Below are positions 1 to 64,000 of a stretch of 64,000 nt of DNA, one piece after another (the stretch's first letter is position 1; every line of letters starts with the position of its first letter). A program made the translations under genes and the position numbers. The stretch is from Rhizobium sp. N324. Its GTDB lineage: Bacteria > Pseudomonadota > Alphaproteobacteria > Rhizobiales > Rhizobiaceae. The stretch lies in NCBI RefSeq assembly GCF_001664485.1, contig NZ_CP013630.1:1119001-1183000 (forward strand), in the 5' to 3' direction. Under the pieces are notes generated by a model. It searched no databases, was not told the DNA's origin, and saw nothing but the letters and a program-made list of their open reading frames with translations.

Positions 1-181
1 GGTTGACGTAGATTTCGGTCGTCGCGGTCAGGTCGAGCGCGGTGTCGTCACGGGAAATCTTCACCGGTTCGGCCGCCTGGGCAGCGCCCGCCGAAAGGGC
101 GAACACCGCCAGCAAAAAGGCTGCGATCACCGCGATCAAACGTCCGGACGGTGACTTGGGCAGCATGCGGTCTCTGGTCAT
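1..181 (-). CDS. N-terminus of an exported protein, possibly a 7TMR-DISM-type sensor (partial)
   Basis: An open frame runs off the left edge, so only about 60 residues are seen. It starts with an ATG that overlaps the stop of the upstream acetyltransferase gene in an ATGA arrangement, which suggests translational coupling. After a basic N-terminus comes a hydrophobic stretch (about residues 15-35) ending in AQAAEP, a plausible Sec signal peptide. The mature start, with a DDTALDL-like segment, resembles the periplasmic 7TMR-DISM domain of bacterial sensor proteins. That identification is a weak inference from about 20 residues. The body of the gene is outside the window. Confidence 0.5.
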   Translation of the reverse strand, partial: MTRDRMLPKSPSGRLIAVIAAFLLAVFALSAGAAQAAEPVKISRDDTALDLTATTEIYVN

Positions 182-792
182 CGGCTGTCGGTTTTCCTGC
201 CTTTATCCGTATCGGTGGCGAGACGTGAAAACATCACATGGTCATGCCACTGACCGTTGATCTTCAAGTATCCGCGCAGATAGCCTTCCTGCTGAAACCC
301 GGCCTTTTCAAGCAGACGGATGCTGCGCGCGTTATCTGGAATACAGGCTGCTTCGATACGGTGCAACTCAAGCCCGGCGAAGATGTAAGGAATAACCAAT
401 TGCAGAGCGGCGAACATATGCCCCTGGCCGGCATGGCGTTCGCCCATCCAGTAGCCGATCATGCAGCTTTGTGCCGCACCCCGCCTGATATAGCCGATGG
501 TAATGCCGCCGACGAGCGTCTGGTTTTCCTTGAGGAAAATGAACAACGGCACCGCCTGGCCCGAGGCGTATTCCTGCTTGCCGCGGATGACGCGGGCGCG
601 ATAGGCGCCCTCCGTCAGCTCGTCGCGCCGCCAGGTCGGCTCCCAGGGTTCGAGGAACTTGCGGCTTTCGGCGCGCAGCCGGTGCCACTGGTTGAAATCC
701 TGGTAGCGCGGCAGGCGCAAGAGATATCGGTCGTTTTCCAGCTCGACCGCATCCGGCTGCCGCGACAGGAACCGAAACACCGATTTTGGCAT
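178..792 (-). CDS. RimJ/RimL-type GNAT N-acetyltransferase
   Basis: A 204-residue protein of the GNAT fold. An acetyl-CoA binding loop of the form RHAGQG lies in the middle, after a GYW(M)GE segment. The C-terminal half has the typical PDNARSIRLLEKAGF stretch followed by GYL and a late histidine-aspartate pair, as in RimJ/RimL and related ribosomal-protein or small-molecule acetyltransferases. The real substrate cannot be told. It lies 29 bp downstream of the M16 peptidase gene and overlaps the next gene by 4 bp, so all four minus-strand genes from thrC onward probably form one transcript. Confidence 0.8.
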   Translation of the reverse strand: MPKSVFRFLSRQPDAVELENDRYLLRLPRYQDFNQWHRLRAESRKFLEPWEPTWRRDELTEGAYRARVIRGKQEYASGQAVPLFIFLKENQTLVGGITIGYIRRGAAQSCMIGYWMGERHAGQGHMFAALQLVIPYIFAGLELHRIEAACIPDNARSIRLLEKAGFQQEGYLRGYLKINGQWHDHVMFSRLATDTDKGRKTDSR

Positions 793-821
793 CGATCACT
801 CCCGGCAGGACGAACGCCGGC

Positions 822-2120
822 TCAGCGGCCGGCCTGCATCGTCTTCGGTGCCGGGACCGAAAGCGAAGCGGTGATGTCTTCCATCGGCGCAAGCTGTTCC
901 AGCGGCCCGATCGCCGAAAGCGTCGGCACCGTGTCGTAGAACAGCCGGCCGGCGAGATCCGTCAGCCGCTCGATGGTGATGCCTTCGAGCCGCTCCATCA
1001 TCTCCGGATTGGAGATCGGCCGGCCGTAAAGCATCATCTGCCTGGCGATCTGGCCGGCGCGCGAGGCCGGGCTTTCCTGGCCCATCAGCAGCTGGGCGCG
1101 GATCTGGGCGCGGGCGCGCTCGATTTCCTTCTGGTGGATCTCGTTGGCGGATTTGTGCAGCTCGTCGATGATGACGGGCACCAGCTCCGGCAGGTTCTCG
1201 CCGCCGGTCGCGGCATGAATGCCGAAGATGCCGGTGTCGGAAAAGCCCCAGTGGAAGGCATAGACCGAATAACAGAGGCCGCGGAACTCACGCACTTCCT
1301 GGAACAGCCTGGAGGACATGCCGCCGCCGAGGATGTTGGCGAGGATCTGCGAGCAGTAGAAATCGCGGGCGTGGTAGGGCTTGCCCTCGAAGCCGAGCAG
1401 GATCTGCGCGTCCATCAGGTCGCGCGGCTCGCGCACGCTGCCGCCGATATAACGCGCCGCTTCCATCACCGGCGGCGCCGAAGGCTCGCTCGGCAGGCTG
1501 GCGAAACGGTCCTCGACCATGCGCACGAACTCGTCATGCTCGACGGCGCCGGTGGCGACCACGAACATGCGGTCGGTCGTGTAGTTGCGGCCGAGATAGG
1601 CGCGGATCTGCTGCGGCGTGAAGGAGACGACGGTCTCCGGCGTGCCGAGGATCGCCCGGCCGAGCGTCTGGTCGCGATAGGCGACCTCGGAGAACCGGTC
1701 GAACACCACGTCGTCGGGCGTGTCGTTGGCGGCGTTGATCTCCTGCAGGATCACCTGCTTCTCGCGCTCCAGCTCTTCTTCCTCGAAGGCCGATTCCGTC
1801 AGGATGTCGGCGAGGATATCGACGGCGAGCGGTACGTGGTCTTTCAGCACGCGGGCGTAGTAGGAGGTGGTCTCGGTCGACGTGGCGGCATTGACCTCGC
1901 CGCCGACATCTTCGATTTCCTCGGCGATCTGGCGGGCCGAGCGGCGTCCCGTTCCCTTGAAGGCCATGTGTTCGAGCAGGTGGGCGATGCCGTGCTCGTC
2001 TGCCGTCTCGTTACGCGATCCCGATTTGATCCAGACTCCGAGCGCAACGCTTTCAAGGTGCGGCATGGTTTCTGTCACTACTGTCAGCCCGGATTTCAGC
2101 CGGGTGCACTCAACTGTCAT
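822..2120 (-). CDS. M16 family zinc metallopeptidase (processing-peptidase-like)
   Basis: A 432-residue insulinase/pitrilysin family peptidase. The inverted zinc motif HLLEH is at residues 47-51, with the downstream acidic helix (EEEELEREKQVI) supplying the third zinc ligand. The length fits the single-unit bacterial relatives of mitochondrial processing peptidase. It begins 3 bp after the thrC stop codon, a thrC-M16 pairing that I recall as common in alphaproteobacteria. No signal peptide is seen, so it is probably cytoplasmic. Its natural substrate in rhizobia is unknown. Confidence 0.88.
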   Translation of the reverse strand: MTVECTRLKSGLTVVTETMPHLESVALGVWIKSGSRNETADEHGIAHLLEHMAFKGTGRRSARQIAEEIEDVGGEVNAATSTETTSYYARVLKDHVPLAVDILADILTESAFEEEELEREKQVILQEINAANDTPDDVVFDRFSEVAYRDQTLGRAILGTPETVVSFTPQQIRAYLGRNYTTDRMFVVATGAVEHDEFVRMVEDRFASLPSEPSAPPVMEAARYIGGSVREPRDLMDAQILLGFEGKPYHARDFYCSQILANILGGGMSSRLFQEVREFRGLCYSVYAFHWGFSDTGIFGIHAATGGENLPELVPVIIDELHKSANEIHQKEIERARAQIRAQLLMGQESPASRAGQIARQMMLYGRPISNPEMMERLEGITIERLTDLAGRLFYDTVPTLSAIGPLEQLAPMEDITASLSVPAPKTMQAGR

Positions 2121-2123
2121 TGG

Positions 2124-3545
2124 CTATCTTTCTGCGCCTGCCGTCGTCTTGCCGCGGGCGTGTTTGCCGATAAAGGTCTCTACGGCTTTCAGCTCCGGTT
2201 CGATGATCTGGAAGCGCTCCTCCCTGTGCATCAGATCAGCAAGCCACGTCGGAAGCGCCGGGTCAATACCGCAGGCCGATTTTACGGCGGCCGGGAATTT
2301 CGCCGGATGCGCGGTCGAAAGCGTCACCATCGGCGTATTCGGCTTTTCCTTCTTCCTGGCGACGAAGACGCCGATCGCCGAATGCGGATCGAGCAGATAA
2401 CCGGTCTCGGCATGCGTCGTGCGGATCGTCTCGGCCACTTGTTTTTCGCTGGCGCGGCCGGCCCGGAAGTCGCGGCGGATCGCCTTCAGCGCTTGCTCGC
2501 CGATCTCGAAGCCGTTGGATTGCTTGAGGCTTTCCATCGCCGCGCGCACCTTCGAGGCGTCGCGTCCATAGGCTTCGAACAGCAGCCGCTCGAAATTCGA
2601 GGAAATCTGGATGTCCATCGACGGCGAGCTCGTCGCCTTGACCGCCTTCATGTCGTAGCGGCCGGTCTTCAGCGTCCGCTCCAGGATGTCGTTCTCATTG
2701 GTGGCGATGACAAGCCGGTCGATCGGCAGGCCCATGCGCTTGGCGCCGTAGCCGGCGAAGATATCGCCGAAATTGCCGGTCGGCACCGTGAACGAGATCT
2801 TCCGGTCCGGCCCGCCGAGCGCCACCGCCGCCGTGAAATAATAGACGATCTGGGCCATGATGCGCGCCCAGTTGATCGAGTTGACGCCGGAGAGGCCGAC
2901 CTTGTCGCGGAACGCCGCGTCGTTGAACATCGCTTTGACGAGGTTCTGGCAATCGTCGAAATTGCCCTCGACGGCCAGCGCATGCACGTTGCCGGCTTTG
3001 GAGGTCGTCATCTGCCGCTGCTGCACCGGCGAGACTTTGCCGTGCGGGAAGAGAATGAAGATGTCGGTGCGCTCGCGCCCCGCAAAGGCGTCGATCGCCG
3101 CCCCGCCGGTATCGCCCGAAGTGGCGCCGACGATCGTCGCCCGCTTGCCGCGCTTCTCCAGCGCATAATCCATCAGCCGGGCCAGCAGCTGCATCGCCAC
3201 GTCCTTGAAGGCGAGCGTCGTGCCGTGGAACAGCTCCATGACGAAGCTGTTCGGCCCGGTCTGCACAAGCGGCGCGATCGCCGGATGGCGGAAGGTGCCG
3301 TAGGCCTCGTCGATCATCGCCCGGAAGGTCGCTTCGGGAATCTCGCCATTGGTGAAGGGCGACAGGATGGTGAAGGCGATCTCCTGGTAGCTCTTGCCGC
3401 GCAGCGCCCGGATTTCTTTCTTCGAAAACTGCGGCCATTCTCGCGGAACATAGAGCCCGCCGTCGCGCGCCAACCCGGTCAGCAGGGCGTCGCAAAAGCC
3501 GAGGGCAGGGGCCTCGCCGCGGGTCGAGATATAGTCCACGTTCAT
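2124..3545 (-). CDS. thrC: threonine synthase
   Basis: A PLP-dependent enzyme that converts O-phospho-L-homoserine to L-threonine, the last step of threonine synthesis. The N-terminus MNVDYISTRGEAP is typical of the long alphaproteobacterial and yeast type. The PLP lysine lies in the FHGTTLAFKD motif, and the phosphate-binding loop GATSGDTGGAA follows. The chosen start gives 473 residues; an adjacent ATG at 3548 is also possible, and the frame stays open up to 3752, but the family N-terminus and an AAGG just upstream favour 3545. First gene of a probable thrC-M16-GNAT-sensor operon. Confidence 0.93.
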   Translation of the reverse strand: MNVDYISTRGEAPALGFCDALLTGLARDGGLYVPREWPQFSKKEIRALRGKSYQEIAFTILSPFTNGEIPEATFRAMIDEAYGTFRHPAIAPLVQTGPNSFVMELFHGTTLAFKDVAMQLLARLMDYALEKRGKRATIVGATSGDTGGAAIDAFAGRERTDIFILFPHGKVSPVQQRQMTTSKAGNVHALAVEGNFDDCQNLVKAMFNDAAFRDKVGLSGVNSINWARIMAQIVYYFTAAVALGGPDRKISFTVPTGNFGDIFAGYGAKRMGLPIDRLVIATNENDILERTLKTGRYDMKAVKATSSPSMDIQISSNFERLLFEAYGRDASKVRAAMESLKQSNGFEIGEQALKAIRRDFRAGRASEKQVAETIRTTHAETGYLLDPHSAIGVFVARKKEKPNTPMVTLSTAHPAKFPAAVKSACGIDPALPTWLADLMHREERFQIIEPELKAVETFIGKHARGKTTAGAER

Positions 3546-3827
3546 CATCCTTGATCTATCGCTGGAGGAAATCCGGTCGGGCTGAGCCGTGGCCCGCACT
3601 GCCGGAAACCGGCCCCGGAATCGAGAAGGGGCTGCGCTTGCGGCCATGCCATCGCCGTTATCTTGTTGAAGTTGCCCGCATCCGGCGGCGAAAAGTGCAT
3701 CAAAACGGCGCGTACCCAATCGATTTTTGTTTGCGCCGCTGATATAGACCATCGCAAACCGTCATGAAAGGCCTCACGGAAAAGACATGGGGCCTCCAAG
3801 AAACGCTTGTGCAAAGGGTGGAACATA

Positions 3828-4472
3828 GTGCTCGGCAAGGTCTCGCGTCTCATCGTCTCCGCTTCTCTTCTTGCCCTGCTCGCCGGCTGCGACACGCTCG
3901 GCATCGGCGGCGACAGCAAGTCGGCGGCGGCGCCGGCGCAGCCGAACGGCACCGCCCAGATCATGCCGCTGGCACCCGCCAACCCATCCTCGAGCAATCC
4001 TTCGATCGGCACCGCCAAGACGGCACAGGGCACCGTCGCCCCCGTCGTCCAGGGCGCCTGCCCGCAGATCTTCATGCGCGACCAGGATGCGATCTTCCGC
4101 ACCTATGCCAAGGGCAAGAAGGACGATCCGCAGCAGATCGTCTTCCAGGCCTCCTTCGGCGATTACACCCGCCAGTGCTCGCTGAGCGACACCAACCTGA
4201 CGATGACCGTCGTCGCCCAGCTGCGCCTGATCACCGGCCCGGCCGGCGCCCCCGGCCCGGTGACCCTGCCGATCCGCGTCACCATCCTCGACGGCGAGAC
4301 CGTGCTCTATTCCGAGGTCACCAAATTCCCGACCGAGATCCCGGCCGGCGCCCCGGGCACCCAGGTGATCTTCCGCAAGGACGGCATCAAGATGCCGGTC
4401 GGCTCCGGCGCCCTGGTCCGCGTCAATGTCGGCTTCGACACCCAGCCGGCCAAGACCAAGAAGAACAGCTGA
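3828..4472 (+). CDS. predicted outer-membrane or periplasmic lipoprotein
   Basis: A protein of about 214 residues read from a GTG start, with a purine-rich GGGTGG 6 bp upstream. A short basic N-terminus (VLGKVSRL), a hydrophobic core and the lipobox LLAGC mark a lipoprotein signal. A low-complexity Ala/Pro/Gly-rich linker follows, then a globular domain with two cysteines near residues 80 and 115 and many hydrophobic beta-strand-like segments. I do not recognise a named family. A TTG at 3807 in the same frame is a less likely start. It is transcribed divergently from thrC across a gap of about 280 bp. Confidence 0.75.
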   Translation: MLGKVSRLIVSASLLALLAGCDTLGIGGDSKSAAAPAQPNGTAQIMPLAPANPSSSNPSIGTAKTAQGTVAPVVQGACPQIFMRDQDAIFRTYAKGKKDDPQQIVFQASFGDYTRQCSLSDTNLTMTVVAQLRLITGPAGAPGPVTLPIRVTILDGETVLYSEVTKFPTEIPAGAPGTQVIFRKDGIKMPVGSGALVRVNVGFDTQPAKTKKNS

Positions 4473-4492
4473 GGAAAGAAGTGCCCGCCCGC

Positions 4493-4720
4493 ATGGGTCC
4501 TCGGGTCAAGCCCGAGGACGACGGAGGGTGGAGGAATGCATGTGGCAAGGACCGCAGGCGCAGCGGTTTAGCGGAATTGGTGACCGTTATTTTGCCCGAT
4601 CCGCACGCAAAACCGCCCGCGCATTCTGCTGGAATTCCTCCAGGCATCTCGCCTCTTGCCGGTTGATCTCCCCACACTCCGTCATACTCGGGCTTGACCC
4701 GAGTATCCACGCCGCAAGCA
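4493..4720. repeat. composite palindromic repeat, inverted GGGTCAAGCCC ends
   Basis: The 322-bp gap between the lipoprotein and HAD genes holds this element and no convincing gene. It starts with the palindrome CCTCGGGTCAAGCCCGAGG followed by ACGACGGAGGGTGG, and ends about 200 bp later with the inverted counterpart (ACTCCGTCATACTCGGGCTTGACCCGAGT). The same end-to-end arrangement occurs at about 53.8, 54.6 and 55.2 kb, here in the opposite orientation and more diverged. Confidence 0.75.
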
Positions 4721-4794
4721 CTCCGCTGAATTTGTTCGGCGGCCGTCAACAGCTCGCCTGCATGGCCCCGCGAGGCGGGCTCAGCGCCTAAGCC

Positions 4795-5484
4795 CTAAAG
4801 CACGCCTTCCCAGGCAGCCAGCGCGGCGACGACGCCGGGCAGGTCGTTCATGCGGGAGATCGCCGTTTCGGCGCCGGCATCGGTCAGCTTGTCGGCATGG
4901 GCGGGATAGCTGTGCGAGGCGCCGGTGAAGCCGATGACGCGCATGCCGGCGGCGCGCGCTGCATGCACGCCGTGCACCGAATCCTCGACCACCACCACCT
5001 TGTCGGGCGACACGCCCATCTGGCTTGCGCCGTGCAGGAAGATGTCGGGCTTCGGCTTGGCCCGGTCGGGACCGAGATCCTTGGCGGAAAAGATATTCGG
5101 GGCAAACAGCGGCTTCAGCCCCACCTTGGAGAGCATCATGTCGAGCCGCTTCGTGCTCGAATTCGAGCATATGCAGCGCTTCATCGAGAGCCTTGAGACG
5201 GCGAATTCGACGCCTGGAATAGCCTTGACGTCATTCGCCAGCCTGGTGTCGAGCAGCTGCTCGGACTTCTCCAGCAGCGAGGCCGAAAACGGGATGCTCG
5301 CTTCGCGCTCGATCTGCAGCAGGATGTTGCGCCATGTCATGCCGGCGAAACGTTCGCCCATTTCCTCGACGCTGATCGGATATCCGGCCTCCGTCAGAAG
5401 CGCGGATTCGACTTCCGCGGCGATGATTTCGGAATCGACGAGAACGCCGTCGCAATCGAAGATGATGAGATCGAAGCCGTTCAT
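4795..5484 (-). CDS. HAD-superfamily phosphatase (phosphoglycolate phosphatase/beta-phosphoglucomutase-like)
   Basis: A 229-residue HAD hydrolase of subfamily I. The nucleophile motif DCDGVLVDSE is at residues 10-19, followed by a four-helix cap domain. Motif III is the lysine around KPKPDIFLH and motif IV is VVVEDSVHGVHAA. This layout is shared by Gph-, PgmB- and YieH-like enzymes acting on small phosphorylated metabolites. The substrate cannot be assigned. It stands alone, with a repeat downstream and a convergent neighbour only beyond that. Confidence 0.85.
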   Translation of the reverse strand: MNGFDLIIFDCDGVLVDSEIIAAEVESALLTEAGYPISVEEMGERFAGMTWRNILLQIEREASIPFSASLLEKSEQLLDTRLANDVKAIPGVEFAVSRLSMKRCICSNSSTKRLDMMLSKVGLKPLFAPNIFSAKDLGPDRAKPKPDIFLHGASQMGVSPDKVVVVEDSVHGVHAARAAGMRVIGFTGASHSYPAHADKLTDAGAETAISRMNDLPGVVAALAAWEGVL

Positions 5485-5640
5485 ATGTTCACGCCTTGCT
5501 ACAAATCTGGGCTGGAAATCTGGGTCTTGTCCGGGGATGCAGCGGCTTTACACGATGCCCGCCCAAAGCTCAACCTGATCTCAAGCATGGCTGCGATGCG
5601 GCAAGCGACCGGCTCCATGGTCGCTGCCGGATCGCTGCCG

Positions 5641-7455
5641 TCAAGCCGCCCGTCGTGCGAATTGCGCCGACGCCGTCGCGCGCAGCTTGAAGCGGGAAAC
5701 GAGTTCGCGCAGCTTGGCGGCTTCCTCAGCCAGGTGGCCGGATGCGGCGGTCGATTGTTCGACCATGGCCGCGTTTTGCTGGGTCACCTGATCCATCGAA
5801 TTGACGGCGGTGTTGACCTCGGCAAGGCCGGTCGACTGCTCCCTTGCCGATACGGCGATGGCATCCATGTGCTGGTTGATGCGGGCGATCTGTTCGCTGA
5901 TGGCGCTCAGCACCTGGCTGGTGTCGAGAACCAGCTTGACACCGCTTTCCACTTCCACCGAGGATTTCTGGATGTGGCCCTTGATTTCCTTTGCCGCCTG
6001 AGCCGAGCGCTGGGCGAGTTCGCGCACTTCCTGGGCGACCACTGCAAAGCCCTTGCCGGCTTCTCCAGCGCGCGCCGCTTCGACGCCGGCGTTCAGTGCC
6101 AGCAGATTGGTCTGGAAGGCGATTTCGTCGATCACGCCGATAATGCTGGAAATCTGCTGCGACGAGGCCTCGATGCGGCGCATGGCTTCTTCGGCATGCG
6201 AGACCACCTCCGCGGATTTGGCGGCATTGCGGTTGGCGTCCGTCGCTTCGGTGCGCGCCTCTTCGGTGCGCTTGCTGGAATTCGAGACATTGGCGGTGAT
6301 CTGATCGAGCGCCGCGGCGGTTTCTTCGAGAGCGGCGGCCTGCTGTTCGGTGCGTTTCGACAGATCGCCGGCCCCCGATGCAATTTCCCGCGTGCCTTCG
6401 TCGATTGCGGCAATGGCCGTCGCGATGGCGCCGAGCGTCTGGTCGAGCTGGCGGATCGACATGTTGAAATCATGCCGGAGGCTCTCGAAATCAGCCGCGA
6501 AAGGCTCCTCGATCTGGAAGGCGAGATCGCCCGAGGCAAGCCGCTTCAGGCCTGCGGCAAGGCCGGATGTCGCCGCCCGCAGCCGTGCGGCGACATCCTC
6601 GTCGGCCTGTTTGCGGGCGGTGACCCGCTCGCTTTCGCCCTGCAAGCGGGCAGTCTCGGCGTCCTGCTCGAGCTGCTTGTTGGCGATTGCCGCCTGCCGG
6701 AAGACCTCGACAGCCGATGCCATCGTGCCGATTTCATCGGTGCGGCCGATGCCAGCGCAGGCAATCGCCGTGTCGCCGCCGGCGAGCCTTTGCATATCGT
6801 TGGAAAGCGAAAGGATCGGCTTGGTGACGCTCCTTCGCGTCAGGAAATAAAGGCCGAAAGCGAACAACGCGGCCGCGGCCAGAAGGGCTTTGAGAGTGAT
6901 ATCGACCGAGGCTTTGATGTCGGCATTATGCTTGGAAATATCGTCCGATACGGCGGTGATCTGATCCCCGGCCTGTTCCATGGCGGTTTCCAATGTCGAG
7001 AACTGCTGCATGAATTCCGGCAGCGCCTTCAACGCTGCCGCCGGATCCTTGCCCGCAAGATCGACCATCTTCGTGGCGCTTTCCACATAGCCGAGCAGCG
7101 GACGCTCAATGTCGGCAAGGACCGCTTTCGTTTTTGCGTCGGAGACGAGGGCCTTGTTGGCGTCGATCATCTCGCGGAACGATGTCTCGTGCTCCGCCAG
7201 ATCCGCCTTCACCGCGGCGGCGTCTATGCCGGCCGCCGGGTTGGATGCCAGCAAGGATGCGAGCACGTCGGCGCGCAGCGCATCATGCATCATATCGGCC
7301 TGCATGTGGTTGCGCAGAATTTGCGCCGACTGGGCGACATCGGCGCTGTTTGCCGAAAGGGTGGCGGCAGACCAGATGCCGACGCCCGTCGCGCCGCCCG
7401 CCAACCCGAAAATCGCGATACTTGCAATGATAATCTTATGCTGGATCGACGGCAT
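5641..7455 (-). CDS. methyl-accepting chemotaxis protein
   Basis: A 604-residue transmembrane chemoreceptor. One membrane helix is near residues 10-32, followed by a helical periplasmic sensor of about 155 residues and a second membrane helix near residues 190-208. A HAMP domain and a linker with two amphipathic repeats come next, then the MCP signalling hairpin with its highly conserved tip [19 protein letters not shown]. It relays ligand binding to CheA/CheW. The C-terminus ends in FARRAA without an NWETF-type CheR/CheB docking pentapeptide. The ligand is unknown. No che genes are nearby, as is usual for scattered receptors. Confidence 0.93.
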
Positions 7456-7544
7456 GTCGGCTTCTCACGTTGAATTTGAGGCGTGATAGTATCGAAACAT
7501 GCTTAATGATTTCGTAGCGACCTCTCGCAAGGCGGCCGGCGAGG

Positions 7545-7576
7545 AAAAGGGCTCGCCGGTGTTCGCCGGCGAGCCC
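7545..7576 (-). terminator. rho-independent terminator
   Basis: An 11-bp GC-rich stem (GGGCTCGCCGG paired with CCGGCGAGCCC, 7549-7559 with 7566-7576) with a 6-nt loop. On the minus strand it is followed by TTTT. It lies 8 bp after the stop of the gene at 7584-8027 and should end that transcript. Confidence 0.75.
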
Positions 7577-7583
7577 ATCTAAC

Positions 7584-8027
7584 CTACTGCTCCGGCAGGA
7601 TGATCTTCTGATTGGTGGTATTCTTGACCGGCTTTTCGCCGGGGACATGCGACATGGTCCGGGTCGTGCTTTCCAGCGCGCTGCCATCGGTGCTGGTCTT
7701 GGTGCGGGATTTGCTGAACGTGCCTTTGTCGACGGCCTGGGCTTTGGTTTGCGCCTTGAGCTTGTCGCCATTGTCGTTGACATGGGTTTTGCTCTGCGCT
7801 TTGCCGTCGACGGTGGCGGCACTTCCCCCCGACCCGATCGAGGAGGTGGTGCCGCCATCGGTCCGGCAGGTGCCGGCGGTTCCGACTGAGCTTGCCGAGG
7901 TGCCGCCGGCCGAAGCGCTTCCGCCCGACCCCACCGTCCCGGCCGCAATGCAATCCTCTGCAAGAACCGCCGAACTCGACGCGAGCAGCGCGATCGAGGC
8001 GGCTGCGATAAGGTTGAGATGTGTCAT
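7584..8027 (-). CDS. small exported protein with degenerate VGSGGSA repeats
   Basis: A 147-residue protein with a clear Sec signal peptide ending in VLAED. The N-terminal part of the mature chain holds three diverged copies of a (T/S)(V/I)G(S/T)GGSA motif rich in Gly, Ser and Thr, plus two cysteines. The C-terminal half is polar, lysine- and threonine-rich and free of cysteine. No known domain is recognised. It is the last of three same-strand genes for exported low-complexity proteins (9006 down to 7584), and a terminator follows it directly. Only 9 bp separate it from the gene before. Confidence 0.6.
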   Translation of the reverse strand: MTHLNLIAAASIALLASSSAVLAEDCIAAGTVGSGGSASAGGTSASSVGTAGTCRTDGGTTSSIGSGGSAATVDGKAQSKTHVNDNGDKLKAQTKAQAVDKGTFSKSRTKTSTDGSALESTTRTMSHVPGEKPVKNTTNQKIILPEQ

Positions 8028-8036
8028 TGTCCTCTC

Positions 8037-8381
8037 CTATTTCGTCGGTTTCGTCACGGAGCAGGTTCCGTCGGAACGTTTGGTGATGACGGTGCCGTCA
8101 GGCCTTGTGATGCTTGCCGTCGAAAAACTGTCGACGCTTCCCGATCCCGCCGAGGAGCCGGCGGAGGCGGATGACGACGAGGAGCCGGCCGAGCCGCTGC
8201 CTGTTGTGGTCGACGAAGACACGTGTCCGTTGCCGGCCGTCACGGTGGTCGACATATCGCCTGCCTGCGACTGGACGATCGTGCATGTCGTTCCGTCGTC
8301 GAGCTTGATTTCCTCGGCCATCGCATGCCCGAAGACCAGCACCAGCGAGGCGCTCAGTGCGATTGTGGAAAGTTGGGTCAT
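8037..8381 (-). CDS. small exported Ser/Gly-rich protein
   Basis: A 114-residue protein starting MTQLSTIALS, with a signal peptide ending near GHAMA. After a short segment containing one cysteine (DDGTTCTIVQ) comes a Ser/Gly/Ala/Thr low-complexity stretch (about residues 55-90). It ends in a compact RPDGTVITKRSDGTC tail with a second cysteine. An ATG was chosen that gives a proper signal peptide; the frame is open further upstream, but that part is arginine/alanine-rich and lies opposite the next gene. Function unknown. It sits between two genes for proteins of similar composition. Confidence 0.55.
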   Translation of the reverse strand: MTQLSTIALSASLVLVFGHAMAEEIKLDDGTTCTIVQSQAGDMSTTVTAGNGHVSSSTTTGSGSAGSSSSSASAGSSAGSGSVDSFSTASITRPDGTVITKRSDGTCSVTKPTK

Positions 8382-8433
8382 TGTCCTATCTCCAAGGGTT
8401 TGGCCGACGCCGCAAAGGCGCCGGCCGATAGCG

Positions 8434-9006
8434 TCAGCAGCCCTTGGTGCCGGCGGCGTCCTTCTTGACCTGGCCCGGCGCGCAGCCCTTCTTGCCCTTG
8501 CTGTCGTGCGAGGTTCCGGCAGCACTGCCGCCGGTGCCGACGGTGCTGCCCGTCTTGTCGCCGTCCGCAGAGGAAGCGCCGGTTCCGACACTCGAGGCGG
8601 AGTTCGCATCGCCCGAGCCTGCGGCGGAACCGCCGGTGCCGACCGAGCTGCTGGACGTGCCGCCGCCGGCCGAGGAACCGCCCGTGCCGAGCGTCGAGGC
8701 AGAACCCGAACCGGATCCGGAGCCCGCGGCCGAGCCGCCGGTGCCGACGGTGCTGCTCGAGGTGCCGCCACCAGCCGACGAGCCGCCGGTGCCGATCGTC
8801 GAGGACGAGCCGGAATTGCAATTGGTTGCGCCAGCGGGGCAGGTGCCCCCGGCAGAGCTGCCACCAGTACCGACCGTGCTGCTCGCAGTTCCGCCGCCGG
8901 CCGACGAACCGCCGGTGCCAACCGTGCTTGACGATTGCGCGAAGCCGGAAACGGTCGTGCCGGCCAGCAAGGCCGCAGCCAAGGCGAGATGGGTTACCTT
9001 CATCAT
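8434..9006 (-). CDS. exported protein with eight VGTGGSSAG-type repeats
   Basis: A 190-residue protein with a signal peptide ending at SGFAQ. The mature chain is almost entirely made of about eight copies of (S/T)(V/I/L)GTGGS(S/A)AG joined by short Gly/Ser/Thr linkers. One linker between copies two and three has a CPAGATNC cysteine pair. The C-terminus changes to a charged, lysine-rich segment with two more cysteines (KKGCAPG, TKGC). A GGAGG lies 8 bp before the first of two adjacent ATGs. I recognise no named family. Extracellular or periplasmic location is inferred from the signal peptide. Confidence 0.65.
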   Translation of the reverse strand: MMKVTHLALAAALLAGTTVSGFAQSSSTVGTGGSSAGGGTASSTVGTGGSSAGGTCPAGATNCNSGSSSTIGTGGSSAGGGTSSSTVGTGGSAAGSGSGSGSASTLGTGGSSAGGGTSSSSVGTGGSAAGSGDANSASSVGTGASSADGDKTGSTVGTGGSAAGTSHDSKGKKGCAPGQVKKDAAGTKGC

Positions 9007-9234
9007 GGGGTATTCCTCCGTTTGTTTTTGAGCTGCCATCCCATCCCGAGCGGATGGATAGCTGCCTGACAAACTTCGGTTACATCTCACTGTTCCTGTC
9101 CTGGGCATTCAGTCGGATAGGCGCCGGACCTTGGTCCGGTCCCCGCGGAACACCGGCTCCCGTCTGGCGCGCCACCGTTCTCATTGCGGGCTCACCGGCT
9201 TGGGCGTACGATGCAAGGCAATAGGAGAGGGACC

Positions 9235-9450
9235 ATGAGGCTGTCAGCTCTTGTTCGATCGGCCGCAGCCGTAGCGCTGCTCTTTGTCTTCACATCCACC
9301 GACGTCACCGCCAAGGGCGGCAAGCATCACAGAAGCTGTGCGGAGCTGCAGGCGATGAAGGATCATGGTCTGACCGGCGGTAAACATGCCGGCGACGGGC
9401 CCGAGAAAAGGGCAAAGATCGAAAGGAAGATGAGGAAGAAAGGCTGTTAG
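9235..9450 (+). CDS. small exported basic protein
   Basis: A 71-residue protein starting MRLSALVRS, with a hydrophobic signal segment ending near DVTAKGG. The mature part is short, very basic and His/Lys-rich, with one cysteine in the middle (HHRSCAEL) and one at the very end (KKGC). A GGAGAGGG ribosome site precedes the ATG. Its lysine-rich tail ending in cysteine resembles that of the divergent repeat protein at 8434-9006, which may mean a shared origin or role. Function unknown. Confidence 0.6.
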   Translation: MRLSALVRSAAAVALLFVFTSTDVTAKGGKHHRSCAELQAMKDHGLTGGKHAGDGPEKRAKIERKMRKKGC

Positions 9451-9705
9451 GCCGACGAAGCCGCCGACAGTTTCGCAGTGGAGGCAAAGCCAGCCAACGT
9501 CGCTCTATCAGCGCGTGTGCATAGCGGCGCCAAACTCGATCGATGCGAGTGCGAAAGCGATGAATTCCGCTTGATCGCCGGTGAGCGGCATTCCCAGGAC
9601 TACCTTTGGAATTTTCATGCACTAGATGGCGCTCGGGAAGAGGAAGCCACCGCCGCCATGGAGGGAGAAGCGGCACGCCGAAAAATGGACGAAGAGGAAG
9701 ACTGC

Positions 9706-10137
9706 ATGACGATCGAGGACATCATCGAGACCTTGGAAAAGACGGATATGCCCGACGGCCGGATCGACGCCTTCATCACCTGCGCCTTCTTGTTGAAGCA
9801 GCTCCGGCCGGCCGAGCCGAAGGATTTCGACGGTCCCCACGATTACATGCCGAGCAGCATCAGGTCGCAGCACGGCTTCCTGATGGCGCGGCCTTTCACC
9901 CATGACGTCAATCACGCCATCGATCTCTGCCGGGAAGTCCGGCCGGATGCGGTCTGGCACCTCGCCCGCGGCCGCCAGACTTCGGATGATTGCCTCTACG
10001 GTGCCCAGCTGCGCGCGATCAATGGCGGCGAAAGCGTGCTCGGCGAAGCCGAGAGCAATCACGCCGCACTGGCGCTGACGCTTGCGGCGCTGCGGGCGCA
10101 TGTGCGGCAGGAAAGCGAAAAGAGGGCAGGGGCGTAA
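9706..10137 (+). CDS. hypothetical protein, possibly phage ABA-sandwich-like
   Basis: A 143-residue acidic protein starting MTIEDIIETLEK, with GAGGAAG just upstream; the frame is open upstream to about 9478 but that part looks non-coding. It has no signal peptide or membrane segment. A central tryptophan-containing stretch (AVWHLARGRQ) is followed by a C-terminal helix rich in alanine and leucine (HAALALTLAALRAH). This pattern recalls phage-type ABA-sandwich small proteins, but that is only a resemblance. Function unknown. Confidence 0.5.
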   Translation: MTIEDIIETLEKTDMPDGRIDAFITCAFLLKQLRPAEPKDFDGPHDYMPSSIRSQHGFLMARPFTHDVNHAIDLCREVRPDAVWHLARGRQTSDDCLYGAQLRAINGGESVLGEAESNHAALALTLAALRAHVRQESEKRAGA

Positions 10138-10183
10138 CGACGCGCCGGCCCGTATGGCAGCCTATTGAAGATCCGCAGCAAGT

Positions 10184-10870
10184 CTACGCATCGACCGGAA
10201 AAAGCATTAGAAACTGCCGGTCGCCTTCGGGCGAGAAGAGGATCGAGCGGCTTTCGGCCGTGCGCCGCGCCCAGCCCTTGTCGAGGAAATTTGACAGCAG
10301 CGCCTTGCCGAGGCTGCCGGCTAGATGGGCGCGTCTTTCGCTCCAGTCGAGGCAGGAGCGGCAAAGCGGGCGGCGCGACGATCGAAGCGCACCGGCATCG
10401 ATACCGATGCATTTGAGATCGCTTTCGCCCTTTTCGGTCAGAGACAGCCCGTCGCCGACCGCGTCGATCGCGCCTGAGGCAATCAGGCTGTCGAGCATGC
10501 GCACGCCGTAATCGCCGGCGAGATGATCGTAGCAGATGCGCGCCTTGCGCAGCGCCGGCTCCTTCGGCCCCGGCCGGTGGCGCAGATGCCCGCGCCCGGC
10601 GGCAAAGCCCATCATGCTTTCGATCAGTCGGGCGACGGCTTCGTCGGCCAGCGTGAAATAGCGGTGGCGCCCCTGCTTGCGCTGGGCAAGCAGCCCGCCG
10701 GCTTCAAGCTTGGAGAGATGGGTGCTCGCCGTCTGCACCGTGATGCCGCCGACGCCGGCGAGCTCGGTCGCCGTCAATGCGCGGCCGCCGGTCAGCGCCG
10801 CCAGCATGTTGGCGCGGGCGGGATCGCCGATGAGCGCGCCGATCTGCGCAATGTCAGGACCTTCCTTCAT
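10184..10870 (-). CDS. ArsR-family winged-helix transcriptional regulator
   Basis: A 228-residue regulator. The N-terminal 95 residues form an ArsR-type winged helix (LIGDPARANMLAAL, then the recognition helix TVQTASTHLSKLEAGGL and the wing RKQGRHRYFTL). The longer C-terminal part has a C-x2-C pair followed by LDWSERRAHLAG, typical of a subgroup of alphaproteobacterial ArsR proteins. The N-terminus shows no classic metal-binding ELCVCDL box, so the signal may not be a metal. It is divergent from the NIPSNAP and monooxygenase pair, which it probably controls. Confidence 0.85.
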   Translation of the reverse strand: MKEGPDIAQIGALIGDPARANMLAALTGGRALTATELAGVGGITVQTASTHLSKLEAGGLLAQRKQGRHRYFTLADEAVARLIESMMGFAAGRGHLRHRPGPKEPALRKARICYDHLAGDYGVRMLDSLIASGAIDAVGDGLSLTEKGESDLKCIGIDAGALRSSRRPLCRSCLDWSERRAHLAGSLGKALLSNFLDKGWARRTAESRSILFSPEGDRQFLMLFPVDA

Positions 10871-10871
10871 A

Positions 10872-10889
10872 CTTCGATCGTAACCGAAG
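10872..10889. promoter_or_regulatory. candidate operator for the ArsR regulator
   Basis: A short inverted repeat (CTTCG, 8-nt spacer, CGAAG) lies between the divergent ArsR gene and the NIPSNAP gene, within 70 bp that must hold both promoters. The symmetry is modest, so the assignment is tentative. Confidence 0.3.
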
Positions 10890-10939
10890 CATCGCCGTCA
10901 GGCAATGTGCGAAAACGGACAGGCACAAAGGAGAACCCG

Positions 10940-11269
10940 ATGATCACCTGCTTCATCCGCTATCAGATCGACCCCTTCAAGAAAGAGGCCTTTGCCGAAT
11001 ATGCCCGCAACTGGGGTCAGGCCATCCCTCGGAACGGCGCTGACCTGATCGGCTATTTCGGCCCGCACGAGGGATCGGCGACGACCGCCTACGGCGTCTA
11101 CAACATCGAAAGCCTCACCGCCTACGAAGCCTATCGCGCCAGGCTGGCCGCCGATCCGCTTGGCCGCGACAATTACGAATTCGCCAGGCGCGAAGCCTTC
11201 ATTCTCAAGGAGGACCGCATCTTCCTCAAAAACGTCTCCGCTCCTCACGCCAGGCTGGTGCTGCCATGA
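10940..11269 (+). CDS. NIPSNAP-family protein
   Basis: A 109-residue protein with the ferredoxin-like alpha/beta fold of the NIPSNAP family: MITCFIRYQIDPFKKEAF at the N-terminus, then a tyrosine/glycine-rich middle (LIGYFGPHEG) and a repeated YEAYRARL helix. Members are dimeric and often found next to monooxygenase-like proteins; the biochemical role is generally unclear. The start has an AAAGGAGAA ribosome site. Its stop overlaps the ATG of the next gene, so the two are translationally coupled. Confidence 0.8.
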   Translation: MITCFIRYQIDPFKKEAFAEYARNWGQAIPRNGADLIGYFGPHEGSATTAYGVYNIESLTAYEAYRARLAADPLGRDNYEFARREAFILKEDRIFLKNVSAPHARLVLP

Positions 11270-11616
11270 TCGCCGTCATCTTCGAAGTCGTGCCCTATAT
11301 GGGCGAACGCCACAAATATCTCGATCTCGCCGGCGAATTGCGATCCGAGCTCGAAAAGATCGACGGTTTCATCTCGATCGAGCGTTTCGAGAGCCTGAGC
11401 AACCGCGGCAAGCTGCTGTCGCTTTCCTTCTTCCGCGACGAGGAAGCCGTCCGCAACTGGCGCAATCTCGAAGCCCATCGCGCCGCCCAGCAGGCCGGCC
11501 GCGGCGGCATCTTCGCCGATTACCGCCTGCGCATCGCCAGTGTCCTGCGTGATTACGGCATGTTCGAACGCGACGAGGCGCCGGCGGATAGCCGCAAGGT
11601 GCATGATGCGGCGTGA
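11266..11616 (+). CDS. antibiotic biosynthesis monooxygenase (ABM)-domain protein
   Basis: A 116-residue protein of the dimeric alpha+beta barrel type: IAVIFEVVPYMGERHKYLDLA, then IDGFISIERFESL and a W-containing helix (AVRNWRNLEAHRAAQ). This is the ABM/YgiN-like layout found in small quinone- or heme-linked monooxygenases. It overlaps the NIPSNAP gene by 4 bp and follows the same divergent ArsR regulator. The substrate is not known. Confidence 0.8.
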   Translation: MIAVIFEVVPYMGERHKYLDLAGELRSELEKIDGFISIERFESLSNRGKLLSLSFFRDEEAVRNWRNLEAHRAAQQAGRGGIFADYRLRIASVLRDYGMFERDEAPADSRKVHDAA

Positions 11617-11728
11617 GGTCGAGAGCGAGCGCATCCCGCGCGGTCGCCAGGCTGGCGCTGTGAAAACTGCAGTTGGCGCAACCCGTTCGAACTATACGCG
11701 TGACAATGAATTTATTTCGTCTATCAAA

Positions 11729-12130
11729 ATGGAGAAAATCTATCTGCAGTTTAAATATCAAACAGCGGAAAATCATATCGTGTGGGCTTCAAAGATAATA
11801 AAATTTATATGGGCGGCTATATTTTCATTTATCTACATTGTCTTAGCGTTCTTCGTAATTTCGACGGCTCTCATGTTCATCCAGAATCCTGATTTCATTG
11901 GGGTGACATTCCCAGAGCGAGCAATCTCAGATGCCGCGCGCTTAACCGGCCGAAGTAAAAATGAAATCGACGGTGGATGCAGCATGAAAGGCAGCTATTT
12001 TGATAAGCAAGTTACCTGCGACATGAGGAGAGTGCAGGGTAATAAGATAACGGACACTGTGCTGTTGGAGTATAGGGTGATGTTTGACACGATCATGAGT
12101 TTTAACGACATCCGGGAAAATCTTGAATAA
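11729..12130 (+). CDS. hypothetical single-pass membrane protein, AT-rich
   Basis: About 133 residues starting MEKIYLQFKYQ. One strong membrane segment (about residues 25-55, IIKFIWAAIFSFIYIVLAFFV) is followed by a soluble domain with two cysteines (DGGCSMKG and QVTCDMRR). Base composition is clearly lower in GC than all neighbours and the codon choice (ATA, TTA, AAA) is atypical, which points to acquired DNA. The frame is open upstream to 11540, but that part overlaps the ABM gene and looks non-coding. No family is recognised. Confidence 0.5.
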   Translation: MEKIYLQFKYQTAENHIVWASKIIKFIWAAIFSFIYIVLAFFVISTALMFIQNPDFIGVTFPERAISDAARLTGRSKNEIDGGCSMKGSYFDKQVTCDMRRVQGNKITDTVLLEYRVMFDTIMSFNDIRENLE

Positions 12131-12210
12131 AGAGATGTTTGACGTGGTTGCGGCCATCTCCGCCGGCCAGCTTGGCTGTTACCCACAGCGCTCCGGTCCT
12201 GCTAGTGATT

Positions 12211-12350
12211 GCCCCTCACCCTAACCCTCTCCCCGTTCTGACGGGGAGAGGGGGCGTGCCCTGCGAGGGGCTGGAGAGAGACGGAGAGGTCGCGGCATGT
12301 CCCCTTCGCCCCGTTTACGGGGAGAAGGTGGCGGCAGCCGGATGAGGGGC
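12211..12350. repeat. rhizobial palindromic intergenic repeat (RIME-like)
   Basis: About 140 bp starting GCCCCTCACCCTAACCCTCT and ending GGATGAGGGGC, with two internal hairpins (CTCCCCGTTCTGACGGGGAG and CCCGTTTACGGGG). Closely related copies are at 23551, 33125, 48221 and 60143. It resembles the mosaic intergenic elements (RIME) described from rhizobia; the exact family was not checked. Together with the IS remnant at 12391 it fills most of the 459-bp gap before ccrM. Confidence 0.8.
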
Positions 12351-12390
12351 GGCCCTCGCCGATCTCCTAGGCCGGGAGTATTGAGCTCCT

Positions 12391-12479
12391 GTTCGTGTCC
12401 CCGACCAGCGAAAAACGCCGCAACCCAAAGACAATCAATGTCTTCCGTCCGGCCCCGCATCTTTTAACTGGACAGCAGT
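12391..12479. mobile_element. remnant: solo right end of an IS4-family element
   Basis: TTTTAACTGGACAGCAGT at 12462-12479 matches the right terminus of the intact IS4-type element at 28022-29290 in 17 of 18 positions. The sequence upstream (CTCC..TTCGTGTCC, then AATCAATG) also aligns with the region between that element's transposase start and its right end. No left end or transposase is present, so this is a fossil end about 110 bp upstream of ccrM. Confidence 0.6.
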
Positions 12480-12577
12480 GATTGTCGCCCGAATAAATTC
12501 CCGAAATCGGCCACCCCTTCAGGCTTTGGTAACTAAGTTGCGTAACCATAACGGAGAGTTAAGCGTCAAGCGTATGA

Positions 12578-13732
<1,155 letters not shown>

Positions 13733-13798
13733 GCACCGCCTCCAGCAGATCGAAATACCTTCTTCCGGTTTCCCTCCAGTTGCGGAAGAAGGCTAAGG

Positions 13799-13833
13799 CG
13801 CCCGGGGCTCGAACCCCGGGCGTCTTCTATTTT
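13799..13833 (+). terminator. rho-independent terminator after ccrM
   Basis: A perfect 9-bp stem CGCCCGGGG/CCCCGGGCG (13799-13807 with 13814-13822), loop CTCGAA, then a T-rich tail (TCTTCTATTTT). It lies between two convergent genes and ends ccrM transcription; the tail on the other strand is weaker. Confidence 0.85.
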
Positions 13834-13844
13834 AGAAATCCCAA

Positions 13845-14210
13845 TCAGAACTGTTTGTAGTCGGTGACGTCGACGCGAGTGATGCGACCCTCGCCATTGA
13901 AGGTGATCGTCTCCTCGCCCTCGCGGATCAGCGGCTTACCCGTCTTGCTGTGGGTGGCGCTGAGAGACCAGACCGCCCGGCCGGATAGCGGCGTCAGCGT
14001 CTCCACCAGCGAATTTTCCGCCGTCTGATCGGGATAGTCGTCGAAATATTTTCGGAAGGCGGCCATGATCTCAGCCCGTCCGGCAAGACTGCCGACGCCG
14101 TTCGAGACATAGGTGGCGTCTTCGGCGAAATAGCCCTCGATCACGCGAAAATCCAGCGCGTTGATCGCGGCGTGAAAGCGTTCGATTTCCTCTGCCGGGT
14201 CGAAAGCCAT
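13845..14210 (-). CDS. SnoaL/NTF2-like fold protein
   Basis: A 121-residue protein with the cone-like NTF2 fold: FHAAINALDFRVIEGYFAEDATYVSNG at the N-terminus, AFRKYFDDYP in the middle and a C-terminal strand ending RVDVTDYKQF. Members include SnoaL-type cyclases, isomerases and many uncharacterised proteins. It begins 4 bp after the HAD gene and is the last gene of mutY-HAD-SnoaL, ending just before the ccrM terminator. Confidence 0.75.
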   Translation of the reverse strand: MAFDPAEEIERFHAAINALDFRVIEGYFAEDATYVSNGVGSLAGRAEIMAAFRKYFDDYPDQTAENSLVETLTPLSGRAVWSLSATHSKTGKPLIREGEETITFNGEGRITRVDVTDYKQF

Positions 14211-14214
14211 GGGT

Positions 14215-14829
14215 TCAGACCTTCACGCCGTAAGCGGCAAGATCGCTGCGCAGCTTCTCCGCGCCTGAAAACAGCACCGCGTTCCAGCCGAATTCCTTGG
14301 CGCCTTCGACATTAACAGGCGCATCGTCGATGAAGATCGTCGCCTTGGGGTCGAGGCCGAAGCTGTTCGTATGGCTCTCGTAGATGGCGAGATCCGGCTT
14401 GATCAGGCCGACATCGCCGGAAACGGTGACGCCGCGCGGCTTGGTCAGGAAGGGGAAACGCGCCTGCGCCTCGCGAAAAGTGTCGGAGGCGAAGTTGGTC
14501 AGCATCGTCACGTCGCGCCCTTCGGCGATCAGCCCTTCCATGATCGCGACGCTGTCGTCATAGGCGTGCGGCACCATCTCGTGCCAATATTTGCGGAAGG
14601 CACGGATATGTTCCTCGCGGGCAGGGTGCTCGGCAATCAGCAGCGCTTCGGCCTCCGCCCAGGTGCGGCCGCGGTCCTGCTCGATATTCCAGTCATGGGT
14701 GCAGATGTTGGCGAAGAACCAGTTGCGCTCGGTCTCGTCGGGAATGAGCCGGCTGAAGGGAAGATTCGGATCGTAATGAATGAGGACTTTGCCGATATCG
14801 AAAACAATATGCTTTATCTTGGTGGTCAT
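14215..14829 (-). CDS. HAD-superfamily hydrolase
   Basis: A 204-residue HAD phosphatase of the YihX type. The first motif reads VFDIGKVLIHYDP, in which the second aspartate of the usual DxD is replaced by glycine (DIGKV), as in several YihX/haloacid dehalogenase-like members. Motif II is LTNFASD, motif III is the lysine in GLIKPD, and motif IV is FIDDAPVNVEGA. Its start overlaps the stop of mutY by 4 bp, so the two are coupled. The substrate is unknown. Confidence 0.85.
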   Translation of the reverse strand: MTTKIKHIVFDIGKVLIHYDPNLPFSRLIPDETERNWFFANICTHDWNIEQDRGRTWAEAEALLIAEHPAREEHIRAFRKYWHEMVPHAYDDSVAIMEGLIAEGRDVTMLTNFASDTFREAQARFPFLTKPRGVTVSGDVGLIKPDLAIYESHTNSFGLDPKATIFIDDAPVNVEGAKEFGWNAVLFSGAEKLRSDLAAYGVKV

Positions 14830-15935
14830 GGTCGTCCCTTGGATGTTTTGAACGCGCGAGGAATAGCCGTTGCGATCGCTTTTTTCATGACGGTCGGCAA
14901 GGCCTGCGCCTCAAGATTTGTAACCGGCTCCCACCATTCGTCATTCATATCGCCCTTCGTTTTTGGCCTGCCGCCGATCGCCGTCCGCCAGATCGACAGC
15001 CTGAGCTCGAAATGGGTGAAGACATGGATGACGGTGCCGCAGGCCTGCCAGGCCGCCTCGAAGGGCGCGGCCGCAGAAGACGTCTCGCCGTCGATGCGCG
15101 CCGTCCACCCCGTCGTCGGCACCTCGGTCATGCCGCCGAGCAGGCCGCTTTCGGCGCGCCGCCTGAGCAGGATCTCGCCATCCTCAGTCACCGCGATGAA
15201 GGCCGCACCCTGCCGCACCGGCTTCTCCTTCTTCGCCGCCTTGACGGGGAAGAGCTCGGGACCGGAAAGCTTCAGCGCCTCGCAGGCGCCGCGGAACGGA
15301 CAGAGCGAACAGGCCGGCCGCTTCGGCGTGCAGATCGTCGCGCCGAGATCCATCATCGCCTGGGCGAAATCGCCGGGCCGGCTCGCCGGCGTCAGCAGCG
15401 CCACCTTTTGCTTCATCAGCGGCTTGGCGACCGGCAGCGGCGTGTCGATCGCATAAAGCCTGGAGATCACCCGCTCGACATTGCCGTCCATCACCGCCGC
15501 CTGCCGGTCGAAGGCGATGGCGGCGACGGCGGCGGCCGTATAATCACCGATGCCGGGCAGCGACTTCAGCCCTTCTTCGGTATCGGGAAAGATGCCGCCA
15601 TGCTCTTTCGCCACCGCCTCGGCGCATTTCTTCAGGTTGCGGGCTCGCGCGTAATAGCCGAGCCCGGCCCAGGCGGCCATGACGGCGTCGTTCTCGGCCA
15701 CGGCCAGATCAGTCACCGCAGGCCAGCGTTCGAGAAACCTGGCGAAATAGGGTTTGACCGCCTGCACCGTTGTTTGCTGCAGCATCACCTCCGACAGCCA
15801 GATGTGATAGGGATCGGGCTTGGCGCCACGCGCCGCCATGCCGGGCGAAACGCGCCAGGGCAGGTTGCGGTGATGCCGGTCGTACCAGTCGAGCAGGGGC
15901 TGTGCGGAGGGCGTGTCGGGTGTGGTGATCGTCAT
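14826..15935 (-). CDS. mutY: A/G-specific adenine glycosylase
   Basis: A base-excision enzyme that removes adenine mispaired with 8-oxoguanine. It has the N-terminal LPWR motif, the helix-hairpin-helix (LPGIGDYTAAAV) followed by the catalytic aspartate region (VMDGNVERVISRL), and the iron-sulfur loop C-x6-C-x2-C-x5-C. The C-terminal third is the NUDIX-like domain that reads 8-oxoG. The start MTITTPD gives 369 residues; the frame extends to 15992 (388 residues). It is divergent from the DciA-like gene. Confidence 0.93.
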   Translation of the reverse strand: MTITTPDTPSAQPLLDWYDRHHRNLPWRVSPGMAARGAKPDPYHIWLSEVMLQQTTVQAVKPYFARFLERWPAVTDLAVAENDAVMAAWAGLGYYARARNLKKCAEAVAKEHGGIFPDTEEGLKSLPGIGDYTAAAVAAIAFDRQAAVMDGNVERVISRLYAIDTPLPVAKPLMKQKVALLTPASRPGDFAQAMMDLGATICTPKRPACSLCPFRGACEALKLSGPELFPVKAAKKEKPVRQGAAFIAVTEDGEILLRRRAESGLLGGMTEVPTTGWTARIDGETSSAAAPFEAAWQACGTVIHVFTHFELRLSIWRTAIGGRPKTKGDMNDEWWEPVTNLEAQALPTVMKKAIATAIPRAFKTSKGRP

Positions 15936-16043
15936 GATTTGCCGGGATCGCGGGAAGTGCCTATACTTGGCGAAGCAATGCCGCGCGATCAAGCCGGTGA
16001 TGCGAATTGCCTGTGCGATTGGCAGAGGTGTCCAAGGGTTTCG

Positions 16044-16544
16044 ATGAGTTCTCCACGCAAAGGTGCAAAGCAGATTTCCGAGCTGGCGAACGGGCTGATC
16101 GATCCCGTCCTGGCGCGCCGCGCCGGCATCAACACGGCGCTGCTCGGCTCGTGGAGCGAAATCGCCGGCGAGGATTTCGCCGATTGCACCCGGCCGGAAA
16201 AGATCGCCTGGGCCCGCGGCGGCGGCGATGACGGCAGCTTCCGCCCCGGCGTGCTGACGATCGCCTGCGAAGGCGCGCGCGCGCTATTTCTCACCCATGC
16301 CCAAGGCGAACTCATCCAGCGCATCAACAGCTTCTTCGGCTTTTCCGCCGTCCACCAGATCCGCATCGTCCAGAAGCCGGTTTCCCAAGCAGCTCGCCGC
16401 TCCCGCACCCCGCCGCCGCTGAAGGGCGAGGCCGCCCGCAAGCTCGAAGGCATGATGGAGGGCATCGAGGGCGACAAGCTGCGCCAGGCGATCCAGCGCT
16501 TGGGGACCGCGGTGATGGGCAAGCGGGGGAGCGGTCGCCCATGA
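16044..16544 (+). CDS. DUF721 (DciA-like) protein, probable helicase-loader relative
   Basis: A 166-residue protein with the DUF721 core (residues about 20-110: LLGSWSEIAGEDFADCTRPEKI, then a VLTIACEGARALFLTHAQGELIQRIN stretch) and a basic Pro/Lys/Arg-rich tail. DciA proteins with this domain load the replicative helicase DnaB in most bacteria that lack DnaC. Whether this copy does so is an inference. In related rhizobia I recall the order mutY, DUF721, DsbA-like, smc; here the last two are displaced by about 6 kb. Confidence 0.8.
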   Translation: MSSPRKGAKQISELANGLIDPVLARRAGINTALLGSWSEIAGEDFADCTRPEKIAWARGGGDDGSFRPGVLTIACEGARALFLTHAQGELIQRINSFFGFSAVHQIRIVQKPVSQAARRSRTPPPLKGEAARKLEGMMEGIEGDKLRQAIQRLGTAVMGKRGSGRP

Positions 16545-16584
16545 GCAAGACGCGCTACGCTGCAGAGCATCACCGCGACCGCCG

Positions 16585-17028
16585 CTAAACGACACCCTTC
16601 TTCAGGATGAAATTGCCATAGGGCCGTATTTCCCCTGTCTGAACCACCGCAAAGCAGGATTCAGCCATCGGATAATAGGCGAAGCGCTCGATCGGCCTGC
16701 TCGTGATGCTGCGCTTTTCCGCCCCCGAGCAGAGCAATTCCACGTCCGCATGAACGGATAGCATGATGCCGGGTTGATCCGGATCCTCCATGTGCATGAG
16801 CGGCTGTTCGACGAAGTGATCGAGCGGCATGACCGCCAGGATCGCCTCTATGGCATCTGTGGCGCTGGCCGCGTTCATCGATACGAGTTTGCCGCTGACG
16901 GTCTTTTTCGACACGCGGCAGGCCGAGAAATTCTTGTCGACGATGGCGATCTCGTCGCCATGGCCCATCGCGCTCAATATCCACAAAAGATCCGGGCAAA
17001 GAATCCCGGGAATGTTTTTCAGTGCCAT
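16585..17028 (-). CDS. RbsD/FucU-family sugar mutarotase
   Basis: A 147-residue protein of the RbsD/FucU fold, catalysing anomer interconversion of a monosaccharide. The N-terminus PGILCPDLLWILSAMGHGDEIAIVDKNF contains the catalytic histidine region in the form typical of FucU (GHGDEI) rather than RbsD. ATG 17028 has a GGAGG ribosome site 8 bp upstream; the frame extends to 17187, but that part reads through the operator region. It faces a LacI regulator and a sugar ABC transporter, so it probably prepares the imported sugar. Confidence 0.82.
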   Translation of the reverse strand: MALKNIPGILCPDLLWILSAMGHGDEIAIVDKNFSACRVSKKTVSGKLVSMNAASATDAIEAILAVMPLDHFVEQPLMHMEDPDQPGIMLSVHADVELLCSGAEKRSITSRPIERFAYYPMAESCFAVVQTGEIRPYGNFILKKGVV

Positions 17029-17074
17029 CTTCGTTCCTCCCTTTGAACCCGTATAGCACATAAAGTGACGAAGA

Positions 17075-17094
17075 AAACGCTTGCGCAAACGTTT
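17075..17094. promoter_or_regulatory. LacI-type operator
   Basis: The 20-bp sequence AAACGCTTGCGCAAACGTTT is palindromic apart from one base pair and has the central TTGCGCAA common to LacI/RbsR-type operators. It lies 46 bp upstream of the FucU-like start, between that gene and the divergent lacI-type gene, and is the natural target of that regulator. Confidence 0.75.
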
Positions 17095-17265
17095 CGATAG
17101 CCATATATCGGTTTCAACCATTTCATTGGAGGATGAAATAGGTCGGTGACCGCCGAGGCTGGGGAGGCCTGTTCGAGGTCGGTTCAATCTTTCGAATTTG
17201 TTCTGGGAGTTGATGCGGCAGCAGTCTGAAGCTGCGCGTCAGGCGTATTGGCGAGGTCTGCAATC

Positions 17266-18270
17266 ATGGCGACAATCACTGATGTTGCGCGCGTCGCGGG
17301 CGTCTCGGTCTCCACCGTGTCGCACGTCGTCAACGGCACCCGGCATGTGAACGAAGCGACGGCCGCACTCGTCAGAGACGCCATCCAAAGCCTCGGATTC
17401 GTGCCGAACGCGGTGGCACGCTCGCTGGTGCGATCCTCGACCGACGCCGTCGGTATCGCGATCTCGATCAGCACCAACTACTATTTCAACGATATCGTCT
17501 CCTCCATCGAGCGAGCTTGCGCGGCCATCGGGCAGCTCGTATTTCTTTGCGACACGCAGAACGATCCTGAGACCGAGCTGAAGCTGGTCCGCGAACTCGT
17601 TCAGCGGCGCGTGGATGGGGTGATTCTGGCTCCATCAAGCGATCCGGAAAACCGCGCCGTCGACTATCTCAAATCCGCTCGCATGCCCTTCGTGCTCGTC
17701 GACCGTCTGACGGTTGCCGATGCGGATGGGGTTTGCCTGGACAACGAGGCGGCGATGGAGACGCTGATCGACCATCTTGTGGGCCACGGTCACCGTCGCA
17801 TCGGCCTCATCGCCGGCGAACCCGGGCTGCTCTCCACGATCGAACGCGTGCGTGGATATGTCGGCGCCATGCGCAAGCACGGGCTCGAGATCGATCGCAG
17901 TCTGATGAGCGAAGGCAATGCGAACAGTGCGGATGCCCGCCAATCGGCGTTTGACATCCTAAGCAGGGCGGACCGGCCGACGGCGATCGCCTCGGGCAAC
18001 AATCTGGCGACAATCGGCGTCATGCGCGCGGTGCGGGATCTTGGATTGCGCATCTCCGAGGATCTGGCGCTGATCGGCTTTGACGATTTCGACTGGGCAG
18101 ACTGCTTCGAGCCGCGGCTGACCGTCATGGCGCAGCCGAGCGAGACGATCGGCATGCAGGCCGCGGAAATGCTGTCGAGGCGGATCAAATCGAGCACGGA
18201 CAACCCGCGACAGGTCCGCCTGCCGGCAAAACTGGTAATTCGCCGCTCCTGCGGCTGCGGAGGGCATTAA
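17266..18270 (+). CDS. LacI-family transcriptional regulator
   Basis: A 334-residue regulator with an N-terminal LacI helix-turn-helix (ITDVARVAGVSVSTVSHVVNG) and hinge helix, then a periplasmic-binding-protein-like effector domain (VGIAISISTNYYFNDIVSSIE onward). It ends with RRSCGC, a common C-terminus of sugar-responsive members. The ABC ATPase gene starts at the very next base after its stop, so regulator and importer share a transcript and the protein probably controls itself through the operator at 17075. The inducer is unknown. Confidence 0.9.
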   Translation: MATITDVARVAGVSVSTVSHVVNGTRHVNEATAALVRDAIQSLGFVPNAVARSLVRSSTDAVGIAISISTNYYFNDIVSSIERACAAIGQLVFLCDTQNDPETELKLVRELVQRRVDGVILAPSSDPENRAVDYLKSARMPFVLVDRLTVADADGVCLDNEAAMETLIDHLVGHGHRRIGLIAGEPGLLSTIERVRGYVGAMRKHGLEIDRSLMSEGNANSADARQSAFDILSRADRPTAIASGNNLATIGVMRAVRDLGLRISEDLALIGFDDFDWADCFEPRLTVMAQPSETIGMQAAEMLSRRIKSSTDNPRQVRLPAKLVIRRSCGCGGH

Positions 18271-19758
18271 ATGACGTCGGCGCTGGCTCTTGCTGGGATC
18301 ACTAAATCCTTTCCGGGCGTGCGCGCTCTGAAGGGCGTGTCGTTTTCTCTGCAGCCCGGAGAAATCAGGGCATTGGTGGGTGAGAACGGGGCCGGGAAAT
18401 CGACGCTGATGAAGATCCTCTCCGGCGCCTATTCGGCCGACGAGGGGCGGATCGAGCTGTTTGGCGAAGCGGTGCTCGATCCGACGCCGGCCGGGATGAT
18501 CGCGCGCGGCGTCGCGGTCATTTACCAGGAGTTGGCCCAGGCGCCGCACCTGACCGTCGCCGAAAATGTTCTGATGGGGCGGTTGCCACGCAAGGGCGCC
18601 CTGATCGACTGGGGCGAGGCAAAGCGCCGGACCGTCGAGGTCGTTGACCGGCTCGGTTTCGATGTCGATCCGACCGCTCGCATCGGCACGCTTTCCGTCG
18701 CCAAGCGGCAGATGGTGGAGATTGCCAAGGCGCTGGCGCGCAACGCCAAGATCATCGTGCTCGACGAGCCGTCGGCGGTGTTGGCGCAGGCAGAAATCGA
18801 TCAGCTGTTCCGGGTCGTCCGGCAGCTGGCGCGCGAGAGCGGCGTTGCCTTCGTCTATATCTCGCATCGCCTGCGCGAAGTTTTCGAACTGAGCGATACC
18901 GTCACCGTTCTGCGCGACGGCACGGTCATCCACAACGGGCCCTCCAATGGCCTGACGACGGATGATCTCATTCGCAGCATGGTCGGCCGGGACGTCGGCG
19001 ACGTCTTTCCCAAGCGCGTACCCCGGATTGGCGGGGAAGCCCTGTCCGCCAAGGGTATTTCGACGCCGGCGCTGCTCAAAAACGTCAGCATCCATGTGCG
19101 CAAGGGCGAGATCGTCGGTCTCTTCGGCCTGGCGGGCGCCGGCCGTACCGAGCTTCTGCGCGCCATCTACGGCGCTGACCCGCGTGGCGCCGGCGAGGTC
19201 AGCATCAACGGCGCGATGGCAAGCATCGGTTCGCCGCGCGCCGGCATCACCAGGGGACTCGGTCTCGTGCCGGAAGACCGCAAGACAGAGGGCCTGTTTC
19301 TGATCCAGAGCGTCGGCTTCAACATCATGTCGGCCAGCCTCGCGCAGATCGTCCGTTTCGGGCTTCTGTCCCTTCGCCGCGAACGCAAAATAGTGAGCGG
19401 TCTGATCGAGCGATTGCGGATCAGGACGCCGAACGCCGCAGCAGCGACGCAGAACCTTTCGGGCGGCAATCAGCAGAAATGCGTGCTGGCGAGGCTTGTC
19501 AGCGCGGGATGCGAGATCCTGCTGGCCGACGAGCCCACACGCGGGGTCGATGTCGGGGCCAAGCGCGAGATCTACGACCTGCTGGTCGAACTCGCGGAAT
19601 CCCGCGGACTGGCGATCGTCATGGCTTCTTCCGAACTGCCGGAAATCCTTGGTCTGTGCGACCGGCTCTATGTCTTGAGAGAGGGCGAGGTAACGGCCGA
19701 ACTCGACGCGCGCACGGCAACCGAAGAAGACGTCATGCACTTCGCGGCGCTACATTAA
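18271..19758 (+). CDS. sugar ABC transporter, duplicated ATP-binding subunit (RbsA/XylG type)
   Basis: A 495-residue protein with two fused ABC ATPase domains, as in RbsA, MglA and XylG. The first domain has Walker A GENGAGKST and Walker B IIVLDEPSAV; its signature region is the variant LSVAKRQM. The second domain lacks a canonical Walker A lysine (GLAGAGRTE), as usual in this family, but has LSGGNQQK and LLADEPTRGVDVGAKRE. It powers uptake of a monosaccharide with the permease and binding protein downstream. Confidence 0.93.
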   Translation: MTSALALAGITKSFPGVRALKGVSFSLQPGEIRALVGENGAGKSTLMKILSGAYSADEGRIELFGEAVLDPTPAGMIARGVAVIYQELAQAPHLTVAENVLMGRLPRKGALIDWGEAKRRTVEVVDRLGFDVDPTARIGTLSVAKRQMVEIAKALARNAKIIVLDEPSAVLAQAEIDQLFRVVRQLARESGVAFVYISHRLREVFELSDTVTVLRDGTVIHNGPSNGLTTDDLIRSMVGRDVGDVFPKRVPRIGGEALSAKGISTPALLKNVSIHVRKGEIVGLFGLAGAGRTELLRAIYGADPRGAGEVSINGAMASIGSPRAGITRGLGLVPEDRKTEGLFLIQSVGFNIMSASLAQIVRFGLLSLRRERKIVSGLIERLRIRTPNAAAATQNLSGGNQQKCVLARLVSAGCEILLADEPTRGVDVGAKREIYDLLVELAESRGLAIVMASSELPEILGLCDRLYVLREGEVTAELDARTATEEDVMHFAALH

Positions 19759-19771
19759 TGAGGGGTCTACC

Positions 19772-20707
19772 ATGAAGAAAAAACTTCCGCGGGGAACGGG
19801 GCTTGCCGGTGCACTGATCGTATTGATCATAGCCGCCTCGCTGATCTCCCCTCATTTTCTCAATCCTATCAATATCCTGAATGTCCTGAGACAAGTCGCC
19901 CTCTATGGGATTCTCGGCATCGGCATGACATTCGTGATCCTGACCAAGGGGATCGATCTTTCTGTGGGGTCGATCGTCGCGCTGGTTGGCGTTACCGGTG
20001 CGGTGTTGATGGAACAGGGCATGCCCATCCCCTTGATGGTGCTGATCTGCATCGCCATCGGCGCCCTTGTCGGCTGCGTCAACGGCTTCGGCATTTCCTT
20101 TTTTCGCATTCCGGCCTTCATCATGACCCTCGGCTGCATGGTCATGGTGCGCGGCTTCGCGCTGATGATCGCCGATGGCGGCACCGTCAATCCGAGCAAG
20201 CTCGCCGACAGCTTTTTCGTGCTCGGCGGGGGCTACTTGCTGGGCGTGCCGACACCGATCTACGTCTTCGCGATCGTCTGCATCGTCGCTGCCGTCGTGC
20301 TCAGCCTCACGCCGTTCGGCCGCGCCATCTATGCGGTCGGCAGCAATGAAGAGGCGGCAAGGCTCTCCGGCATCAATGTGCCGCTCGTCATCTTCAGCGT
20401 CTACATCATCTGCGGCGTGCTGGCCGCGCTTTCCGGCCTGATTTTCCTGTCCCGCCTTTCCGTCGGCGACCCGAATTCCGGCCTCGGCCTCGAACTGGAA
20501 GCAATTACGATCGCGGTGATCGGCGGCACGTCGCTGTTCGGCGGCGAAGGCACGGTTCTCGGCACGATGGGGGGCGCCATGGTCCTGGCCATCATCGCAA
20601 ACATTCTCAATCTCGCAGGCGTTTCACCATTTTCACAACAGGTGGTGAAGGGCGCGATCATCGTTCTTGCCGTGCTGCTCGAAGCCGGAAGAAAAGCACG
20701 CAGGTAG
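19772..20707 (+). CDS. sugar ABC transporter permease (RbsC type)
   Basis: A 311-residue, very hydrophobic inner-membrane protein with about 8-10 membrane segments. It carries the family signature DLSVGSIVALVG near residue 65 and the late LEAITIAVIGGTSLFGGEGT cytoplasmic loop that contacts the ATPase. It starts 13 bp after the ATPase gene. One permease gene probably supplies a homodimer, as in ribose importers. Confidence 0.92.
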   Translation: MKKKLPRGTGLAGALIVLIIAASLISPHFLNPINILNVLRQVALYGILGIGMTFVILTKGIDLSVGSIVALVGVTGAVLMEQGMPIPLMVLICIAIGALVGCVNGFGISFFRIPAFIMTLGCMVMVRGFALMIADGGTVNPSKLADSFFVLGGGYLLGVPTPIYVFAIVCIVAAVVLSLTPFGRAIYAVGSNEEAARLSGINVPLVIFSVYIICGVLAALSGLIFLSRLSVGDPNSGLGLELEAITIAVIGGTSLFGGEGTVLGTMGGAMVLAIIANILNLAGVSPFSQQVVKGAIIVLAVLLEAGRKARR

Positions 20708-20733
20708 CGTGTTCACCAAAGGGAGGACTTGAA

Positions 20734-21735
20734 ATGCTTAACATCACCAGACGCATGCTCATCATCTCAGCCGGGCTCGCCACCGTGCTGACGGCTGTCC
20801 CCGCCTTCAGCGCCGACAAGATCGTCATCGGCTTTTCGCAGGCGAGTTCGAACTCGGCCCATCGCAACACGATGACCAAACGCAACCAGGCCTATGCCGC
20901 GGAGCACTTCAAGGATGTCGATCTGATCGTCACCAACGCGGAAGGCAAGTCCGCAAAGCAGATTTCGGATGTCGAAAGCCTGATGGTGCAAGGCATGAAG
21001 GTTCTGATGATTTCGGCTCAGGATGGCGCCGCCATCGCTCCGACCATCAAGCAGGTGCTGGCTGCCGGCATTCCGGTGATCACGCTCGAACGCAGTCTCG
21101 ATATTCCCGTTACGCTGCATGTCGGCCCGCACAACAAACCCATCGGCACGCTTGCCGGCAAGTACATAGCCGAAGCGCTGAAGGGAAAGGGCAATGTGGT
21201 GGAGATCAAGGGCGACCCGGCTGTCGCTCCCGCGGTTGAGCGCCATGAAGGTTTTGCCGAGGCCATCGCCGGCACCGAGATCAAGGTGATCGCCGAAACT
21301 CACGCCGACTGGGACCAGGAAAAGGCGTTGAAGTTCATGGAAGACACGCTTCAGCGTTTCCCGGCCGGGCAGATCCAGGCCGTTTACGCCCATAACGACA
21401 ATATGGCGTTCGGTGCGCTGCGGGCGATCCAGGCCGCCGGCCGCGACAAGGAAGGCATCCTCATCATCGGCATCGACGGCGAGAATGCCGCCATTCGTGC
21501 CGTTGCCAAGGGCGACCTGACCGCGACCTTCACCTATTCCACCGTCGCGCCGGAAGGCGTCATTGCTGCCCACGCACTTGCCACCAACGACACGGCCGCG
21601 CTTGAAAAGCTCGGAACCCTGACGAAGAAGGACGACGGCTCGATGGAGATCGAGATCGCGTCGAAGATGATCACCAAGGACAATGCCGCCGAGTTCTTCT
21701 GCAAGGGCTTCGGCGACGACCCCGAATGCAAGTGA
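20734..21735 (+). CDS. sugar ABC transporter periplasmic binding protein (RbsB type)
   Basis: A 333-residue protein with a signal peptide (cleavage near AFSADKI) and a type I periplasmic binding fold of the ribose/galactose cluster: KIVIGFSQASSNSAHRN, then SAQDGAAIAPTIKQVLAAGIPVITLER, and later AVYAHNDNMAFGALRAIQAAG. It captures the sugar for the permease/ATPase pair. The neighbouring FucU-like gene hints at a fucose-like or other deoxy/pyranose substrate, but that is inference. A terminator follows. Confidence 0.92.
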   Translation: MLNITRRMLIISAGLATVLTAVPAFSADKIVIGFSQASSNSAHRNTMTKRNQAYAAEHFKDVDLIVTNAEGKSAKQISDVESLMVQGMKVLMISAQDGAAIAPTIKQVLAAGIPVITLERSLDIPVTLHVGPHNKPIGTLAGKYIAEALKGKGNVVEIKGDPAVAPAVERHEGFAEAIAGTEIKVIAETHADWDQEKALKFMEDTLQRFPAGQIQAVYAHNDNMAFGALRAIQAAGRDKEGILIIGIDGENAAIRAVAKGDLTATFTYSTVAPEGVIAAHALATNDTAALEKLGTLTKKDDGSMEIEIASKMITKDNAAEFFCKGFGDDPECK

Positions 21736-21750
21736 TCCGGTAGACTTCGA

Positions 21751-21787
21751 AGTCCGGCGCGGCAACAGACGCGCCGGACTTTGGTTT
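21751..21787 (+). terminator. rho-independent terminator of the sugar importer operon
   Basis: A perfect 11-bp stem AGTCCGGCGCG/CGCGCCGGACT (21751-21761 with 21770-21780), loop GCAACAGA, then TTGGTTT. It lies 15 bp after the binding-protein stop. Confidence 0.8.
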
Positions 21788-21788
21788 G

Positions 21789-21955
21789 GGATCCGAGACC
21801 ATGGTTCCCAGGCTCAAGGCCTGGGATGACGGAGATTGAGGAGCGCAACAGGCTGGAGGCGCCAGTGCCGCCTATCTCTTCACCTGTCGCGGTAGTTCGA
21901 GAAGCCTACCCAGCCCTCCGTCGTGCTCTGGCTTGACCCGAGCATCCATGCACAA
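21789..21955. repeat. paired palindromic repeats
   Basis: CCCAGGCTCAAGGCCTGGG with GATGACGGAG (21807-21835) is followed 90 bp later by CTCCGTCGTGCTCTGGCTTGACCCGAGCATCC in the opposite sense. Both halves recur in the tandem array at 27.3-28 kb. They fill most of the 336-bp gap between the importer operon and the toxin-antitoxin pair; no gene is seen there. Confidence 0.65.
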
Positions 21956-22071
21956 GCACCCTGCTGGTAGGGTTACTCAAAGCGTCGCTGAAATACGCAT
22001 GCATATCTGAGAGGCTACTGGTGACCGAATGCTTCAAGTGCTATATTTGTATAGCAGACAGGAGAAAGATC

Positions 22072-22296
22072 ATGCTGGCCTTGCGGTTGCCACCCGAAAT
22101 CGAAGCACGACTCGATGAGCTTGCCAGGCGGACCGGCCGCAGCAAGAGCTTCTATGCCCGTCAGGCCATCCTCGAACATCTCGATGATCTCGAGGATATC
22201 TATCTCGCCGAAAAACGCCTCGAAGAGCTTCGGCGAGGGGAGAGTGATACCGTTTCGCTGGCCGAGTTGATGACGCGTCATGGCGTGGAGAATTGA
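22072..22296 (+). CDS. ribbon-helix-helix antitoxin of a RelBE-type pair
   Basis: A 74-residue protein starting [17 protein letters not shown], a ribbon-helix-helix DNA-binding start, then [22 protein letters not shown] and an acidic C-terminal tail that would wrap the toxin. A GGAGAAAG ribosome site precedes the ATG. Its 3' end overlaps the toxin gene by 17 bp. By analogy with characterised pairs it should neutralise the toxin and repress its own promoter. Confidence 0.85.
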
Positions 22297-22549
22297 GTTT
22301 CACCGGGCAGCCGAGCGTGAGCTTGAGAAGCTCGGACATGAGGCGGCTTGCCGAATCCTCCGATTTCTCAATGACCGCGTTGCAAGGCTGGACGATCCAC
22401 GGTCCATCGGAGAGGCGCTTAAAGGGTCTGAACTCGGTGATTTCTGGAGGTACCGCGTCGGGGACTATCGAGTGATCGCAAGCATCGACGATGGGGCGGT
22501 GCGAATCCTCATCGTGCGTATCGGCAACCGCTGCGATGTCTATCGATGA
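22280..22549 (+). CDS. RelE/ParE-superfamily toxin
   Basis: An 89-residue basic protein with the RelE fold: an N-terminal helix ([18 protein letters not shown]), then [18 protein letters not shown] and the C-terminal strand [14 protein letters not shown]. RelE relatives cut mRNA in the ribosome; ParE relatives poison gyrase. The [10 protein letters not shown] and DVYR pattern is closer to RelE. It overlaps the antitoxin gene, as expected for a functional pair. Confidence 0.87.
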
Positions 22550-22698
22550 AATCTACAAGCCGCCCGCTCGCAATTTTGCCTAGCGGTCCCATCGCGGTCA
22601 CAATTCTTTGAAGGAAGTTGGCGAACCGTGGCTTGTGAGCGGCCGTCAGCCGTTATATCGCACAGTCACGCCGTCACTCTCATACCTATGGGGAACCC

Positions 22699-23472
22699 AT
22701 GCAGATGTCCGAAATGCAACTGACGAAACGCCGCCTCCTGGGTGGCATCGCCATCGCCGCAGCTGCCGCAGCGCTTGCCGCCTGCAACGACAGCAAGGAC
22801 GCTGCCGATGCTTCGTCCGGCAAGACCATGGCCGACGGCACCAATGTCGATACCATTGAGACGGCGGCGACGTCCGCCACCGAAATGCCGCAGTCGGACG
22901 GCGATGTCGATATGGCCGAAGTGCTGAAGCCCGGCGCTCTGCCGGAGATGGCGCTTGGTAAGGCCGATGCCCCGGTCAAGATCGTCGAATACATGTCGAT
23001 GACCTGCCCGCACTGCGCCCATTTCCACAACACCACCTTCGATGCGATCAAGCAGAAATATGTCGACGCCGGCAAGGTGCAGTTCATCATTCGCGAATTC
23101 CCCTTCGATCCGCGCGCTGCCGCCGCCTTCATGCTCGCCCGCTGCAGCGCCTCCAATCCGGAGCAGCTGAGCACGCCGGAACAGTATTTCCCGATGGTCT
23201 CGATGCTGTTCAAGCAGCAGCAGGTCTGGGCCGCCGCCGATGACGGCCGCGCCGCGCTGCTGCAGATGTCGAAGCTGGCCGGATTTACTGAGGATAGCTT
23301 CACGAAATGCTTGACGAACCAGAAGCTTCTGGATGAAGTGAACGCCACGCGGGAAAGAGGTTCCAAGGATTTCGGCGTCAACGCCACGCCGACGTTCCTC
23401 ATCAATGGCAAGCGCTACTCTGGAGACATGCCGGTTGAAACCTTGTCGAAGCTCATCGACAGCCTCATCTGA
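22699..23472 (+). CDS. DsbA-family thiol-disulfide oxidoreductase, probable lipoprotein
   Basis: A 257-residue exported thioredoxin-fold protein. The N-terminus KRRLLGG with a hydrophobic run and LAAC (Cys29) suggests lipoprotein export, possibly by the Tat route. The redox centre CPHC is at residues 103-106 and the cis-proline loop is NATPTFLING. It probably forms or shuffles disulfides in envelope proteins. In related genomes I recall it sitting directly before smc, as here. The chosen ATG has GGGGA 6 bp upstream. Confidence 0.88.
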   Translation: MQMSEMQLTKRRLLGGIAIAAAAAALAACNDSKDAADASSGKTMADGTNVDTIETAATSATEMPQSDGDVDMAEVLKPGALPEMALGKADAPVKIVEYMSMTCPHCAHFHNTTFDAIKQKYVDAGKVQFIIREFPFDPRAAAAFMLARCSASNPEQLSTPEQYFPMVSMLFKQQQVWAAADDGRAALLQMSKLAGFTEDSFTKCLTNQKLLDEVNATRERGSKDFGVNATPTFLINGKRYSGDMPVETLSKLIDSLI

Positions 23473-23491
23473 ACCGGACCGTTTGACGAAG

Positions 23492-23530
23492 ACGGGCGAC
23501 GTTGAAAGCCGTGCGCCCGTTTTTTGTTTT
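23492..23530 (+). terminator. rho-independent terminator after the DsbA-like gene
   Basis: A 7-bp stem ACGGGCG/CGCCCGT (23492-23498 with 23514-23520) with a 15-nt loop, followed by TTTTTTGTTTT. It separates the DsbA-like gene from smc. Confidence 0.65.
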
Positions 23531-23550
23531 CAGCGCAGTTTGCGGGTGTG

Positions 23551-23704
23551 GCCCCCTCATCCGCCTGCCGGCACCTTCTCCCCGCTGGGGCGAAGGGGAT
23601 GTGCCGCGACGTCTCGATTCCCTCTTCTCCCCAGCGGGGGTCCGAAGGACGGGTTGAGACCAGTGGCTCAACCCCGGTCGGTGCCCGTAGGGCGGATGAG
23701 GGGG
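23551..23704. repeat. RIME-like palindromic repeat adjoining smc
   Basis: A copy of the intergenic repeat family, from GCCCCCTCATCCGCCTGCCG to GCGGATGAGGGG. It includes the variant inner block GGGTCCGAAGGACGGGTTGAGAC that also occurs in the copy at 60143. It ends 23 bp before the smc start codon. Confidence 0.8.
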
Positions 23705-23727
23705 TTTCCTGCCGTGGATTTTTCCGC

Positions 23728-26700
23728 ATGAAGTTCAACAAGCTGCGCCTGGTCGGCTTCAAATCCTTCGTCGAGCCGACGGAATTCATCATCGAGCGGG
23801 GATTGACCGGCGTCGTCGGCCCGAACGGCTGCGGCAAGTCCAACCTCGTCGAGGCGTTGCGCTGGGTGATGGGCGAGAATTCCTACAAGAACATGCGCGC
23901 CTCCGGCATGGACGACGTGATCTTTTCGGGATCGGGCAACCGCCCGGCCCGCAACACCGCCGAAGTGGCGCTCTATCTCGACAATGCGACGCGCACCGCG
24001 CCCGCCGCCTTCAACGATGCCGACGAGATCCAGGTCACCCGCCGCATCGAGCGCGAGCAGGGTTCGCTCTATCGCATCAACGGCAAGGAAAGCCGCGCCA
24101 AGGACGTGCAGCTGCTGTTTGCCGATGCCTCCACCGGCGCCCGTTCGCCCTCGATGGTCGGGCAGGGGCGTATCGGCGAGCTGATCCAGGCCAAGCCGCA
24201 GGCCCGCCGCCAGCTGCTCGAAGAGGCGGCCGGCATTTCGGGCCTGCATTCGCGCCGCCATGAGGCCGAACTGCGGCTGCGCGCCGCCGAAACTAATCTC
24301 GAGCGCCTCGACGACGTCACCTCGCAGCTCGAAAGCCAGATCGAGAGCCTGAAGCGCCAGGCCCGCCAGGCCAACCGCTTCAAGACGCTGTCAGCCGATA
24401 TTCGCGCTCGCGAGGCGATGCTCTTGCATATCCGCTGGGTGCAGGCCAAGGAGGCCGAGGCCGAGGCCGACAGCGCGCTGAACCAGGCGACATCAGTCGT
24501 CGCCGAAAAGGCGCAGATGCAGATGGAGGCGGCCAAGAATCAGGGCATCGCCAGCCTGAAGCTGCCGGAACTGCGCGAGGGCGAGGCGCGTGCCGCCGCC
24601 GCCCTGCAGCGCCTGCAGATCGCCAGAAGCCAGCTGGAGGAGGATGCCGGCCGCATCCTGCGCCGCCGCGATGAACTCACCCGCCGTCTTGCCCAGCTTG
24701 GCGAAGATATTCGCCGCGAGGAGCGGCTGGTGGCCGACAATGCCGTCATCCTGGCAAGGCTCGATGCCGAAGAGGCCGAGATTGCGGAAGTGCTCGCCGA
24801 TTCCGGCCGTTATGCCGAGGAAACCCGCGAAGCTTTCGAGGAAACGGCGGCAAAACTTGCCGACAGCGAGCGCATCTTCACCCAGCTGACGGCCGAGCGC
24901 GCCGAGGCCGCGGCCGGCCGCAACCAGCTGGAACGCGCCATCCGCGATCTCGCAGACCGCCGCATGCGCCTCGAGCGGCAGATGGACGACGCGAACCACG
25001 AACTATCAGCCATCGGCGACAAGATCGCCGGTCTGCCCGATCCCGAGGAAAAGCGCGCCATCGTCGAGGCCGGCGAAATCGCCCTTGCCGATGCCGAAGC
25101 TGCCGTCCAGGTCGTGGAGCAGGCGCTGGCATCAGCCCGCCAGACCGAGGTGCTGTCGCGCGCGCCCGTCGATCAGGCCCGCTCGGCGCTCAATGCGCTG
25201 GAAACCGAGGCCCGCACCATCTCCCGCATGCTCGCCGCCGGTGCCGCGGCCGGCAAATTTTCCCCGGTTGCCGAAGAATTGAAGGTCGATCGCGGCTTCG
25301 AGACCGCGCTCGGTGCCGCCCTCGGCGACGATCTGGAATCGCCGCTCGATGCTGAAGCGCCGGCCCATTGGTCTGAGAATGGCGATGGCGCCGGCGATGC
25401 TGCGCTTCCCGCAGGCGCCACACCGCTACTCGCCCATGTCCGTGCGCCGGCCGCGCTGACGCGCCGCCTGCGCCAGATCGGCCTGGTCGCCGATGGGGAC
25501 GCAGAGCGCCTGATGGCGGCACTGCAGCCCGGCCAGCGGCTGGTGACAAAAACGGGTGCCGTCTATCGCTGGGACGGTCACGTGACGGGCGCCGACGCGC
25601 CGAGCGCCGCAGCGCTTCGCCTTGCCCAGAAGAACCGCCTCACCGAACTCGAAGGCGAGGCGGCTATTGCCCGCGACGTGCTTGCCGAAGCCGAGGAGCG
25701 GCAGGCCGCCGCCACTGATGCGATCCGGGTGGAAGAGCGCCGGCTCGCCGAAGCCCGCGACATGAGCCGGCTGTCGGCCCGTCATCTCGCCGAGGCGCGC
25801 GAAGCGCTGGTCGCGGCCGAGCGCGCCTCCGGCGATCTGATCCGCCGCCGCGATGTCGTCAGCGAGGCGGTCAGCCAGCTGGGCGCACAGCTGGAGGAGA
25901 TCGGCATCCAGGAAGAGAATGCCCGCATCGAGCTCGAGGATGCGCCCGATCTCACCGCGATCGACGAGCGGCTGCGGTTCCAGCAGGCTGAGGTCGCGAC
26001 CGATCGCGGCGCGCTCGCCGAGGCCCGCGCCCGCCATGAAAGCCTGGCGCGGGAAAACGAGGCCCGCCGCCGCCGGATCGTCGCGATCGGCCAGGAGCGG
26101 GAGACCTGGCGCCAGCGGGCGGCCAGCGGCGAGGATCAGGTCGCAACGCTGCGCGAGCGCGAGGAAGAGGCGCGCGAAGAGGCGGCCGAACTCGAAATGG
26201 CCCCGGATGAATTCGACGACAAGCGCCGCGCTCTGCTCAGCGAACTGCAGAAGGCCGAAGAGGCGCGCCGCAATGCCGGTGATCTCCTGGCCGAGGCCGA
26301 GCGCATCCAGCGCGAGGCCGACCACCAGGCGGCCACTGCATTGTCGGAGCTTGCCGAATGCCGCGAACGCCGCGGCCGCGCCGAGGAGCGGCTGGTTTCG
26401 GCCCGCGAGAAGCGGCAGGAAAGCGAAAGCCGCATCCGCGAAGTGCTGAACGTCGCGCCGCACGAGGCGCTGCAGCTGACTGGGCGCCCGGCCATGCAGG
26501 CGCTTCCCGACCCGCGCGAGGTCGAGCGTGAGCTCGAGCGCCTGCGGATCGAGCGCGAGCGGCTCGGCGCCGTCAACCTGCGCGCCGACGAGGAACAGAA
26601 GGAGCTGAGCGAGAAGCTCGAAGCGCTGATCAAGGAACGCGACGACGTCATCGATGCGATCCGCAAGCTGCGCGGCGCCATCCAGAGCTTGAACCGCGAG

Positions 26701-27189
26701 GGCCGCGAACGGCTGATCGCCGCCTTCGACATCGTCAACGCCCAGTTCCAGCGGCTGTTCACCCATCTTTTCGGCGGCGGCACCGCCGAGCTGCAGCTGA
26801 TCGAATCCGACGATCCGCTGGAAGCCGGCCTGGAGATCCTGGCCCGGCCGCCCGGCAAGAAGCCGCAGACGATGACGCTGCTCTCCGGCGGCGAGCAGGC
26901 GCTGACGGCGATGGCGCTGATCTTCGCCGTCTTCCTCACCAATCCGGCGCCGATCTGCGTGCTCGACGAGGTGGACGCGCCGCTCGACGACCACAATGTC
27001 GAGCGTTACTGCAACCTGATGGACGAAATGGCGGCCTCCACCGAAACCCGCTTCGTCATCATCACCCACAATCCGATCACCATGGCCCGCATGAACCGCC
27101 TCTTCGGCGTCACCATGGCCGAACAAGGCGTCTCCACCCTCGTCTCCGTCGACCTGCAGACCGCCGAACGCCTGCGCGAGATCGCCTGA
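23728..27189 (+). CDS. smc: chromosome segregation SMC ATPase
   Basis: A 1153-residue structural-maintenance-of-chromosomes protein that compacts and separates sister chromosomes with ScpA and ScpB. The N-terminal head has Walker A GPNGCGKS (residues 31-38, Lys37). Two long alanine/glutamate/arginine-rich coiled coils flank a hinge near residues 500-620. The C-terminal head has the signature LLSGGEQALTAMAL and Walker B VLDEVDAPLDD. ATG 23728 gives the family N-terminus MKFNKLRLVGFKSF; the open frame upstream only reads through the repeat. No gene follows for 830 bp. Confidence 0.95.
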   Translation: MKFNKLRLVGFKSFVEPTEFIIERGLTGVVGPNGCGKSNLVEALRWVMGENSYKNMRASGMDDVIFSGSGNRPARNTAEVALYLDNATRTAPAAFNDADEIQVTRRIEREQGSLYRINGKESRAKDVQLLFADASTGARSPSMVGQGRIGELIQAKPQARRQLLEEAAGISGLHSRRHEAELRLRAAETNLERLDDVTSQLESQIESLKRQARQANRFKTLSADIRAREAMLLHIRWVQAKEAEAEADSALNQATSVVAEKAQMQMEAAKNQGIASLKLPELREGEARAAAALQRLQIARSQLEEDAGRILRRRDELTRRLAQLGEDIRREERLVADNAVILARLDAEEAEIAEVLADSGRYAEETREAFEETAAKLADSERIFTQLTAERAEAAAGRNQLERAIRDLADRRMRLERQMDDANHELSAIGDKIAGLPDPEEKRAIVEAGEIALADAEAAVQVVEQALASARQTEVLSRAPVDQARSALNALETEARTISRMLAAGAAAGKFSPVAEELKVDRGFETALGAALGDDLESPLDAEAPAHWSENGDGAGDAALPAGATPLLAHVRAPAALTRRLRQIGLVADGDAERLMAALQPGQRLVTKTGAVYRWDGHVTGADAPSAAALRLAQKNRLTELEGEAAIARDVLAEAEERQAAATDAIRVEERRLAEARDMSRLSARHLAEAREALVAAERASGDLIRRRDVVSEAVSQLGAQLEEIGIQEENARIELEDAPDLTAIDERLRFQQAEVATDRGALAEARARHESLARENEARRRRIVAIGQERETWRQRAASGEDQVATLREREEEAREEAAELEMAPDEFDDKRRALLSELQKAEEARRNAGDLLAEAERIQREADHQAATALSELAECRERRGRAEERLVSAREKRQESESRIREVLNVAPHEALQLTGRPAMQALPDPREVERELERLRIERERLGAVNLRADEEQKELSEKLEALIKERDDVIDAIRKLRGAIQSLNREGRERLIAAFDIVNAQFQRLFTHLFGGGTAELQLIESDDPLEAGLEILARPPGKKPQTMTLLSGGEQALTAMALIFAVFLTNPAPICVLDEVDAPLDDHNVERYCNLMDEMAASTETRFVIITHNPITMARMNRLFGVTMAEQGVSTLVSVDLQTAERLREIA

Positions 27190-27229
27190 GGGTTCGCGTG
27201 GGGGCGTGCCGGCAGGAGGCGCGGACTGA

Positions 27230-28021
27230 AGGAGGCGCCAGCGCATTCCTATTCGGCGATCGCTGTTTTGCCGCAGAGGCCACCCCACCCTCCGTCCTCC
27301 TCGGGCTTGACCCGAGGATCCATGCGGCATCCACCAGCGCCAGACCGTGGATCCCAGGCTCAAGGCTGGGATGACGGAGATTGGGGGGCGAGCGGGGCAG
27401 GAGGCGCAAACTGGCAGTAGTCGGACGGCCAGGAGGCGCGGACTGGCAGGGGGCAGGCAGGAGGCGCCAGCGCATTCGCATCCGGCCACCCCTCACCATT
27501 TGGCCGCAAAGGTCACCCCACCCTCCGTCCTCCTCGGGCTTGACCCGAGGATCCATGCGGCATCCACCAGCGCCAGACCGTGGATCCCAGGCTCAAGGCC
27601 TGGGATGACGGAGATTGAGGGGACGAGCGGGCAGGAGGCGCGATCTGGCAGTGGTCGGACGGCCAGGAGGCGGACCGGCAGGAGGCGCCTCCCGCTTTCG
27701 TATCCGGCCACCCCTCGCTATCTTGCCGCGGAGGTCACCCCACCCTCCGTCCTCCTCGGGCTTGACCCGAGGATCCACGCGGCATCCGCCAGCGCCAGAC
27801 CATGGATCCCAGGCTCAAGGCCTGGGATGACGGAGATTGAGGGGACGAGCGGGCAGGAGGCGCAAACTGGCAGCGGTCAGACGGCCAGGAGGCAGACCGG
27901 CAGGGGCGCGGGCCGGCAGGGATCGGAGAGCCAGGAGGCGCCTACCGCATTCGTATGCGGCCACCCCTCGCTATCTTGCCGCAGAGGCCACCCCATCCTC
28001 CGTCCTCCTCGGGCTTGACCC
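27230..28021. repeat. tandem array of about 230-bp units downstream of smc
   Basis: Four direct copies of a composite unit. Each contains CTCCGTCCTCCTCGGGCTTG and GACCCGAGGATCCATGCGGC, then CCCAGGCTCAAGGCCTGGG and GCAGGAGGCG-rich spacers. The anchor CTCCGTCC starts at 27290, 27523, 27745 and 27999, giving periods of about 233, 222 and 254 bp. The fourth unit is interrupted by an IS4 element at 28022 and continues at 29291-29345. No gene is seen; short open frames here are repeat-encoded. Confidence 0.85.
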
Positions 28022-29290
28022 ACTGCTGTCCGGTTTAACTTGCGGTGATGGGCAGTGATAATTGCCGTGGATCTGCTTTGGTGATTGCCGGCGGTCTTCG
28101 CAGGGCGCCGATTGCCCTGCGATGCATGATGTTGAGGCGCACGAGCCTTGAGAATGCGAGCGGCTGAGCGATGTCTTTCTGGGCTGCCTGGGCCATTCGC
28201 AGCAGCAGATAGGCAATGAGCGCGACGAAGACCTGGATGCGCACGGCATTTTCCGAGGTTCCGAGAAAATGCCGGATCTTCAGGTTCTGCTTGATCCATT
28301 TGAAGAAGAGTTCGATTTGCCAACGCTGCTTGTAAAGGGTGGCGATCTCGGCTGCCGGAGCGTCGAGGTCGTTGGTGATGAGGCGGATGACCTTGCCGGT
28401 CCTGATGCGGACGGCGATCTCGCGCACCGGATCCTGAAAGGGGTTCTGCCGGGAACCGGCGAGCCTTTGCGGCAGGAGCCCGATCCTGTCGAAGAGAATG
28501 CCCGCAGCTTCATCGGCTGGCTGTTCGGCGATCGTGGCGACGAGGGTATTGCTCTTCAGCCTGGTGACGAAACGGGCGCTCTTTCTATCGATCTCGGCCC
28601 ACCAGGCAAAATCGTAATAGGCAAGATCGAAGACATAGGTGACGCCCGCAGCAATGTCGATCGCCCTGGCCGGGATGATGTCGTTCGTCCTCTGACCGGT
28701 CAGCGTCATGGCGAGCGGCGCGTCGGCGTGCGGATCGTAGCAGACATGCAGTTTGATGGCCCGTTTGCCGCCAACCATGTCGGCCCAGCCGCCATACAGC
28801 GAGGAGACCTGGACGCGTGTGGCATCCAATATACGCAGCGTATCGCCGATATGACGGCGTATCTTTCGACTGGCACGGGCAGCCATGACGGAGAACAGAT
28901 CGGCAAACAAGGCTGCCGGGCGCTTGGCATTGGCATCCGCCAGCGTGGCACGGGCCACACTGCGAGCGCCCAGGTGATAAAGGTTCGCCTCGTGGCTGAG
29001 CAAGCCGGCCTCGATCTCGCGCAGGCTGGCAGCGCCCGACAACTGGCCAAAAAGCAGCGCCAGGAACTGCGACTTCGCCGTCAGCCGGCGCACCCGGTGG
29101 TCGGCATTATGCTTGTCCACAAGACGATCGAACACCGCCCACGGAATATACTGTTGAAGCTGGTGAAAAACGCTATTCTCGTGCCGCATGACATTGATCT
29201 CCAATTCGTGTCCAGAACGCCGCGAAACGTCTGAAAACGAATAGAATCAATGCCATGCAACCTGTCCAGATATTTTAACCGGACAGCAGT
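28022..29290. mobile_element. IS4-family insertion sequence, complete, 1269 bp
   Basis: The termini are inverted: the left end starts ACTGCTGTCCGGTTTAA and the right end finishes TTTTAACCGGACAGCAGT. The element is flanked by an 11-bp direct repeat GGGCTTGACCC at 28011-28021 and 29291-29301, the duplication length expected for IS4 relatives. It holds one intact transposase gene. It sits exactly inside the palindrome of the fourth repeat unit. Confidence 0.9.
28035..29204 (-). CDS. IS4-family transposase
   Basis: A 389-residue DDE transposase with an N-terminal DUF4372-like domain (MRHENSVFHQLQQYIP onward) and a DDE catalytic domain. The first aspartate is in ILDATRV, the second in VFDLAYYDF, and the YREK signature Y-x2-R-x3-E-x6-K is complete (YKQRWQIELFFKWIK). 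The frame is uninterrupted, so the element may be active. An internal ATG five codons in is an alternative start. Confidence 0.9.
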   Translation of the reverse strand: MEINVMRHENSVFHQLQQYIPWAVFDRLVDKHNADHRVRRLTAKSQFLALLFGQLSGAASLREIEAGLLSHEANLYHLGARSVARATLADANAKRPAALFADLFSVMAARASRKIRRHIGDTLRILDATRVQVSSLYGGWADMVGGKRAIKLHVCYDPHADAPLAMTLTGQRTNDIIPARAIDIAAGVTYVFDLAYYDFAWWAEIDRKSARFVTRLKSNTLVATIAEQPADEAAGILFDRIGLLPQRLAGSRQNPFQDPVREIAVRIRTGKVIRLITNDLDAPAAEIATLYKQRWQIELFFKWIKQNLKIRHFLGTSENAVRIQVFVALIAYLLLRMAQAAQKDIAQPLAFSRLVRLNIMHRRAIGALRRPPAITKADPRQLSLPITAS

Positions 29291-29731
29291 GGGCTTGACC
29301 CGAGGATCCATGCGGCATCCGCCAGCGCCAGGCCGTGGATCCCAGGTGCCTCGAATGACGAAGATGGAGGAGGCGGAGCCACGTATGAGGGCGGTTGGCG
29401 GGAGGGGCGCGATCATATTCAGTAACAACTCGCCATAAGGCGTGATATCCGGCACGGAAAAATTGCCGGTATCATAGGCTGAAATGGTCAGGCCGAAGAC
29501 CGGATCCGGCTGAAAACGCCCGCACTTTCGCCGGAATTCGCGTAAGCACCAAAAAAGGTCGGCTTCTTTGCGCTCTGTACCCCATTTGGGTGATGCTCTT
29601 TGCGATGACTTGCATTAGAAGTTGTTTCAACGCAACCTGATGCTTCAGCGCAAGCGTGGGCGGTCAACGTTGCTTATTGTCGAATTTGCATGCGGTTTTC
29701 CGGGCAGAGGGCAAGGACCGGGAAATCTGGG

Positions 29732-29907
29732 GCAATTCCTGCGAAACGCGCCAAGCGGCTTTCACAGGAATTGCGTGAAGATGAAGCGATAGGGCATTCC
29801 ATTATTTGAGGAAAGTGCCCTGGGTTGAGGGACCCCCCGTCCGGTTTTCCTGGCCGGACGGAAACAAGGCTTTGCGGGACCTGTTGCAGTCCCGCAAAGC
29901 TTTTTTT
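29732..29907 (+). ncRNA. candidate structured RNA upstream of ppdK
   Basis: Within the 767-bp gap between the IS4 element and ppdK, four hairpins follow one another with no open frame of note. A: GCAATTCCTG pairs with CAGGAATTGC (29732-29774), extended by GAAA/TTTC. B: GGGCATTCC pairs with GGAA..TGCCC (29792-29820). C: CCGTCCGG pairs with CCGGACGG (29837-29861). D: a strong terminator ending at 29907. Ending in a terminator 150 bp before ppdK, this could be a free small RNA or an attenuating leader. The true 5' end and promoter are not visible. An additional hairpin at 29444-29473 lies further upstream. Confidence 0.4.
29869..29907 (+). terminator. strong rho-independent terminator upstream of ppdK
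   Basis: A perfect 12-bp stem GCTTTGCGGGAC/GTCCCGCAAAGC (29869-29880 with 29889-29900), loop CTGTTGCA, followed by seven T. No protein gene ends nearby on the plus strand, so it must terminate a non-coding transcript or a leader. Confidence 0.88.
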
Positions 29908-30057
29908 ATGCCGCCTTCTCTGTCCGGCGATGTTTCAATCGTTTCGAACGCCGCGGCGCCGAAGATTTATTGTGCAACGCAACATTCCGCCGCATTTGTC
30001 GATTTTCATTTCAACACCAACGGATTAAGCTAATCCCGGTTTGGTGTTGGGGGGAAG

Positions 30058-32742
<2,685 letters not shown>

Positions 32743-32774
32743 TCAGCCCGCGGCAGCCCGTTGGGCGCCGGGGA

Positions 32775-33050
32775 TCAATGATGATACCGCCAGCGATCGC
32801 GGTAGATATAGGGCCCGTTCAGATCCCAGGCCATGCTCTGCATCATCTCCGCACTCTGCGCCCGCGATTCGGCCCGCCGGTCGAGATCGATGCGCTGCAG
32901 GCAGGTGGCGAAACCATCGGTGCCGCGGCGGAAGCCATAACTCAGACACCGCTGCTCATCCGCCGCCCGCCGCTCCTCCGGCGTCATCGTTTGGCAGGCG
33001 GATAGGACGGCGATAGTGGCGAGAAGGGTGATGAGGAGAGCGATGCGCAT
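32775..33050 (-). CDS. small lipoprotein
   Basis: A 91-residue protein starting MRIALLITLL, with a lipobox (VLSAC, Cys about 18). The mature part contains TPEERRAADEQRCLSYGF, a second cysteine (FATCLQR), and ends in an aromatic, basic RDRWRYHH. The spacing of the two later cysteines (YGF..FATCLQRIDLDRR) is common in small rhizobial lipoproteins of unknown function. GGAAG lies 7 bp before the chosen ATG; the frame is open 12 codons further upstream. It is convergent with ppdK. Confidence 0.72.
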   Translation of the reverse strand: MRIALLITLLATIAVLSACQTMTPEERRAADEQRCLSYGFRRGTDGFATCLQRIDLDRRAESRAQSAEMMQSMAWDLNGPYIYRDRWRYHH

Positions 33051-33124
33051 TGGTGTCTTCCTTGCTTTTCCCTGAGGAAATGCCATTCGGGTGCGGGCGT
33101 CAAGCGAGGAGATGGGCGAGGCCC

Positions 33125-33264
33125 GCCCCTCATCCGCCTGCCGGCACCTTCTCCCCGTAAACGGGGCGAAGGGGATATGCCGCGACCTCTCCGTCTCTCG
33201 CCAACGTCTTGCGGGGCACGTCCCCTCTCCCCGTCAAAACGGGGAGAGGGCTAGGGTGAGGGGC
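33125..33264. repeat. RIME-like palindromic repeat
   Basis: GCCCCTCATCCGCCTGCCGG at the left and CTAGGGTGAGGGGC at the right, with inner hairpins (CTCCCCGTAAACGGGG and CTCCCCGTCAAAACGGGGAG). It is in the opposite orientation to the copies at 12211 and 48221. Confidence 0.8.
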
Positions 33265-33285
33265 AGCCACACGGCAAAGCCAACA

Positions 33286-33483
33286 TCAAGCCGCCCCGGC
33301 CGGATCCCCGATCGGCAGCAGTGCCGGATCGAGCGGCGGATCCTGCGGGTTCTTCGTATCGCCGGGGTCCTGGGCAGGCGTCAGCGGCGGTTTTTCCTGG
33401 ATGCGGTCGGGAATGCCGGGTGTCGGCGTCGGCCCGCGCGGGGTGTCGGTTGTCGGTGTTGGGATGGGATCTCTGTTCGGCAT
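33286..33483 (-). CDS. small proline-rich hypothetical protein
   Basis: A 65-residue protein starting MPNRDPIPTP, with GGAGG 5 bp upstream. It is extremely rich in Pro, Asp and Thr (PTPTTDTPRGPTPTPGIP), has no cysteine and no hydrophobic core, and is probably unfolded on its own. I recall similar short Pro/Asp-rich proteins in other rhizobia. Function unknown. Confidence 0.55.
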   Translation of the reverse strand: MPNRDPIPTPTTDTPRGPTPTPGIPDRIQEKPPLTPAQDPGDTKNPQDPPLDPALLPIGDPAGAA

Positions 33484-33587
33484 GATCGCCTCCTTTTCAA
33501 AAAAGGAACGGCATCCCTGGCATATGGTTCCACTTTCACGCGCCGGCATTCCTCTGTATGAGGAGAGCCTCACGCATGAGGACGAGC

Positions 33588-33833
33588 ATGGCCATCCGCG
33601 ATCGATTTTCGAAAAAACTGAACTGCCCGCAATGCGGCAATGAGGGCTTTGCCGAGGCCTCGGAGATCGACGATCCCAAGCGCAAGCACCCGGATTTCAA
33701 GGTCGATCAGCTGCCGCGCGGTTTTGGCGTGCAGCGCCCGTCCAACCATCAGGAGAGCTTCATGCTCAAATGCGAATGCGGCCGCAAGTTTCCCTTCCGC
33801 AGCCTGGCGGAGGCTGCGGCGGAACGGCGTTAA
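33588..33833 (+). CDS. small zinc-ribbon-like protein
   Basis: An 81-residue protein starting MAIRDRFSKKLNCPQCG. Two CxxC-type knuckles (CPQCG near residue 13 and CECG near residue 65) suggest one zinc ribbon. The middle is polar (DDPKRKHPDFKVDQLPRGF). GAGGACG lies just before the ATG; in-frame ATGs at 33576 and 33558 are alternatives. Function unknown; nucleic-acid or protein binding is possible. Confidence 0.6.
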   Translation: MAIRDRFSKKLNCPQCGNEGFAEASEIDDPKRKHPDFKVDQLPRGFGVQRPSNHQESFMLKCECGRKFPFRSLAEAAAERR

Positions 33834-33842
33834 TTCAAAACG

Positions 33843-34232
33843 TCAGATCCGCTCCAGCAGCTCGACGAAGGCATCGGCGAAGCGCACCAGATGCCCGGTG
33901 TCCTCATCCGGCGCCTGCATGCGGATTTCGGTGCCGGCGTAATCGAGCAGCGCCAGCACAACGCGCATCTCGCTTCCGCCATCGGGAATGCGCAGCACGG
34001 CGATGCGCCGGCAATCGGCGATAAGGCCGCCGGCCGGCAGGTCGAACAGCAATTCGCCGCCGGCCCGGTTCGCCGCCTGGCGCACCGCCTCGCAGAAACC
34101 GGCATCGCCGCCGGCATAACCTTCGAGCGAAAGTTCGAGCTCGACGAGTTCCATCGGCAGCATCGGTTCGCCGTGGTCGATCCCGCCAAGCGCAGACGCC
34201 TGCGGCCTCGCTGCTATCTCGGGTGAAATCAT
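33843..34232 (-). CDS. hypothetical protein
   Basis: A 129-residue acidic protein starting MISPEIAARPQ, convergent with the zinc-ribbon gene and ending 9 bp after it. It alternates short strands and helices (LVELELSLEGYAGGDAGF, LLFDLPAGGLIADCRRIAVLRIP) and has no signal peptide or membrane segment. No family is recognised. A GGAG lies 9 bp upstream of the chosen ATG. Confidence 0.5.
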   Translation of the reverse strand: MISPEIAARPQASALGGIDHGEPMLPMELVELELSLEGYAGGDAGFCEAVRQAANRAGGELLFDLPAGGLIADCRRIAVLRIPDGGSEMRVVLALLDYAGTEIRMQAPDEDTGHLVRFADAFVELLERI

Positions 34233-34460
34233 CCCGTCTCTCCTTGCCTTTGAATTCGGAGATGAAACCGCGGCAGAATGGCCCCTTTTTGCCATATCAG
34301 CAAGGGCTCATGAAATGGCCCGGCCATCGCCTCGACCGTCTCGGGAGAATTCCCGCTGATATTCGAAGACAACAGTTTCAATTCAGCCGAATCTTACGCA
34401 GATCGGATGATTTTACGTCGGGCTGGCCTAAAATCCGAATCCGGATCCAAATCAAAGAAA

Positions 34461-34513
34461 TAGAGCATGATGTCGTCCGAAAACCGCTTCACACTTTTCG
34501 GCATCATGCTCTA
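34461..34513. repeat. short palindromic repeat
   Basis: TAGAGCATGATG at 34461-34472 and its exact inverse CATCATGCTCTA at 34502-34513, with CCGAAAACCGCTTCACAC in the 29-nt interior. I recall this as one of the most frequent intergenic palindromes in Rhizobium. The rest of the 343-bp gap shows nothing recognisable. Confidence 0.8.
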
Positions 34514-34575
34514 AACAGGGATATGGCGATTTGCGTGGTTGAAGGCGCGGCGCTGACGAGCAACCGGTAAGTTTG

Positions 34576-35481
34576 ATGGCCATCCGTTACGACCGTCCCG
34601 TTTCCAGCGCCGCCCGCTTTGCGCGGCTGCTCGGGGCGTTTTCGGTGGTGCTGGCGCTGGCGGTGCTGATCGCCCATCGTTTCGGCGGGCTGGCCACCCC
34701 CTATCTCGTGCTGCTGCTGATCGCCGCCGCCGGCTGCGGGCTGCTGGCCGCGCTTTTGGCCGCCGTCGGTCTGCGCAGCCTCTGGACATCGGGCGCCGAA
34801 GGCGGGCTGGCGGCCCTTGCCGCGCTGATCTATGCCGCCTTTCCGCTTACGATCGGCGCCTTTGCCGCCGAGCAATATCTCAGCCTGCCGGATATCTACG
34901 ACGTCTCCACCGATCCGGTCTCGGTGCCGGACTGGCTGTCGGCCCAGAACGCCGACCAGATCTGGCTGAAGCGCAATCCGGTGACGCCGGAGGATCGCGA
35001 AAAGCAGCTGGCTGCCTATCCCGAGCTGACCGGCCGGCGTTATGAGGGCGCGCTCGACCGGGTGCTGGAGGCGGTGCGCAAGGTCGCCAAGCAGAGCGGC
35101 TTCACCATCGTCCGGAGCACCGGCACCAGCGAGCCGGACCGCGACCCGGAGGACGGACCGGCAAAGCCCGGTGCCGGCGATGAGGCCGTTGCCGATGCGC
35201 CCGGCATCATCCCCGTGCCGACGCCGCGCCCCTATGACGATGATGTCGCCAAGTTGATCCGCGGCGCCAACGGCGTGACGCTGCAGGCGACCAACCGCAC
35301 GCTGATCCTCGGCCTGCGCTTCGATATCCTCATTCGGCTCCGCGAAGAAGCCGAAACCACCTTCGTCGACATCCGCGTCGCCTCCCGCTACGGCCAACAC
35401 GACCTCGGCTTCAGCGCCGCGATCGCCGGCGATTATCTGAAGGCGCTGGACGCCGAACTGCTGGGGATTGCGGGTGGGTGA
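34576..35481 (+). CDS. DUF1499 membrane-anchored protein
   Basis: A 301-residue protein with three hydrophobic N-terminal segments (about residues 18-40, 45-70, 78-98), then a soluble DUF1499-type domain: a DVSTDPVSVPDW-like start, a middle about YPELTGRRYEGALDRVLEAVRKV, and ADTT-like strands later (TLILGLRFDILIRL, then TFVDIRVASRYGQHDLG). The family is widespread and uncharacterised. The ATG follows TTG in the same frame, which could extend it by one codon. Confidence 0.8.
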   Translation: MAIRYDRPVSSAARFARLLGAFSVVLALAVLIAHRFGGLATPYLVLLLIAAAGCGLLAALLAAVGLRSLWTSGAEGGLAALAALIYAAFPLTIGAFAAEQYLSLPDIYDVSTDPVSVPDWLSAQNADQIWLKRNPVTPEDREKQLAAYPELTGRRYEGALDRVLEAVRKVAKQSGFTIVRSTGTSEPDRDPEDGPAKPGAGDEAVADAPGIIPVPTPRPYDDDVAKLIRGANGVTLQATNRTLILGLRFDILIRLREEAETTFVDIRVASRYGQHDLGFSAAIAGDYLKALDAELLGIAGG

Positions 35482-35654
35482 GCCGCGGTGCCGCCAAAGG
35501 CGGCAGCAATCGATCCAGTGAATCGATTGCAGCGGCGAACGCCCTGAGCCCAAAGCGAAGGGCCGGGAGAGGGTGCGGCTGGCTCAAAGCCCCTACGGTG
35601 CCACAAGTTCCACATCGCTGCGGTATCGCCGATCAAGCCGGCCCGCACAACGAT

Positions 35655-35764
35655 CAGCCCTCATCCTGAGGTGGCCCCGCAGGGGGCCTCGAAGGACGAG
35701 GGCGGGTGGCCGCGGTGGCCAGCCCCGTCCTTCGAGGCTTCGCCCTTTGGGCTACGCGCCTCAG
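35655..35764. repeat. palindromic repeat interrupted by an IS1182-type element
   Basis: CCCTCATCCTGAGG followed by CCTCGAAGGACGAGG, then CCCCGTCCTTCGAGGC and GCGCCTCAG. The missing terminal part, CTCAGGATGAGG, is found at 37292-37303 on the far side of the IS. Just upstream, a smaller hairpin (CAATCGAT/ATCGATTG, 35507-35529) follows the DUF1499 gene. Confidence 0.75.
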
Positions 35765-37291
35765 AGCTTGTGAAGCTTTTGAATCCGGCGCGTTTTTGGC
35801 CGATCTTGGCTGGCCGATGCAGTCGAGCGTCAGGCGATTGCGCGCTGCGTTCGGATGGTCGCGTGTTGGTGTCTGGGTGGTGACAGTGGCTCAGCCCTTG
35901 GCAAGCCGATGGCCTTGCAAGATATTGTTGGTGAGTGCGTAGCAGAGCACGACGGCCTGGACCTTTTCGATGCCGCGCACCGTCAATTGTCGCAGATTCC
36001 AGTTGCGCCAGCGGGCATGGACGCATTCGCAGATCGATCGGGGTTTGTACTGAGCCTTGCCCGCCTCGCTTGCCATGCGGGCCCGCCAGGCCGACACACC
36101 CGGACCGTCGCCGCGGCGCGGCAAGAAGGGATCGGTTCCGTGCTTGGACTGAGTGGGCGGACAAAAGACCTCAACCCCTTCGCCGTGCGCCCACTCGATA
36201 TCTTCAGCGCTGCCAAAGCCGCCATCGGCGAGATAGCGCCGCGGCAGATGGCCGCTTAGCGCGCGCAACCGCTCCAGCATCGGCCGCATGAGGCCGCGAT
36301 CGGAGCCGGCATTGGTCACCTCGAGCCCGACCACGAACTGCTCACCGGCCGTGCTCGCAACCTGCACATTATAACCCGGGCGGAAGCCGCCGTCGGCCAT
36401 CTTCATCACCCGCGCCTGTGCATCCGTGCTGGAGGCGCGCGGCTCCTTCGGCTTTTTGCCATTGCCGCGCTTTTCTTCGCGCGCCTGGCGATGGCGCTCG
36501 ATCTCGTCAAGAGCGACCTGGGCTGCTCTGAGCCGCTCGCCGCGCTCGCGCGCCGCCCGCTCCCTGGCCGCCTCGATGCGCCGAGTGCTGGCATCCGAAC
36601 GCGCATCGACCTCGTGCTTGAGCTGATCCACAACCGCCTCGGCAATGGAAAGATGCCGATCAAGCGTCGCTTTGCGGCCGAACGAGGCCGCACCCGCGCT
36701 TGCCCGGACCCGCACGCCATCCTGCGCCAGACAATCGAGAGTGACGAGGCCGGCACCGGCAAGCGCCGCCAGATGCTCGGCAAGCAGCCGGTCGAGCAAA
36801 TCGGCGCAACCAACCCGAAAATCCGACAGTGTGTGATAGTTCACCGAGACACCGCCGCACAGCCAGCGATAGACGTCGTGGCTCCCGCACTGCCGTTCCA
36901 GCGCCCGCGCGCTGCCGACGCCGTCGCTGCTGGCATAGAGCCACAGCGCCAGCAAAAGCCGTGGCGAAATCGGTGGATGGCCTGGCCGGTGCTCACGCGC
37001 CTTGATCCGATCTTCGAGCGTGCTCAGATCCAGTCCCTCGACATAGTTCCAAATGACCCGCACCGCATGATCCTGGCCGATCAAGCTGTCGATATCGACG
37101 GCACGCAACTCGATCTGATCGCGCACCGGCTCACGCATGCGCGCCGCTCCGCGTCCCACCTGAGCACTTCGCCGCGCTCCATGCACCGGCAATCCTTCGA
37201 ACAGGTCGTCGCCCACCATCATCCCCCAAGCAAATCAACGACCCAACAGAATCACAATCCAATCGCCTCCGCTACCAAACATTCACAGGCT
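35765..37291. mobile_element. IS1182-type insertion sequence, complete, about 1527 bp
   Basis: The left end starts AGCTTGTGAAGCTTTTG and the inverse of the right end reads AGCCTGTGAATGTTTGG, an imperfect terminal inverted repeat. The 5-bp sequence CTCAG flanks both sides (35760-35764 and 37292-37296). Removing the element restores a standard palindromic repeat, which fixes its boundaries. It contains one intact transposase gene. Confidence 0.82.
35891..37222 (-). CDS. IS1182-family transposase
   Basis: A 443-residue DDE transposase of the IS5/IS1182 type. The N-terminal helical domain (LLLALWLYASSDGVGSARALERQC, then YHTLSDFR) precedes a catalytic core with LDCLAQDGVRV, the second aspartate in RRYLADGGFGS and a late CECVHARWRNWNLRQL region for the final acidic residue. 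A charged coiled-coil insertion (about residues 205-265) lies between the first and second acidic residues. A start near residue 29 (MREPVRDQI) is equally plausible. Confidence 0.85.
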   Translation of the reverse strand: MMVGDDLFEGLPVHGARRSAQVGRGAARMREPVRDQIELRAVDIDSLIGQDHAVRVIWNYVEGLDLSTLEDRIKAREHRPGHPPISPRLLLALWLYASSDGVGSARALERQCGSHDVYRWLCGGVSVNYHTLSDFRVGCADLLDRLLAEHLAALAGAGLVTLDCLAQDGVRVRASAGAASFGRKATLDRHLSIAEAVVDQLKHEVDARSDASTRRIEAARERAARERGERLRAAQVALDEIERHRQAREEKRGNGKKPKEPRASSTDAQARVMKMADGGFRPGYNVQVASTAGEQFVVGLEVTNAGSDRGLMRPMLERLRALSGHLPRRYLADGGFGSAEDIEWAHGEGVEVFCPPTQSKHGTDPFLPRRGDGPGVSAWRARMASEAGKAQYKPRSICECVHARWRNWNLRQLTVRGIEKVQAVVLCYALTNNILQGHRLAKG

Positions 37292-37330
37292 CTCAGGATG
37301 AGGCTGGAGAGAGGTGCGTGCCGCGCCGCC

Positions 37331-37498
37331 CCCCTCTGCCCTGCCGGGCATCTCCCCCACAGGTGGGGAGATCGGCTGGGCTCGCTGGCTTCCCCAAACA
37401 ACGGACGTCGCAGCCCGACGAAACGGTAGAGGGGTGCGAAGGTCTAGTCACTTGTGTTCTCCCCACCTGTGGGGGAGATGCCTGGCAGGGCAGAGGGG
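37331..37498. repeat. large inverted repeat
   Basis: Two 41-42 bp arms, 37331-37372 (CCCCTCTGCCCTGCCGGGCA..) and 37458-37498 (its near-perfect inverse), separated by about 85 bp that can also fold. Each arm contains CCCCCACAGGTGGGG or its complement. It is a common class of rhizobial intergenic element and lies between the IS and the next gene. Confidence 0.75.
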
Positions 37499-37537
37499 GC
37501 TCACACGGCAGGCCGGCTGAGGTGAGGAAGAACGACC

Positions 37538-39283
37538 TCACTCCACCACCAACCACCCCGTATACCGCACCACCAACCCCGTCAGCCGCCCGCCGATCTC
37601 CACGTGGAAATGGAACCGCCCCTCACGCGCCTCCTCGAACGTCTCCCCGCCCGGCGCCAGAAACAGCGGCAGCGGAACCCCAAGAAACCGCCAGCCGCGC
37701 ACCACCAGCCGCAGCCTTTCCCCCTCCGGCACCAGCGCCACCAGCACCCGGAACGGCCCGAAGGCTTCGGCGAGCAGGTGGCGGTCGCGGTCCTTGCCCT
37801 CGAGCTGCTGGCTGTGGAAGCTCTTACCGCCGAAATCTCGCGTCCAGATCTCCTTCTCGCCATCGGCGGCGAAGCGCACCGTGACCGGCACATCCTCGCC
37901 CGCCGGGGGAAAGCCGATCAGCCGGGCGACGATCCTCGCCAGCCAGCCGCTGCCGCGCTCGACCCGCGCCCGGCCGGAGGCGGTGCGGGCGCCGCCGCCA
38001 GGGCCGCCCGAATACCCGCCCGCATGCATGGCTGATATCGCCGGCGGCAGCCGCGCGAAGGCGCTGCCGAGAACCCTGTGGTAAAGCGGCAGGCCGGCGC
38101 CCTCGCTTTCCGCCCTGATCCCCGTCGTAATCGAAAACCGCCGGAATTCCGCCTCGAAATCCTCCAAGCGCAATTCCCCCGTCGCCGGCCGCGCGCCACT
38201 TTCCGGCCTGATGCCGCCGAGCTGCCGGCGCACCAGCGCCGCCACGCCGGTGACCGGAATGAACGGCCCGTCATCCCCCTCGGCAATCAGATGCCAGCCG
38301 CAGGCAAGCGGCTTGCCGGCGGCATCGAGGCCGCTCAGGCGCACGAACATGCCGCCGCGATGCTCGCCGATCGCCAGGCCGTGGCTCGCCCGCTGCATGA
38401 GCCGCGCAAACGGCGTGAGCGACGGCAGCAGCTTCCGCCGCGTGAGACCTGCCGCAAAGCCGAGCAGCCGCTGCAGCAGCTGCGGCTCCGTACCGACCCC
38501 GGTGAAGCTCGATTGCAGGCCGGCAAAGCGGCCCGGCAGCAGCGCCAGATCCGGCGCATCGACCAGCAGGAACTCCCGGCTCTTCAGCGGCGGCACGCCG
38601 GGCGGGGCGATCGTCACCCGCATCGCCTCGATCAGCCCCGGCGCCAGCGCCGACCGCCCCTGCCGCAGCACCGAGACCGGCTTGCCGGCATAACTCGCGA
38701 TCGCCCTGACGACATTGAGGCCGATCTTCACATGCGCCGACGGGGCAATGCCGGCGGCCACCGCATCGATCCGGGAAAACCGCGGTGCCATCACATCGAG
38801 CGCGGCGAAGGACAGCGCCGGCAGGCTGCTGAGGCCGGAAAGCGCAAAAACCCCCTTCGCTCTCGCCTCGGCATCGAGCCCGCCGATGGCGGCGACGAAG
38901 CCGGTGCTGTCGGCGAGATCGGCATAATCGATGTCGAGCCCGATGCAGGCGCGCACGACCTTATAGGGGTCTTGCCCAAAACTCTGGAACGGCCCGGAGG
39001 CATCGATGACGAGATCCGGCCGCAGCCGCGTCAGCTGTTCGGTGAGATCGCCGTCGCGATCGAAGGCCACTGCCTGCAGCGTTGCCCCGAGATTGCCGCT
39101 TCCCAGGCCCTCGGATCCATCTTTCGGGGATCTGAGATCGGCCACGAAATCGTCGGCCTTCTCAAGCGACCGCCCCCCGATCAGCAGCCTGAGCCGCGGT
39201 TCATCGCCAAGCAGCCGCGCCAGCCGGCCGCCGAAGGTACCGTAGCCGCCGATGATCAGCAGCGAGAGCCGCTCGCCGCTCAT
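37538..39283 (-). CDS. saccharopine dehydrogenase-like NAD(P)-binding protein fused to DUF4166
   Basis: A 581-residue protein. The first 330 residues are a Rossmann domain with LLIIGGYGTFGGRLA and the saccharopine-reductase-like DLVIDASGPFQSFG stretch. The last 200 residues match the DUF4166 layout (LPLYHRVLG, RARVERGSGWLARIVARLIGFP, WTRDFGG). Such fusions are known in proteobacteria but their reaction is not established. It overlaps the DCC gene by 4 bp and is the last gene of an MBL-DCC-saccharopine operon. Confidence 0.8.
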   Translation of the reverse strand: MSGERLSLLIIGGYGTFGGRLARLLGDEPRLRLLIGGRSLEKADDFVADLRSPKDGSEGLGSGNLGATLQAVAFDRDGDLTEQLTRLRPDLVIDASGPFQSFGQDPYKVVRACIGLDIDYADLADSTGFVAAIGGLDAEARAKGVFALSGLSSLPALSFAALDVMAPRFSRIDAVAAGIAPSAHVKIGLNVVRAIASYAGKPVSVLRQGRSALAPGLIEAMRVTIAPPGVPPLKSREFLLVDAPDLALLPGRFAGLQSSFTGVGTEPQLLQRLLGFAAGLTRRKLLPSLTPFARLMQRASHGLAIGEHRGGMFVRLSGLDAAGKPLACGWHLIAEGDDGPFIPVTGVAALVRRQLGGIRPESGARPATGELRLEDFEAEFRRFSITTGIRAESEGAGLPLYHRVLGSAFARLPPAISAMHAGGYSGGPGGGARTASGRARVERGSGWLARIVARLIGFPPAGEDVPVTVRFAADGEKEIWTRDFGGKSFHSQQLEGKDRDRHLLAEAFGPFRVLVALVPEGERLRLVVRGWRFLGVPLPLFLAPGGETFEEAREGRFHFHVEIGGRLTGLVVRYTGWLVVE

Positions 39284-39729
39284 GCGATGAAACGGCTGCG
39301 CTGCTCCGCCGTCGGCACCATGCAGCTCTGCCGGCCGGCGATCTTCAGCCGGTTGCGGGCGATGAATTCATAAAGCGTATCGGCAAGGCGGCGCGGCAGC
39401 AGCCGGAAGAGTTTCACCAGCGAATAGGGAAAGCCGAGGCCGGCCACCATGCGGATCGACCCGTCCGACTTGAAGAAGGCGCGGCCATTCTCGATGAGGA
39501 TATTGGTTTCATAATCGCGCTCGTTCAGCCCATAATGCCGGTAGAGCGCGGCGCCGAGCGGCGACTGGGCGGCGAGGAAGCGGTATCGCCGCTGCCTGTC
39601 GTGCTTCAGCGCGAATTTCACCCAGCCGGAGCAGAAGACGCATTCGCCATCGAAGATGATCAGCGGCTGGTCATCGGCAAAATCCGGCACATCGGCATCA
39701 TCGCGATAGCTGTAAGCGGCACGCGCCAT
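39280..39729 (-). CDS. DCC-family (DUF393) thiol-disulfide-like protein
   Basis: A 149-residue protein with the defining motif IIFDGECVFCSGWV near residue 25 (DGxCxxC), followed by FLAAQSPLGAALYRHYGL and a C-terminal helix ending in RFIA. The family resembles thiol-disulfide oxidoreductases, but no activity is proven. Its stop overlaps the start of the saccharopine dehydrogenase-like gene, so the two are coupled. Confidence 0.85.
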   Translation of the reverse strand: MARAAYSYRDDADVPDFADDQPLIIFDGECVFCSGWVKFALKHDRQRRYRFLAAQSPLGAALYRHYGLNERDYETNILIENGRAFFKSDGSIRMVAGLGFPYSLVKLFRLLPRRLADTLYEFIARNRLKIAGRQSCMVPTAEQRSRFIA

Positions 39730-39750
39730 GGTAATCTCCCCATCTCAGGC

Positions 39751-40695
39751 TTACAACAGCCGGTAGGTGGCGGCAAGAGAAGGCGGCCCATCCGCCGCGA
39801 TCTCGCCGCGCTCGACGAGATCCTCGATATGGGCGAGCACCGAAAGCGCCGCCGCCCCATGCAGCTTCGGATCGGTATCGCGATAGATCGCCTTCACCAT
39901 CTCCGTTATCGCGCGGTCGCCCGCCCGGATGCGCTCGATGATCGCCCGCTCGCGCCCCAGCCGATGCGCCTTCAGGCCCTGCAGGAAGGCGGCGGGCTCT
40001 GTCACCGGCCCGCCATGGCCGGGCAACAGCAGGCGGTCCTGGCGCTCCATCAGCCGCTCGAGCGAGGCCATGTAATCGGCCATCGACCCATCCGGCGGTG
40101 CGACGATCGAGGTCGACCAGGCCATGACATGATCGCCGGAGAACAGGAGATCGCGGCCTTCGAGCGCGAAGGCGGCATGATTGGCCGTGTGCCCCGGTGT
40201 GGCCACCGAGGTCAGCGACCAGCCATCGCCGGAGAGGGTCTGACTGTCACTGAGCGCGATATCCGGCACGAAGGCGAGATCCGAGCTTTCGGAAAAGGGA
40301 TTGATCTCGCCATCCCGAAGCGGCCGCGCCGGCCGATGCGGCCCCTGGCCCACCGTCACCGCCGCCGTTTCCGCCTGCAGCCGGCGGGAAAGCGGCGAGT
40401 GGTCGCGATGCGTGTGGCTGACGAAGATATGCGTCACCTCCCGGCCGGCAAGTGCCGCCATCAGCGCCTGATAATGCGCCTCGTCCTCCGGCCCGGGATC
40501 GATGACCGCGACCGAGGAGCCGCCGACGATATAGCTGTTGGTGCCGTAAAAGGTGAAAGGCCCGGGATTCTCCGCCGTGATCCGCTCGACCCCTGAAACC
40601 ACCGGCACGGCGCGCCCATAGGCCGGCTCGAAAGCAAGGTCGAATGCGGGGCTTTCCATGAAGGCGATGATCTCGCGGCCGATGACGTCGCCCAT
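39751..40695 (-). CDS. MBL-fold metallo-hydrolase
   Basis: A protein of about 314 residues of the metallo-beta-lactamase fold, in the LACTB2/glyoxalase II-like group. Metal ligands are seen in VSHTHRDHSPL (HxHxDH), in ATPGHTANHAAF (His) and in LLFSGDHVM (Asp). The C-terminal helical part resembles the LACTB2 winged region. The start is uncertain: 40695 (MGDVIGREI), 40704 or 40659 (MESPAFDLAF); none has a clear ribosome site. It heads the operon with the DCC and saccharopine-like genes. Confidence 0.82.
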   Translation of the reverse strand: MGDVIGREIIAFMESPAFDLAFEPAYGRAVPVVSGVERITAENPGPFTFYGTNSYIVGGSSVAVIDPGPEDEAHYQALMAALAGREVTHIFVSHTHRDHSPLSRRLQAETAAVTVGQGPHRPARPLRDGEINPFSESSDLAFVPDIALSDSQTLSGDGWSLTSVATPGHTANHAAFALEGRDLLFSGDHVMAWSTSIVAPPDGSMADYMASLERLMERQDRLLLPGHGGPVTEPAAFLQGLKAHRLGRERAIIERIRAGDRAITEMVKAIYRDTDPKLHGAAALSVLAHIEDLVERGEIAADGPPSLAATYRLL

Positions 40696-40824
40696 TCCTA
40701 GCATGGGCCGCTGCACTCTGCAGCGCATAAATCTGCGCGAGGCGCAACTTAGTCATTGTGACGGACGGAGAGCTTTGCTAATCAGGCGTCGATTTGAGCG
40801 GGCGCTTTGCGCCGGAAGCTCTGG

Positions 40825-40898
40825 TGGGGCGTCGCCAAGCGGTAAGGCAACGGTTTTTGGTACCGTCATCCCTGGTTCGAATCCAGGCGCCCCAGCCA
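40825..40898 (+). tRNA. tRNA-Gln (anticodon TTG)
   Basis: A 74-nt cloverleaf including an encoded CCA. The acceptor stem TGGGGCG pairs with CGCCCCA. The anticodon stem ACGGT/ACCGT encloses the loop TTTTGGT with anticodon TTG, reading CAA. The T-arm is CCTGGTTCGAATCCAGG. It marks the left edge of the AT-richer island that continues to about 47.2 kb. Confidence 0.95.
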
Positions 40899-40973
40899 TG
40901 ATTTTTTGAAACAAAATGTTGAAATTTGCAAAATCCCCTCGAGTTGGTGCGGGTAGTTCGCTATTATGCTTCT

Positions 40974-42158
40974 ATGAAGCACGAATCTCTCTCAACGCTG
41001 CCCCACTCTCTTCGCGTCGTAAGTTTATTTAGTGGAATAGGAGGCTTCGAAGTTGGTTTGCATCGAGCCGGTCATAAAACCGTATTTATGTGTGAGAGCG
41101 ATCCGTATGCACAACAAGTGCTGCGTAATCGATTTCCAGAGACAGAACTTCATTCCGACGTCACTCGCCTTTCAAGCTTACCCGCCTGCGATTTGGTGAC
41201 TGCTGGTTGGCCCTGCCAAGATATAAGTCTCGCTGGAACAACCTCAGGACTCGCGGGAACGCGCTCGGGGCTGATCGAGGAAGTGTTTCGGTTGGTGGGG
41301 AACATGCCGAAAAAGCCCGCCTACATTCTTCTTGAGAATGTCGCGTTCGCAGTTGAGTTGCGTAAGGGCGAAGCCATTAGGTATGTAACTGAGAGACTTG
41401 AGCAGCTTGGCTACGATTGGGCGTATAGAATTCTCGACACTCGGCTCTTCGGTCTGCCGCAGCGGCGCAGGAGGCTCTATGTACTGGCTTCTAGGGTCGG
41501 CGATCCATCTCAACTCATCTTCGACGGCGCCGCTGCCTCTATGGCTGGTCCCAACGCCGAGGCAAGGAAGGTCGGTTTCTATTGGACAGAGGGCAACAGG
41601 GGAACCGGATGGTCACCTGACGCTCTGCCCCCCCTTAAAGGTGGATCCACTGTAGGCATTCCTTCCCCGCCTGCGGTTTGGGACAGAGATAATGGAAGCT
41701 TCTTTCAGCCTGGGATTGAGGATGCGGAGCGTCTACAAGGCTTCATACCAGGGTGGACTGAAGCAGCGACTTCAATCCCCCGCGGGGAGCGAAAGCGGTG
41801 GATGCTTGTAGGAAATGCTGTGAGCGTCCCCGTTGCAGAATGGATTGGGAGAAGGCTAGCAGTTGACGGCATATCATCGCCCGGGGATCTTCAAAATCTG
41901 AGGCGGTCCGAAAAGGAATTCGCAAGGGCCGGCAAGAAGACAGCTGGAGCATCGCGGCAGTTTTTTGAACCGACCAGCGAAGGCCCTGCCGACTGCCACG
42001 TTGTTACGTTGGATGATTTTGGCTTCAAGCAGCCGAAGGCTCTTTCGGCTCGCGCGTTGGCTGGGTTCACTTCAAGGTTTGAAGCGGCCCCGCTCAAAAA
42101 GCATCCTGATTTTCTACGAGACCTGCGGCAAGCCCTACAGGGAGTGGCACCACATTAA
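40974..42158 (+). CDS. DNA cytosine-5 methyltransferase
   Basis: A 394-residue C5 methyltransferase. Motif I (SLFSGIGGFEVGLHRAG) binds AdoMet, motif IV AGWPCQD carries the catalytic Cys81, motif VI is ENVAF, motif VIII is QRRRRLY, and motif X is GNAVSVPVAEWIG. The variable target-recognition region lies about residues 190-240. The C-terminal 90 residues are an unusual extension. It is AT-richer than the core genes. Its 3' end overlaps the convergent HEPN gene by 65 bp. The nearby vsr fragments suggest the methylated site was one that Vsr repairs. Confidence 0.92.
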   Translation: MKHESLSTLPHSLRVVSLFSGIGGFEVGLHRAGHKTVFMCESDPYAQQVLRNRFPETELHSDVTRLSSLPACDLVTAGWPCQDISLAGTTSGLAGTRSGLIEEVFRLVGNMPKKPAYILLENVAFAVELRKGEAIRYVTERLEQLGYDWAYRILDTRLFGLPQRRRRLYVLASRVGDPSQLIFDGAAASMAGPNAEARKVGFYWTEGNRGTGWSPDALPPLKGGSTVGIPSPPAVWDRDNGSFFQPGIEDAERLQGFIPGWTEAATSIPRGERKRWMLVGNAVSVPVAEWIGRRLAVDGISSPGDLQNLRRSEKEFARAGKKTAGASRQFFEPTSEGPADCHVVTLDDFGFKQPKALSARALAGFTSRFEAAPLKKHPDFLRDLRQALQGVAPH

Positions 42159-42819
42159 GGTAGCCCCGATTTGTTTGGTATTCTTCGAGCGCTGTCACAT
42201 ATGACGTCATGAAGCGGCTGACTCGTCCTAGGATGTCGAGTAGTTCCTTTGCTGTAATGGCTGATCCCGCCTCTTCAAATGTCTCCAGCCCGTGCGCCAA
42301 GGCATTGCGGCGTTTTCGGATGTTCTCAAGGTCAGCCCCGCCCAGCGTGCCGGCAGGTGCGCCCCAATTCAGACCTAATACGTCCTTGAACCGGAAAACG
42401 TGATCTTGCCCAAAATTTCCGCTAAAAGGAAGCCTCTCTCGCTCTGATTCCGTCCATTGCAGGATATTAGCCGCTAGTGGAGCAATGTTTGTCAGAATAG
42501 TTCCGTGGCTAAACCCGTCCTGCATCTTCTTTAAAAATTTCGCTTGAAGTATATCGAGTCTCCAGTATTCAGAGACAGCGTGAAATTGAAGGTTTTCTTG
42601 CTCTATCGAACTCCTCATCGATTCGAACACTTCTCGCATCGCGGATTCTATTGCATTATACATCATAACGTAAGCAGATGCCCGCGAGGCGGCGACGAGC
42701 CGGCTTCGTTGCAGGTGGGACCGCGGGTTTGATTTTAGTCGCTTTTCCATATCCCTTAAGGTCTCAAGAACCTGTTTGATATCTTCAAATCTGCGTGTCA
42801 TCTCAGGGAGAGCGCTCAT
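42094..42819 (-). CDS. HEPN-domain protein (MAE_28990/MAE_18760-like)
   Basis: A 241-residue, mainly helical protein. The HEPN catalytic signature R-x4-H is intact at residues 171-176 (RNALAH), the hallmark of HEPN ribonucleases found in toxin and defence systems. The N-terminal part (LVAASRASAYVMMYNAIESAMREVFE) is the paired helix typical of the MAE_28990 group. The group is often encoded next to DUF262 proteins, as here. Its start overlaps the stop of the upstream small ORF by 4 bp. It is probably the RNA- or nucleic-acid-cleaving effector of the island. Confidence 0.8.
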   Translation of the reverse strand: MSALPEMTRRFEDIKQVLETLRDMEKRLKSNPRSHLQRSRLVAASRASAYVMMYNAIESAMREVFESMRSSIEQENLQFHAVSEYWRLDILQAKFLKKMQDGFSHGTILTNIAPLAANILQWTESERERLPFSGNFGQDHVFRFKDVLGLNWGAPAGTLGGADLENIRKRRNALAHGLETFEEAGSAITAKELLDILGRVSRFMTSYVTALEEYQTNRGYLNVVPLPVGLAAGLVENQDAF

Positions 42820-43076
42820 GCCACACCTAACAACTTATCTCGGACGAATTCGACACGGCTACGCAGTCTTGGACCACTGTTGCTAGCGTCGGTGCGGATC
42901 ATCTGGAGGAAATCAGGGTGATCTAACCAATCAAAGTTCTGCGCTTGCAAGTTCGGCTCTTGTCGCAGCGCTAGGCATGTCCCAACCGACACCGCTTCAA
43001 ACCTAACTCTGGGAACTTGTGTGCTGTTGCCTGGGCGGAAGAAAGCGCGCGGCGAAGCTGCGTTTATGAAAGCCAT
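42816..43076 (-). CDS. C-terminal part of a frameshifted DUF262 protein
   Basis: An 86-residue open frame starting MAFINAASPRAFFR. Its segment STQVPRVRFEAVSVGTCLAL and the ending SRVEFVRDKLLG look like the C-terminal end that usually closes DUF262 proteins. It overlaps the preceding DUF262 frame by 13 bp and is read one base back from it. Either a single frameshift split one gene of about 350 residues, or the two parts are now translated separately. No slippery heptamer is evident in the overlap. Confidence 0.55.
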   Translation of the reverse strand: MAFINAASPRAFFRPGNSTQVPRVRFEAVSVGTCLALRQEPNLQAQNFDWLDHPDFLQMIRTDASNSGPRLRSRVEFVRDKLLGVA

Positions 43077-43882
43077 ACCGAGTTGAATTCGGTAGACTTT
43101 GCAGCGATAGCTGCATCATCCAGTTGGGCGTTGAATTCTCTGAAGTAGCGATCGAGAAATTTGCGCACGTCATGTGAAAATTCGGTATAGCGGTCGCTAT
43201 ATATGAAAAAGCGCGTCACAAGCTCTTGCCGTTCGCTTTCGGGGTTCTGATTGCCCCGAGAGCCCGTTCCGGGCGCTAGATTTCGGAATGCCGGTCGATT
43301 TGCGCAGTCGAGTACGAGGTTCAGAAAGGGTCCCTGGTAGGCTCCCTTTCTGATCTCAGCCTCGCTCAATTGTTTGGAAGACGTATTGACGCGTCGAAAC
43401 AATTCGATCCTTGCACTCTGGTCAGTACCCTCTTCGAGCACGAATGAGCGAATCGGACTGTTGAGGAAACGCTTTCTGATAACGCCTGGAATATCGCTGA
43501 ACCGAAGGCCATTCAGTGCGTCAAGCTTCTCAAGGCCGGTGAGTTTGAACTCATTATTTGTAAAGCCAACGAGGGTGCGAATGCGTTGCGAACCGTCCAC
43601 GAGTTCCAAGCTACCGCCTACCTCATAAAAGAATACCGGGGGAACCGGAATACGGAGCATCAAGCTTTCTATAAAGTAGGATTTTCGCTCGTCATCCCAC
43701 TGAAGTGACCGTTGATAGTCGGGGATATAAATATCACCCTCTGATGGGTCTTCCTCCTTGTAGCGGCGTATTAGTGTTTCGACCGGGTAATCCGTCACGA
43801 GGTATCGAATTTCATTGCGCGCATCTTCAACGCTGCGCTGGATTTCAGCGTCGGTGACTTTTGTATTATCGGTCAATGTCAT
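43064..43882 (-). CDS. DUF262 (ParB-like) protein, truncated by frameshift
   Basis: A 272-residue protein with the DUF262 core: IPDYQRSLQWDDERKSYFIESLMLRIPVPP, then the ParB/sulfiredoxin-like motif DGSQR at residues 96-100 and the later FRRVNTSSKQLSEAEIRKGAYQG. DUF262 proteins such as GmrS use this fold to bind or hydrolyse nucleotides in modification-dependent restriction. There is no DUF1524 nuclease part; instead a HEPN gene follows. The C-terminus appears to continue in another frame from 43076. Confidence 0.85.
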   Translation of the reverse strand: MTLTDNTKVTDAEIQRSVEDARNEIRYLVTDYPVETLIRRYKEEDPSEGDIYIPDYQRSLQWDDERKSYFIESLMLRIPVPPVFFYEVGGSLELVDGSQRIRTLVGFTNNEFKLTGLEKLDALNGLRFSDIPGVIRKRFLNSPIRSFVLEEGTDQSARIELFRRVNTSSKQLSEAEIRKGAYQGPFLNLVLDCANRPAFRNLAPGTGSRGNQNPESERQELVTRFFIYSDRYTEFSHDVRKFLDRYFREFNAQLDDAAIAAKSTEFNSVWLS

Positions 43883-43958
43883 CCCTCATTTTCTCTCTCT
43901 CGTCTTTATTACATAGAATGATTTTATTTACTTCAGGTTGATTTTTGGTGTGCTGCTA

Positions 43959-44146
43959 TCAAAAGCCTCTGGCATGGGTGACGGTTGAGACGATTGCATC
44001 GACGATATCGTCAGCCACTTGGTGTTCCCAGAACCTCAGTACCGTCCAGCCAAATTGCGCGAGCACTTCCCTAGTTTCAACGTCGCGCTCCCGATTCCTA
44101 TTGATCTTGCTCAGCCAAAACTCCGGGTTTTTTCTTACAATGGTAG
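43959..44146 (-). pseudogene. vsr: vsr, 3' fragment (split by an IS3 element)
   Basis: The C-terminal 60 or so codons of a very-short-patch-repair endonuclease: KNPEFWLSKINRNRERD, then LAQFGWTVLRFWEHQ, the typical Vsr ending. The other part of the gene lies at 45419-45660. Removing the IS and one copy of the GTAG duplication joins the two parts exactly in frame (..CPEHST/IVRKNPEFW..). Confidence 0.88.
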
Positions 44147-44210
44147 TGACCTTGCCCCGTCGAGATAATCCATTTTGAAGTAAGCTCTGGCCCATTGAGA
44201 GGACCAGAGA

Positions 44211-44477
44211 ATGAAGCGCAACCGTTTCACAGACGAACAGATCATCGGGATTCTGAAGGAGCACGAGGCTGGCACGCCGGTCTTGGAGCTTTGCCGCAAA
44301 CACGGTGTCAGCGATGCCAGCATCTATAAATGGAAAGCGAAGTTCGGCGGCATGGAAGTGTCGGAAGCCAAACGGCTGAAGACGCTGGAGGACGAAAACA
44401 CAAAGCTGAAGCGGCTTCTGGCAGATGCCATGCTCGACAATGCCGCTTTGAAAGACCTTTTGGGAAAGAAGTGGTGA
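44211..44477 (+). CDS. IS3-family transposase OrfA
   Basis: An 88-residue protein with a helix-turn-helix ([17 protein letters not shown], then [22 protein letters not shown]) and a leucine-zipper-like tail ending LKDLLGKKW. It binds the element's ends. A -1 frameshift near its end would fuse it to OrfB. Confidence 0.92.
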
Positions 44478-45400
44478 CGCCCGCAGCAAAGCGGCGAGCT
44501 GTCGCGCATCTGGTTGATCAACATCAGATGAGCGAACGGCGGGCGTGTAAAGCCATCGGCTATTGTCGGATGACGATCCGTTACGAAACCAGGCGCGGTG
44601 ACGACCATGACCTTCGCGATCGGATGAAGGCGCTGGCCCATGAACGCCGCCGCTTTGGCTATCGACGTCTTCATGTGCTGCTCAGACGTGAGGGACATCT
44701 TGTGAACCACAAGCGGCTCTTCCGGCTCTATCGAGAGGAAAAGCTGGCCGTGCGCAAGCGCGGCGGCCGCAAGCGAGCGATAGGCACACGAGCGCCGATG
44801 CTGATCCCGATGGCAGCCAATGATCGCTGGTCGTTGGACTTCGTGTCGGATCAGTTCACCGATGGGCGCAGGTTCCGAGTGCTGACCGTGGTCGATGATT
44901 GCACCAGGGAGTGCCTGGCGCTCGTCGCCGATACGTCCCTTTCCGGCCTGCGGGTTGCTCGTGAGTTGGACCGGATCATCGAGGGGCGAGGCAAACCGAA
45001 GATGATCGTCAGCGACAATGGCAGTGAGTTCACCAGCAACGCGATCCTGCAATGGACGGATCGGACCAAGGTGGAATGGCACTACATCGCGCCCGGCAAG
45101 CCGATCCAGAACGCCTTCATCGAAAGCTTCAATGGGCGGCTGCGAGACGAGTTCCTGAATGAAACGCTCTTCTCGTCACTGGCGTATGCTCGGTCAGCGC
45201 TTTCAAACTGGTGCAGCGATTACAACGATCATCGACCGCATTCCGGCCTCGGCTGGCTGACACCGGCCGAGTTCGCCCAGACCATCAACCCGCGACGTGA
45301 TGCGGTGCTGCGCAGCCGGAATGGCTCCGCACCGCAACCCGCCGCTACCGCCGCAAATACAGCAACCCAAAACCGTCGGAGCGAACTCAAAACTGGATAA
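44474..45400 (+). CDS. IS3-family transposase OrfB (DDE integrase)
   Basis: An rve-type integrase of about 308 residues. The DDE triad is intact: [21 protein letters not shown] and [12 protein letters not shown]. The frame stays open upstream to 44330, overlapping OrfA by about 150 bp, as needed for a programmed -1 frameshift giving the OrfAB transposase. The start given (GTG in [10 protein letters not shown]) is nominal. No interruption is seen, so the element may be active. Confidence 0.9.
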
Positions 45401-45418
45401 AACTTGGGGGCAAGGTCA

Positions 45419-45660
45419 GTAGAATGCTCTGGACACCCGTGCCAGAAGCAACCGTCAAGGAAGATTGCAATTTTCAGCCGGGGAAAAGCGATGTCGCAAC
45501 TCCGCCTTTTGAGATTCGGGAGTGAGTAGTTGACTCGGTATCGCAGACCGATCGCATAAAGACGAGTGCGGATATTCTGCTCGAACGAATTATCTTTCCC
45601 CCGTGTCCGTTGCATTCGCTTACGGACGGAAGGGGCGGTCTCATATGAGCTTTGCGTCAT
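45419..45660 (-). pseudogene. vsr: vsr, 5' fragment (split by an IS3 element)
   Basis: The N-terminal 79 codons of a Vsr endonuclease: SVRKRMQRTRGKDNSFE, then the zinc- and catalysis-related FLDGCFWHGCPEH, after which the frame enters the IS. Vsr nicks at T:G mismatches made by deamination of 5-methylcytosine, and is normally paired with a C5 methyltransferase such as the one at 40974. The disrupted gene is unlikely to be functional. Confidence 0.88.
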
Positions 45661-45728
45661 CGTTCCAGTCGCTCCGTGGACTCCCATCGGAAGTCAATGC
45701 ATGGCAAAAAGCACTGTTCCACATTGTA

Positions 45729-47183
45729 TCATGAGCGATTGTTAGAGCCCGCCACGCCGCCAACTTCATCGGCAAAATATGAATCCGAGAAGCCGTATTC
45801 GGTTTTAAGGAAGTGGCGCGCAAGGGCGTGGATAATCTCCGCAGCGGAGTGGAGCCGTCGAATTTCGAGAGATGCGTCGGCATCGGAAGGAAACTCCTCG
45901 GAAGCGTGCGCCGTAGCGACGCGGCAATTATCGAAGACGTATTTTTGAACGTCCTTTCCATTTCGCGCTTCCTCGAAGCGCTTCATCACCTCCGGCGCGA
46001 GCGTCGCAGCGACAGTGTTAAAGACATTTCGGATCCAGATCTTCGTCGGGTTAGGTGTACGCCCATCGGACTTTACCCGTCGCTCGAAGACCTTGAAAAA
46101 GCTGAGCACTGCGAATGTCACCAGCCCGGCTTCACGAGCGTTGAGGCCTTCGCGATAATAGGCCAGTCGTTGAAGAAGTTCAGGGTCGTCGGGAAGCGAC
46201 CGAGAGAATAACCATTGGCCGGCAATCGTGCCGCCTTTCCCGTATTGGCGGATCGGCACTGGTACCGGGTTGCCCGACCATCCATCGCCGAGGACGGCAT
46301 GCTGATCTTGGCACCAGCTTAAAATGCTTAGAAAGCGATTCAGCAGCGTGCGTGCGTCTTCAATGGAGAGACGTTCGGCCGTAAGGTCAATGCTGATCGA
46401 GCGTGTATTGTCCTTGGTCTTTGGAAATAAAACGAAGCGGTGGCCCGCGAACTCAACGCGGGTCGGATCCCCCGGCCATGCAACGGCGGTGTCGACCGGC
46501 AAGTTCAGAAAGCGTGAGTTCGGACGCGCTCCCAAACTTTTATGAAATGCGTCCCTTTCCTCTTCGTTTTCATATTCTGTCCAGTTGGTCTTCAGAGGGA
46601 GATCAAGCTGGCGGGAGAGAACGACCTCCTTCCTGAGGCGCAGAAAGAAGTCTCGCCCGAGCGCAAGCTGCCGCGCCGACGGAGTACGGATTCGATCGTG
46701 GTCGTACCGCTGCTCTGCGCCGTCGATCAGAAGAGATATCGCCATTTTGGAGATATATGAGACTGTCTTCCTATTCCCTCCTTGATCGAAGACCGCTCGG
46801 GCATAGTACTCGTCACTGTTGTCGCTTCGTTCGATAATGAAGGTCATCGCGACGAGTGAGTTGCAGGCTTCATTGCTAGAGAGAACGGCGGCGACGGTGT
46901 CGAGTAGAGTTGCCGAAGCCTGAAAGGAGGCGTTCGCACCCCCGACAGCACAGAGGCCGCCGAGGCACAGCGATACGTGGCCTGCCCACCCCGGCGATAC
47001 AGGAACGAAGCCGAGCACTGCGCTCGCGATCTGCCTGTCATTTAGGCGTGTCGCCGCAGTCTCGCGGCCACGCGGAAGAAGGCCGTGTCCCCGCAGGTGC
47101 TCAAATCTTTTAAGCGTATCGTGGAACGGATCAGGCCGGGCAAGCGCGGCATGGAGAATTTGCGAAAGGCTTTTGGCGTACAT
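45729..47183 (-). CDS. hypothetical 484-residue protein of the accessory island
   Basis: A long protein without signal peptide or membrane segments. It has an N-terminal region of about 140 residues with aromatic and glycine-rich stretches, a middle with NWTEYENEEERDAFHKSLG, and a helical C-terminal part (MKRFEEARNGKDVQKYVFDNCRVATAHASEEFP). The last segment, with R-x2-x-AHA and a following helix, weakly recalls MauJ-like or HEPN-related C-termini. It is AT-richer than core genes and lies directly upstream of vsr on the same strand. I do not recognise the family. Confidence 0.7.
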   Translation of the reverse strand: MYAKSLSQILHAALARPDPFHDTLKRFEHLRGHGLLPRGRETAATRLNDRQIASAVLGFVPVSPGWAGHVSLCLGGLCAVGGANASFQASATLLDTVAAVLSSNEACNSLVAMTFIIERSDNSDEYYARAVFDQGGNRKTVSYISKMAISLLIDGAEQRYDHDRIRTPSARQLALGRDFFLRLRKEVVLSRQLDLPLKTNWTEYENEEERDAFHKSLGARPNSRFLNLPVDTAVAWPGDPTRVEFAGHRFVLFPKTKDNTRSISIDLTAERLSIEDARTLLNRFLSILSWCQDQHAVLGDGWSGNPVPVPIRQYGKGGTIAGQWLFSRSLPDDPELLQRLAYYREGLNAREAGLVTFAVLSFFKVFERRVKSDGRTPNPTKIWIRNVFNTVAATLAPEVMKRFEEARNGKDVQKYVFDNCRVATAHASEEFPSDADASLEIRRLHSAAEIIHALARHFLKTEYGFSDSYFADEVGGVAGSNNRS

Positions 47184-47282
47184 ATCGACTTGATATCGCC
47201 TATGGCCCGATCAAGCCAAATACTTTGTGTCCGGGGGACGGGCAAACATCGAGCGGGAACGCCCACTAACCCGTCTTGCGCC

Positions 47283-48062
47283 TTACCGGCCCTCTTCGAA
47301 CAGCCGAACCCCAGTCAACTCCGCCAGCCTCCCCACCAACCCATCCTGAAACCCCGGATCACCAACCTCCGCCGCCGCTTCGCGCTGCTGCCGATGATAC
47401 CAATACCCACCACTCACCTTGGCGGCGTCATCATCGCTCGTCGCCAGCCACGTCTGCGTGAGATGCCCCATCTCCAGGTCATCCGGCGCGCCGGCGCCGC
47501 CCATCTTGGTCGGCACCCAGCCGGGGTCGACGGCGTTGCTGAAGACGTCCGGCCAGTGGCGGGCGAGGGCGGCGGCGAGGGTGGCGATGTAGAGCTTGCT
47601 TTCCGAATAGGCCTGGCTGGCGTTCCATGGCCGCCGCTTCCAGTCGATATCGTCAAGGGCGCTGCCGCCGCTGCGGTGCATGCCGCTCGTGAGATAGATC
47701 AGGCGGTCGGGGCGGGTGATCCAGGCGGTGAGGAGGTAGGGGGCGAGCACGTTGACTGCCAGCGTCTTGGCGTGGCCTTCCGGCGTTTCGCCGCGGCTTC
47801 TTTCGAGATAGATGCCGGCATTGTGGATGATGGCGTCCATGCGGCCGATGGCGTTGACCTGCTCGGCAATGGAGCGCGTTTCGGCGGCGCTGGCGAGATC
47901 GCCGATGACGAGGCCGAGGGCGGCGCCTGATGTGTCTGCGATGGCGATGGCGCGCTCGCGGGAGCGGGCGTGGAGGACGACGTCGTGGCCTTGGCCGATG
48001 AGGGTGCGGGCGGCGGCAAGCCCGAGGCCATCGGTGGAACCGGTGATGAAGATGCTGCTCAT
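47283..48062 (-). CDS. short-chain dehydrogenase/reductase
   Basis: A 259-residue SDR. The cofactor loop is ITGSTDGLGLAAA, the NNAG-like motif is IIHNAGIY, the catalytic serine is in YLTSGMH and the YxxxK pair is YSESK. The C-terminal region after residue 190 (WVPTKMGGAGAPDD) is typical of oxidoreductases annotated as retinol-dehydrogenase-like or general SDRs. The substrate is unknown. It marks the return to high-GC core DNA after the island. Confidence 0.85.
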   Translation of the reverse strand: MSSIFITGSTDGLGLAAARTLIGQGHDVVLHARSRERAIAIADTSGAALGLVIGDLASAAETRSIAEQVNAIGRMDAIIHNAGIYLERSRGETPEGHAKTLAVNVLAPYLLTAWITRPDRLIYLTSGMHRSGGSALDDIDWKRRPWNASQAYSESKLYIATLAAALARHWPDVFSNAVDPGWVPTKMGGAGAPDDLEMGHLTQTWLATSDDDAAKVSGGYWYHRQQREAAAEVGDPGFQDGLVGRLAELTGVRLFEEGR

Positions 48063-48110
48063 GGGGTTTCCTTTCGCGGTGGCGTGGTGGGGGCAGAGTG
48101 CTTGGGTGGG

Positions 48111-48460
48111 GGTGCTTGGGTCAAGTCTGAGGACGACGGAGGGTGGGGAGGGGGATTGGCTGGAGGCGAGAGCGTGGTGTGATTCTAGTGGTATGTGGGG
48201 GCTGTTTTGCCAGTGGTTTTGCCCCTCACCCTAACCCTCTCCCCGTAAAAACGGGGCGAGGGGACGTGCCATGCGAGACGTTGGAGAGGGACCAAGAGGT
48301 TGCGGCATATTCCCTTCTCCCCGTCAGAACGGGGAGAAGGTGGCGGCAGCCGGATGAGGGGCATTTTCGCGGTGATTTCAACGGCTTGACGCCGGTTCCC
48401 GTCGGCATCATTGGCGACGGGCGTGGATCCTCGGGTCAAGCCCGAGGATGACGGAGAGTG
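48111..48460. repeat. cluster of intergenic repeats (RIME-like copy at 48221-48362)
   Basis: The 432-bp gap holds a RIME-like copy (48221-48362, GCCCCTCACCCTAACCCTCT to GGATGAGGGGC). It is flanked on the left by a GGGTCAAGTCTGAGGACGACGGAGGGTGG repeat (48118-48147) and on the right by CCTCGGGTCAAGCCCGAGG with ATGACGGAGAG (48429-48458). No gene is seen. Confidence 0.8.
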
Positions 48461-48494
48461 GGGGAGCGTTTTCGCCACACCACCCAACGCCGCC

Positions 48495-49112
48495 TCACTC
48501 ACCCGCTTCCCTTCGCCGCTCCGCCCCCGCCGCAATCGTCTGCACCAGCTCGTCCACCTCCCTTGCCAGCCGCTCCAGCGGCAATCCCACGAACCGCCCC
48601 TCCAGGCTGATGCTGACCACCCCGTGGACGGCGCCGAAGAGGGTGCGGGCGCGGATGGCGCGGTCTTGCGGCGGCATGTCGGGCTGCAGTTCGGCGAGCG
48701 GTTCGGCGATCACGTCCATCAGGAAGAGGTGTTCGTCGAGGTGCCATTGCGGCGTCGGGGCGGTGTCGGGGGGGAAGTGGTCGAACAGCGCCTTCCAGAG
48801 GTTGCGGTGCTCGACGGCGAAGGCGAGGTAGCCCTGGGCGAGGTTGCGCAGGCGGTCGGTCGGGCTTTTGTCCCTAGCCTCGGGCAGCGTCAGCCTGGCC
48901 TCCAGCGCCTTCAGCGTCGAGGAATTGACGTGGATGACGAGCTCGGCGAGGTCGGAGAAGACGGTGTAGAGACCGCCGAGCGCGCAGCCGGCGTCCTGGG
49001 TGATGTCGCGGGCTCTAAGGTTGGTCAGCCCGTCGCGGGCGATGCGCTCGCGCGCCGCCTCGACCAGCCGCGCCTTCAAATCCTCGCGTTTTTCTTCTCG
49101 CCTGCCGGCCAT
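48495..49112 (-). CDS. TetR-family transcriptional regulator
   Basis: A 205-residue regulator. The N-terminal helix-turn-helix is RLVEAARERIARDGLTNLRARDIT..ALGGLYTVFSDLAELV. The C-terminal helical part matches the WHG/TetR_C type (RNLWKALFDHFPP). It is divergent from the pspA gene with about 110 bp between, in which three copies of one palindrome lie. It most likely represses both itself and the psp-like operon. ATG 49112 is preferred over 49124. Confidence 0.88.
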   Translation of the reverse strand: MAGRREEKREDLKARLVEAARERIARDGLTNLRARDITQDAGCALGGLYTVFSDLAELVIHVNSSTLKALEARLTLPEARDKSPTDRLRNLAQGYLAFAVEHRNLWKALFDHFPPDTAPTPQWHLDEHLFLMDVIAEPLAELQPDMPPQDRAIRARTLFGAVHGVVSISLEGRFVGLPLERLAREVDELVQTIAAGAERRREAGE

Positions 49113-49135
49113 TAACCATTCCACTTCGACTTTTT

Positions 49136-49207
49136 TGAACGACGTTCAAAATTTATCTTGAACGTCGTTCATGATTCTGCCATAACAGCACTCGTGAACA
49201 ACGTTCA
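49136..49207. promoter_or_regulatory. three TetR-type operators between tetR and pspA
   Basis: Three 13-bp palindromes of one type: TGAACGACGTTCA (49136-49148), TGAACGTCGTTCA (49159-49171) and TGAACAACGTTCA (49195-49207). Centre-to-centre distances are 23 and 36 bp. They fill the divergent promoter region and are the likely binding sites of the adjacent TetR protein. Confidence 0.85.
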
Positions 49208-49224
49208 TAAACCGGAGGCAAGAA

Positions 49225-49911
49225 ATGTTCAAACTGATTTCTATTCTCTTGCGGGGCAGGGCGCATGATGCCGAGCAGGCCTTTGCCGATCGCCACGCCG
49301 TGCCGCTGCTTGCCCAGCAGATCCGCGATGCCGCCCAGGCGATCCAGTCGGCGCGCCGCAGTGTCGCCGTCGCCATCGCCCAGAACGAACAGGAAAAGGC
49401 GCAGCATCAGGCGATCCTCAGCCGCATCGCCGATCTCGAGACCCGCGCCTGCGCAGCGCTGGACAAGGGCAATGAGGGCCTGGCCCGCGAGGCGGCCGAA
49501 GCGATCGCCTTTCTCGAAGCCGAGCGCGATGCCTCGGTGGCGGCGCAGGCCCAGTTCACCACCTCGATCGGCAAGCTGAAAGCAATCGTGCGCTCGGCCG
49601 AGGCGCGGCTGCAGGAGCTGCAGCGCGGCGAGCGGCTGGCGCGGGCCACCGAGCAGGCGCAGAAGCTCGATGTCGTGGTCGCCGGTCCCGGCCTTGCCAC
49701 CCTCGACGAGGCCGAGGAGACCCTGGCGCGGCTGCGCCTGCGCCAGAGCCAGAATGAGCTGACGGCGGCGGCACTGAAGGACATGGAAAGCACCACCCGG
49801 CCGGCCGGCATCATCGAAAAGCTTGCCAATGCCGGCTGCGGCGCGCCGCTCGGCTCATCGGCCGATGACGTGCTCACCCGGCTGAAGAGCCGCATCACGC
49901 CGGCCGCCTGA
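49225..49911 (+). CDS. pspA: PspA/IM30-family membrane-stress protein
   Basis: A 228-residue, almost wholly helical coiled-coil protein: MFKLISILLRGRAHDAEQAFADRHAVPLLAQQIRDAA at the N-terminus and long Ala/Glu/Gln/Arg heptads throughout. The family oligomerises on the inner membrane under stress and stabilises it. It is followed by a YiaA/B gene and the LplT-Aas fusion, suggesting a membrane-lipid repair operon controlled by the TetR regulator rather than by PspF. Confidence 0.85.
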   Translation: MFKLISILLRGRAHDAEQAFADRHAVPLLAQQIRDAAQAIQSARRSVAVAIAQNEQEKAQHQAILSRIADLETRACAALDKGNEGLAREAAEAIAFLEAERDASVAAQAQFTTSIGKLKAIVRSAEARLQELQRGERLARATEQAQKLDVVVAGPGLATLDEAEETLARLRLRQSQNELTAAALKDMESTTRPAGIIEKLANAGCGAPLGSSADDVLTRLKSRITPAA

Positions 49912-49955
49912 ATTCATCCACTCGACCAACCCATCAAAATTGAAGGATCACTGCT

Positions 49956-50237
49956 ATGAACGACAGTTTCCAGAAACATTCCGCCAGCTGGGTCAGCTTC
50001 TCCTACATCTCCTTCGGCTCGGCCGCCTTCATGCTGGCTCTTGGCCTTTACATGATGCCGCTCGATCTCTGGGGCAAAGGCTATCTTGCCATGGGCATCC
50101 TGATGCTGGTGCAGACCACGGTGAACATCACCAAGACGCTGCGCGACAATGCCGAATCCGAGAAGCTGATCCGCAAGGTCGAGGATGCCCGCACGGAAAA
50201 ACTGCTCGTCAAATTCAATCGTAGCGATGAAGATTGA
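49956..50237 (+). CDS. YiaA/YiaB-family inner-membrane protein
   Basis: A 93-residue protein with two membrane helices (SWVSFSYISFGSAAFMLALGLYMM and GYLAMGILMLVQTTVNITK) forming a YiaA/B domain, then a charged tail (DNAESEKLIRKVEDARTEKL). It lies 44 bp after pspA. Function unknown; pairing with PspA is seen in other proteobacteria. Confidence 0.85.
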   Translation: MNDSFQKHSASWVSFSYISFGSAAFMLALGLYMMPLDLWGKGYLAMGILMLVQTTVNITKTLRDNAESEKLIRKVEDARTEKLLVKFNRSDED

Positions 50238-50247
50238 TCTTCCTTAA

Positions 50248-50298
50248 CCACAGCGCAGAGTTGTTGCCGCATTCAACCAATGGGTAACAACTCTGTGG
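50248..50298. promoter_or_regulatory. imperfect inverted repeat upstream of the LplT-Aas fusion gene
   Basis: CCACAGCGCAGAGTTGTT (50248-50265) faces AACAACTCTGTGG (50286-50298), a stem of 9 bp extended by CCAC/GTGG after a bulge. There is no T-run, so it may be a leader hairpin or an operator rather than a terminator. Confidence 0.4.
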
Positions 50299-50331
50299 CC
50301 TTCTCAGCAGGCCGAACGAGGGACCAAGCCC

Positions 50332-53300
50332 GTGCAACACAATCTGATGACGTCAAGGAAATTCGCGCCGCTGTTCTGGACCCAGTTCCTCACGGCCTTC
50401 AACGACAATTTTCTGAAGAACACGCTGGTGTTCCTCATTCTCTTCAAGATGTCGGCGAGCGAGGGGGCTGCCCTGGTGACGCTGGCCGGCGTCATCCTCA
50501 TCGTGCCCTTCCTGCTGCTCTCCGCACTCGGCGGCGAACTGGCCGACAAGCACGACAAGGCGAAGATCGCCGAACTACTGAAACGCTGCGAGATCGGCAT
50601 TGCGGCGCTGGCCGTCGTCGGCCTCGGCTTTTCCTCCATCTTTGTGCTGATGGCGGCCCTCTTCGGCTTCGGCACCGTCTCGGCGCTGTTCGGGCCGATC
50701 AAATACGGCATCCTGCCCGATCATCTCGATCGCCGCGACCTGCCAAAGGCCAATGCCTGGATCGAGGGCGGCACCTTCATCGCCATCCTCGCCGGCACGA
50801 TCATCGCCGCCCTGGCTTTCTCAAGCGGCGACAATGTGCTGCTGTTCGGCTCGATGATGATGGGGCTGTCGCTGCTCTGCTGGCTGGCGAGCCGGATGAT
50901 CCCGCCCACCGGCTCCAAGGCGCCGGATTTGGAGATCGACCGCAATGTCATCCGTTCCAGCTACACGCTGGTTATGGAAATCCGTAGGGATAAGCGGCTG
51001 TGGCGCTCGGCGCTGATGAATTGCTGGTTCTGGCTGGTCGGCGCCTTCGTACTGTCGATCCTGCCGACCATGGTCACCGAGCTGCTCGGCGGCTCCGAGC
51101 TCGTCGTTCCCGCCTATCTCACCGTCTTCGCCATCGCCGTCGCCGTCGGCTCCGGCATTGCCGCCTGGATGTCGTCGGGCCGCATCGTGCTGCTGCCGGC
51201 CCCTGTCGGAACGGCGCTGCTCGGCCTCTTCAGCCTCGATCTCGCCTGGAACCTCTGGGGCCTGGCCTCTGCTGCGCACGCGACGACGATCCTCGATTTC
51301 TTCGCCGGTCAAAACACCATCCGCGTCGCCATCGATCTCGCCGGCATGGCGATTGCGGGCGCCTTCATCGCCGTTCCCACCTTCGCCGCGCTGCAGACCT
51401 GGGCGCATGAGGATCGCCGCGCCCGCGTCATCGGTGCCGCCAACGTGCTCTCGGCGCTGTTCATCACCGTCGGCCTCGGCCTCGTCGCCGTCATCCAGGC
51501 GCTCGGCGCCTCCATTCCTGAGATCCTGATCGGCCTCGGCATCCTCAATTTTGCCGTCGCCTGGCTGATGCTGAAGACGCTGCCGACCAACCCCTTCCGC
51601 GATTTCATCTCGATCCTGTTCCGCGCCTTCATGCGGCTCGAGGTCGAGGGGCTGGAGAATATCAAGAAGGCCGGCCGCGCGCCGATCATCGCGCTGAACC
51701 ATGTCAGCCTGCTCGACGGCGCTTTGGCGCTTGCCATCACCGAGGAGGAGCCGACCTTCGCCGTCGATTACAAGATCGCCCAGGCCTGGTGGGTGCGGCC
51801 CTTCCTGAAAATGTGCAAGTTCCTGCCGCTTGACCCCACAAAGCCGATGGCGACCCGCTCGCTGATCAAGGTGGTGCAGGACGGCAGCCCGATCGGCATC
51901 TTCCCCGAGGGCCGCCTGACGGTGACCGGCACGCTGATGAAGGTCTATGACGGCGCCGCCATGGTCGCCGACAAGACCGGCGCGATGGTCGTGCCGGTCA
52001 AGATCGACGGGCTGGAGAAGAGCTATCTCTCCTATCTCGATAACGGCAAGATCCGCCGCCGGCTGTTTCCCAAGGTCAAGGTGACCATTCTCGAGCCGGT
52101 GAAGCTCGAAGTGCCCACAGAGCTGAAGGGCCGCAAGCGCCGCACGGCGGCGGGTGCGGCGCTCTATCAGGTGATGTCGAACCTGCTGTTCGAGACCGCC
52201 GATACCTCGTCCACCGTGCTCGGCCGCGTCATTCAGGCGGCCCAGGAATTCGGCATGAAAAAGCTCGCCGTCGAGGATCCGGTCACCGGCAGCCTCACCT
52301 ATGGCAAGCTCTTGACGGGTGCCGCCGTGCTCGGTGCAAAATTCCGCGCCCGCTTCCCGGAGGCAAACATCGGCGTCATGCTGCCGAATGCCAATGGCGC
52401 CGCCGCCACCATTCTCGGGGTCATGAGCGCGGGCAAGGTGCCGGCCATGCTGAACTTTACCGCCGGTGCCGCCAACATCCTCTCCGCCTGCAAGGCCGCC
52501 GAGGTGAAACATGTGCTGACCTCACGCGCCTTCGTCGCCCAGGCCAAGCTCGGCCCCGTTATCGCCGAGATGGAAAAGCAGGTGACGATCGTCTGGCTCG
52601 ATGATCTGAGAGCCGAAATCGGCGCGCTCGACAAGATCCGCGGGCTCATCCGCAAGGGCCGGCCGCTGGTCAAGCGCCAGCCGGATGATCCGGCCGTCAT
52701 CCTCTTCACCTCGGGCTCGGAGGGCACGCCGAAGGGCGTGGTGCTGACCCACCGCAACATCCTGTCGAACGCCGCCCAGGCCGCCGCCCGCATCGATTTC
52801 CACAGCGGCGACAAGGTGTTCAACATCCTGCCGGTTTTCCATTCCTTCGGGCTGACGGCCGGCACCGTGCTGCCGCTGATCTCCGGCGTGCCGGTCTATT
52901 TCTATCCGTCGCCGCTGCATTACCGCATCGTGCCGGAGCTGATCTACGTCTCCAACGCCACGATCATCTTCGGCACCGATACCTTCCTCAACGGCTATGC
53001 GAGGACCGCGCATCCCTACGACTTCCGCTCGATCCGCTATATCTTCTCCGGCGCCGAGCCGGTGAAGGCCTCGACCCGCAACACCTATATGGAAAAATTC
53101 GGCCTGCGCATCCTGGAAGGCTACGGCGTCACCGAGACCGCGCCGGTCATCTCAATCAACACGCCGATGTATAACCGCTCCGGCACGGTCGGCAAAATCC
53201 TGCCTGGTATGGAATGGAAGCTCGAACCGGTGCCCGGCATCGACGAGGGCGGAAGGCTGCATGTGCGCGGCGCCAATGTCATGGCCGGGTATCTCCGTGC

Positions 53301-53727
53301 CGAAAAACCCGGCGTGCTCGAGCCGCTCGCCGATGGCTGGCACGACACCGGCGACATCGTCACCATCGACGAGGACGGCTTCGTCAAGATCCGCGGCCGC
53401 GCCAAACGCTTCGCCAAGATCGGCGGCGAAATGATCTCGCTCGCCGCCGTCGAAACGCTCGCCGCCGAACTCTGGCCGGGCGCGCTCTCCGTCGTCTCGT
53501 CGCTGCCCGACCCCAAGAAGGGCGAGCGCCTGGTGCTGCTCACCGAAGCCGAAACCGCCACCCGCGCCGAATTCCTCGCCTTCGCCAAGTCGAAGGGGGC
53601 GATGGACATGATGGTCCCGGCCGAGGTCACCATCGGCAAGGTGCCGGTGCTGGGTTCGGGCAAGGTCGACTTCGTCGCGGCGCGCAAGCTGGCGGAAGGT
53701 GCGCTTGAGAAGGGGGAGGCGGCGTAG
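50332..53727 (+). CDS. LplT-Aas type fusion: MFS lysophospholipid flippase, acyltransferase, acyl-ACP synthetase
   Basis: A 1131-residue three-part protein. Residues about 1-410 are an MFS transporter with about 12 membrane segments (FWTQFLTAFNDNFLKNTLVF at the start), as in LplT. Residues about 430-620 are a PlsC-type acyltransferase (NHVSLLD, FPEGRLTVTG). Residues about 640-1120 are an AMP-forming acyl-ACP/CoA ligase (LFTSGSEGTPKGVVLTHRN, GYGVTETAPV). Together they would import lysophospholipid and reacylate it. GTG 50332 has GAGGGA upstream; ATG 50347 is an alternative. It probably belongs with pspA. Confidence 0.92.
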   Translation: MQHNLMTSRKFAPLFWTQFLTAFNDNFLKNTLVFLILFKMSASEGAALVTLAGVILIVPFLLLSALGGELADKHDKAKIAELLKRCEIGIAALAVVGLGFSSIFVLMAALFGFGTVSALFGPIKYGILPDHLDRRDLPKANAWIEGGTFIAILAGTIIAALAFSSGDNVLLFGSMMMGLSLLCWLASRMIPPTGSKAPDLEIDRNVIRSSYTLVMEIRRDKRLWRSALMNCWFWLVGAFVLSILPTMVTELLGGSELVVPAYLTVFAIAVAVGSGIAAWMSSGRIVLLPAPVGTALLGLFSLDLAWNLWGLASAAHATTILDFFAGQNTIRVAIDLAGMAIAGAFIAVPTFAALQTWAHEDRRARVIGAANVLSALFITVGLGLVAVIQALGASIPEILIGLGILNFAVAWLMLKTLPTNPFRDFISILFRAFMRLEVEGLENIKKAGRAPIIALNHVSLLDGALALAITEEEPTFAVDYKIAQAWWVRPFLKMCKFLPLDPTKPMATRSLIKVVQDGSPIGIFPEGRLTVTGTLMKVYDGAAMVADKTGAMVVPVKIDGLEKSYLSYLDNGKIRRRLFPKVKVTILEPVKLEVPTELKGRKRRTAAGAALYQVMSNLLFETADTSSTVLGRVIQAAQEFGMKKLAVEDPVTGSLTYGKLLTGAAVLGAKFRARFPEANIGVMLPNANGAAATILGVMSAGKVPAMLNFTAGAANILSACKAAEVKHVLTSRAFVAQAKLGPVIAEMEKQVTIVWLDDLRAEIGALDKIRGLIRKGRPLVKRQPDDPAVILFTSGSEGTPKGVVLTHRNILSNAAQAAARIDFHSGDKVFNILPVFHSFGLTAGTVLPLISGVPVYFYPSPLHYRIVPELIYVSNATIIFGTDTFLNGYARTAHPYDFRSIRYIFSGAEPVKASTRNTYMEKFGLRILEGYGVTETAPVISINTPMYNRSGTVGKILPGMEWKLEPVPGIDEGGRLHVRGANVMAGYLRAEKPGVLEPLADGWHDTGDIVTIDEDGFVKIRGRAKRFAKIGGEMISLAAVETLAAELWPGALSVVSSLPDPKKGERLVLLTEAETATRAEFLAFAKSKGAMDMMVPAEVTIGKVPVLGSGKVDFVAARKLAEGALEKGEAA

Positions 53728-53773
53728 GCGGGGCTTGGCCGGCGTCAGGCGCCGGATAAATTCATGCAAAGTG

Positions 53774-54050
53774 CGTGCGGCATGGATACTCGGGTCAAGC
53801 CTGATACTCGGGTCAAGCCCGAGTATGACGGAGTGTGTGGGACGCGATCGGCAGGAGGCGAGGCGTTTGGAGGAATTCCGGCAAGATGCGCCAGCGGTTT
53901 TGCCTGAGAACGCGTAAAAAAATGGCGGCAATCGAATAACCGCGACGCTTACGGTTCTTGCGCACACGTTCCCCCACCCTCCGTCGTCCTCGGGCTTGAC
54001 CCGAGGACCCGTGGCCGCCAGCATTTCGGCTCGGTGTGGTTACCACCACC
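53774..54050. repeat. long direct repeat, copy A (flanks a SnoaL-like gene)
   Basis: About 277 bp beginning GCATGGATACTCGGGTCAAG and ending at the GTGGTTACCACC region, including the 25-bp-scale internal block GTTTTGCCTGAGAACGCGTA and ACCGCGACGCTTACGGTTCT. Copy B at 54601-54861 is nearly the same. Each end carries the GGGTCAAGCCC palindrome in opposite sense. Copy A has an extra tandem duplication of GATACTCGGGTCAAGCC. It fills most of the 344-bp gap. Confidence 0.85.
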
Positions 54051-54071
54051 GCCGCATCGCCGGCATCATGC

Positions 54072-54446
54072 TCAAGCTCTGACGCTTTCGAGATGCCAGA
54101 CCTTGGCGACGATCCGCCAGCCCTCATCACCCCTTGCGAAGCAGAGATGGTCGATGAAGATGTTGGCGTGGATCCGCAGCCGGACCTTCACCGTCGCGGC
54201 CTTCTCTGCCAGCCAGTCGATCAGGATGATGTCGTCCTCGCGATCCTGCCCGCGGCTGGCCGGGGAGACGCGCTTGGCGATCACCGCGCGGTAATCGGCG
54301 ATCGGATCCACCGTGATCTTTCCCTCGTCGGCGTCGAACAGGCTGCAGGCCGGGTGAAAGATCCGGTCGAACAAGGCGAGGTCGCAGGTATAGAGGGCAT
54401 CGAAATAGGTCTGGATCGCATCCAGCAGTTCGGCATTGCGGCGCAT
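54072..54446 (-). CDS. SnoaL/NTF2-like nuclear transport factor 2 family protein
   Basis: A 124-residue protein starting MRRNAELLDAIQTYFDALYTCDLALFDRIFHP, the usual NTF2-like N-terminus, followed by DPIADYRAVIAKR and a C-terminal GWRIVAKVWHLE strand. Many relatives are putative lumazine-binding or SnoaL-like proteins of unknown role. It is flanked on both sides by direct copies of a 260-280 bp repeat, so the whole segment could be a transposed or recombining unit. Confidence 0.78.
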   Translation of the reverse strand: MRRNAELLDAIQTYFDALYTCDLALFDRIFHPACSLFDADEGKITVDPIADYRAVIAKRVSPASRGQDREDDIILIDWLAEKAATVKVRLRIHANIFIDHLCFARGDEGWRIVAKVWHLESVRA

Positions 54447-54600
54447 GGTGTTTCCCTGTTGTTGGCCGGGGAAACTCGCATGCCTGGCGCCGGCGCTGCC
54501 AGTGGCGAAACTGCCAAATATGACGGTATTCATCCAAATGCCGCGAACTCTCGTTCCGCGCCGAACAGGTGAAAAAGACCTTCGACATACAAGCGCAGCG

Positions 54601-54861
54601 CTTGCGGCATGGATACTCGGGTCAAGCCCGAGTATGACGGAGGGTGGGGGAGCGCGGGCGGCAAGAGGCGAGACGTCCGGAGGAATTCCAGCAAGATGCG
54701 CCAGCGGTTTTGCCTGAGAACGCGTAAAAAAATGGCGGCAATTGAATAACCGCGACGCTTACGGTTCTTGCGCAAACGTTCCCCCATCCTCCGTCGTCCT
54801 CGGGCTTGACCCGAGGACCCACCGCCACAAGCACTTCGGCTCGATGTGGTTACCGCCAACG
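54601..54861. repeat. long direct repeat, copy B
   Basis: About 261 bp, close match to copy A, from CTTGCGGCATGGATACTCGG to CGATGTGGTTACCGCC. It fills most of the 441-bp gap between the SnoaL-like and GIY-YIG genes; the remaining 150 bp next to the SnoaL gene show nothing recognisable. Confidence 0.85.
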
Positions 54862-54887
54862 CCATGGCCGCAAGCACTGCTTTCGCC

Positions 54888-55172
54888 TCACCACAGCGTA
54901 AGATAGAGATCATCCCACCCAGGATTCATCGCCTCGACCAGGTCGACCTTCCATTGCCGATACCAGCGTTTCAATGACTTCTCCCGTTGGATCGCACTGC
55001 CGATATCCCAATGTTCCTCGTACCAGACGAGGCGGGTGCAGCCATATTTCCAGGCAAAGCCCGGCGTCAGCCCTTCACGATGCTCATAGATGCGGCGCTC
55101 CAGATCGGATGTCACGCCGATATAGAGCGTGCCGTTTTTCTGGTTGGTGACGATGTAAACATATCCCGCCAT
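54888..55172 (-). CDS. GIY-YIG nuclease superfamily protein (UPF0213/YhbQ-like)
   Basis: A 94-residue single-domain GIY-YIG protein. The motif reads YVYIVTNQKNGTLYIGVTSDL, followed by ERRIYEHREG with the catalytic arginine and the conserved KYGCTRLVWYEEH and AIQREKSLKRW segments; the glutamate is in QREK. This short type is abundant in rhizobia, often in several copies and close to repeats. The DNA target is unknown. The frame is open upstream of MAGYVY but passes into the repeat at 55190. Confidence 0.88.
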   Translation of the reverse strand: MAGYVYIVTNQKNGTLYIGVTSDLERRIYEHREGLTPGFAWKYGCTRLVWYEEHWDIGSAIQREKSLKRWYRQWKVDLVEAMNPGWDDLYLTLW

Positions 55173-55189
55173 GTGCGCAGAGTGCTGGG

Positions 55190-55518
55190 CATGGATGCTC
55201 GGGTCAAGCCCGAGCAGGACGGAGGGTGGGGGACGCGATAGGCAAGAAGCGAGACGTTCGGGGGGGCAGCGAAACTGAGCAAACGGATTGGGAAAATTGC
55301 GTAAAGCGAAAAGCGCTAATTCCAGCAGAACCACTGCACTTGTGGTTCTTGCCCCATACGTTCCCCCACCCTCCGTCGTCCTCGGGCTTGACCCGAGGAC
55401 CCATGGCCGCAAGCGCTGCGGTGCGTGATGCGAGAGGAGAAGGAACACACCTTGCGAACAGAGGGGTCGCGGCATGTCCCTTCTCCCCCGGAGAAGGCGG
55501 CGGCAGCCGGATCAGGGC
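55190..55518. repeat. diverged copy of the 260-bp repeat and a half RIME-like element
   Basis: 55190-55410 has the same inverted ends (CTCGGGTCAAGCCCGAG with ACGGAGGGTGG, and CCTCCGTCGTCCTCGGGCTTG with ACCCGAGGACCC) around a different middle. From about 55425 a truncated RIME-like segment follows (GGGTCGCGGCATGTCCCTTCTC to GGCAGCCGGAT). No gene is seen in this 368-bp gap. Confidence 0.65.
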
Positions 55519-55540
55519 TGGGCCTCCTACTCCTGAGCTG

Positions 55541-56542
55541 TCAAAGCGCGGCCTTGATTTTCTCGGCGACGTCGGCCGGGACCCATTGCGACCAGATGCT
55601 TTCGTCCTGCTGGAGGAAGCGCTTGGCGCCGTCTTCGCCGGTGCCCTGGTTTTCGGTTTCCCAGGCCATGATCGTGCCGACCGTGTCGTTGCTCCAGCCG
55701 CGCTTGTTGAAATAGGCCATGACCTCCGGGCTGGTGCGGTCGGCGAACTTCTTGGTGAGCACGGTCATCACCTTGTCGACCGGCCAGTCGGCGACCTTCG
55801 GGTCGGGGCAGGCGAGGTTGGTGATGCAGCGCTTCCATTCGACGGCATCGGCCGAAGCATTCTGCTTGAGCATCACCAGCTGATATTTGCCGAGCAGCGC
55901 CGTCGGCGCCCAGTAATAGGTGATGAAGCCTTGCTTGCGTTCATAGGCCTTGCCGATGGCGCCATCCAGGCCGGCCGCCGACCCCGGGTTCATCAGCGTG
56001 AAGCCCTTGTCGGCCGCCTTATAGGCCTTGAACAGCTGCGTCGTCACGACGGTCGCGCCCCAGCCTTCGGCGCCGTTGAAGATCACGCCCTTGCTCGGGT
56101 CTTCCTGATCGGGGAAGAGGTCGGGATGGGCAAGCGCGTCTTCGACGGTCTTGATCTCGGGATGGGCGTCGGCCAGATATTTCGGGATCCACCAGCCCTG
56201 GATGCCCCCATCGGGAAGGGCCGGGGCGCCGAAGACGATTTTGCCTTCCTGAACGCCGCGCGGAACGATCTCCGGCAAGAGGTCGACCCAGGTTTCGGAG
56301 GAGACGTCGGGCTCGCTCTTTTCCACCATCGATGTCGTCGTCGGCACCGTATCGCCGGGAACGGTCTCGACGTTGCAGCCGTAGCCGTTCTCGAGAATGA
56401 ACTTGTCGACGAAGGTCAGCACTTCGGCGCTCTGGGCATTGTGGACGGCGAGCACCACGTCGCCGCATTCGGCCGCGTGGGAGAGCGATGCGCCGCCGGC
56501 AAGGCCGGCCAGCAGACATGTGGACGCAAGCAGTTTTTTCAT
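55541..56542 (-). CDS. glycine betaine/proline betaine-type ABC substrate-binding protein
   Basis: A 333-residue periplasmic protein with a signal peptide (cleavage near LSHAAECGD) and the OpuAC/ProX fold: VVLAVHNAQSAEVLTFVDKFILENGYGCNVE, then ETWVDLLPE, GWWIPKYLAD and NPGSAAGLDGAIGKAYERKQGFITYYWAPTALLGKY. The aromatic residues suit a quaternary amine ligand. No ATPase or permease gene lies beside it, so it must share a transporter encoded elsewhere. Its gene follows an enolase-superfamily gene in the same orientation. Confidence 0.87.
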   Translation of the reverse strand: MKKLLASTCLLAGLAGGASLSHAAECGDVVLAVHNAQSAEVLTFVDKFILENGYGCNVETVPGDTVPTTTSMVEKSEPDVSSETWVDLLPEIVPRGVQEGKIVFGAPALPDGGIQGWWIPKYLADAHPEIKTVEDALAHPDLFPDQEDPSKGVIFNGAEGWGATVVTTQLFKAYKAADKGFTLMNPGSAAGLDGAIGKAYERKQGFITYYWAPTALLGKYQLVMLKQNASADAVEWKRCITNLACPDPKVADWPVDKVMTVLTKKFADRTSPEVMAYFNKRGWSNDTVGTIMAWETENQGTGEDGAKRFLQQDESIWSQWVPADVAEKIKAAL

Positions 56543-56596
56543 TTTCGTTCCCTCTTTTTTGCGGCGTCGGATAGGACAGGGCGCCGCGTTTCCTGT

Positions 56597-57712
56597 TTAG
56601 ACGTAGCGTGCCACCGGCTCTCCGAGCACTTCGAGGCGCGGCGCAATGCCGAGGCCCGGGGCGGTGGGGGCGGTGACGCGGCCGTTGCGCACGGCAAAAT
56701 CGCCGTCGGCGGTCTTGATCGCGACGATGTCGCGGCATTCGAGCACGCAGCGCAGGTTCTTTTCCGGCACCGTCTGGCCGAGATGGACGATGGCGGCGAA
56801 AGCGATGTCCGAGCCGGTGGTTTCCTGGACGCTGACGGTGTAGCCGGCGGCGACCGAAATATCGCGATGGCGGCGGCCGCGGGTCAGGCCGCCATTCTTG
56901 GAGATCTTCAGGCCGATGCCCTCGGCGGCGTCGTCGCTGAGGAGCTGGGCAATCGCCGCATCATCCGTCGCCAATTCGTCGAAGATGATCGGCACATCGG
57001 TGCGCCGCCGCAGTGACAAACATTCGCGCCAGGTCGCGCAGGGGGCTTCGAGCACGAAATCGAGCCCGGCCGGCAAGAGCCGCAGCATGCGCAGCGCGGT
57101 TTCCACCGTCATGCCGCCATTGGCATCGACGATGAAGAATTCGCCCGGCCGCTTATCGGCGAGCGACGCGGCAATCCGGGCGGCGTCGACCGCCGGCTCG
57201 TCGCCGATCTTGACCGAATGGGCGATATAACCGAGCTGGCGATGCTCGGCGACGCGCCGGCGCATATCGTCCGGATCGCCCATATAGATCGACGAGATCA
57301 CCGGCATTTTCACATCGGTGCGCCCGCCGAGCAGCTCGCAGACGGGCAGGCCGACCGATTTGCCAAACAGATCCCAGCAGGCGACGTCGAGCGCGGTCTT
57401 GGCATGCAGATGCCCGACCAGCGCCTGGTCCATCGCGTCATTGATGCGATCGACGCGGCGGGGATCGAGCCCGATCAGGCCAGGCGCGATTTCGGCAATG
57501 CCGGCGCGCACGCCGAGCGCATGCGAGGCGATATAGGTCGATCCGAACGGCGTGCTCTCGCCCCAGCCCTCCAGCCCATTCTGCGCCGTGATCCGGACGA
57601 TCGTCGCATCGAAGCTTCGGTATTCACGCCCGCCCGACAGCCGGTAGACGCCGCCGCGGTAGGGCAGGTCGACCTTGAAGACGTCGATTTTTTTGATTTT
57701 GAGTTCGCTCAT
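56597..57712 (-). CDS. enolase-superfamily (MR/MLE) dehydratase or racemase, hydroxyproline/betaine type
   Basis: A 371-residue enzyme of the mandelate racemase/muconate lactonizing group. The catalytic lysine is Lys168 in SVKIG. Metal ligands are Asp196 in VDANGG, Glu222 in LEAPC and the Asp245/Glu246 pair in FDEL. The second base is in KISKNGG (residues 269-275), the form seen in cis-3-hydroxyproline dehydratase and 4-hydroxyproline betaine epimerase. With a betaine-type binding protein beside it, a hydroxyproline betaine or related substrate is plausible but unproven. Confidence 0.82.
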   Translation of the reverse strand: MSELKIKKIDVFKVDLPYRGGVYRLSGGREYRSFDATIVRITAQNGLEGWGESTPFGSTYIASHALGVRAGIAEIAPGLIGLDPRRVDRINDAMDQALVGHLHAKTALDVACWDLFGKSVGLPVCELLGGRTDVKMPVISSIYMGDPDDMRRRVAEHRQLGYIAHSVKIGDEPAVDAARIAASLADKRPGEFFIVDANGGMTVETALRMLRLLPAGLDFVLEAPCATWRECLSLRRRTDVPIIFDELATDDAAIAQLLSDDAAEGIGLKISKNGGLTRGRRHRDISVAAGYTVSVQETTGSDIAFAAIVHLGQTVPEKNLRCVLECRDIVAIKTADGDFAVRNGRVTAPTAPGLGIAPRLEVLGEPVARYV

Positions 57713-57723
57713 TTTGGCTCTTC

Positions 57724-58851
57724 TTATTCGGGGATGACGAGAACGAGCTTGCCGGTGATGCGCTTCGACAGGAAATCCCGCTGCGCCTCGACGATCTCGT
57801 TCAAAGGATAGCTCTTGCCGACGAGCGGTTTGATTTCGCCGCGCTCGACATAGGAGACGAGGTTTTCGAAAACGACGTCCTCCTGGAAGGTGCAGCCGAA
57901 GAAGGTCAGGTCCTTGAGATAAAGCGTCCTGACGTCGAGTTCGACGATCGGCCCGGCGATGGCGCCGGCAATGGCGTATCGCCCGCCCTTCTTCAGAACG
58001 TCGAGCAGCTCGCCGAAGGATGGCCCGGCGGCGACGTCGAGCACGACGTCGACCGTCTCCCGGCCGAGGTGGGCTGCGATGTTTTCGCCGCGCGCAAGCA
58101 CCTTATCGGCGCCGATCGCCAGCAATTGCCCGGCCTTGTCGGGGCTTGCGATCGCCGTGACGGTGGCGCCGCGGCGCTTCGCCAGCTGGATCGCCGCCGA
58201 GCCTACGCCGCCGGAGGCGCCGGCGATCAGCACATGCTCGCCGGCGCCGACGGCTGCGCGGTGCAGCATGCCCTCGGCGGTGGAATAGGCGCAGGGCAGC
58301 GACGCCAGCTCGACATCGCTCCAGTCGCAATCAATCTTGTAAGTCTCGCGCGCCGGCGCCACCGCATATTGGGCAAAGCCACCATCGCATTCCGAGCCGA
58401 AGGTCCAGCAGTCGAACGGACGATAATCGACGTAAGAGCGCAGCATGTTGCGCACCAGCACCCGCTCGCCGATCCGGCCGTAATCGACACCGTCCCCGAC
58501 ATCAACGATACGCCCGCAGCAATCGGCCCCCTGGATGCGCGGAAAGGCGAGCGGCACGCCGGACCAGCTGGCGTCGGCGTCCTGCGCCGACCGGAAACCT
58601 GTCGCCCCGCCGCCTTCCGTGCCTGTTGTCACCGCCTTGGAATACCAGCCGATGCGGGTATTGATATCGGTGTTGTTGACGCCGGCCGCGGCGACGCGGA
58701 TCAGCACCTCGCCGGCTTTGGCCCGGGGAAGCGGAATATCCTCACGATATTCCAGTTTTTCGAAACCGCCATGGCCGGTGAGGAGAACGCCCTTCATCCG
58801 CTCGGGAAGCCTTTGCACGGCCTGTTTCGACCTTGATGTCTCGATGTTCAT
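57724..58851 (-). CDS. MDR-family alcohol dehydrogenase/quinone reductase-like oxidoreductase
   Basis: A 375-residue medium-chain reductase. The N-terminal GroES-like domain has VLIRVAAAGVNNTDIN and IQGADCCGRIVDVG; the Rossmann motif is AGASGGVGSAAIQLA. The usual structural-zinc cysteines of classical alcohol dehydrogenases are missing, which favours a zinc-independent quinone-reductase-like type. It is the first gene of the minus-strand group (MDR, enolase, binding protein) and faces the LysR regulator across about 240 bp. Confidence 0.85.
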   Translation of the reverse strand: MNIETSRSKQAVQRLPERMKGVLLTGHGGFEKLEYREDIPLPRAKAGEVLIRVAAAGVNNTDINTRIGWYSKAVTTGTEGGGATGFRSAQDADASWSGVPLAFPRIQGADCCGRIVDVGDGVDYGRIGERVLVRNMLRSYVDYRPFDCWTFGSECDGGFAQYAVAPARETYKIDCDWSDVELASLPCAYSTAEGMLHRAAVGAGEHVLIAGASGGVGSAAIQLAKRRGATVTAIASPDKAGQLLAIGADKVLARGENIAAHLGRETVDVVLDVAAGPSFGELLDVLKKGGRYAIAGAIAGPIVELDVRTLYLKDLTFFGCTFQEDVVFENLVSYVERGEIKPLVGKSYPLNEIVEAQRDFLSKRITGKLVLVIPE

Positions 58852-58990
58852 ACCTGTTCGGGACCTCGAAAATAGCGTCGCCCAACGCGCGGCCGAGCAC
58901 CGGACGGGCGTCTTTTCCTGGCGACATGCTGTTTGTGGGTCCTATGAAAGCGGCAGGCAGGTCCTGAAGACAAGACACATAAAAATCCGG

Positions 58991-59017
58991 CATGTGTTGA
59001 GTTGAACTCAAGACATG
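58991..59017. promoter_or_regulatory. candidate LysR operator
   Basis: The core TTGAGTTGAACTCAA (58997-59011) is a perfect palindrome around its central base. It extends to CATG..CATG at 58991 and 59017 with mismatches only at the two bases beside the core. It lies 77 bp upstream of the LysR start, in the region shared with the divergent MDR gene. Confidence 0.7.
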
Positions 59018-59093
59018 CCCGTCTGCGTGCGTTATCATGGCGGAAATATCAACTCCGCGCCGACGGACGCGGGGGGAGAGATGGGAGAGATCA

Positions 59094-60032
59094 ATGGTTC
59101 GTCGTTTCTACGGTCTGCCGTCGCTGACCGCCCTTGCCACCTTCGAGGCCTCCGCCCGGCACGGCAATTTCACCCTGGCGGCGGCCGAGCTCAACGTCAC
59201 CACGGGGGCCGTCAGCCGGCAGATCAAATCGATCGAGCAGGAACTCGGCGTCGCCCTGTTCGTGCGCACCGGCAAAGGGGTGATGCTGACCGCGCCGGCC
59301 GAGGAACTGCACCGGGCGCTGGCAAGCGGCTTTTCCCGGGCGTCCGAAGTGGTCAATTCGATCAAGCAGGGAGATAGCGCCCGCAATGTGACGATTGCCT
59401 GCAGCGAAGTGTTCGGGTCGATGTGGCTCATTCCCCGCATGCCGGATTTCTGGCGGCGCTTCACCGACATATCGGTCGACCACCTGATCGGCGACAATTT
59501 CAAGGTCTTCCGCCGCTCCGAGCTGGAACTGCGCATCCGCTACGGATCCGGCAAATGGATCGACGAGACGGCGGAATTGCTGTTCGACGATTGCCTCTAC
59601 CCGGTCTGCAGCCCGGGTTTTGCCGAACGGCATGCCGGCGCTGCCGCCGCCGATCTTGCCGATCTGCCGCTGTTGAATGTCGAGTGGGTCGAGCCCGGCT
59701 GGACCGGCTGGGAAGAGGTGCTGTTGCGCGCCGGCGTGCCCTATCGCGGCCTCAGCGGCAGACGCTTCGGCAAATTCAGCGTCGCCCTCCAGGCCGCCAT
59801 GGCCGACCAGGGCCTGGTCGTCGGCTGGCACCGCCTGGTCGGCCCCCTGGTCGAAAAGGGCGATCTGGTGCGCTTCACCGATCTGGTCGTTGCCGATCCG
59901 GGCGCCTATTACCTCACCTGGAACAACAGCCGCGAACTCCCTGCCGCCGCGCTGGCGCTGCGCGACTGGATCAGGCTGCTCGCCGAGGAGGAAAGACGCG
60001 CGCCGATGCCTTTGGCGAGGCAACCCGCATGA
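59094..60032 (+). CDS. LysR-family regulator (GcvA-like)
   Basis: A 312-residue regulator. The helix-turn-helix is LPSLTALATFEASARHGNFTLAAAELNVTTGAVSRQIKSIE, in the GcvA style, followed by a type 2 periplasmic-binding-like effector domain (VTIACSEVFGSMWLIPRMPDF, then CLYPVCSPGFAE). GGGAGAGATCA precedes ATG 59094; the frame is open to 59037. It is divergent from the MDR-enolase-binding protein genes and is the probable activator of that group. Confidence 0.9.
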   Translation: MVRRFYGLPSLTALATFEASARHGNFTLAAAELNVTTGAVSRQIKSIEQELGVALFVRTGKGVMLTAPAEELHRALASGFSRASEVVNSIKQGDSARNVTIACSEVFGSMWLIPRMPDFWRRFTDISVDHLIGDNFKVFRRSELELRIRYGSGKWIDETAELLFDDCLYPVCSPGFAERHAGAAAADLADLPLLNVEWVEPGWTGWEEVLLRAGVPYRGLSGRRFGKFSVALQAAMADQGLVVGWHRLVGPLVEKGDLVRFTDLVVADPGAYYLTWNNSRELPAAALALRDWIRLLAEEERRAPMPLARQPA

Positions 60033-60105
60033 AACCGTCCTGATGGACGCTTTTGTCATATGCGCGGCCAGAGATCGCGGGTCGTAGTCGTCGCCATCAA
60101 TGCTC

Positions 60106-60318
60106 GGGTCAAGCCCACGGCTGTCCGGTTCATGCTGAAATTGCCCCTCACCCTAACCCTCTCCCCGTTCTGACGGGGAGAGGGGACGTGCCCTACGCGA
60201 CGTTGGTGAGAGACCGAGAGGTTACGGCTTGCCCCCTTCGCCCCGCGTGCGGGGGTCCGAAGGACGGGTCGAGACGCGTGGCTCGACCCCGGTCGGTGCC
60301 GGCAGGCGGATGAGGGGC
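60106..60318. repeat. RIME-like repeat and an IS4-type end remnant
   Basis: GGGTCAAGCCC (60106-60116) is followed directly by ACGGCTGTCCGGTT, which matches the left end of the intact IS4 element in 13 of 14 positions: a target copy next to an IS end, with no element left. A RIME-like copy follows (60143-60318, GCCCCTCACCCTAACCCTCT to GGATGAGGGGC). Together they fill the 333-bp gap. Confidence 0.65.
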
Positions 60319-60365
60319 AGGCTTCGCCGATCTCCCAGGCGAAGCCGCAGCCTCCCCCAACAATT

Positions 60366-61559
60366 TCATCCCGCCGACGCCGGCCCCAGCACCTTCAGCC
60401 TGAGACCGAGCACCAGCGGCACGGCAAGCGCGTAGACGGCGACGACCGATAGCCAGATGGCGCCCGGCCATTCCTCTCGGACGAGGAAATAGAGGCTGGA
60501 AAAGCCAAGCGGCGCGATGATCGAGGCGAGGCTGACGGCCGAGGCCAGCACGCCCTGGAACTGGCCCTGGCTGTTCTCGTCGACCTGCCGGGTCGCGAGC
60601 GATTGCAGCGCCGGCACGCCGATGCCGCCGAGGGTGAAGACCGGCATGATCGCAAAGATCATCCAGCCCTGGCCGGCAAAGGCCATGACGGTAAGGGCGA
60701 GGGAGACGCCGGCAACACCCACGAGGATCGCGGCGCGTTCGCCGAGCAGTTTCACGGCCGGCCCCGGCAGCAAGGCCTGGGCAAACGTCTGGCAGATGCC
60801 GAAGGCGCCCAGCGAAAGGCCGATCGACAGTCCGTTCCAGTGAAAGGCATCGCTGCCCCACAGCGCCCAGCAGGTGCCGTAGGCCTCGCCGGTGGCGCTG
60901 AAGATGAAGAACAGGATGACGATCGGCAGCAGGCTTTTGACCTCCAGCACCGCGCGCAGCGGCTTGAGCGGATTGAGCGCCGCCAGATCGGTCGTCTCGC
61001 GGCTGCCCGGGCGCGATTCCGGCAGGACGAAGACGGCGAGCAGCAGGTTGGCGCCGTTGAGCACGGCGGCCGCTACAAACGGCAGCCGCAGCCAATGATC
61101 GCCGAGCACGCCGCCGGCGACCGGGCCGATGATGAAGCCGAGGCCGAACATGGCGTTGAACAGGCCGAAGCGGCGGGCGCGTTTCTCCTCCGGCGAGATG
61201 TCGGTGATATAGGCGGTGGCGACCGAAATATTGGCGCTGGTCAGCCCGGCGATCGCCCGGCCGACGAACAGCAGGGTCAGATTGGGCGCAAAGGCGAGGA
61301 AGAGATAGTTGACGGCGGCACCGGCGAGCGAAATCAGCAGCACCGGCCGGCGGCCGATCCGGTCGCTGAGCGTCCCGAGCACCGGCGCGAAGATGAACTG
61401 CATGAGCGCATAGAGCGCCGTCATCGCGCCGATAGTGGGCGCGACGTCTGCGGCATGGGTGACGTCTTCAAGCAGCGACGGCAGGATCGGGAAAATCAGC
61501 CCGATGCCGACGGCATCGAGAACAATGGCGGTGAAAATGACGATAAGGGATCTGGTCAT
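60366..61559 (-). CDS. Tet-type MFS drug exporter
   Basis: A 397-residue transporter with 12 predicted membrane helices. Motif A between helices 2 and 3 is GTLSDRIGRRPVLL, and the family motif C-like GLGFIIGPVAGGVLGD is in helix 5. The start MTRSLIVIFTAIVLDAVGIGLIFPILP is characteristic of the TetA (TCR/Tet) group. It pumps a drug out in exchange for protons; whether that is tetracycline cannot be told. No TetR gene stands next to it. Confidence 0.87.
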   Translation of the reverse strand: MTRSLIVIFTAIVLDAVGIGLIFPILPSLLEDVTHAADVAPTIGAMTALYALMQFIFAPVLGTLSDRIGRRPVLLISLAGAAVNYLFLAFAPNLTLLFVGRAIAGLTSANISVATAYITDISPEEKRARRFGLFNAMFGLGFIIGPVAGGVLGDHWLRLPFVAAAVLNGANLLLAVFVLPESRPGSRETTDLAALNPLKPLRAVLEVKSLLPIVILFFIFSATGEAYGTCWALWGSDAFHWNGLSIGLSLGAFGICQTFAQALLPGPAVKLLGERAAILVGVAGVSLALTVMAFAGQGWMIFAIMPVFTLGGIGVPALQSLATRQVDENSQGQFQGVLASAVSLASIIAPLGFSSLYFLVREEWPGAIWLSVVAVYALAVPLVLGLRLKVLGPASAG

Positions 61560-61886
61560 GGGTGCGTTCCGGGTCGACGCAAGCCGGCAGCGCCGACAGA
61601 GTGCGCCGATAGCTCACGATGAGGCCTGATCTGGTCAGGCATTGGTTTCAGGGAGGTGCTGGCCGAACCATGGCTGATGCGCATGGCGGGCCTGTGCTCG
61701 ACCGCCTGGACGACCCATTCGTCCACCTGTTTACTCCGCCACTGAGCGGATCAAGGGAGGCAGTCGCTTTTCGCGACGGGCAAGAGATACGCCGAATGGT
61801 TGAGTAGGGCAAGCCTGTTTTGTGTTGGGGGTGAGCGACTGAGGGCTGCGATATCAACGGGCAATAGGTCTCTGATCCGGCCAAGG

Positions 61887-62024
61887 CCCCTCCCCAACCC
61901 CTCCCCACAAGGGGGAGGGGCTTAACCTGCCGCACCCATTTTCCATATCTGCGACGCTTCGAGTGGAACCCGGCGAGCGCTCCGGATTAGTCCCTCCCCC
62001 TTGTGGGGAGGGGTTGGGGAGGGG
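61887..62024. repeat. inverted repeat pair
   Basis: CCCCTCCCCAACCCCTCCCC with ACAAGGGGGAGGG at 61887-61920 faces its inverse at 61992-62024, about 70 bp apart. It lies in the 647-bp gap (61560-62206) between the MFS gene and the aminotransferase gene. The remainder of that gap shows no convincing gene. Confidence 0.75.
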
Positions 62025-62206
62025 TCTTTCACAGCCGGATGAAGGGGCTGGCATGAGTCGTCTCGCCTGCTGCCAAATGCACGAACATGAACGGCAGCAC
62101 CCCAATGGCGCGTTTCGCCTCTCCTGCGGCGCATATGAGGTTGTCTCGCCGGGGCAGTCGCTTCACCATGAAGGCAACTTCAGCTCCGGGAACAGACAGG
62201 CAGGCC

Positions 62207-64000
62207 ATGACAGATATCGCGCAGATGCAGGAACAGCGATTGAACGCCCTTCGACAGACCGCGTCGGGCGCGCCGAAGCTGCCGTCCAACCCGTTCTTCG
62301 GCGTCGGGCCGATTACCGATGCGACGACCGACGAAGTCGATAGCCGCCTGCGGCGCATCGCCTTCGACGCCTGGATCGAGAAGACCTATCGCAAATTCGA
62401 CGACCGGGGCAACGATATCGGCGGCTTCACCACCGCCGAGATTTCCCGCAGCATGCATCGCGGCTATCCGGCCGACAAGATCCTGACCGACATGATGCGG
62501 GCGATCCATCGCTATTTCGGCTTCCCGAAGGAGAACCGCATGGCGGTGGGGCTCGGCGGCGGCCATAGCGGTTTCACCGTCTGCATCCAGCACCTGATGA
62601 ATGCCAACGATGCCGGCCAGCGCGTCTATGTCGACACGCCGCGGCCGGAGAGCGATCCGTCCAAGGCCGCCGGCTTCTTCCGCCAGTCCTGGGCGACCCA
62701 GCTGATCGAAATGCAGCGTTTCGCCGAAAAGGGCTGCGAGAGCCGCATCCATTTCGCCGCCTCCGAGGGCGTGATCCCGACGGCGGCCGAACTTGCGGCG
62801 CTCGGTGTGTCGATCTTCGTCGGCGTCGGCCACGAGACGACGGGGGCCAATGCCTATACCAGCGCCGAGATTCGCGAACTGCTGAGCTGGCTCGACGGCG
62901 ACCCGGCCAACCGCCATGCGGTGTTCGACGCCACCTCGATGCTCGGCGCCATGCCCTGGGAGCCCGAACTCGTCAGCGCCGTCATGGCGAAATGCTGCCT
63001 GTTCATGCCGTTCCAGAAGGCGATCGGCGGCATTTCCGGCTATTTCGTCGCCTCCTTCACCCCGCATGCGCTGGCGCTGATCGAGAAGAACCAGCAGGAT
63101 CCGGCCTGGGCGATCCCGCGCCAGCTGAAGATCGCGCCGCCGATCGATCCGCGGCAGCCGTTTTCGGCCAAGCGCTCGGTCGATGCCGGCCCGTTCTATG
63201 ATCCGGCCGAGGACCGCATGCTCGGCGGCGTTATCAACACCTACAGCGCGCTCGCCTTTGCCGAGACCACCTTCGGCCTGCTGCAGTCCGAAGCCCGGGT
63301 CGGCACCATCGTCGAGCTCAACCGCCGCTCCGCCGCCAACCGCGCCGTGATCGACGAATGGGTCAAATCGCACCCGCTGCTGTCGCTGACCGTCACCGAT
63401 GCCGAGCGCCGCGGCGCCGCCGTGACGCTGCTGAAGGTCGAGGACGACATCACCGATGCCGGCATCCACGCCCGCATCATCGCCCGTTCCAAGCAACTGC
63501 TCGGTTATGAGGGCATCACCCATCCGAACGGCGAATACGAGCCCGGCCTCGACGCGGCCCGCTACGTCAACGCCTTCCCCGGCACCCCCGGCGACTACCG
63601 CGCCTGGGTCGGCGGCATCCGCGAGCCCGACGATGTCGTCGCCCTGCTGGAAAACCTGCAATATGCCTATCTCAGAGCCAAGATCGTCGTGCTCGAGGAG
63701 GAGCTGGCAAAACACAGCGTCACCTTCGAGGCGCCCGCCAAGGCCGATGGCGCCGTGCGCAAGGACGATCCGAACCGCGCCTATACGGTGCTGATCGCCG
63801 ATCTCGTCGGCCTGCGCTTCGGCGCCGGTGGCGAGCCGGATTACAGCGAGGTCAAGGCCTATATCGAGGAGAAGGGCGGCAGCTTCCATCTCGGCCCTCT
63901 CGGTGATCGTTCGGCGCTGGAAAAGGGCCGCATCCACTTCTTCTATCAGCCGAACCTCAGCACCGAGGCGGAGATCCTGCCGCAGACCGATAAGGGCCAG
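62207..64000 (+). CDS. class V aminotransferase (phosphoserine transaminase-like) with extra C-terminal domain (partial)
   Basis: An open frame of 598 codons that runs off the right edge. Residues about 20-450 form a PLP-dependent fold-type I aminotransferase resembling SerC (FFGVGPITDATTDEV at the start, LGGGHSGFTV, and the PLP lysine probably in MPFQKAIGGISGYF). This part is followed, after about residue 500, by a new segment (YTVLIADLVGLRF, then VKAYIEEKGGSFHLGPL) that reads like the start of a D-isomer 2-hydroxyacid dehydrogenase. A SerC-SerA-type fusion is inferred. Confidence 0.75.
   Translation, partial: MTDIAQMQEQRLNALRQTASGAPKLPSNPFFGVGPITDATTDEVDSRLRRIAFDAWIEKTYRKFDDRGNDIGGFTTAEISRSMHRGYPADKILTDMMRAIHRYFGFPKENRMAVGLGGGHSGFTVCIQHLMNANDAGQRVYVDTPRPESDPSKAAGFFRQSWATQLIEMQRFAEKGCESRIHFAASEGVIPTAAELAALGVSIFVGVGHETTGANAYTSAEIRELLSWLDGDPANRHAVFDATSMLGAMPWEPELVSAVMAKCCLFMPFQKAIGGISGYFVASFTPHALALIEKNQQDPAWAIPRQLKIAPPIDPRQPFSAKRSVDAGPFYDPAEDRMLGGVINTYSALAFAETTFGLLQSEARVGTIVELNRRSAANRAVIDEWVKSHPLLSLTVTDAERRGAAVTLLKVEDDITDAGIHARIIARSKQLLGYEGITHPNGEYEPGLDAARYVNAFPGTPGDYRAWVGGIREPDDVVALLENLQYAYLRAKIVVLEEELAKHSVTFEAPAKADGAVRKDDPNRAYTVLIADLVGLRFGAGGEPDYSEVKAYIEEKGGSFHLGPLGDRSALEKGRIHFFYQPNLSTEAEILPQTDKGQ

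Follow-up and report, generated by a model that had tools for sequence, protein, structure and literature searches.

What does the set of AT-richer genes directly behind a tRNA-Gln gene in Rhizobium sp. N324 do, and which of its members belong together? The window that we analyzed is a 64,000-nucleotide stretch of contig NZ_CP013630.1 (positions 1,119,001 to 1,183,000). Its tRNA-Gln(TTG) gene (40825-40898, plus strand, predicted with ARAGORN) forms the left edge of a variable slot that extends to an SDR gene (~40,899-47,270), as delineated by flank comparison with four relatives. Homology between these relatives and the window ended at 40898-40908 and resumed at 47270-47284 (flank identity 88–96%), and each relative carried unrelated lower-GC cargo in the slot. 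By 1-kb bins, GC was 0.49–0.57 over 41–47 kb vs 0.63–0.70 over 38–41 and 47–50 kb, in agreement with the compositional contrast and position described in the first-pass annotation. A few other 1-kb bins of the window also went down to a GC of 0.56. The C5 methyltransferase, HEPN, DUF262, and Vsr assignments made there were each backed by a Pfam profile match, and the strands were as first noted, with the methyltransferase on the plus strand and HEPN, DUF262, vsr, and a 484-residue gene on the minus strand. The slot genes are real, and the methyltransferase, HEPN, DUF262, and vsr form one set.

All four genes are present, but two of them are broken, which the title of the first-pass annotation left out. 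The C5-cytosine DNA methyltransferase has an open frame (40974-42158, plus; PF00145, 2.5e-44); its ORF opens at TTG 40926, and ATG 40974 is thought the likelier start, judged by eye against the homolog at locus L004. Its closest solved structures are M.HhaI and M.HaeIII, and it shares 50–55% identity with the methyltransferases of loci L004, L122, and L074. By Pfam, it adjoins the HEPN and DUF262 genes, and its 3' end overlaps the final 65 bases of the HEPN gene on the opposite strand. The HEPN frame (42094-42819, minus) is also open and encodes a MAE_28990-type protein that matched PF18737 (3e-9; 37.8 bits, cut-off 26.8) above PF18735 (1.2e-8; 35.5 bits, cut-off 28.4). Its R-x4-H motif, R171-x4-H176, was invariant in 25/25 aligned sequences. 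A PADLOC search with this protein at E up to 0.1 returned no families, from a library that may hold no model of the PD-T4-2 HEPN. About three-quarters of the DUF262 protein, including the PxYQR and VDGSQR motifs, is encoded in one frame (43064-43882, minus; GmrSD_N/DUF262, 3.1e-23, profile positions 10-271 of 360) and the rest in a different frame (42816-43076, minus; profile 271-358 of 360), the stop of which overlaps the HEPN start.

The vsr gene is interrupted by an IS3-family insertion sequence. Its N-terminal piece lies at 45419-45687 (minus; PF03852, 1.6e-13, in ORF 45229-45687) and its C-terminal piece at 43959-44142 with an approximate inner edge (minus; TIGR00632, 6.1e-10, profile 79-118 of 119). 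The element between them (~44147-45418, plus, ends read by eye) matched transpos_IS3 (7.4e-73), HTH_Tnp_1, and rve, contains orfA (44211-44477, plus) and the transposase (44330-45400, plus), and is flanked by a 4-bp target duplication, also read by eye (44143-44146 and 45419-45422). Querying with 44147-45412 retrieved five more full-length matches, all on contig C4, with identity rounding to 100%. The IS3 copy in vsr is recent. The Rhizobium sp. N324 locus is thus a decayed copy of a cassette, with DUF262 and vsr broken and the methyltransferase and HEPN frames open. Since the putative DUF262 sensor and vsr are broken and only the methyltransferase and HEPN are left, the locus probably gives no defense now.

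The 484-residue gene (45729-47183, minus) stands apart. It had been considered an unknown component of the system, but its product matched PF17419 (MauJ) at 54.3 bits, above the cut-off of 28, and its homologs occurred in four other contexts, all without the cassette. It is a separate neighbor in the slot, outside the cassette. Its C-terminus carries R421-x4-H426, with R421, A423, and H426 invariant in 60/60 aligned sequences, and this part appears HEPN-like from its sequence.

We sampled the DUF262 clade at 65 non-redundant loci, of which 50 had enough flank to score neighbors. HEPN was directly downstream of DUF262 in all 50, a C5 methyltransferase was beside the pair in 45, and vsr was present in eight. 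The five loci without a methyltransferase all sit in one clade, so that elsewhere the linkage was 45/45; among DUF262-HEPN pairs outside the DUF262 clade, it was 0/19. The DUF262 and HEPN genes were tightly packed wherever measured (54/54). The co-occurrence proposed in the first-pass annotation thus held for DUF262 with HEPN and with the methyltransferase, and failed for the 484-residue gene. Adjacency of DUF262, HEPN, and the C5 methyltransferase exceeds chance, as seen at dozens of non-redundant loci. The four-gene set was also found on Sinorhizobium meliloti pSymA (L004), pTi932 (L005), and three IMG/VR contigs (L122, L133, and L176), and E. coli isolates had the three-gene unit, with open frames, in P2-like and lambdoid prophages. 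The cassette is widespread and mobile, and its carriers are often prophages and plasmids. That the slot holds a chance cluster of unrelated island genes at a tRNA hotspot is accordingly hard to credit: relatives' slots do gather unrelated cargo, as the slot in the window has with the 484-residue gene, but the four-gene set recurs on these plasmids and viral contigs. For the DUF262-HEPN-methyltransferase core, a chance cluster is refuted by the recurrence across loci and the linkage counts.

No DUF1524 domain was detected by Pfam in nine island ORFs or three intact DUF262 relatives, no nuclease domain in the window DUF262 pieces or the same three relatives, and no endonuclease domain other than Vsr in the island ORFs. 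The predicted model of the intact DUF262 relative at L122 aligned with nucleotide-binding ParB/Noc; its alignment with BrxU went no further than residue 417, leaving the nuclease end of BrxU without a counterpart. The intact DUF262 protein is therefore predicted to have a ParB/BrxU-like fold without a recognized nuclease domain, which points to HEPN as the likely effector and to methylation as the likely mark of self. Like GmrSD, BrxU, and SspE (type IV and phosphorothioate-dependent systems), the cassette's DUF262 has a predicted ParB/Srx-like fold and a DG-x-QR motif; unlike them, it has a HEPN partner and a linked C5 methyltransferase, and DUF1524 was not found. The locus shares a C5 methyltransferase alongside Vsr with dcm-vsr and Type II systems, but DUF262-HEPN is located where their restriction endonuclease would stand, and none was recognized. 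Of the Type II expectation that the methyltransferase stays wherever the attacking genes do, the linkage at 45/45 loci speaks for it, and the one clade without a methyltransferase and two loci with a split methyltransferase speak against it.

The first-pass idea is partly in print, in a table row of Anantharaman et al. 2013 (PMC3710099) and, for PD-T4-2, in Vassallo et al. 2022 (PMC9519451). The former lists MAE_28990 "in operon with a ParB nuclease and DNA methylase genes", giving these operons a HEPN family, a ParB-fold neighbor, and a DNA methylase neighbor in common with the window. The row calls ParB a nuclease, whereas the window DUF262 has no recognized nuclease domain, and we did not find the C5-only clade, separate vsr gene, or prophage hotspot in that paper's account of MAE_28990. 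PD-T4-2, the deletion of which from its native strain reportedly increased T4 plaquing (PMC9519451), is described as a DUF262 protein plus a HEPN of PF18735 (PMC10952713), the family also matched by the window HEPN. However, the window cassette has a C5 methyltransferase and its DUF262 is closer to NsnA (PADLOC 1.6e-54, vs 1.1e-23 for PD-T4-2_A, the second match); NsnA likewise scored above PD-T4-2_A in ten DUF262 relatives.

We give about even chances to a reading in which the locus is a decayed mobile cassette whose intact copies encode a methylation-guarded DUF262 sensor that licenses a HEPN RNase. In an intact cassette, the C5 methyltransferase would mark the cell's own DNA, and DUF262, as a ParB/BrxU-like nucleotide-binding DNA sensor, would meet foreign DNA lacking the mark. 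An NTP-linked change of state in DUF262 would then license the HEPN RNase, whose gene follows directly, and this enzyme would cut RNA and stop the infected cell. Vsr, where present, would repair T:G mismatches arising at methylated cytosines. The sensor's ligand, HEPN as the effector, its RNA target, and phage defense are all inferred by us from this anatomy. More tentatively, the cassette may follow restriction-modification logic with RNA cleavage as the restriction step, from an unmethylated site through NTP-gated DUF262 to the HEPN RNase. The first-pass proposal that DUF262 drives HEPN in place of DUF1524, with methylation as the self mark, fits the lack of any DUF1524 match, the predicted fold, and the invariant HEPN motif; its inclusion of the 484-residue protein is not supported. 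C5 methyltransferases from two or three widely diverged lineages accompany the same sensor-effector module, and so, on the restriction-modification reading, the mark rather than a particular enzyme would be what it needs.

Three other arrangements would also place these genes side by side. DUF262 could itself be a DNA nuclease in conventional restriction-modification, with HEPN as a suicide RNase upon failed restriction, as PMC3710099, which lists MAE_28990 with a ParB nuclease and methylase, proposes for HEPN-linked restriction-modification systems. A weak PADLOC match of DUF262 to a Type II restriction enzyme model (2.5e-11) is in keeping with this, but the Pfam results and the structural alignments to ParB/Noc and to part of BrxU make it unlikely. 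We consider it improbable that DUF262 instead senses modified cytosine in phage DNA, as in GmrSD/BrxU, and fires HEPN, with a methyltransferase that targets a site ignored by the sensor or that has another purpose: biochemically studied DUF262 relatives do read modified DNA (PMC10952713), but a C5 methyltransferase near a C5-modification sensor risks self-attack, yet the two are linked in 45/45 loci outside one clade. DUF262 as an antitoxin of HEPN, with the methyltransferase a hitch-hiker, would suit the tight gene packing, and HEPN toxins with antitoxins are common (PMC3710099). This is quite unlikely given three loci with DUF262 in two frames beside an open HEPN frame, no split HEPN among 91 loci, and the very regular methyltransferase linkage.

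If the methylation-guarded sensor reading is true, a system that tells self from non-self by DNA methylation would act straight through RNA cleavage, and restriction-modification and abortive infection would be joined in one three-gene unit. DUF262 sensing would become testable, and the wiring could be deduced from natural breakages such as that in Rhizobium sp. N324, with the sensor broken and the methyltransferase and HEPN open.

The lower-GC island that follows tRNA-Gln (40825-40898) carries a C5 methyltransferase gene on the plus strand and genes for HEPN, DUF262, Vsr and a 484-residue protein on the minus strand, a gene list that the first-pass annotation had given correctly. Two of these genes, DUF262 and vsr, are broken. 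The DUF262 gene is split, with profile positions 10-271 in one frame, which reaches a stop at 43064, and positions 271-358 in another. Vsr acts in the repair of deaminated 5-methylcytosine; its gene is interrupted by an IS3-family element of ~1.27 kb (44147-45418, ends judged by eye) with a 4-bp target duplication. The genome holds six full-length copies of this element at an identity rounding to 100%, one in the window on contig C1 and five on contig C4. These five near-identical copies indicate that the insertion into vsr is recent, and the element likely moved recently from the C4 replicon to the chromosome. The methyltransferase frame is open, with PCQ and ENV motifs read from the sequence, and the HEPN gene likewise has an open frame, encoding R-x4-H.

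A plasmid search returned 755 records with a DUF262 match, and nine loci (L004, L005, L007-L013) were examined among the 30 matches listed. HEPN adjoined DUF262 in all nine, and a C5 methyltransferase was found by profile in eight (exception L007). Profiles were built from these nine loci and the window. Scanning IMG/VR by conserved DUF262 words, with no selection for neighbours, gave 78 loci. We defined the window's DUF262 clade by a best DUF262 match of at least 330 bits and also admitted five named split or truncated loci (the window, L074, L188, L193, L196); a duplicate of L005 (L089) and short copies of genomic loci were left out beforehand. The clade so defined comprised 91 loci in 65 clusters at 90% identity. 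Fifty clusters had eligible flanks (≥1500 bases upstream, ≥2200 downstream), and these contained HEPN in 50, a C5 methyltransferase in 45 and vsr in 8, including the window's split vsr. Cluster representatives were chosen with preference for complete loci; neutral choice left the result unchanged (50 eligible; HEPN 50, methyltransferase 45, vsr 8), and without merging there were 73 loci (HEPN 73, methyltransferase 68, vsr 8). The window's DUF262 grouped with L004 (S. meliloti pSymA), L122 (IMG/VR) and L074 with support of 100, and vsr was present in three of these four, the L074 contig ending 725 bases upstream. Elsewhere, L170 had a small N-terminal DUF262 match (4361-4783) ~1.1 kb upstream of its main frame (5887-6936), perhaps another interrupted copy.

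As a control, PF18737 searches of 397 genomes from the order and 398 from the phylum each supplied 14 loci from other genomes. DUF262 lay beside HEPN by profile in 12/14 order loci and 11/14 phylum loci; it was absent by profile beside HEPN in L076, which begins at a contig start, L081, and L101-L103, which fall below the family cut-off. Four of the 23 control DUF262-HEPN loci belonged to the window's clade (L074, L087, L095, L100), three of them with a C5 methyltransferase, while the other 19 had none by profile in stretches of 9 to 16.5 kb. The profile was built from cassette enzymes, yet it detects other C5 enzymes (a second copy in L087, L209, L210, L215). Because of this 0/19 outside the clade, the C5 methyltransferase is a property of the window's DUF262 clade and not of DUF262-HEPN pairs in general. 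Inside the clade, the eligible loci lacking it (L007, L100, L177, L182, L190) formed one clade with L201 (SH-aLRT 99), with no C5 match in the available stretches, that of L201 being too short to tell. In this group a host enzyme such as Dcm might take its place.

Methyltransferase position varied among the 55 clusters having one (40 convergent downstream, 8 same-strand downstream, 7 upstream), with at least four changes on the DUF262 tree. Identity of the window enzyme was 50-55% with its counterparts in L004, L122 and L074 but only 25-28%, across 176-204 residues, with the enzymes of L005, L088, L095 and L140. On the methyltransferase tree, long branches separated the enzymes of the window's clade of four and of L200, L124 and L095 from the main group. 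Given these branches and modest support in places, the cassette methyltransferases are most safely described as two or three lineages. Across 52 trios, Mantel rho was 0.735 for DUF262 versus HEPN distances and 0.334 for DUF262 versus methyltransferase; no permutation of 999 reached the observed value for either pair, a statistic that still contains shared ancestry.

The cassette also occurred in prophages and phages. In E. coli NH-21 a P2-like prophage has it between its portal and replication genes, in E. coli WCHEC020032 its neighbour is an antiterminator Q gene within another prophage, and it is also present in phage P2_4B2 and Moraxella phage Mcat25. Some part of the Klebsiella cassette DNA was matched in 204 of 5426 E. 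coli genomes, in some of them through the methyltransferase alone, and at least 80% of it in 9. In phage P2_4B2 (L231; 2340-3179, 1997-2404) and L164 the methyltransferase was in two frames with DUF262 and HEPN open; intact counterparts were found elsewhere.

The 484-residue protein (45729-47183) matched PF17419 (MauJ). Its gene was present in 1/148 genus genomes, the window's own, and the protein shared 92% identity with one labelled R. laguerreae and 89% with one labelled R. leguminosarum. We aligned it with 59 of 120 matches listed (335 in all), and R421, A423 and H426, within a predicted helical region (334-462), were invariant in all 60 sequences. The C-terminal region thus looks HEPN-like, though fold and profile comparisons fall short of proving it. 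The first-pass annotation had tentatively counted this protein in the module; since four other contexts (L002, L003, L006 and the 5.6-kb L228) had no cassette genes by profile, we treat its gene as a separate neighbour. The L003 copy is itself in two ORFs, and in L002, an Agrobacterium plasmid, a divergent VPA1262-family gene (5393-8773) lies beside the homologue.

Among 26 genomes searched with both flanks of the tRNA-Gln/SDR interval, four relatives (G056, G020, G002, G059) had them on one contig. Flank identity of 88-96% ended at 40898-40908 and resumed from 47270-47284, and the DNA between showed no match to the window island. A fifth relative (G066) had its flanks on different contigs. 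In the more distant G040, G048 and G013 the SDR relative (71-74%) was likewise on a separate contig, and the right flank is therefore not conserved throughout. Cargo included N6-methylase, type I specificity and AAA_21 genes in L227 and a PIN-domain gene in L225; 4/9 cargo ORFs from relatives had no Pfam match. No integrase was found among the Pfam-scanned island ORFs, the IS transposase apart, and a search for a tRNA-end repeat at the island found none. Unrelated DNA between matching flanks, together with the L227 and L225 cargo, shows that this interval is a defence-prone variable cargo slot in Rhizobium.

Related arrangements are on record. The 2013 HEPN survey places MAE_28990 "in operon with a ParB nuclease and DNA methylase genes" (PMC3710099). 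PD-T4-2, as one source describes it, pairs a DUF262 protein with a PF18735 HEPN (PMC10952713), and another reports that T4 plaquing rose on its deletion from the native strain (PMC9519451). Within the scope of the searches described, what is new is the C5-linked DUF262 clade versus a C5-free remainder, a single putative sensor-effector pair whose C5 enzymes have been exchanged, the addition of vsr, the prophage and tRNA-hotspot settings of the cassette, and a decaying copy in Rhizobium.
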